Made by a program: the position numbers and the translations under genes
The notes under the pieces: model-generated
What the model saw: only the letters and a program-made list of their open reading frames with translations
Databases searched by the model: none
Told to the model about the DNA's origin: nothing
Part shown: positions 1-20,518 of the stretch, piece after piece
Numbering within the stretch: position 1 is the stretch's first letter
Layout: each line of letters starts with the position of its first letter
Virus record (IMG/VR): IMGVR_UViG_3300009285_000624
Coordinates: 1 to 20,518 of that record
Source: a virus
Reading direction: 5' to 3' (one strand)
Length of the DNA stretch: 20,518 nt

Positions 1-12
1 GGCAAGGGCGAT

Positions 13-1035
13 TTGAATCGTGTGCTCGACAAGCGAACCAAGGGCGACTGGAGCGACCGCATTGAGCAACTGACCGGGATTGTGGAACAAGCCTTGCTCG
101 AAGTCGACCCCCCCGTCGTGTTGGCCGACATGCCAGATCCGGGCGGCGACGAGTGGTTAATATCACCGTTATTGGAGGCCCACGAGCACACCGTTGTGTT
201 CGCGGAAGGCGGCTCTGGCAAGAGCATTTTCGCTCTCGCAATCGGAGTCTCGGTCGCAACGAAAGTCCCCATGGTCTCCGGTATGTTTCCGGCCACCCAA
301 GTCAGCGTTCTTTACCTCGATTGGGAAACACGCTGGCAAACACACCGGGCGCGTCTGTCACGGCTTGCTGCTGGCCGCGCGCTCGCCATGCCCAGCAACT
401 TCTTCTATCAGCGCATGGCCGGTACCTTCATGGATGTCGTGGAATCCGTGAAGTTATTCGTTCGCACCAAGGGCATCGGGCTTGTAATCGTGGATTCGAT
501 TGGCATGGCCTGCGGCGGCAGCCTCAACGACGACTTCACGGCGATCAGCTACAACAACGCCGTCCGAGCACTGGAACTGGCAGGCGCCACGGTTCTCTCG
601 CTGGCCCACGTCCCAAAAGACAGGCTGAATCAACTCAGCCCGATCGGCTCGATCTACTTCACGAACGCGCCTCGCGCGGTCTGGAAGATGGTTGGCACCC
701 GGCAACCCGGCGAGAACACCACCGACATCGTGATCTCTAACCCGAAGGCCAACAACGCGGCCTTGGCCAAAGAGATCGGCTTGCGCCTGGAGTGGACCGA
801 GGATGCAGTCCGGTTCTACCGGCAGGACCCGCGCGCCGTTCCCGAGTTGGCGGTCCACATGAACAACGTCGACCGTATCGCCTACGAACTTCGTAACGGG
901 ATGCGAACAGCGGAACAAGTCGCTGACGAGACCGGCATCAAGGCCTCAGTCGTGAAGGCGACCCTCTACCGCTGGAAGGATCGTCGGTTTGTTCAACGCG
1001 GCAACGAGTGGGGGAACCTGAAGCCCGTTGATTAG
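13..1035 (+). CDS. RepA-like AAA ATPase / replicative helicase family
   Basis: A hexameric RecA-fold ATPase of the RepA/AAA_25 type, which unwinds DNA or loads the replication machinery in plasmids and phages. A Walker A motif (AEGGSGKS, residues 64-71) is followed by YLDWE (101-105, usual second acidic motif of this family) and a Walker B strand LVIVDS ending at Asp161. The last ~45 residues (RTAEQVADETGIKASVV...) look like a winged helix, as in many phage RepA-like proteins. The 340 aa are about full length. The start is uncertain: TTG at 13 has an AAGGG a few bases upstream, but the frame is open to base 1, so the gene may begin outside the window. It precedes a repeat-rich AT-rich gap, which fits a replication role. 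Family assignment is firm; the exact role is inferred. Confidence 0.85.
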   Translation: MNRVLDKRTKGDWSDRIEQLTGIVEQALLEVDPPVVLADMPDPGGDEWLISPLLEAHEHTVVFAEGGSGKSIFALAIGVSVATKVPMVSGMFPATQVSVLYLDWETRWQTHRARLSRLAAGRALAMPSNFFYQRMAGTFMDVVESVKLFVRTKGIGLVIVDSIGMACGGSLNDDFTAISYNNAVRALELAGATVLSLAHVPKDRLNQLSPIGSIYFTNAPRAVWKMVGTRQPGENTTDIVISNPKANNAALAKEIGLRLEWTEDAVRFYRQDPRAVPELAVHMNNVDRIAYELRNGMRTAEQVADETGIKASVVKATLYRWKDRRFVQRGNEWGNLKPVD

Positions 1036-1037
1036 CG

Positions 1038-1119
1038 CTAATAACAGTCCTATTAACACTCGCGATGATGTCAATAACAGGACTCCCCCTCTAAGAGAGG
1101 GGAGCCCAGGTGTTATTAG
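1038..1119. repeat. Cluster of CTAATAACA-like 9-mers (candidate operator or iterons)
   Basis: The 120-bp gap between the RepA-like gene and the small-gene operon is visibly AT-richer than its surroundings. It holds CTAATAACA at 1038-1046, CTATTAACA at 1050-1058 (one mismatch), TCAATAACA at 1071-1079 (shares AATAACA) and the exact inverse TGTTATTAG at 1111-1119. The first three are in the same orientation, 12 and 21 bp apart. Repeats of this kind next to a replication ATPase and upstream of a long operon suggest binding sites for a repressor or an initiator. No convincing -35/-10 pair could be fixed. Confidence 0.45.
1083..1104 (+). terminator. Hairpin after the RepA-like gene, no U-tract
   Basis: CTCCCC-TCT pairs with AGAGGGGAG around an AAG loop, giving a 9-bp stem with one bulged C. 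It lies 48 bp after the stop of the RepA-like gene. The sequence after the stem is not T-rich, so it is a poor intrinsic terminator; it could stabilise an RNA end or act as a partial terminator between the two transcription units. Confidence 0.35.
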
Positions 1120-1155
1120 ACTCTCGAATCCATTCAGAAATCCGGAGGTCTCACG

Positions 1156-1458
1156 ATGATCTACAAACCGCTGGCGCTCACTGGCGGGGAGCTTTTCGAG
1201 AACATCGGACTTGCGATGTGTTGTCCGATATGTGGCGGCGATTACGTTGGGACTAAGGCGGAACCGGCGCACAGCGAGGACTGGCTCGGGCGTGGGGGCG
1301 CCCTGGTCATTCCGATGGATTGCGAGTCTGGTCACGACTTCGAGATCGGCATCGGGTTTCACAAAGGCCAGTCGTGGATGTTCACACGGCACATCGAGAT
1401 CGCGGAACCAATTGAGGCCCACCGAGACGCGAACGGTGGAGGGGGCTGGCACCGATGA
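1156..1458 (+). CDS. Small zinc-ribbon-like hypothetical protein
   Basis: First gene of the long + strand operon, 100 aa. An excellent ribosome binding site, GGAGGT (1144-1149), sits 6 bases before the ATG and fixes the start. Residues 22-26 (CCPICGG region) give a CxxC pair; further Cys56 and several His (79, 99) could complete a metal site, but no named domain is recognised. It overlaps the next gene by ATGA. Function unknown; a small phage protein specific to this kind of early operon. Confidence 0.75.
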   Translation: MIYKPLALTGGELFENIGLAMCCPICGGDYVGTKAEPAHSEDWLGRGGALVIPMDCESGHDFEIGIGFHKGQSWMFTRHIEIAEPIEAHRDANGGGGWHR

Positions 1459-1685
1459 TTATCCGCTTCGAGCGCGTCACGGTTGCGAAACCCCAGATCG
1501 ACTTCAACAGCCGCCGCCGCAAGGGGTCCGCGGGCCAGGGATCGGTGAAGCTCCTCGTCACCTTCCAGGCCATCTCGCACGCCGCGGACCTGCAACGGCT
1601 CGCTGAGGGCGGGGAGTACGCGGTCAGCTTTACACCCATGAGCGAGATCATTCGCGACGCGGAGGCACAGAAAGGACAGGCTTAG
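1455..1685 (+). CDS. Hypothetical protein, 76 aa
   Basis: Begins on the ATGA overlap with the preceding gene and ends immediately before the next ATG (TAGATG), so it is translationally coupled on both sides. The N-terminal third is basic (SRRRKGS), followed by an alternating hydrophobic stretch (SVKLLVTFQAI) that suggests beta strands. No family recognised. The coupling is the main evidence that it is real. Confidence 0.7.
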   Translation: MIIRFERVTVAKPQIDFNSRRRKGSAGQGSVKLLVTFQAISHAADLQRLAEGGEYAVSFTPMSEIIRDAEAQKGQA

Positions 1686-2093
1686 ATGGTCACGGTCCAG
1701 AAATCGGTCACCCTTGACGTATCTGAACATGGCTGTGGGCACTTCGTGGCTCTGCCTCCCGATGTGTTGGAGAAGCGGCGACAGGACGGCGAAACGTTCT
1801 GGTGCCCTTTCGGTCATCCGCTCTCATTTAACCAGACCGAAAATGCTCGTCTAAAGGCCGAGTTATACGCCGTAAAGCAGGACCGCCTGAGAGCCGTCGA
1901 AGCCGCCGGGAAGGCTCGCCGCGAACTGGATGGCGCACTGGTCGAGATCGGCAAGCTGCACAAGCGCGTTCAGGGCGGCGTCTGTCCGTACTGCAAACGC
2001 ACGTTCCGGCAGATGCAGCGACACATGGCGAACAAGCACCCCGAACGCCCCGGAGTCGTGCGGGACGCCGAGGCGCAGGGGAAGGCGACGTGA
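1686..2093 (+). CDS. Coiled-coil protein with C2H2-type zinc finger
   Basis: A 135-aa protein in three parts. The N-terminal region has Cys17, His19, Cys40 and His44 (CGH ... WCPFGHP), a pattern like small zinc-binding modules of phage proteins. Residues about 50-95 are charged and heptad-like (ENARLKAELYAVKQD...), predicted as a coiled coil. The C-terminal part carries CPYC (100-103) followed by His113 and His118, a Cx2Cx9Hx4H finger. Such a layout suggests a DNA- or protein-binding dimer, possibly regulatory. It starts right after the stop of the upstream gene. Confidence 0.75.
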   Translation: MVTVQKSVTLDVSEHGCGHFVALPPDVLEKRRQDGETFWCPFGHPLSFNQTENARLKAELYAVKQDRLRAVEAAGKARRELDGALVEIGKLHKRVQGGVCPYCKRTFRQMQRHMANKHPERPGVVRDAEAQGKAT

Positions 2094-2257
2094 CCGCCGA
2101 CACGCTCGCCCTGCTCCTCGACTACGCCGACGCCATGGAATCCCTGCTGCGCATCCTGCACGAGAAACGCATACCGCCAGCCGCGGTGACGTGCGCGAAC
2201 GGTTACCGGGAGGCGCGCGACGCGTATGACCGAGAGCACGGGGAGAAGGCCGAATGA
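2090..2257 (+). CDS. Small hypothetical protein, 55 aa
   Basis: A short gene starting with GTG in a GTGA overlap with the upstream stop and ending in an ATGA overlap with the next gene. GGGGAAGG lies just upstream as a ribosome binding site. The product is mostly helical by inspection (LALLLDYADAMESLL, then a charged tail REARDAYDREHGEKAE). No family recognised. Both boundaries match the coupling seen throughout the operon and the reading fills an otherwise empty gap of 160 bp. Confidence 0.65.
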   Translation: MTADTLALLLDYADAMESLLRILHEKRIPPAAVTCANGYREARDAYDREHGEKAE

Positions 2258-2505
2258 CGAGCCGGACTTACCGCTGCCATTGCCCCGACTGTGCCTGTAC
2301 GGAGGCGTTGTCCAACGTGCGGATGTACGGCTACTGCTCGTGGTGCTCGACTTGGCGGGCCTTGAGGCTCGACGGCTCCATGCCGACGCATATGTATTGC
2401 GTGGGCGTCCGATTCGATGGCGGCTGGTCCGTGCCAGCCCCTTCGCGCATCGCCGCCCTGTGCCAGGACTGTCGACAAGAACGTCACGCGGCGGTGACGG
2501 CATGA
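2254..2505 (+). CDS. Cysteine-rich zinc-ribbon protein, 83 aa
   Basis: Starts in an ATGA overlap. Contains nine cysteines in pairs: C8/C10/C13/C15, C28/C31 (YCSWC), C49 and C70/C73 (LCQDC), typical of a protein with one or two zinc ribbons. It is preferred over a slightly longer overlapping reading starting at 2226 because of this pattern and the exact coupling. Function unknown; a DNA-, RNA- or protein-binding role is possible. Confidence 0.7.
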   Translation: MTSRTYRCHCPDCACTEALSNVRMYGYCSWCSTWRALRLDGSMPTHMYCVGVRFDGGWSVPAPSRIAALCQDCRQERHAAVTA

Positions 2506-2522
2506 AAGCGTTACCGATATGA
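2502..2522 (+). other. Six-codon mini-ORF bridging a gene gap
   Basis: ATG AAA GCG TTA CCG ATA TGA begins on the ATGA of the preceding stop and ends inside the GAGGAGG ribosome binding site of the next gene. It could hand ribosomes across the gap. This is a structural observation; expression is not shown. Confidence 0.3.
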
Positions 2523-2532
2523 GGAGGTTCGC

Positions 2533-2805
2533 ATGGCAGTGAAACAGGTCGATACCGCAACCGGAGAGCTGATCGAGATCCCCGCCCGCGACCGCTATGA
2601 GCCGCCGCCAGTACGCTCGCCAGAGTGGTCAGCGGAACTTCGCAGAGCCGCCGAGGAGTGCGAAATCCTCCTTTGGGGCATGGCGCAAGCCGGCCGATTT
2701 AAGGACGCCGACGAGCTGCAGGTTGTCGCGAAGGCTTACAAGCACGCGATGGATCTGCGGAAGTTGGCCGATGAAAAGCTGGCGCAGACAGGCTACGGAA
2801 TCTGA
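2533..2805 (+). CDS. Hypothetical protein, 90 aa
   Basis: The strong site GAGGAGG (2521-2527) five bases before the ATG fixes the start. The N-terminus (KQVDTATGELIEI) resembles short lead sequences of many phage early proteins; residues 30-85 look like two helices with charged faces (ELRRAAEECEILLWGMAQAGRF, KAYKHAMDLRKLADEKL). No family recognised. Its stop shares one base with the start of the HNH gene (TGATG). Confidence 0.7.
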   Translation: MAVKQVDTATGELIEIPARDRYEPPPVRSPEWSAELRRAAEECEILLWGMAQAGRFKDADELQVVAKAYKHAMDLRKLADEKLAQTGYGI

Positions 2806-3140
2806 TGCGCCGCACGCCACTGCGCCGCGTCACCGGCCTCGCGCGCTCGACGACCCGCATACGTCCGCGGTCACGGAAGATGGCCGCGCTCTACCGCGAC
2901 GTCCGCGTGCCCCTGGTGCGCCGCCTGCTGGCCGAGAGGTCCGCGTGCGAGGCGCGGTTCTCGCTCATCTGCACCGGCCGGAGCACGGCCTGCCACGAGA
3001 AGTTGACGCGTGCGAGAGGGGGTTCGATCACCGACGAGACGAACATCATTTGTGTGTGCCATCCCTGCCACGACGCGATCCACCGGAACATCGCGGAGGC
3101 CACGCGCCGCGGGTTTCTGCGAGGACGCTCCCATGCTTGA
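2805..3140 (+). CDS. HNH-like endonuclease, 111 aa
   Basis: The C-terminal half has the HNH/beta-beta-alpha-metal layout: CHEK with the first His, a glycine-containing turn (RGGS), ETN with the central Asn, then ICVCHPCHDAIH with paired cysteines and the final His. The N-terminal ~50 residues are very basic (MRRTPLRRVTGLARS...), fitting DNA contact. Small HNH proteins in phages can nick or cut DNA in packaging or recombination; here it sits within an early operon with a RusA resolvase, not beside a terminase in this window. Target unknown. Confidence 0.7.
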   Translation: MRRTPLRRVTGLARSTTRIRPRSRKMAALYRDVRVPLVRRLLAERSACEARFSLICTGRSTACHEKLTRARGGSITDETNIICVCHPCHDAIHRNIAEATRRGFLRGRSHA

Positions 3141-3351
3141 CCCCCGCTGGTACGCCACCGACTACCCCTACGCGGGCGGCTGGCTCATCACCGTGGGCGC
3201 GCCGTGGGAGCCGGGGCACCCCGAACGAATACTCGCCACGGCCCGCAACGGTGAGATCGCCAGACGAATCGTCGACGACCACAACGCGGTGCTGCCCGCC
3301 ACGGTGGGCGCGGCGCAGCTGAGCCTGCTAGCGCGCGGAGGGCAGTCGTGA
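3133..3351 (+). CDS. Hypothetical protein, 72 aa
   Basis: Starts at the ATG that overlaps the HNH stop by 8 bases and ends in a GTGA overlap with the next gene. The product has WYATDYPYAGGW, then an acidic/basic helix (EIARRIVDDHNAVLP). This resembles the small phage proteins in which a short beta hairpin is followed by a helix ending in HN, but no named family can be given. A longer reading upstream would run through the HNH gene and was not chosen. Confidence 0.6.
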   Translation: MLDPRWYATDYPYAGGWLITVGAPWEPGHPERILATARNGEIARRIVDDHNAVLPATVGAAQLSLLARGGQS

Positions 3352-3581
3352 CAACCGTGGAGCGGGAAGCCGTGGCGTGGTGCAAGGGCTGCGAGATGTA
3401 CCTGCCCGCCGAGGACGCGGGTACGAAGTGTCCCGGCGATGACTGCGGGCGAAAGCTACGGCGACGCGTGGGCCGCATCTGCCGCCAATGCGAGTTGCAC
3501 CCGGTGTTTTTGGTCGACATCGAGGGCAACGACGGCTACGACCGCCATGTGAGAGAGGCGCACGGAGGGAGCGAGTCGTGA
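3348..3581 (+). CDS. Multi-zinc-finger small protein, 77 aa
   Basis: GTG start in a GTGA overlap. Three metal-binding patterns are visible: C12/C15 (WCKGC), C28/C33, and a C2H2-like unit C45-x2-C48 ... H67-x4-H72. The first two pairs may form one zinc ribbon (CxxC ... CPGDDCG). The C-terminal finger ends like a classical helix (YDRHVREAH). Probably binds nucleic acid or a protein partner; role unknown. Confidence 0.7.
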   Translation: MTTVEREAVAWCKGCEMYLPAEDAGTKCPGDDCGRKLRRRVGRICRQCELHPVFLVDIEGNDGYDRHVREAHGGSES

Positions 3582-4147
3582 CCGATTCCCGTGTGCGATT
3601 GGCGACGACGGCTGATCTCGCGGCCATTGATTCCCTTCGGCGAGCGGAACAAGAGGCGGTCGGGTTCATTCCCATGAGCCGGTACGAGAGCGAGATCGAG
3701 GCGCGGCGGCGGACGCTATTCGTCATGCGCGAGAACAACGATCCCGTGGGGTTTCTGTTTTGGACTCGTGGCTGGCCGATTGGGACGGTGCAACAAATCG
3801 TGATCCGCGACGACGCTCGACGCCAGGAGCGCGGTGCGGCCTTGATCGCTACCGCCGCCGAACAGATGGGGGCCGAAGGCCGGAAGGGGATCACGTTGCG
3901 TTGTCGGGCCAGCTTGGGCGCCGTTGATTTCTGGCGGGCGCTCGGATTCACCGTCGTACGCCCAGAGCAAGGCGGTCGACGTGGCCCGCTGTGGCGTTTC
4001 TACCGCCCGCTACAGCCATCATTGTTGGAGCCTGCCGATTTCGTGCGCGGCTTGGGCATCGCAGGTGGTCCACGGTCATCGTTTCGCACGACGCGGAGGG
4101 CGCAACGCGACATGCTTGCGCACGGGGCGCAGGAGGGGACGCGGTGA
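3578..4147 (+). CDS. GNAT-family N-acetyltransferase
   Basis: GTG start in a GTGA overlap, with GGAGGGA upstream. The 189-aa product opens with the GNAT strand-helix (VRLATTADLAAIDSLRRAEQ), has a beta-4 strand (QQIVIRDDAR), the acetyl-CoA loop RQERGAALI and the terminal FWRALGFTVV motif. Its substrate cannot be read from sequence; phage GNATs are known to acetylate proteins, toxins or modified bases. About 45 residues after the GNAT core are basic and without recognised domain. It is directly coupled to the deoxyribosyltransferase-like gene downstream. Confidence 0.85.
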   Translation: MTDSRVRLATTADLAAIDSLRRAEQEAVGFIPMSRYESEIEARRRTLFVMRENNDPVGFLFWTRGWPIGTVQQIVIRDDARRQERGAALIATAAEQMGAEGRKGITLRCRASLGAVDFWRALGFTVVRPEQGGRRGPLWRFYRPLQPSLLEPADFVRGLGIAGGPRSSFRTTRRAQRDMLAHGAQEGTR

Positions 4148-4659
4148 GCGACAAGCGGAATGTGTACGTGGCGTCAAGTTGGCGCAATAAGTATCAGCCG
4201 GACGTCGTCCAGTGGCTACGTGGTCTCGATCTGGAGGTGTACGACTTCCGCAATCCGCGGCCGGGTGACGATGGCTTCCGTTGGTCCGAGATCGACCCTG
4301 ACTGGCAGAACTGGACGCCGGAGCAGTACGTCGCCGCGTTGAGTCATCCGATAGCGGAGGCAGGCTTCAAGTCGGACATGGACGCGCTCAAATGCGCCGA
4401 CGCGACGCTGCTCATTCTTCCGTCCGGTCGTAGCGCGCATCTTGAACTTGGCTATGCCTGCGGCATGGGGCAAACGACGGCCATCTACATCCCGGAAAAG
4501 CAAGAGCCGGAATTGATGGCGAAGATGGTCGGCCAGATTCTCACGACATCGGCGGAGGTCATCAAGTGGGGCCAAATGATCGCCTCGGCCTGCTGCCTGA
4601 GCGAGGGCGGCCACGATTGGACTTGTCGCCTCAATGATCACAAGGTCGTCGATGCCTAG
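4144..4659 (+). CDS. Nucleoside 2-deoxyribosyltransferase-like protein
   Basis: A 171-aa Rossmann-like protein with VYVASSWRN at residues 8-16, a middle helix of the type that precedes the active site (DMDALKCADATLLIL) and the loop SGRSAHLELGYACGMGQ containing the likely catalytic Glu101. The order matches the nucleoside 2-deoxyribosyltransferase family (PF05014), which moves deoxyribose between bases or hydrolyses nucleotides, and is structurally related to TIR-like domains. GTG start in a GTGA overlap with the GNAT gene; overlaps the next gene by 8 bases. Activity could be nucleotide salvage, base modification or counter-defence; only the fold is supported. Confidence 0.8.
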   Translation: MSDKRNVYVASSWRNKYQPDVVQWLRGLDLEVYDFRNPRPGDDGFRWSEIDPDWQNWTPEQYVAALSHPIAEAGFKSDMDALKCADATLLILPSGRSAHLELGYACGMGQTTAIYIPEKQEPELMAKMVGQILTTSAEVIKWGQMIASACCLSEGGHDWTCRLNDHKVVDA

Positions 4660-4900
4660 GCCACCCGCGGATCCCCGTGCGTTGAGCTGGCCGCTGGCAA
4701 ACGCCGCGGCGAGAGGGCTGGGGCACAGGCTCGGCCCGACGCGGGAGTTCGGCGTGATGAGGAGCGCTACCTGTACCCGATGCGGGCTGTACGCGGTCGA
4801 GAACGTAAGCGACGGCGCCGGCGTGACGGGGCCGGCGGTATTTGAGCCATGTGTACCTACGGACGCGTTCCACAAGCGCAGTCTGGGGAGACTTCCATGA
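4652..4900 (+). CDS. Hypothetical protein, 82 aa
   Basis: ATG overlapping the upstream stop (ATGCCTAG). The N-terminus is proline- and alanine-rich (MPRPPADPRALSW); a CxxC pair at residues 41-44 (CTRCG) and a later Cys suggest one zinc site. It ends in an ATGA overlap with the resolvase gene. No family recognised. Confidence 0.6.
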   Translation: MPRPPADPRALSWPLANAAARGLGHRLGPTREFGVMRSATCTRCGLYAVENVSDGAGVTGPAVFEPCVPTDAFHKRSLGRLP

Positions 4901-5352
4901 AGCTCACGTTCTGCGTTCTCGGCGTCGCCCATGCGTGGTCCCGTACGCGCCTCGCCTTCGACGGTCTCGGCCGCGTGCGCCCCTTCAACACGGCCCCGAT
5001 GACCGACTACGGCCATCAGGTAGCCACGGCCGCGGCGCTGGCCGCAAAGGCCCAGGGATGGCGCATGGTGCCCGCGGGCGTGCCCGTGACGCTCACCGTG
5101 ACCGCGTACCTGCCGATACCGGCGAGCACGTCGAAGCGCAAGGCTCTCGCGATGATCGGAAAGCCTCACACGCAAAAGCCCGATCTGGAAAACGTCGCGT
5201 ACAAGCTGATCGCGGACGTGCTGCAGAAACCGGATCGTGATCGCCCACGCGCCGGGGTGATCTTCGACGACGGCCAGATCAGCGACGGCGAGATACGCAA
5301 GCGATGGTGCGAGGCGGAGGATGCGAGGGTGGAGATTGAGGTGACAGCATGA
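4897..5352 (+). CDS. rusA: RusA-family Holliday junction resolvase
   Basis: Cuts four-way DNA junctions made during phage replication and recombination, preparing concatemers for packaging. The diagnostic KPDLEN (94-99), K103/D107 and the FDDGQI motif (123-128) match the RusA active site, where aspartates bind the metal. Length (151 aa) is a little above the usual 120-140. The start MKLTF at the ATGA overlap is chosen; an ATG 48 bases upstream would overlap the previous gene needlessly. It sits in the early operon with an HNH nuclease and downstream of a RepA-like ATPase. Confidence 0.88.
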   Translation: MKLTFCVLGVAHAWSRTRLAFDGLGRVRPFNTAPMTDYGHQVATAAALAAKAQGWRMVPAGVPVTLTVTAYLPIPASTSKRKALAMIGKPHTQKPDLENVAYKLIADVLQKPDRDRPRAGVIFDDGQISDGEIRKRWCEAEDARVEIEVTA

Positions 5353-5840
5353 GCCGATTCACGGAGTACGACGACTGGGACGACAACGCGCAGTGGGCGT
5401 ATATACGGTGGCAAGGCCGGTGCGCCGCGGTTCTACGCGGCCGTCCTGCGCAGAGGTATTTCCGCGAACTCATCGAAGCACTCGACGCCATGCCCGTGAA
5501 GCGACTGATCGCGAGCGATTTGTGCCGTGTTGAATTCAACCCCGACGACAGTGAACGGTTCGAGGTCTGCGCAGTCGGCCAAATGATCGTCCATCGTCGC
5601 GTCGCCGCTGGGGAGGACCGGGAAACCGTACTGCGCAGCATGGCGACCTTGGAAGGTGAAGGCTCGGACGAGACGGCGCGACAGGCGCAGGCGCACCTTG
5701 GCATGACGTATACCCTGGGCTGGCTGATCGCCGAAGCGAATGACGAAACCTTCTCGGAATCGTCAACGACGCCGGAACAGCGATGGGAACGAATGCGAGC
5801 ATGGGCCACGGAACACATTAGGGCTGAGGTGACCGCATGA
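5349..5840 (+). CDS. Hypothetical protein, 163 aa
   Basis: ATGA overlaps at both ends. The product is acidic with an aromatic-rich N-terminus (DDWDDNAQWAYIRW), a central region containing RFEVCAVGQMIVHRR, and a C-terminal helix with TPEQRWERMRAWATEH. No domain recognised. Its placement after the RusA gene is typical of phage early genes but does not define a job. Confidence 0.7.
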   Translation: MSRFTEYDDWDDNAQWAYIRWQGRCAAVLRGRPAQRYFRELIEALDAMPVKRLIASDLCRVEFNPDDSERFEVCAVGQMIVHRRVAAGEDRETVLRSMATLEGEGSDETARQAQAHLGMTYTLGWLIAEANDETFSESSTTPEQRWERMRAWATEHIRAEVTA

Positions 5841-6064
5841 GGGAACCGCGTGTCGAATCTGTCGAGCACTACCGAGTGCCGTCGCAGTACAAGCGGTGTC
5901 GCATGAAGATCGGATTCCGCTTGGTGTGCCATGAACCACCCGCGGCCGACATGCGCCGATCGAACGGGTGGTGGGCGTATTGCGCCGAACACTGGCGCTG
6001 TTACAACCGAGAAGTCCGCGACGGTCAAGTGTGGTGGCTCGGCTTTTCGAAGGTGACCGCATGA
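5837..6064 (+). CDS. Cys/His/Trp-rich small protein, 75 aa
   Basis: ATGA overlaps at both ends. Cys21, Cys31-His32, Cys49-x2-His52 and Cys55 could form one zinc site; the region NGWWAYCAEHWRCY is unusually rich in aromatics. This is a small single-domain protein with unknown partner. Confidence 0.65.
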   Translation: MREPRVESVEHYRVPSQYKRCRMKIGFRLVCHEPPAADMRRSNGWWAYCAEHWRCYNREVRDGQVWWLGFSKVTA

Positions 6065-6279
6065 CGACAGAGAAGGCTCGCCGACGGACTCGACAAAAGG
6101 TGACGTTGCCCCAAGCTGTTGCGGTGATGCTGGACGCATATGACGCGTACGCCATCGAGTTGATGGCCCATGTCGTGGCACATGGCCCCGTGTTTCCCGA
6201 GGGCAGCGATCTGGCAAAAAGCCACCTCGCGCTCTCGTTCGCCGTCGATGCTGTTCAGAGGGAGGTCGAACGCCGATGA
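6061..6279 (+). CDS. Helical hypothetical protein, 72 aa
   Basis: Begins ATGACGACA in an ATGA overlap and ends in another. A basic N-terminus (KARRRTRQKVTL) precedes two amphipathic helices (PQAVAVMLDAYDAYAIELMA and SHLALSFAVDAVQREVE). Size and charge would suit a small DNA-binding or adaptor protein, but no family is recognised. Confidence 0.65.
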   Translation: MTTEKARRRTRQKVTLPQAVAVMLDAYDAYAIELMAHVVAHGPVFPEGSDLAKSHLALSFAVDAVQREVERR

Positions 6280-6662
6280 CTGAGACCACGAAGGCCCCCA
6301 GCAAGGAAGCGATTGCAGCGGTGCGTGCAGTCCGGTGCCCGCATGAGCCTGTGAATTGCGATTATTGTGTCGCCGCCGCGCTGGAGGCGTTCGCCGCGGA
6401 CATGAACGACGGCGACCGCACGTTCAAGCGGTTGGCGCAGGCGGAGCGTGAGCGCGACGTCCTCCGCGCCCGCAACGTGGCGCTGGTGGAGGCACTGACG
6501 ACGTTTTTAACAGTGCACCCCAGCAAGGATGATGGCCCGCCCGGTAGCGAGGGCGTGCTCATCAGTGTTCCCGGCGAGACAACAGCAGCCAATCCATACC
6601 GTGACGAGTTCGCTGTGTTACGCGCTGCGCTGGCCGCGGACGCCAAGGCTGGGGACGTATGA
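6276..6662 (+). CDS. Hypothetical protein with CxH...CxxC and coiled coil, 128 aa
   Basis: ATGA overlaps at both ends. Near the N-terminus CPHEPVNCDYC (residues 21-31) is a compact zinc-binding pattern. Residues about 49-75 (FKRLAQAERERDVLRARN) form a likely coiled coil. This short zinc-plus-coil layout recurs in small phage proteins and resembles that of the protein at 1686-2093. Function unknown. Confidence 0.7.
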   Translation: MTETTKAPSKEAIAAVRAVRCPHEPVNCDYCVAAALEAFAADMNDGDRTFKRLAQAERERDVLRARNVALVEALTTFLTVHPSKDDGPPGSEGVLISVPGETTAANPYRDEFAVLRAALAADAKAGDV

Positions 6663-6919
6663 ACAGCGAATGGACACGGCGCAGGCGCATCGCCATTTGG
6701 TTCTGGAATGGTCTGCTAGTCGGCGCTATCTCCGGTGGGATGGTGGCGCTCCCATATATCCCCTGGTGGATCAAGGCGTTCGTCGGGTTCACCTTACCGT
6801 GTTGGTTCATAGCTTGGCGCAGGTACATTCTCAACGCCATCGACGACTGCGGATGCGGCAGCCGAGTAATCGGGCACTCTTGCATACGGGAGAACGTCAA
6901 GGCCGGGGAGGACCGCTAG
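6659..6919 (+). CDS. Small membrane protein, 86 aa, two segments
   Basis: ATGA overlap with the upstream gene. After a basic start (TRRRRIAIWFW) there are two hydrophobic segments, about residues 11-31 (LLVGAISGGMVALPYI) and 35-52 (AFVGFTLPCWFIAW), then a soluble tail with CGCG and a further Cys. By the positive-inside rule both ends would face the cytoplasm. It sits in the early operon, so it is not an obvious lysis protein; superinfection exclusion is one possibility, not shown. Confidence 0.65.
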   Translation: MNSEWTRRRRIAIWFWNGLLVGAISGGMVALPYIPWWIKAFVGFTLPCWFIAWRRYILNAIDDCGCGSRVIGHSCIRENVKAGEDR

Positions 6920-7081
6920 ATGACCAACGCTGACCGCCTCTGCCGCGCCACCGTGCAGATTCGCTTCTCGCCGACCAAGACTGTCGAAGTTCGATGCTCA
7001 TGCGATGCCGGACATATCGGTGCGCATTACGGACGCAGTGTCACCGAGCATATGTCGGTAAAGTGGGAGACCCCCGAATGA
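6920..7081 (+). CDS. Small Cys/His protein, 53 aa
   Basis: Very short gene. The ATG follows the upstream TAG with no gap, GGGGAGG (6905-6911) is a strong ribosome binding site, and the stop overlaps the next ATG as ATGA. The product has Cys8, Cys26, Cys28, His32 and His36 (CSCDAGHIGAH), a possible zinc site. No family recognised, but the boundaries and site make it a good gene call. Confidence 0.65.
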   Translation: MTNADRLCRATVQIRFSPTKTVEVRCSCDAGHIGAHYGRSVTEHMSVKWETPE

Positions 7082-7641
7082 CCACCGCCGACCTGCTCGC
7101 TGAGGCCCGCGCACTGATCGCCGTGGCGACGAAGCCGTGGCGATATGTGGGCGAACGGTTCCCGATTCAAAGTCCCCAAGGTGACCGAATCAAGATGCAC
7201 GTCGTCGCCGTTGACCACCCAAACGGTTCGTGGGAGTCGATCTACTGCAACACCAAGGAGCAAGCGGAGACCGTCGCCCGTTCCCGCACGCTGCTCCCGC
7301 AACTGGCCGACGCACTCGAAGCCGCGGAGCCTGTCGAGTGCGGTCTATGTGGCGGGCCCTACATGGTCCGCAATCCTCACCCCGACGCGGGCAAACCAGC
7401 CGAGCTGTTGAACGTCGGTGCCGTCTACGTTTGCGTGCCATGCGGCCAAAAGGCTCTCCACCGCTGTAGTGAACGGGTGGGCAAAGCCGAGGCGAGGCTG
7501 GCGAAGATGCGGGACGAGTTTGCAGCGACGCTGCGCGTTGTGCGCCAAGGGCTAGACCCAGCGGACCCCACATACAAGATCGCGACCGAAGCCATCGACA
7601 GGCTGGAAGCCCCCGCACGCCCGATGGAGCCGGGGACGTGA
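7078..7641 (+). CDS. Hypothetical protein with central zinc ribbon, 187 aa
   Basis: Start at ATGACC in an ATGA overlap. Residues 1-80 include a beta-rich part and the helix TLLPQLADALEAAE; CGLC (88-91) and CVPC (119-122) are the two knuckles of a four-Cys ribbon. A C-terminal coil (CSERVGKAEARLAKMRDEF) and a phage-type ending (YKIATEAIDRLE) follow. Similar three-part early proteins occur in many actinobacterial phages as far as memory goes, but no function is attached to them. Confidence 0.7.
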   Translation: MTTADLLAEARALIAVATKPWRYVGERFPIQSPQGDRIKMHVVAVDHPNGSWESIYCNTKEQAETVARSRTLLPQLADALEAAEPVECGLCGGPYMVRNPHPDAGKPAELLNVGAVYVCVPCGQKALHRCSERVGKAEARLAKMRDEFAATLRVVRQGLDPADPTYKIATEAIDRLEAPARPMEPGT

Positions 7642-8039
7642 AGGACCGAGCGATTCTCGTGGGCGTAGGTATGCCCGCCGCCCTGCTCCTTGACGAGTTC
7701 GGGAGTCAAGTGTGGAGTGCGTTCGGTGAGCCGCCCTATCTCGTGGGGTCCGCCTTACACGGCAAGGACTGGCGAGACGTGGATGTGCGCTTGATTCTGC
7801 CGGACGCCGATTACGAGACGTGGGGACTGGGCGACCCGAAACGCCCGCAGCAAAACGCCAAGTGGATATCGCTGACGCTCGCTTATTCTATGCTCGGCAA
7901 GGCGATGACCGGACTACCAATCGACTTTCAGATACAGCAACAGACCCACGCCAACAATCTATTCGACGGCCCACGCTCGGCCCTCGGAATCGTCCCACTA
8001 CGAATGGCGGAGAGCGCACGCCCGATGGAGGATGCATGA
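7638..8039 (+). CDS. Minimal nucleotidyltransferase-like protein
   Basis: GTG start in a GTGA overlap. The 133-aa product shows the polymerase-beta type nucleotidyltransferase signature: GS at 37-38 (VGSALHG), the metal-binding DVD at 47-49 (RDVDVRL) and a third aspartate at 96 (LPIDFQI) on a later strand. Members of this superfamily transfer NMP to proteins, RNA or small molecules, and the MNT type acts in toxin-antitoxin pairs. No HEPN partner is visible nearby. Target unknown. Confidence 0.7.
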   Translation: MKDRAILVGVGMPAALLLDEFGSQVWSAFGEPPYLVGSALHGKDWRDVDVRLILPDADYETWGLGDPKRPQQNAKWISLTLAYSMLGKAMTGLPIDFQIQQQTHANNLFDGPRSALGIVPLRMAESARPMEDA

Positions 8040-8284
8040 CCACTGGTGGAATAGGCGGTAAGTGTCGGTGTGACGAGTCCACGGCCTTTCCGGGGCCGGG
8101 GCAGCATCTGCCGGGGTGTCCGTTCTACAGCCCGATGGTCTATGTTCAAGGCGCGCCGCTTCGCTCGAAGTGCGTCTGCGGCCACGTACAGGGCCACCAC
8201 TACGGAACGGCGATGGGGGACGGGCACTGTACGTGGCTAAGCTGCGGCTGCCCGAAGTTCATCGAGGAGACCGCCCATGCCTGA
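8036..8284 (+). CDS. Cys/His-rich protein with CxCGHxxxxH repeat-like zinc motif
   Basis: ATGA overlap. After C10/C12 and C28, the region KCVCGHVQGHHY followed by HC, SCGCPKF matches a small zinc-binding motif (CxCGHxxxxH ... CxCxxF) seen in many short actinobacterial and phage proteins. The role of that family is not known to me. It overlaps the next gene by 8 bases. Confidence 0.7.
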   Translation: MTTGGIGGKCRCDESTAFPGPGQHLPGCPFYSPMVYVQGAPLRSKCVCGHVQGHHYGTAMGDGHCTWLSCGCPKFIEETAHA

Positions 8285-8612
8285 ACCCACGCCCACGGTG
8301 ATCGAATCAGACCGCAAGATCGCCGAAGAGTGGTATCGCTGTCCGTCGGGCACGACGCACTCGCCAGCGTGCAGCCCAACGCATGCTCTGGAACTGGATC
8401 GCATGGCCGCCGAGATCGCCGCGGCTCGTGAGGCGTGGGGCGCGCCACGCGAGGCGGTCGCCGCGCTCGTGGACCTTGTCGCCGCCGCGATTCGCGACCA
8501 TGAGGACAGGGCGGGCGAGTGTCCGATCACGGCGCCGTCCGACCCCGACGAGCCATGCCTGTACGACAGGTTGCGCGCCGCGCTGGAGCGCGTGAAGGGA
8601 GTCGGGGCGTGA
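8277..8612 (+). CDS. Helical hypothetical protein, 111 aa
   Basis: Start ATGCCTGA overlaps the upstream stop by 8 bases; its own stop is in a GTGA overlap. C22 and C32 with His28 and His36 (YRCPSG...HSPACSPTH) may bind a metal; the rest is alanine-rich helix (MAAEIAAAREAW, AVAALVDLVAAAIRDHEDRAGE). No family recognised. Confidence 0.65.
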   Translation: MPEPTPTVIESDRKIAEEWYRCPSGTTHSPACSPTHALELDRMAAEIAAAREAWGAPREAVAALVDLVAAAIRDHEDRAGECPITAPSDPDEPCLYDRLRAALERVKGVGA

Positions 8613-8785
8613 ATTGCCGTAGATGTCCCGTTGTTCGTTTCCACCATCATCGAACGGGGATGTGGCGCTACTACGACTGGATTGCCCGCTTGTTCCGTCG
8701 AGATGGGCTGGACCCTATCGACTGGCTCTTTGCGACGGTCACGGTACTCATAGTGCTTTTCTGGTTTATGCTGGCGTCTGCATGA
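8609..8785 (+). CDS. Tail-anchored small membrane protein, 58 aa
   Basis: GTG start in a GTGA overlap. CRRC at residues 3-6 and HHH follow at the N-terminus; a basic middle (RLFRR) precedes one hydrophobic segment, about residues 39-57 (WLFATVTVLIVLFWFML). Expected orientation is N-terminus in the cytoplasm with the helix at the C-terminal end. Function unknown. Confidence 0.6.
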   Translation: MNCRRCPVVRFHHHRTGMWRYYDWIARLFRRDGLDPIDWLFATVTVLIVLFWFMLASA

Positions 8786-8799
8786 GCTTCCTCACATGA
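8782..8799 (+). other. Five-codon mini-ORF bridging a gene gap
   Basis: ATG AGC TTC CTC ACA TGA starts on the ATGA at the end of the preceding gene and stops on the ATGA at the start of the next. No Shine-Dalgarno sequence precedes the next gene, so re-initiation through this mini-ORF is a plausible way to start it. Confidence 0.3.
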
Positions 8800-9080
8800 A
8801 AGAACAGGTCTGGCTTGTGCCGCGGGGCGCGCTCTCGTGGAAGATCGCGTGCTATTGCACATCGCTCACGGCGGCATCCTTAGAGGCCGCAGGTTACGGC
8901 GCGCTGGAACTGACGATCAAAGAGCACACCGTCGACCTGCCAATTAGCTTGTTCAATGGCTTCGCCACGGAGTCGCTTGACTGTGGCAAGGTCGAAGCGC
9001 AGAGGCTCGCGAGCGGCGGGTGCAGGGTCTTCTTCACTCCATACGTTTCGCCGGGCGAGGCACTCTACCAAACCGCCTGA
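8796..9080 (+). CDS. Hypothetical protein, 94 aa (last gene of + operon)
   Basis: The last + strand gene before the convergent junction. No clear ribosome binding site precedes the ATG, but a mini-ORF ending on it could provide re-initiation. The product mixes strands and helices (WLVPRGALSWKIACYC, VDLPISLFNGFATESLDCG, FFTPYVSPGEALY). No family recognised. Confidence 0.6.
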   Translation: MKEQVWLVPRGALSWKIACYCTSLTAASLEAAGYGALELTIKEHTVDLPISLFNGFATESLDCGKVEAQRLASGGCRVFFTPYVSPGEALYQTA

Positions 9081-9099
9081 AAACAGAAGAACGCCACCC
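9081..9099. other. 19-bp convergent junction
   Basis: Only 19 bases separate the stop of the last + gene from the stop of the tatC-like gene on the - strand. No hairpin with a U-tract is visible on either strand, so transcription from the two operons may run into each other or end inside the opposite genes. Confidence 0.5.
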
Positions 9100-9975
9100 C
9101 TAGCCCCGTCTCCAGAACGCCGCCTTCGCAATCACCTTAAGCGCCTTCCTGCACGCCCTCGCTAGCCACGCCCTGACCCTCCCGATGACGGCCAGGAGCG
9201 CCGCCCAGGTCCCAGCCACCGCGGCCGCGGCTTTGCGCGCGCACGTCCTGTGACCGCCTTCGGCCAGCCAGGCAAGGAACAGGCCGACCTCGAAGAGGAC
9301 GATGATCGGCACGGCGACGAGTGTTTGATTGACGATATCGAACGTCGGCGTGATGATCGTGCTCAAGAAGAACGCCGCCACTGGGACGTACTTCTGAAAC
9401 TTTCGGAACCGCCTGACCGAAACGATCCCGAACCGAGCGAGCAAGAACATCGCCAGCGGTATCTGGAAGATCACCCCGAGCCAGAAGATCATCGCCGTGA
9501 CTAGCTTCATGTACTCCGTGATCGTGATGACCGGAACGGCGATGCCGTCGCCGAAGTGCAGGAGGAACCTGAGCCCAGCAGGCAGCATCACGAAGTACGC
9601 GAACGCCGCCCCGCCCAGGTAGCACACGAGCATCGCAGGCAAGAAGATGACGGCAAACCGTCGTTGCCGGCGATTGAGCCACGGACTCGCCAACTGGTAG
9701 ACGCTCAACGTCAATACGGGGAACGCCGTGACAACGCCGCCCTTTACCGCCAGGCCGATTGTGGCGCTCATCATCTCGGTGGGGGCGGTGAAAATGGGAA
9801 GGCCCCCGTAGGGGGAGAGGCTTCCCCCCGCGGGAGCAAACAGCAATCCGAAGATTGCTTCGCGGTAGTACCAGGTGAAACCGGCGCCGAGGCCGAAGGC
9901 GATGAAGATCCAGATGAGCCGGATTCTTACCCTTCGGCCGAACCGCTGGACCGCGCCCCTGCTCGGGGCGCTCAT
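9100..9975 (-). CDS. tatC: TatC-like membrane translocase component
   Basis: A 291-aa homologue of TatC, the six-helix core of the twin-arginine translocase. The helices lie near residues 18-38, 68-95, 108-133, 155-182, 198-212 and 216-236. Strong family matches include GGAAFAYFVMLPAGLRFL, IFQIPLAMFLLARFGI, LSTIITP and LFEVGLFLAWL. Compared with E. coli TatC, Pro48, Asp211 and Glu227 have equivalents (P48, D213, E229), but the HLxELR motif with Glu15 is absent, the Phe94 loop is shortened, Glu103 is Gln104 and Glu170 is Gln171. The last ~50 residues are an Ala/Arg-rich extension. ATG at 9975 is 4 bases past the preceding stop; an in-frame upstream ATG would overlap that gene. Last gene of the late operon. 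Fold certain; classical Tat activity doubtful. Confidence 0.9.
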   Translation of the reverse strand: MSAPSRGAVQRFGRRVRIRLIWIFIAFGLGAGFTWYYREAIFGLLFAPAGGSLSPYGGLPIFTAPTEMMSATIGLAVKGGVVTAFPVLTLSVYQLASPWLNRRQRRFAVIFLPAMLVCYLGGAAFAYFVMLPAGLRFLLHFGDGIAVPVITITEYMKLVTAMIFWLGVIFQIPLAMFLLARFGIVSVRRFRKFQKYVPVAAFFLSTIITPTFDIVNQTLVAVPIIVLFEVGLFLAWLAEGGHRTCARKAAAAVAGTWAALLAVIGRVRAWLARACRKALKVIAKAAFWRRG

Positions 9976-9979
9976 GCTT

Positions 9980-10102
9980 TTAGGCTTTCGGAGTCGGCGT
10001 CGATGCCTTGGGCCCGCTGAGAGCCTTCTTGATCGCGGCGCCACCGATCACGAGCGCTAACGTGCCCACGGCCACGCCGACTAGCAGTACCCATTCGTTC
10101 AT
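9980..10102 (-). CDS. 40-aa single-span membrane peptide, TatA-like
   Basis: A 40-aa reading frame with AAGGGA eight bases before its ATG. It has MNEW, a short hydrophobic segment (residues 4-20), a Gly-Gly bend, a short basic helix (AAIKKALSG) and a polar Pro/Lys tail. That order, including the unusually short membrane segment and an acidic residue at position 3, is the layout of TatA (whose E. coli form has a polar Gln8), though the FGxxKL hinge motif is missing. It lies four bases from the TatC-like gene, so co-translation is likely. It could equally be a small holin or pinholin. Confidence 0.6.
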   Translation of the reverse strand: MNEWVLLVGVAVGTLALVIGGAAIKKALSGPKASTPTPKA

Positions 10103-10123
10103 GTGATTTCCCTTCGCCTCTTG

Positions 10124-10396
10124 CTATGGCCGCTCACCCTTGTGAGGGGCTCCCTTTGTGAGGGCATCTAACCGGACTCCCGCATCTGCGTTGCCCTGCC
10201 TCAGCCGTCGGGCCAACTTGGTGACGCTGTGCATCCCCGACCCTGCCGTGACAGCCGTCCACGCAACGGCGACGACACCGGCCCGTGCGGTGTTGACCAC
10301 GCTCCCGGCTATACCGGCGAAAAGGTAGTCGAAGATCTTGCCGATGATGAACGCCGCCACCATACTCGCCAGCGTGGGGCCGATCAGCCAGCCCAT
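10124..10396 (-). CDS. Membrane protein with two segments, holin-like
   Basis: 90 aa with two hydrophobic segments, about residues 3-31 (PTLASMVAAFIIGKIFDYLF) and 33-53 (VVNTARAGVVAVAWTAVTAG), and a basic C-terminal tail (KLARRLRQG). Its ATG overlaps the stop of the preceding gene (TGATG). Size and topology fit class II holins, and the position late in the tail operon is right for one, but no endolysin lies nearby. Together with the next two genes it forms a membrane cassette. Confidence 0.65.
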   Translation of the reverse strand: MGWLIGPTLASMVAAFIIGKIFDYLFAGIAGSVVNTARAGVVAVAWTAVTAGSGMHSVTKLARRLRQGNADAGVRLDALTKGAPHKGERP

Positions 10397-10662
10397 CAGA
10401 TCTTCTTCCCTAGGCTGCCACTGAGGGCGCCGAAGAAGTCATCGATCACGGACCTGCTCTGCCCGATAGAGGTCGCGAGCACCATTTGTAGCGGACTCAG
10501 GCCCGACTTCCTGGCACGAGCGAAGAGCTGCTCGATCTCTGCTGTGAACTGCTCGGCGGTTAGAGGCACATCCTCTGGCTTCACCACCACCGCGGAGGCT
10601 AGAGGGGCGGGCAGCGTTTCCCCCTTGGCCTCCTCGACCTTCTTCGGCGCTTCATCCGCCAT
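10396..10662 (-). CDS. Hypothetical protein, 88 aa
   Basis: Start MADEAPKK is chosen because GAGGAG lies six bases upstream; a longer in-frame reading to 10896 would run through the S74 fibre gene. A charged N-terminus is followed by PLTAEQFTAEIEQLFARARK and a C-terminal stretch (SVIDDFFGALSGSLG). Mostly helical. No family recognised; it precedes the membrane cassette and could be a partner of it. Confidence 0.65.
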   Translation of the reverse strand: MADEAPKKVEEAKGETLPAPLASAVVVKPEDVPLTAEQFTAEIEQLFARARKSGLSPLQMVLATSIGQSRSVIDDFFGALSGSLGKKI

Positions 10663-10712
10663 AGAGTGCTCCTCGCCCATAGCGGTCGTGTTGATGCCGG
10701 TCATTGTACTTG

Positions 10713-11354
10713 TTATCCATTCGCCGCCTCCAACTCGACTACGCGGCCGGCAAGGTGGTTCACGGCGGCGATCAGCGATGGGACCAGAAGTTGGTACTCG
10801 ATCTGCCAGGGCTGCGGATGCTCTTTGCAGGCTCGTGCGGCCAAGCAATCGGCGCAACTCTGACCGCCCTGTGCGTTGACCGCCCATCGCGCCCATTTGA
10901 TTGCGTCCTGGGCGATCAGACTTACATACCGACCTCGCAGAGCCTTCCCGTTAGGGTTGCGGTCGGCTGGATCGTCCCACAGGTGACTGACAACGTGAGC
11001 CTTGGCGAGCAGCGCGAGCGCCTCTTTCCCCGAGACGTCCTCAATCGCGCGTTTGATTCTCCGATCTGAGGTCGTGTTGATCGAGGCGTTGCCGATATAC
11101 AGAACTGTTGAGGCCGCACCTTGCGATGCGTCGTCAATCTCGTTATTGCCTGAATCGGCGCCGATGCGGACGCCAGCTTGAAACACCACGTTGACGTCGT
11201 GCGCCGTGTAGGAAAGCGTCGCCGAACCTGCGCCCGCCGCGCCCGTGTGGGTATGCGTGCCGAGGAACGTCAGGTCATCACTGATATAGGTGTTGAAGTT
11301 CGCGGCTGTCAGGACCTCGCCGGACGCCCATACACGCGGAGTGCCCCAAGCCAT
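10713..11354 (-). CDS. Tail fibre/tip protein with C-terminal S74 chaperone domain
   Basis: 213 aa. The C-terminal part has the Peptidase_S74 entry motif SDRRIK (96-101), equivalent to the Ser-Lys pair of the endosialidase chaperone domain; Ser96 and Lys101 keep the spacing of 5. These domains help fibres trimerise and then cut themselves off. A later part has EYQLLVPSLIAAVNHLAGRV, the usual C-terminal trimer helix, with a small Cys insertion (CADCLAARACKEH). Residues 1-95 are short and begin like phage fibre bases (GEVLTAANFNTYI). Released chaperone would leave a mature part of only about 95 residues. Confidence 0.82.
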   Translation of the reverse strand: MAWGTPRVWASGEVLTAANFNTYISDDLTFLGTHTHTGAAGAGSATLSYTAHDVNVVFQAGVRIGADSGNNEIDDASQGAASTVLYIGNASINTTSDRRIKRAIEDVSGKEALALLAKAHVVSHLWDDPADRNPNGKALRGRYVSLIAQDAIKWARWAVNAQGGQSCADCLAARACKEHPQPWQIEYQLLVPSLIAAVNHLAGRVVELEAANG

Positions 11355-11356
11355 CG

Positions 11357-11836
11357 TTAGGCCTCCACTCCATGCTCGGTGTTCTCACGGCGTAGATCGG
11401 CGATCTTTTCGCCCGGCCCCCAATTCCGATTGCTTGCGCTCTCCGCGAGCACCGCAGGCCGCTTGAGCAGCACCGCCTCGATCCCGGCGTGGTTGGCGGG
11501 AAACTCGACCGCGTACCACTTGCCGCCGTTCTCCGGAGAGAAGCAATTGGCGCAAAGGAACACCGGCTCTGCGAACGATGCAAACATGGCCCCGCTGCAG
11601 CCGATCGGCTTGTTAGGACAGCGCACGAGCCAGCGCCCATGATTGACGACCGCCTTGAGCGTTCCGGCTGTCTCGGTGATCGCTGGCGGCTGTTTGAAGT
11701 TATCGAGTGCCTGCCAGCAGGCGATGATCCAATCCCGGATCGAGTAGTCCGGCCAGCGACGGTCGAAGCTCGATATCGCATCGGCGCGCAGCCTGAGAGG
11801 CTTGACCGTCTTCGTGCGCATCCCGTTTGGCTTCAT
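11357..11836 (-). CDS. Phage zinc-ribbon protein of the tail-tip region, 159 aa
   Basis: Four cysteines, C73, C80, C95 and C98, form a ribbon (RCPNKPIGC ... FLCANC). The C-terminus NWGPGEKIADLRRENTEHG matches a motif I recognise from small proteins coded beside tail genes of many GC-rich phages. Its ATG overlaps the stop of the minor tail gene by one base and its stop lies 2 bases from the fibre gene. Role unknown, but location suggests tail tip or regulation of late genes. Confidence 0.7.
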   Translation of the reverse strand: MKPNGMRTKTVKPLRLRADAISSFDRRWPDYSIRDWIIACWQALDNFKQPPAITETAGTLKAVVNHGRWLVRCPNKPIGCSGAMFASFAEPVFLCANCFSPENGGKWYAVEFPANHAGIEAVLLKRPAVLAESASNRNWGPGEKIADLRRENTEHGVEA

Positions 11837-13449
11837 CAGAAGCCCAACTTCGCCGTGTCCAAGAGACCCAATGTCGTGTCATCGAGCACCGCAAAGCCCC
11901 CGGTTAGATCGGCCGGCGAGCATTCGAGCCGGCACCAAACCTCTTTGCCTGGCCGAATCGTGATGTTCTTGCGTTCCACGAAGAAATCCTCGTTGATGCC
12001 AAGCCCCGCTTCGCCGTTCGCCTTGATCGAGATGCGATCAGAGATTTGAATCTTCGAGGCGGCGTGCGCGTGAAGCAACGACTTATTGGCGTTGAATTCG
12101 ATCGCGACAAACTGCATCGGATCCTTGTAGATGTTGAGGACGAATTGCATCCAGTAACCGGCTGTCTCCGCACTCGCACCCCAGACGGTCCGAGTCGGGA
12201 AGGTCCGCTCGCCGTATCTGGCGATCGAGGTCGCGTCGGAGTTCTGCAAGAGGATCGGATCATCCTCGCTCACCCTTGTGCCACGAGCAGCGAGGTTCAG
12301 ATAGAGCAGGTACGGCCCCGTGTTCTCAAGGGTGAACTTCATCCGCTGGCCGTACTTGGTGGCCACGATCGTCAAGTACGTCGCCGCGACATCGGGGAAG
12401 ATCGGGTTGTTGACCGTGACCGCGGTAATGTCCGTTCCGAGTACGGGCGTCGTCCACGCATCGACCCCGACAGCATCGCCCACGAGCTTGTCGTCTACCG
12501 TCCGGCCCGTGAAGGGATAGACAGCCCAGAAGTCCTTTGTCTGCCCTGGCGCGATCGTCGGGACATCCGACTCACCAATACGATCCGGATGCGTCCACAG
12601 CGCCGTCACGCCGCCGATCGTGAAGCGACGGACCCGGACCTCGACCACGTTGAAGATAAGCGGTACCGCTTCGAGCTGTTCAATCACCTGATAGCGGAGG
12701 TTTGTGTCCGTTCCGTCGTCCGAGAATGCCCACCATGAAGTCGCGTGTGGCGATTCGAGGCGGTGATGGCGTTCTTCGAACAGGATTTTGCCATCGTTGG
12801 ATTCCGCTATGAAACCGGCTTCGGTGTCCTCGATCTCCCGGAGCGCGTTGATCGCAAAGTCAAAGTCCGTCCAGTAACGGCCTAGCGTTTCCTGCCCGGT
12901 GTCAATCGACCTGTCGCCTGCGGGCCAGCCTGCGGCGTCGAGCACGTCGTCAATCGCCGCGCCAGATCCGACGTCCGTTCCCATCGCCAGCGCGACGCGC
13001 CGGACAGCCACACGAGACAGAGGACCAGCCGCCGGCAGCTCCGCGTACTTCTGGCGACTCTGCATGATGCGCGGTTTGATCTCCCCCGTGAACCCATTCC
13101 ACAACACGATTGGGTAAGGCGTCGTCTGCCGGACCCGGATCTTCCGGCCCGGTAACAGGCTGCCAAATAGCGGGGAGCCGGAATTCCCGGAGTTGTAGCG
13201 GTCATCGTCGTTATGGAGGATGGCGAGCAGATGTCCAGGGACTGAGCGCCCGACGTGCTGGGCGTAGATGTCACGCCCTCGCCAGCATTCGAGCATTCGC
13301 ACGTCTCGAAGCGTCGTCGACAGGTCCTCGTTGCCGCCCTCGAATATGCCGTCGTTGTCCCAATCGACTTCAACAAGCACGTCGGGATAGATGGCTTGTT
13401 CATCCGCGCCGACTGCGCCGAGACCTTGGAGATTGAAAACGCTCGACAC
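11836..13449 (-). CDS. Minor tail protein (tail hub/tip), 537 aa
   Basis: Large protein directly after the tape measure gene, where siphoviruses encode the distal tail and hub proteins. The N-terminal region (PDVLVEVDWDNDGIF, then RGRDIYAQHVGRSVPGHLLAIL) and the middle (LLPGRKIRVRQTTPYPIVLWNGFTGEI) are typical of phage minor tail proteins that begin with a beta-rich hub domain. The C-terminal part (EVWCRLECSPADLTGGFAVLDDT) is also beta-rich, perhaps carbohydrate binding. Start ATG at 13449, 2 bases past the tape measure stop. Function from position and style, not catalytic motifs. Confidence 0.75.
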   Translation of the reverse strand: MSSVFNLQGLGAVGADEQAIYPDVLVEVDWDNDGIFEGGNEDLSTTLRDVRMLECWRGRDIYAQHVGRSVPGHLLAILHNDDDRYNSGNSGSPLFGSLLPGRKIRVRQTTPYPIVLWNGFTGEIKPRIMQSRQKYAELPAAGPLSRVAVRRVALAMGTDVGSGAAIDDVLDAAGWPAGDRSIDTGQETLGRYWTDFDFAINALREIEDTEAGFIAESNDGKILFEERHHRLESPHATSWWAFSDDGTDTNLRYQVIEQLEAVPLIFNVVEVRVRRFTIGGVTALWTHPDRIGESDVPTIAPGQTKDFWAVYPFTGRTVDDKLVGDAVGVDAWTTPVLGTDITAVTVNNPIFPDVAATYLTIVATKYGQRMKFTLENTGPYLLYLNLAARGTRVSEDDPILLQNSDATSIARYGERTFPTRTVWGASAETAGYWMQFVLNIYKDPMQFVAIEFNANKSLLHAHAASKIQISDRISIKANGEAGLGINEDFFVERKNITIRPGKEVWCRLECSPADLTGGFAVLDDTTLGLLDTAKLGF

Positions 13450-13451
13450 GC

Positions 13452-15071
13452 CTACGCCCTCTGAAGGCCCACGTCACCGAGGCCACCGTCCGAGACGATC
13501 TCCCGGACTACCTCGCCGATCTGCCTGCGAGCTTCTGAGATCGAGATGTTGTCGAAGTTGAAAGCGACGTTGGTGACCATACCGCCGCCCTCGTTGGTCC
13601 TGGCCCCTCTGCTGGCCTGCCTCGGCCCATACTCACCGGGATCGATCGGCAGGATGGTTCCCCCGCCTCCAGTCCCTATCTGCGGGATGTTCGGAATGTC
13701 CGGCAGGATCGGAACCTTGTTATAGGCGTCGATGGCCGAGTTGAGGGTGCCGATCGCGCCGTTGATGAGGCCGATCACGTTGTCTACGCCGGACTTGATC
13801 GCGCTCCACACGGCAGCGAGGGGATCGCCCACCATACTGACGATCGCCTTGAGTGCTCCAACGAGGCGGTCGCGAATACCGATGATCGTGTTGACCACGG
13901 TGTCAAAGGTGTTCTTGATACCGTCCCAGGTGTTATCCCAGACAGTCTTGATCCCTGTGAGCACGCCAAACAAGAATTCAGCGATCGGGCCCCAGACTCG
14001 CTCTACCGCAGCCTTGATCGTCTCCCAGTTACGGACCAAGAACATGCCAGCCACGACGAGCGCGCCGATCGCGAGCACGATGGGCCCGAAGATCACAGAG
14101 CCAACGGTTGCGACGAGGGCAACGAATCCGCTGAGATGCGCCTTGACCCAGTCCCAATGCTTGACCAAGAGAATCCCGGCGATGACCACCGCAGCGATCG
14201 CGAGCTCAACGCCCAGGATTGCCAGAAGCAACGGCCCAAGGGCTATGCCAAGGACTGCCGATCCAGCGATCAGCGCCGGCAGTAGACCGATGAAGATCAG
14301 CAACGGCCCGTTGACCGCAGCGAAGGCTGTCGCGACGAGTGCGACCGCCGCGGCCATCTGGACCACCTTGGGATGATCGTTCGCCCAGGTGACGACCTTG
14401 GTGAGAAATTCGATAACGGGCTTGATGGCAGGAAGCAACGCCACTCCGAAGGACTCTTTGAGGTTGCCGATAGCGTTCCCAAGCTGTGTCAGGGGATCGA
14501 CGGCAGCCTGAGCGGATCCACCAAACCTTTGCGTGAGCGCGGTAATGGCTTCGGTCCAGGTCGCTCCCTCCCGCAACTTGATCCCGTAGCGGGCGAAGAT
14601 GTCGGTATTCCCGCTAAGGGCGCGGCCTACAAGGGTTGATGCCGTCGAGAGATCGACCTGCAAGCCAGCGGCCACATCAAGCGCGAGCGGTAAGGTTTCG
14701 AGTGATCGCCGGTAATCCCCGGAGAGCGCAACAAGGCGCTGCAAAGCCTCACGCTGCTCGTCGTCGCCAAAATTCGTTTTCTTTTGCTGCGCCGCGACGA
14801 CGCCCTCGATGGCCTCTTGCTGGGCCTTGTAGGACGTCCCGACGTTGCGCAGGGCCGCGTCGAGCAGGTTGATCCCCTGGCGTTCAGCAAGCGCGCCCTT
14901 GATCGCAGACGTGAGGGCCACCGCGCCGATCGCGCCGATGGCGGACAGGGCCACGCCGATCTTGCGAGCGCCCTTCGCGAATTCCTCGACTTCCGTCTTG
15001 GCGCGGCGCAGGGCGTCCTCGGCGCTCTTGGAGTCGCCGGTAACTTCTATCTGGACCCTGTTCTGCGTCAT
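13452..15071 (-). CDS. Tape measure protein
   Basis: 539 aa. An N-terminal helical part (GDSKSAEDALRRAKTEVEEF) leads into the phage tape-measure core (residues about 85-190, e.g. LVALSGDYRRSLETL, FARYGIKLREG), then long hydrophobic segments near residues 235-310 and 315-350, then a glycine-rich C-terminal part. It sets tail length as a helical ruler; at about 1.5 A per residue this would give a tail near 80 nm. Its ATG follows the frameshifted chaperone stop without a gap (TAGATG). A short tape measure for a siphovirus. Confidence 0.92.
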   Translation of the reverse strand: MTQNRVQIEVTGDSKSAEDALRRAKTEVEEFAKGARKIGVALSAIGAIGAVALTSAIKGALAERQGINLLDAALRNVGTSYKAQQEAIEGVVAAQQKKTNFGDDEQREALQRLVALSGDYRRSLETLPLALDVAAGLQVDLSTASTLVGRALSGNTDIFARYGIKLREGATWTEAITALTQRFGGSAQAAVDPLTQLGNAIGNLKESFGVALLPAIKPVIEFLTKVVTWANDHPKVVQMAAAVALVATAFAAVNGPLLIFIGLLPALIAGSAVLGIALGPLLLAILGVELAIAAVVIAGILLVKHWDWVKAHLSGFVALVATVGSVIFGPIVLAIGALVVAGMFLVRNWETIKAAVERVWGPIAEFLFGVLTGIKTVWDNTWDGIKNTFDTVVNTIIGIRDRLVGALKAIVSMVGDPLAAVWSAIKSGVDNVIGLINGAIGTLNSAIDAYNKVPILPDIPNIPQIGTGGGGTILPIDPGEYGPRQASRGARTNEGGGMVTNVAFNFDNISISEARRQIGEVVREIVSDGGLGDVGLQRA

Positions 15072-15607
15072 CTATTCCGTTTCGTCCTTGCGGCCCATCG
15101 ATGCGATTGAGACGACCCGCATCAACAGGCTTGCGTCCTCTGCCAGCAATTCAGACGGCAAGCATCCGTATCGCTGGCAGAGGTTGTCGATCATCTCTGC
15201 CTCGACAAGTTCCGGTGGTTTGCTTATGAGCTCACCATCGCTAGAGACGCCTCCACCGACGGCTTTCCATTGCTCGATGCGGAGCCTAAAGGGGCGTTGA
15301 TGCCTGCGACCGCCTGACTCCACTCACTTATGACCTGCATCAGGAAGTCGATCGGCAGCTTTGCCAGACCTTCCTTACTCACCGGAATGGGCTTGCCTTC
15401 GCGATCGTCGAGGTTCCATGCGCGAATGACGTGCTCGATGAAGTAGTCGAGAAAGGCGCTCCAGTCCTGCGACCGTTGCACTTTCTCGGCCTCCATGAAC
15501 ACCACGAGCGGGACGTTGAGGCGGACGGTAATCTCGGCGCCCGCGTAGTCTCCTGTGAGCGCCAGGACCTTTGTCTTTTCCGCCGCCTCGTTGACCTTGA
15601 ATCTCAT
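15072..15607 (-). CDS. Tail assembly chaperone, long frameshift form (gpGT-like)
   Basis: The reading continues from the shorter chaperone (15607 downward) into the -1 frame at the C CCT TTA site (15287-15293). It then adds a second domain, starting RLRIEQWKAVGGG and ending at 15072. Predicted length is 107 + 71 = 178 aa. As with gpG/gpGT of lambda, the long form likely links tape measure and tail tube during tail assembly. The second frame has no good independent start, and both frames overlap by 100 bases. The gene lies just upstream of the tape measure. Confidence 0.85.
15224..15607 (-). CDS. Tail assembly chaperone, short form (gpG-like)
   Basis: 127 aa, starting MRFKVNEAAEKTK with GAGAGGT upstream. 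Helical, with VFMEAEKVQRSQDWSAFLDYF and WSQAVAGIN near the frameshift site. It is the usual product of this locus when no slip occurs, made in excess of the long form. Upstream lies a tail-tube-like gene and downstream the tape measure. Confidence 0.85.
   Translation of the reverse strand: MRFKVNEAAEKTKVLALTGDYAGAEITVRLNVPLVVFMEAEKVQRSQDWSAFLDYFIEHVIRAWNLDDREGKPIPVSKEGLAKLPIDFLMQVISEWSQAVAGINAPLGSASSNGKPSVEASLAMVSS
15287..15293 (-). promoter_or_regulatory. Programmed -1 frameshift slippery site C CCT TTA
   Basis: In the chaperone zero frame the codons read GCC CCT TTA GGC, so the heptamer is exactly X XXY YYZ (C CCT TTA). Slipping back one base puts tRNAs on CCC and TTT and reading resumes at AGG, which is the frame of the downstream domain. 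A short GC-rich fold (GGCT ... AGCC) follows but no strong stem was found. Confidence 0.82.
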
Positions 15608-15621
15608 GTCTTACCTCTCGC

Positions 15622-16005
15622 TTACGGCCAGGTTGGAACGACAGTCGAGTTGAGCAGACCCGGTGCGGTCCACATGAGCGAGCCGTCTGCGCCGCGGTTG
15701 AGCGAGTAGTCCGTGAAGATGCACTCGTTGGGGAGCGCGTTGCCGGATACCGTGATCGTCACCGTGCGCGTGATAGCCGTGCTCGGAACCGTCTTGAACG
15801 TGTCGTGCGCGCTCGGCGCGGTGGCGTCGTTGAACACGCCGTTGAGCGTGACCGAGAAATCCGCGAGCAGTAGCAACCGCTCGACCGCGGATGAGTTGAT
15901 GCCCGTAATGTCCTGAACGCCTCGCGGCGTTCCAAACGAGCAGTTCGTGATGTCGTTCGAAATCGTCCGGGCCGTCAGGCCCGAGTCGTCGACCGCAACG
16001 GCCAT
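15622..16005 (-). CDS. Tail-tube-like protein, short paralogue
   Basis: 127 aa, placed directly before the tail assembly chaperones, where the major tail protein is usual. QDITGINSSAVER and FSVTLNGVFND match DLTGINSSAKER and ISFNSFFND of the longer protein at 16527-17267, so the two are paralogues covering the same region. Beta-rich (RTVTITVSGNALPNECIFTDYSL). One of the two is probably the tail tube subunit; it cannot be told from sequence which one. Confidence 0.75.
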   Translation of the reverse strand: MAVAVDDSGLTARTISNDITNCSFGTPRGVQDITGINSSAVERLLLLADFSVTLNGVFNDATAPSAHDTFKTVPSTAITRTVTITVSGNALPNECIFTDYSLNRGADGSLMWTAPGLLNSTVVPTWP

Positions 16006-16052
16006 GCCTAGACCAGATTCCTTGGCAATCGGAGTGCCCCTTTATCCCTGTT

Positions 16053-16072
16053 CCTGCGTGCTCACACACAGG
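16053..16072 (-). terminator. Hairpin in the gap after the CxxH protein gene, no U-tract
   Basis: On the late strand CCTGTGTG pairs with CACGCAGG around TGAG, an 8-bp stem with one G-U pair. It lies in the 87-bp gap 16006-16092, the largest in this part of the operon, between the CxxH protein and the short tail-tube-like gene. No U-run follows. It could shape the relative amounts of upstream and downstream messages. Confidence 0.3.
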
Positions 16073-16092
16073 AGCCTAGTGTCAGATGTACG

Positions 16093-16515
16093 CTAGCGGC
16101 GCGCTGCCGCTTCCATCTCCCTGTTGAACGTATCCCGCCACTGATTCCATTCGTAGCGGGCTGTGCCTGCGATCACGCCATGCCGAAGCCGTTGATGTAT
16201 GAGCAACGGATCTTGGCCGGTCGGGACTTTGTGCTCACGGAAGCAACGCTGCCCGGGCTCGAAGTAAAACTCGGTCAAGCCCGATTCGGCTTTTGCCTCC
16301 CGGAACCGCCTGCCTGATTGCGCCCGGATGTAGTAAGCCTGTTTCTGTCCCAGCGATGAAGCCTCGTCGATGTCGGTCCGCCAGCCGTTGAGGTGCTGGG
16401 GACAGCGGACCTCATCACAGCTTGCAGGCCGCCAGTGCGTCGCAATGGGCCTCTTGAGCGAAAAGAGTTGCGAGGTCCGCAGTAGTGGATTCGTCGCCAG
16501 GTTGATCAGGTTCAT
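16093..16515 (-). CDS. Small conserved-type phage protein with CPQH and Cys/His pairs, 140 aa
   Basis: Start MNLINLATN is set by GGAGAGGAG just upstream. Cys33, Cys38, His41, Cys91 and His95 could bind one metal (CDEVRCPQH, RCFREH). GWRTDIDE, AYYIRAQSGRRF and TEFYFEPGQRCF are features I recognise from small proteins coded between tail genes in GC-rich phages. Function not known. It lies between the two tail-tube paralogues. Confidence 0.7.
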   Translation of the reverse strand: MNLINLATNPLLRTSQLFSLKRPIATHWRPASCDEVRCPQHLNGWRTDIDEASSLGQKQAYYIRAQSGRRFREAKAESGLTEFYFEPGQRCFREHKVPTGQDPLLIHQRLRHGVIAGTARYEWNQWRDTFNREMEAAARR

Positions 16516-16526
16516 GCGCTCCTCTC

Positions 16527-17267
16527 CTATAACGTGCTCGTTAGATGTCGAATGAAGGCAGCCCAGAGGACCGCGTTCGTGAATGTGTCCGTGCTCGCGA
16601 ATCGCACATAGCGCCGGATCGTTGCCCCGGTAGCCGTGGCTACGCGTTCCGCGCCTCTCGCGGTGAGGGCCGCGAATCCCAGACCGGTCACGGCTACGAA
16701 GTCGATGTCGTTGGCCGAGTCCTGAATCTCGCCGTCTACCGTGCCAGAGCCGAGGGAGAACACGTGCCAGTAGGCCGAGGCGCCGAACAGGGTTGATACC
16801 GACCCGTAATCTCGTGACGCGACGTTGGTCGCGCTCGCGTGCGTGACCTTGCCGGCCGTGAGTTGTTCGCACCATTCGAGGCCGACGACCGACCCGGTGC
16901 TCAAGGTCTGCACCGCAAGGGAAAGCGCGCCGCTGGCCTCGCGTGTCGGGTCGTAGTTGATCTGCTTTGCCACCATGCAGGCAGCGGGATTGCCGAGGGT
17001 GGTCCCTCGCAAGTAGGAGACAACGATGTCCGTCGTCAGAAGGGTTTTGAGGGCCGGGTGCACCTGGAGCGCAGCGTCGTTGAAGAATGAATTGAATGAG
17101 ATCTCGCCCGAACGCAAGAGGCCGATCCGCTCTTTGGCCGACGAATTGATGCCCGTCAGGTCATCGACCGCGGGGCCGCCTGAGATGCGAGACAGGGAGG
17201 CGATGTCTCCGCTGAGGTCGTAGCCCTGCACGAAACCGCTATCCCCCATCCCACCTTGCTTTGCCAT
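16527..17267 (-). CDS. Tail-tube-like protein, long paralogue
   Basis: 246 aa. The N-terminal 150 residues (GYDLSGDIASLSRISG, DLTGINSSAKERIGLL, ISFNSFFND) match the short paralogue at 15622-16005. A C-terminal ~100-residue part (VFSLGSGTVDGEIQDSANDI, ALTARGAERVATATG) has no counterpart in it and may be a decoration domain. A strong candidate for the major tail protein. Its ATG abuts the stop of the 60-aa gene upstream. Confidence 0.75.
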   Translation of the reverse strand: MAKQGGMGDSGFVQGYDLSGDIASLSRISGGPAVDDLTGINSSAKERIGLLRSGEISFNSFFNDAALQVHPALKTLLTTDIVVSYLRGTTLGNPAACMVAKQINYDPTREASGALSLAVQTLSTGSVVGLEWCEQLTAGKVTHASATNVASRDYGSVSTLFGASAYWHVFSLGSGTVDGEIQDSANDIDFVAVTGLGFAALTARGAERVATATGATIRRYVRFASTDTFTNAVLWAAFIRHLTSTL

Positions 17268-17450
17268 TTACCGTTTGTCCTTCTGCGCTTCACCCACGGG
17301 CACGATCACGCCGTCGCGTACCCACTGGTCGACCGGAACGTGCGCCGGGAACGCCTCCACGATGTCGCCGGGGCGGTACTCGATGAACGTCGGGCATTTC
17401 GGATCGGGTTTCGTCCGCGTCGCACAGCCGCGCTTGATGAGGTATGCCAT
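17268..17450 (-). CDS. Small hypothetical protein, 60 aa
   Basis: Starts 2 bases after the stop of the triple-domain gene and ends right before the tail-tube-like ATG, so it fits between them with no spare room. YRPGDIVEAFPAHVPVDQWVRDGVIVPVG looks like a small beta barrel of head-tail joining proteins, but no family can be named. A basic start (LIKRGCATRTK). Confidence 0.6.
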   Translation of the reverse strand: MAYLIKRGCATRTKPDPKCPTFIEYRPGDIVEAFPAHVPVDQWVRDGVIVPVGEAQKDKR

Positions 17451-17452
17451 GT

Positions 17453-18913
17453 TTAATTGCCCTCGAAGTTCGGACCTGTGCCCGGCGTCAGGTCGATTTC
17501 GGTAATGGCCGCGGTATTCTCCCAGCGATTTGATCGCAATGTGAGTATGTCGTCGGCAGCGCCCTCCATTACCAACAAATGCTTATGCCTATCGGTTTCC
17601 GTATAGGCGGGAATTAGTGCTACACCACCACCAAACACGTTCGCGGCCGCACTAGCGCCGGGAATAAAAGCAAGCCGCCTGCTTGCGGCGCTTTGTCCGG
17701 CTGCAACCGATGCCCCGTCCGCTTCCAAAGCCTGACCGTCGTAGTTCGCCGCCGTCGTATCGTTATTGAAGGCCACATCTATTGGATCTGTCGCCGCCGC
17801 CACATCCGATCTTGCGAACACCGACTCCACCAGCGCCTCGTACCCGCTCGGTACGGTATGCGTGATCGTGGCGGTATCGACGGTCAAGGTGTCCGAGTCG
17901 AGCGTGCGCTTGGGGACGTGGTAGAGAGAGAACAGGGAGCCGGATTTGAAGTTGGTGCCGCCTCCACCCGGAGCGAACAGCAGCGACGTGTACGCGGCGA
18001 TATTCGCACGTCGCCCCGATGCGAATGCCACGTTCGACGTAGGGCCAGATGTTTCGTGGTAACCGGAGACGGCCAAGATATGCGGCTGCTTCACCCCGTT
18101 GGCGTGCTGCGAGATCGAGACCACGAAGGCTCCGAAGGCATTCGCCGTAGCCGAATCACCCGGTACGCCTTCGATCAGCGCGCGGTCTGCCGCTGCCACA
18201 GCCGCCGCAGTCGCGGAACTGCCCGATAGCCGCTGGCGTGCGTAGTTGGCATCGGTCACGTCGGAGTTCATTGAAAGGTCTACGTCGTCGGAGGTTGCCG
18301 CCCGGTCAGTTCGGCAATGCCCGATGCCCACCAAGTCCCCCGATGTGGGGATGCCGTTGTCAAACGTCACCGTGCCATCGGCGGAGAGGTTGAATTCCTC
18401 GATCAGGTAGTCCTCGTCCACGACGCAGAGAAGGAAGATGGAGTTGGCGACGAAGGTGTCGCCAGCAAGCAGGAGGTCAAGCCGCGTGATAGCTGCCGTA
18501 CTAGCCCAACGGCCAGCGACCGCCGAGATTTCGCTTTCGTTAGCGCCTGCGACGCTAAGGACAGCCTTATGGTTGGCGGTGTTCGCGTAATGCGGAATCA
18601 GGACCATCCCGCTCCCGAACACGCTCGCAGTCGCCGGGAGTCCTACAACCGGCAGCAAATCAATTGCAATCTGGCCCGAAAGTCTTCCCGCATCCGCCGT
18701 CGCGCCCGTCCCACTCAATCGTTGCCGGTTGTAGTTCGCTCCACCATCATTGTTGATCTGTAGTGTTGGACTAGTCCCGCCAGTGGTTGCTCGTGCATTC
18801 CAAATCATCGCCAGATGCCGCGTCCCGCTAGGGATCGTGTAATCCGCGAGCGTGAACGTGACCGGCGCGGCCGCGTTCGATAGCTTCTGCTCTCCAATGA
18901 CCTTGAGCGGCAA
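17453..18913 (-). CDS. Structural protein of three tandem copies of one domain, 486 aa
   Basis: Three diverged repeats of about 160 residues: 1-165, 166-335 and 336-486. Each has a strand set, a NNDxxAANY.xQ.L block (INNDGGANYNRQRL, NSDVTDANYARQRL, NNDTTAANYDGQAL), an AxASVFGSGMVLIPHY-type block and a RWxxTAAIT.IDLL.G block. The starting copy is probably a jelly-roll-like beta sandwich. Such internal triplication suits a protein that fits three-fold sites, such as a decoration or fibre protein. The start is a TTG at 18913 with a distant GAGGT, so it is less certain than others. Confidence 0.75.
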   Translation of the reverse strand: MPLKVIGEQKLSNAAAPVTFTLADYTIPSGTRHLAMIWNARATTGGTSPTLQINNDGGANYNRQRLSGTGATADAGRLSGQIAIDLLPVVGLPATASVFGSGMVLIPHYANTANHKAVLSVAGANESEISAVAGRWASTAAITRLDLLLAGDTFVANSIFLLCVVDEDYLIEEFNLSADGTVTFDNGIPTSGDLVGIGHCRTDRAATSDDVDLSMNSDVTDANYARQRLSGSSATAAAVAAADRALIEGVPGDSATANAFGAFVVSISQHANGVKQPHILAVSGYHETSGPTSNVAFASGRRANIAAYTSLLFAPGGGGTNFKSGSLFSLYHVPKRTLDSDTLTVDTATITHTVPSGYEALVESVFARSDVAAATDPIDVAFNNDTTAANYDGQALEADGASVAAGQSAASRRLAFIPGASAAANVFGGGVALIPAYTETDRHKHLLVMEGAADDILTLRSNRWENTAAITEIDLTPGTGPNFEGN

Positions 18914-18926
18914 GTTGAACGTCGGA

Positions 18927-19241
18927 CTACCTCAGCTCGATACTTGTCTGCACATCTGGCGCAACTGCGACGCGATGTCCGCCCGTATAGATTTCCTTGC
19001 CTGCCCCGTCGTAGGCCGTGATGACGAGATCGAGCAGGTCCGGCTCATCCGCCACGGTCCCGGCAGCCTTGCCGATTCTGGCCGCGTATCGTGTACCCCT
19101 CGTAAGGCGTTTGGTCCCGGCGATCGGAACCTCCGCAACCCCGTTTGCGTCCGTGTCGTCGATCCCGACGCCCAAGATGCGGACGACGGCCCCGGCGACA
19201 GGCTGCCCGCCACGAGTTACCCGGACGATGTAGTTAGCCAT
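18927..19241 (-). CDS. Ig-like/beta-sandwich protein, 104 aa
   Basis: Start MANYIVRV follows GGAAAGG by a few bases. The sequence (VTRGGQPVAGAVVRILG, then TDANGVAEVPIAG) is the signature of carboxypeptidase-regulatory/CNA-B-like folds, where a tandem G-x-x-V turn and a DANG turn are typical. Such domains decorate phage tails and capsids and may bind surfaces. It lies just before the triple-domain protein. Confidence 0.65.
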   Translation of the reverse strand: MANYIVRVTRGGQPVAGAVVRILGVGIDDTDANGVAEVPIAGTKRLTRGTRYAARIGKAAGTVADEPDLLDLVITAYDGAGKEIYTGGHRVAVAPDVQTSIELR

Positions 19242-19299
19242 CCCATACCTTTCCGCCCCACAAATCGAATCCTTGAAGCCTCGGCGGTCAACCTGTTTG

Positions 19300-19803
19300 T
19301 CATGCCACGAGTACCGCCGAATCGTCAACGAGCAGCGGGACCGTGATATCGACGATCCGATACATGGTGTTCGAGATCGTGACGTAGCCCCAATCCGTGC
19401 GCAGAGGCTCCCCGTAGCTGCCTCCCACATCGACGCTGCGAATGGAGCCGCCCAGGTCGTACTCGCCCGCGATGTCGGCCTGAATCCGCTGTGCTGCCGT
19501 TGCCAGGTCGATCTCGATCGACTTCTGCGGCTCTGCCAGCATGTCCCGGTAGAGCCGGATCAAGATGACGTGCAGCTCAATCGTTCCATTGAGGGTGAGC
19601 GCGACGATCGAAGTCGACCGCATGATGACGGAAGCGAAGACCCTCGTTACCCCGACAGGCGGCGCTTTCGGCTCCCCCGCCTGCGCGCTCGAAATCCCGC
19701 CATCGCCTTGCAGATAGGTGACGATGCGGTCGAGCGTGTTCGTGAGATTGAATGGCACGCTCTCCCTCTCTAGCAGTCCGGTGAGTGTGAATACACTGGA
19801 CAT
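19300..19803 (-). CDS. Tail terminator / tail completion-like protein, 167 aa
   Basis: Position after the neck protein and before tail genes is where siphoviruses encode the tail terminator. The sequence (NLTNTLDRIVTYLQGDGGI, then IELHVILIRLYRDMLAEPQKSIEIDL) is alpha/beta with a long helix, compatible with that family. WGYVTISNTMYRIVDITVPLLV is a typical terminal strand. The ORF begins with ATG 3 bases from the upstream stop. Role from gene order mainly. Confidence 0.6.
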   Translation of the reverse strand: MSSVFTLTGLLERESVPFNLTNTLDRIVTYLQGDGGISSAQAGEPKAPPVGVTRVFASVIMRSTSIVALTLNGTIELHVILIRLYRDMLAEPQKSIEIDLATAAQRIQADIAGEYDLGGSIRSVDVGGSYGEPLRTDWGYVTISNTMYRIVDITVPLLVDDSAVLVA

Positions 19804-19806
19804 CGG

Positions 19807-20235
19807 CTATCCGTTCAATTCCGCGACTGCGCGCCGTACATGGGCCTGAGCGACTTGCTTGACCTTGCCATCCAAGAACGTCTTCACCCTGCGGAACACC
19901 CCGTAGCCCTTGAAACGGGTCGTCGCGTTGCGGGATCCGGTGCCTTCAAGCCAGGGACCGTACACGACGCCTGAGTCGTCGAGCCGCCCGTAGAGGTCGC
20001 GAACCTCTTGATGCAACATGCGGCGGTAATGGCCGACAGAAGCGTGTCCCTTCTGGGCTTGCTGCACGGACAGGTAAACGCCCGCGGGCCTCGGACGCAG
20101 CATCTGCGAGAGCTGATCCATGCCCAGGTCGACGAGCTCGTTGATCGTCCCGTTGGCGGCGCGGTGAATGACTTCCTCTGCCCTGGGCGCGACCCGGAAC
20201 AGGGGACCGCTTACGTTCACGTTGACGGCGATCAT
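19807..20235 (-). CDS. HK97 gp10-like neck/tail-joining protein, 142 aa
   Basis: Small protein with the features of the HK97 gp10 family: an early helical part (AEEVIHRAANGTINELVDLG), a basic loop (MLRPRPAGVYLSVQQA) and KGYGVFRRVKTFLDGKVKQVAQAHVRRAV, as in proteins joining head and tail. It overlaps the gene before it by ATGA. Gene order (neck, terminator, tail tube) supports the call. Confidence 0.65.
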   Translation of the reverse strand: MIAVNVNVSGPLFRVAPRAEEVIHRAANGTINELVDLGMDQLSQMLRPRPAGVYLSVQQAQKGHASVGHYRRMLHQEVRDLYGRLDDSGVVYGPWLEGTGSRNATTRFKGYGVFRRVKTFLDGKVKQVAQAHVRRAVAELNG

Positions 20236-20477
20236 TCCTGTCCGGCCTTCTGACGTTCCATGATCTCCCCGGGTACGTCGGCGTCTGGCTTGCTTTCCAG
20301 TTGAAGGCCGGCCTTGGCCCTGATCCGGTCCAGCATCGAGGTCGAATCTTTATGCCAGGCCGCGACCACTTGCCACGAGCACGAATCGAAATGCAGCCCG
20401 ACGCCGTGACAGGCACGGCATTCGACATCGGCGTACACCTGGAGCAACTGGCCCAGCGCGTCGAGTAGCGATTTCAT
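20232..20477 (-). CDS. Small cysteine protein, 81 aa
   Basis: Starts in an ATGA overlap with the gene entering from the right and ends in an ATGA overlap with the gp10-like gene. C20-x2-C23 and C33 (ECRACHGVG, FDSCSW) with nearby histidines suggest a single zinc site. Its place between neck genes suggests a small head-tail joining or chaperone role, not proven. Confidence 0.6.
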   Translation of the reverse strand: MKSLLDALGQLLQVYADVECRACHGVGLHFDSCSWQVVAAWHKDSTSMLDRIRAKAGLQLESKPDADVPGEIMERQKAGQE

Positions 20478-20518
20478 ATGGTCGCAATCCGCCGTCGCTG
20501 GTATTGGTCATAGACCCT
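20474..20518 (-). CDS. 3' end of a gene running in from the right (partial)
   Basis: The last 14 codons of a reading frame (ending DQYQRRRIATI) stop at 20474 in an ATGA overlap with the next gene. This is the same coupling as elsewhere in the operon, so a real upstream gene is likely. From gene order it should be a head or neck protein; nothing else can be said. Confidence 0.5.
   Translation of the reverse strand, partial: RVYDQYQRRRIATI

Follow-up and report, generated by a model that had tools for sequence, protein, structure and literature searches.

A clade of phages encodes a TatC homologue with a replaced signal-peptide site in a conserved four-gene cassette

A TatC-like gene ends a phage tail and fibre operon

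The window analysed here is the whole of the IMG/VR virus record IMGVR_UViG_3300009285_000624, a stretch of 20,518 bases. The plus strand from position 1 to 9080 encodes a helicase-like ATPase, an HNH endonuclease, a deoxyribosyltransferase and RusA, and the minus strand, from the right end of the window down to position 9100, encodes a major tail protein, a tape measure protein, a protein of 537 amino acids and a fibre with an S74 domain. The nucleoside deoxyribosyltransferase-like gene (3991-4659, plus strand) matches PHROG 12607 (E=1.4e-51) and has its best relatives in mycobacteriophages. No tRNA or Rfam elements were found in the window. The tail-fibre gene (10713..11354, minus strand), identified by its S74 chaperone domain (PF13884, E=9e-5) and by PHROG tail-fibre matches, lies directly upstream of a cassette of four genes, and the TatC-like gene stands last in this cassette.

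The TatC-like gene (9100..9975, minus strand) encodes 291 amino acids from an ATG at 9975 to a stop at 9100-9102; alignment with relatives favoured this start over an upstream GTG at 10044. The protein matches positions 6-208 of the 208 in PF00902 (E=3.3e-45, 154.9 bits vs 25.1), and it scores 140.1 bits against TIGR00945, the NCBIfam equivalog model for TatC, for which the cut-off is 132.7. PHROG 36238, whose function is listed as unknown, matches the TatC of the window and of two related phages, L018 and L022 (E 8e-23 to 2e-18). An AlphaFold2 model was poor (pLDDT 44.7, pTM 0.25), and homology to the solved TatCs was established by sequence alone. These data agree with the sequence-only reading, which had placed a complete TatC last in a phage late operon: the gene is a complete minus-strand reading frame of the TatC family and the last gene of the tail and fibre operon.

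The phage TatC-like proteins form one clade

Scans of IMG/VR yielded nine relatives with best segments 44-63% identical, and all form one clade with the window protein. Searches with a single protein or with phage sequences only returned no or few relatives, and alignments mixing phage with cellular TatCs reached the clade. An alignment of phage and bacterial proteins recovered L018 and L019, an alignment of phage and Chloroflexota proteins recovered L230, L231, L232, L234, L236 and the fragment L237, and L022 was recovered through the two-helix gene upstream, its TatC being recognised afterwards. With the window, full-length phage TatCs thus number nine (L237 being the fragment), and a final scan gave the same nine contigs and none that were new. 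The nine full-length proteins are monophyletic (SH-aLRT 100), and the alignment and tree of the PF00902 family that the sequence-only reading had proposed as a check placed the phage copies in one clade, grouped with Chloroflexota TatCs.

Among GTDB contigs there was no close relative of the phage TatC, the best cellular segments being 31-37% identical, and a profile search of approximately 1,500 further genomes found no phage-like copy. The best cellular protein scored 216 bits with the phage profile, compared to 265 bits for the lowest full-length phage protein. Comparison of L018 with L019 gave a dN/dS of 0.12, indicating purifying selection on the phage TatC. Ten IMG/VR contigs that encode the 537-aa protein of the window contained no TatC in the sequence examined. 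Matches in INPHARED were either unannotated fragments or host contigs with the tatABC of Salmonella and Acinetobacter, and were not counted as phage TatCs; in AGRM01000003.1, AFYI01000004.1 and CAKLQH/CAKLQF (Acinetobacter phage MD-2021a) the matching TatC belongs to a host tatABC operon, which shows that these "phage" records include bacterial sequence.

Residues of the signal-peptide site are replaced in the phage proteins

In the 2026 structure of E. coli TatBC with a substrate, the signal peptide contacts H12, E15, F94, Y100 and E103, and the pocket for the consensus phenylalanine is lined by L9, H12, L13 and F94 (PMC13323110). In the window protein the helix 1 part of this site (9931..9942, minus strand) reads F12, G13 and R15 at the positions of H12, L13 and E15, so that the HLxELR motif has become FGRRVR with R17 and R19 kept; the helix 2-3 part (9664..9693, minus strand) reads L95, N101 and Q104 at the positions of F94, Y100 and E103. 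The helix 1 residues H12, L13 and E15 are absent from all nine full-length phage proteins, in which H12 is replaced by Phe or Leu, L13 by Gly or Ala and E15 invariably by Arg. F94 is likewise replaced by Leu or Ile in 9/9. The loss of HLxELR with its E15 had been claimed for the window and extends to the whole clade. The change of E103 to Gln104 was also claimed correctly for the window, but across the clade this position is variable (Q,Q,Q,Q,K,E,H,V,Y), and one member, L231, has Glu there. Y100 is not diagnostic, because Thr is frequent at this position in Chloroflexota TatCs.

Cellular TatCs were compared column by column with the phage proteins. Glu or Asp occupies the E15 position in 198 of 201 cellular rows, and Phe or Tyr the F94 position in all 201. 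Across 170 cellular TatCs, residue class is conserved in 45 columns. Six of these (H12, L13, E15, K73, F94 and E103) are lost in every one of four phage proteins, and five of the six are signal contacts (Fisher p=5e-6, a value to be read as descriptive, since the tests treat sequences as independent). When all nine phage proteins were set against 191 cellular ones, H12, L13, E15 and F94 were kept in 0/9 and K73 and E103 in 1/9, and the 47 conserved columns outside the signal site were kept by a mean of 8.1 of the nine phages. The lost conserved columns coincide almost exactly with the signal-peptide contacts of the E. coli TatBC structure. Because the clade is monophyletic, the change may have happened once.

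These data bear on whether the gene is an ordinary captured TatC, either drifting without function or still serving twin-arginine substrates with tolerated substitutions. Such a gene would fit the acceptance of the window protein by TIGR00945, and tatC genes are common in cells; however, this explanation is extremely unlikely in view of the low dN/dS, the identical losses in nine diverged members and the finding that substitutions of E103 and F94 inactivate E. coli TatC (PMC3712464). Moreover, neither E15R nor F94L/I occurs in any of the 191 cellular TatCs sampled, and Tat-competent cellular proteins with the same substitutions had been named as what would speak against a repurposed TatC. Judged by its sequence, the window protein is a PF00902 homologue that fails the defining residues of a twin-arginine receptor. 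Since the TIGR00945 equivalog model accepts it despite the missing residues, automatic annotation will mislabel the clade, and a plain TatC equivalog label on the window gene hides its altered nature.

Two further details of the sequence-only reading fared differently. The F94 loop is not shortened, since Salmonella TatC has one of equal length, and the change of E170 to Gln171, although present, is uninformative, as E170Q occurs in 38 of 201 cellular rows and in 3 of 10 phage rows.

The docking site for TatA and TatB is retained

In the E. coli structure, T208 and Q215 hold residue 8 of TatB or TatA (PMC13323110). The corresponding docking site of the window protein (9325..9351, minus strand) retains T209 (T208), D213 (D211) and Q217 (Q215). 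Across the full-length phage proteins, T208 and the P-D loop residues P209 and D211 are each present in 9/9 and Q215 in 8/9, the exception being L236. The residues P48, D211 and E227, reported earlier as kept, are indeed found in the window protein as P48, D213 and E229.

The window protein ends in a basic extension of 54 amino acids with a net charge of +11 (9103..9264, minus strand), recognised by comparison with the clade and with cellular TatCs. An extension is present in all phage copies (35-89 aa, net +7 to +16), and the maximum among the 170 cellular TatCs is +8. The extensions of L231, L234 and L237 have an extra hydrophobic stretch that ends near WDG or WNG and is possibly a seventh helix.

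A Chloroflexota TatC such as L214 is approximately 42% identical to the window protein, belongs to the same fold family and has the ITPTFDxxNQ motif and P48, T208, D211, Q215 and E227 in common with it; however, the cellular copies keep HLxELR, F94 and E103, which the phage copies do not, and the phage copies have the basic C-terminal extension. The column-by-column comparison strongly supports the earlier proposal that a selective loss of the signal site on an intact core marks a repurposed TatC.

A protein that keeps its docking residues and has lost its signal site could join host TatA, TatB and TatC and block or redirect them, for takeover of the host or superinfection exclusion, and TatC, as an obligate oligomer, can be poisoned by variant subunits (PMC5102672). 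In E. coli, however, the substitutions that make TatC dominant negative map to the periplasmic cap and leave the protein able to bind substrate, and the signal-binding loop is not over-represented among such alleles (PMC5102672), which makes a poison of host Tat less likely. Three small genes conserved beside the phage TatC would be superfluous for a simple poison, and the late operon position also argues against one. Blocking of the host machinery, which the sequence-only reading had suggested, is thus weakened by the E. coli genetics and by the extra genes, and we consider interference unlikely.

Three small genes accompany the TatC-like gene

Upstream of the TatC-like gene, the same three genes occur in the same order in 9/9 full-length phages, namely a helical protein, a two-helix basic membrane protein and a one-helix microprotein. 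In L230, approximately 0.9 kb of other sequence lies between the two membrane genes.

The microprotein of the window (9980..10102, minus strand) has 40 amino acids (MNEWVLLVGVAVG...) and one helix with a Glu at its start. It occupies the same position in all nine phages and is 35-55 aa long; the Glu that opens the helix is invariant, most members have a hinge rich in glycine, and selection is purifying (dN/dS 0.12 for L018/L019). The microprotein of L234 begins with MFGMGPQELLII, the TatA start, and scores 14.3 bits against a TatA/TatB profile; the profile scores of the other microproteins were too low for a claim of homology, and Pfam gave no matches. A helix preceded by an acidic N-terminus is a general feature of proteins with N-out topology. 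Homology to TatA is suggestive, and this for L234 only.

An HMM recognises the two-helix basic membrane protein (10124..10396, minus strand; 90 aa) in eight of the nine phages, and L236 has a counterpart by position; the gene is under purifying selection. The protein was tried as a TatA/TatB candidate and rejected (hhalign probability 3%). The gene is a single reading frame in seven members, and a -1 shift splits it in L022 (10001-10272) and L236 (7539-7786). At both shift sites an in-frame X_XXY_YYZ heptamer (T_TTT_TTC and T_TTT_TTA) lies between the helices; in a search for frameshift stimulators, RNA folds downstream of these heptamers were not significant. The split may reflect programmed frameshifting or an assembly error.

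The small helical protein (10396..10662, minus strand; 88 aa) has a stop codon that overlaps the start of the two-helix gene, and an upstream counterpart is found in all nine phages (79-117 aa), the assignment in L232 being mainly positional. It is acidic in seven members and net positive in L232 and L234; recognition by charge swapping was considered as its general role and is weakened by these two members.

Other genes were observed near the cassette. L018 (10995-11558) and L019 (10878-11423) encode a VTT/DedA-type membrane protein (PF09335) convergent with TatC, and L231 has a further same-strand ORF downstream of the cassette. In L236 (8968-9591), a lipoprotein-like ORF directly follows TatC; it has a lipobox-like SCTTP and the look of a long coiled coil, and could be spanin-like. 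On the opposite strand near the cassette, L030 (10887-11759, in G003) carries a PAPS-reductase-like gene (PHROG 424, E=1.2e-45).

The window and L018 have the cassette, the helicase and RusA in common and no detectable structural gene, and the cassette thus behaves as a unit. Because it ends the tail and fibre module, its products could be part of the particle, serve its assembly or aid passage through an S-layer and membrane. Tailed virions rarely contain polytopic membrane proteins, and this rarity, together with the lack of a detectable shared structural gene, makes a virion or entry role very unlikely.

The retained T208/Q215 groove and the Glu of the microprotein fit each other, and the two proteins may form a complex. 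Minimal TatAC systems offer a parallel, in that the gene ahead of the phage TatC encodes a single-helix protein whose helix opens with Glu, and in that the residue-8 groove is kept; the phage cassette differs from them in its microprotein of 35-55 aa with little amphipathic helix and only a suggestion of TatA homology, in its two extra conserved genes and in having no twin-arginine site. The cassette likely encodes a dedicated Tat-like complex that is blind to twin arginines.

Such a complex could be a translocon for one phage protein with a different signal, for example a protein that attacks the S-layer or blocks a receptor, and this signal could be recognised by FGRRVR, a basic segment, or brought in by the helical protein, which is acidic in most members. 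Export of this kind would account for the kept TatA/TatB groove and scaffold and for the acidic helical protein in 7/9 phages; the fixation of Arg at E15, rather than drift, suggests a new contact, and the lipoprotein-like ORF that follows TatC in L236 is in keeping with export. However, a cargo gene common to the phages was not found, L232 and L234 have helical proteins of net positive charge, and the microprotein lacks the full amphipathic helix that is thought to matter for TatA. Dedicated export is accordingly somewhat unlikely.

Affinity with Chloroflexota and the probable host

In a careful tree with four phage TatCs, the clade grouped with Chloroflexota (100/99) and near one class of that phylum (93/89). 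Scores with the phage TatC profile peak in one Chloroflexota class, at up to 216 bits, and reach 167 in the class that includes an Anaerolinea genome, 133 in Pseudomonadota and 165 in the phylum of Thermodesulfatator. Searches for mraY gave matches over the cut-off in 72/177 genomes of the best-scoring class, compared to 93/100 in the Anaerolinea class, and in 0/15 of the best TatC-matching genomes listed (Fisher p=0.001 vs the class), to which false absences from MAG incompleteness could have contributed. SAR202 bacteria have been described as having an S-layer and lacking peptidoglycan (PMC11994032), and the pattern of mraY and TatC fits the Dehalococcoidia including SAR202. Judging from this one captured gene, the host is probably a wall-less Chloroflexota bacterium with an S-layer.

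Discussion

We propose that a TatC, probably from a Chloroflexota host with an S-layer and no peptidoglycan, was captured once by a phage, and that it lost the signal-peptide pocket, with E15 becoming Arg, while keeping the groove for the TatA/TatB helix. The altered protein would recruit the small membrane proteins of the cassette with no need of a substrate signal, and the ungated assembly, presumably expressed late, would open or weaken the cytoplasmic membrane as infection ends. The cassette would then serve egress or lysis in phages that infect hosts for which an endolysin is unnecessary.

The position of the cassette after the tail and fibre genes is consistent with this proposal, as lysis genes often occupy that place. 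Among the matches listed for the window and seven relatives there was no lytic family: Pfam showed none in G001-G003, where some large proteins fell outside the scan and diverged endolysins may escape Pfam, or among the 25 listed of 39 families from 115 proteins of G1529, G1530, G1532 and G1533, and the PHROGs of the window included none. The cassette resembles holin-endolysin-spanin cassettes in following the tail fibre, in its short two-helix basic membrane protein and in its overlapping small genes; unlike them, it has no recognised endolysin or spanin family and includes a polytopic protein derived from TatC. Since an endolysin would be superfluous in a host that lacks peptidoglycan, late membrane opening is favoured, with dedicated export second. 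Egress as the job of the Tat-like complex is a tentative assignment, and the full proposal, in which an ungated TatA/TatC-like complex is the egress machine of S-layer Chloroflexota phages that have neither an endolysin nor a known holin, is possible but doubtful.

In the literature searched, mostly without subscription journals and without bioRxiv preprints, phage TatC was mentioned once, as an automatic label in a figure legend for a circular marine virus (PMC10564846, Fig. 6 legend). That genome is phage-like and of 35-40 kb and likewise has a PF00902 gene, for which the label is given with no analysis of residues or partners. This literature appears to contain no description of the erased signal pocket, of the partner genes or of the link to Chloroflexota. 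With respect to the sequence-only reading, the repurposed TatC and its residue losses stand, the loop shortening does not, blocking of host Tat is weakened and E170Q says little; the cassette, the clade and the Chloroflexota link are additions.

With the twin-arginine pocket erased and the residues of the Tat core kept, the phage proteins amount to an apparent natural "clean experiment". A central question of the Tat mechanism, whether assembly and action of a TatC scaffold require a signal peptide, thereby becomes open to test, and the TatA-like partner of 35-55 aa offers a minimal subject for structural work. The cassette may also show how phages exit bacteria that have no peptidoglycan.
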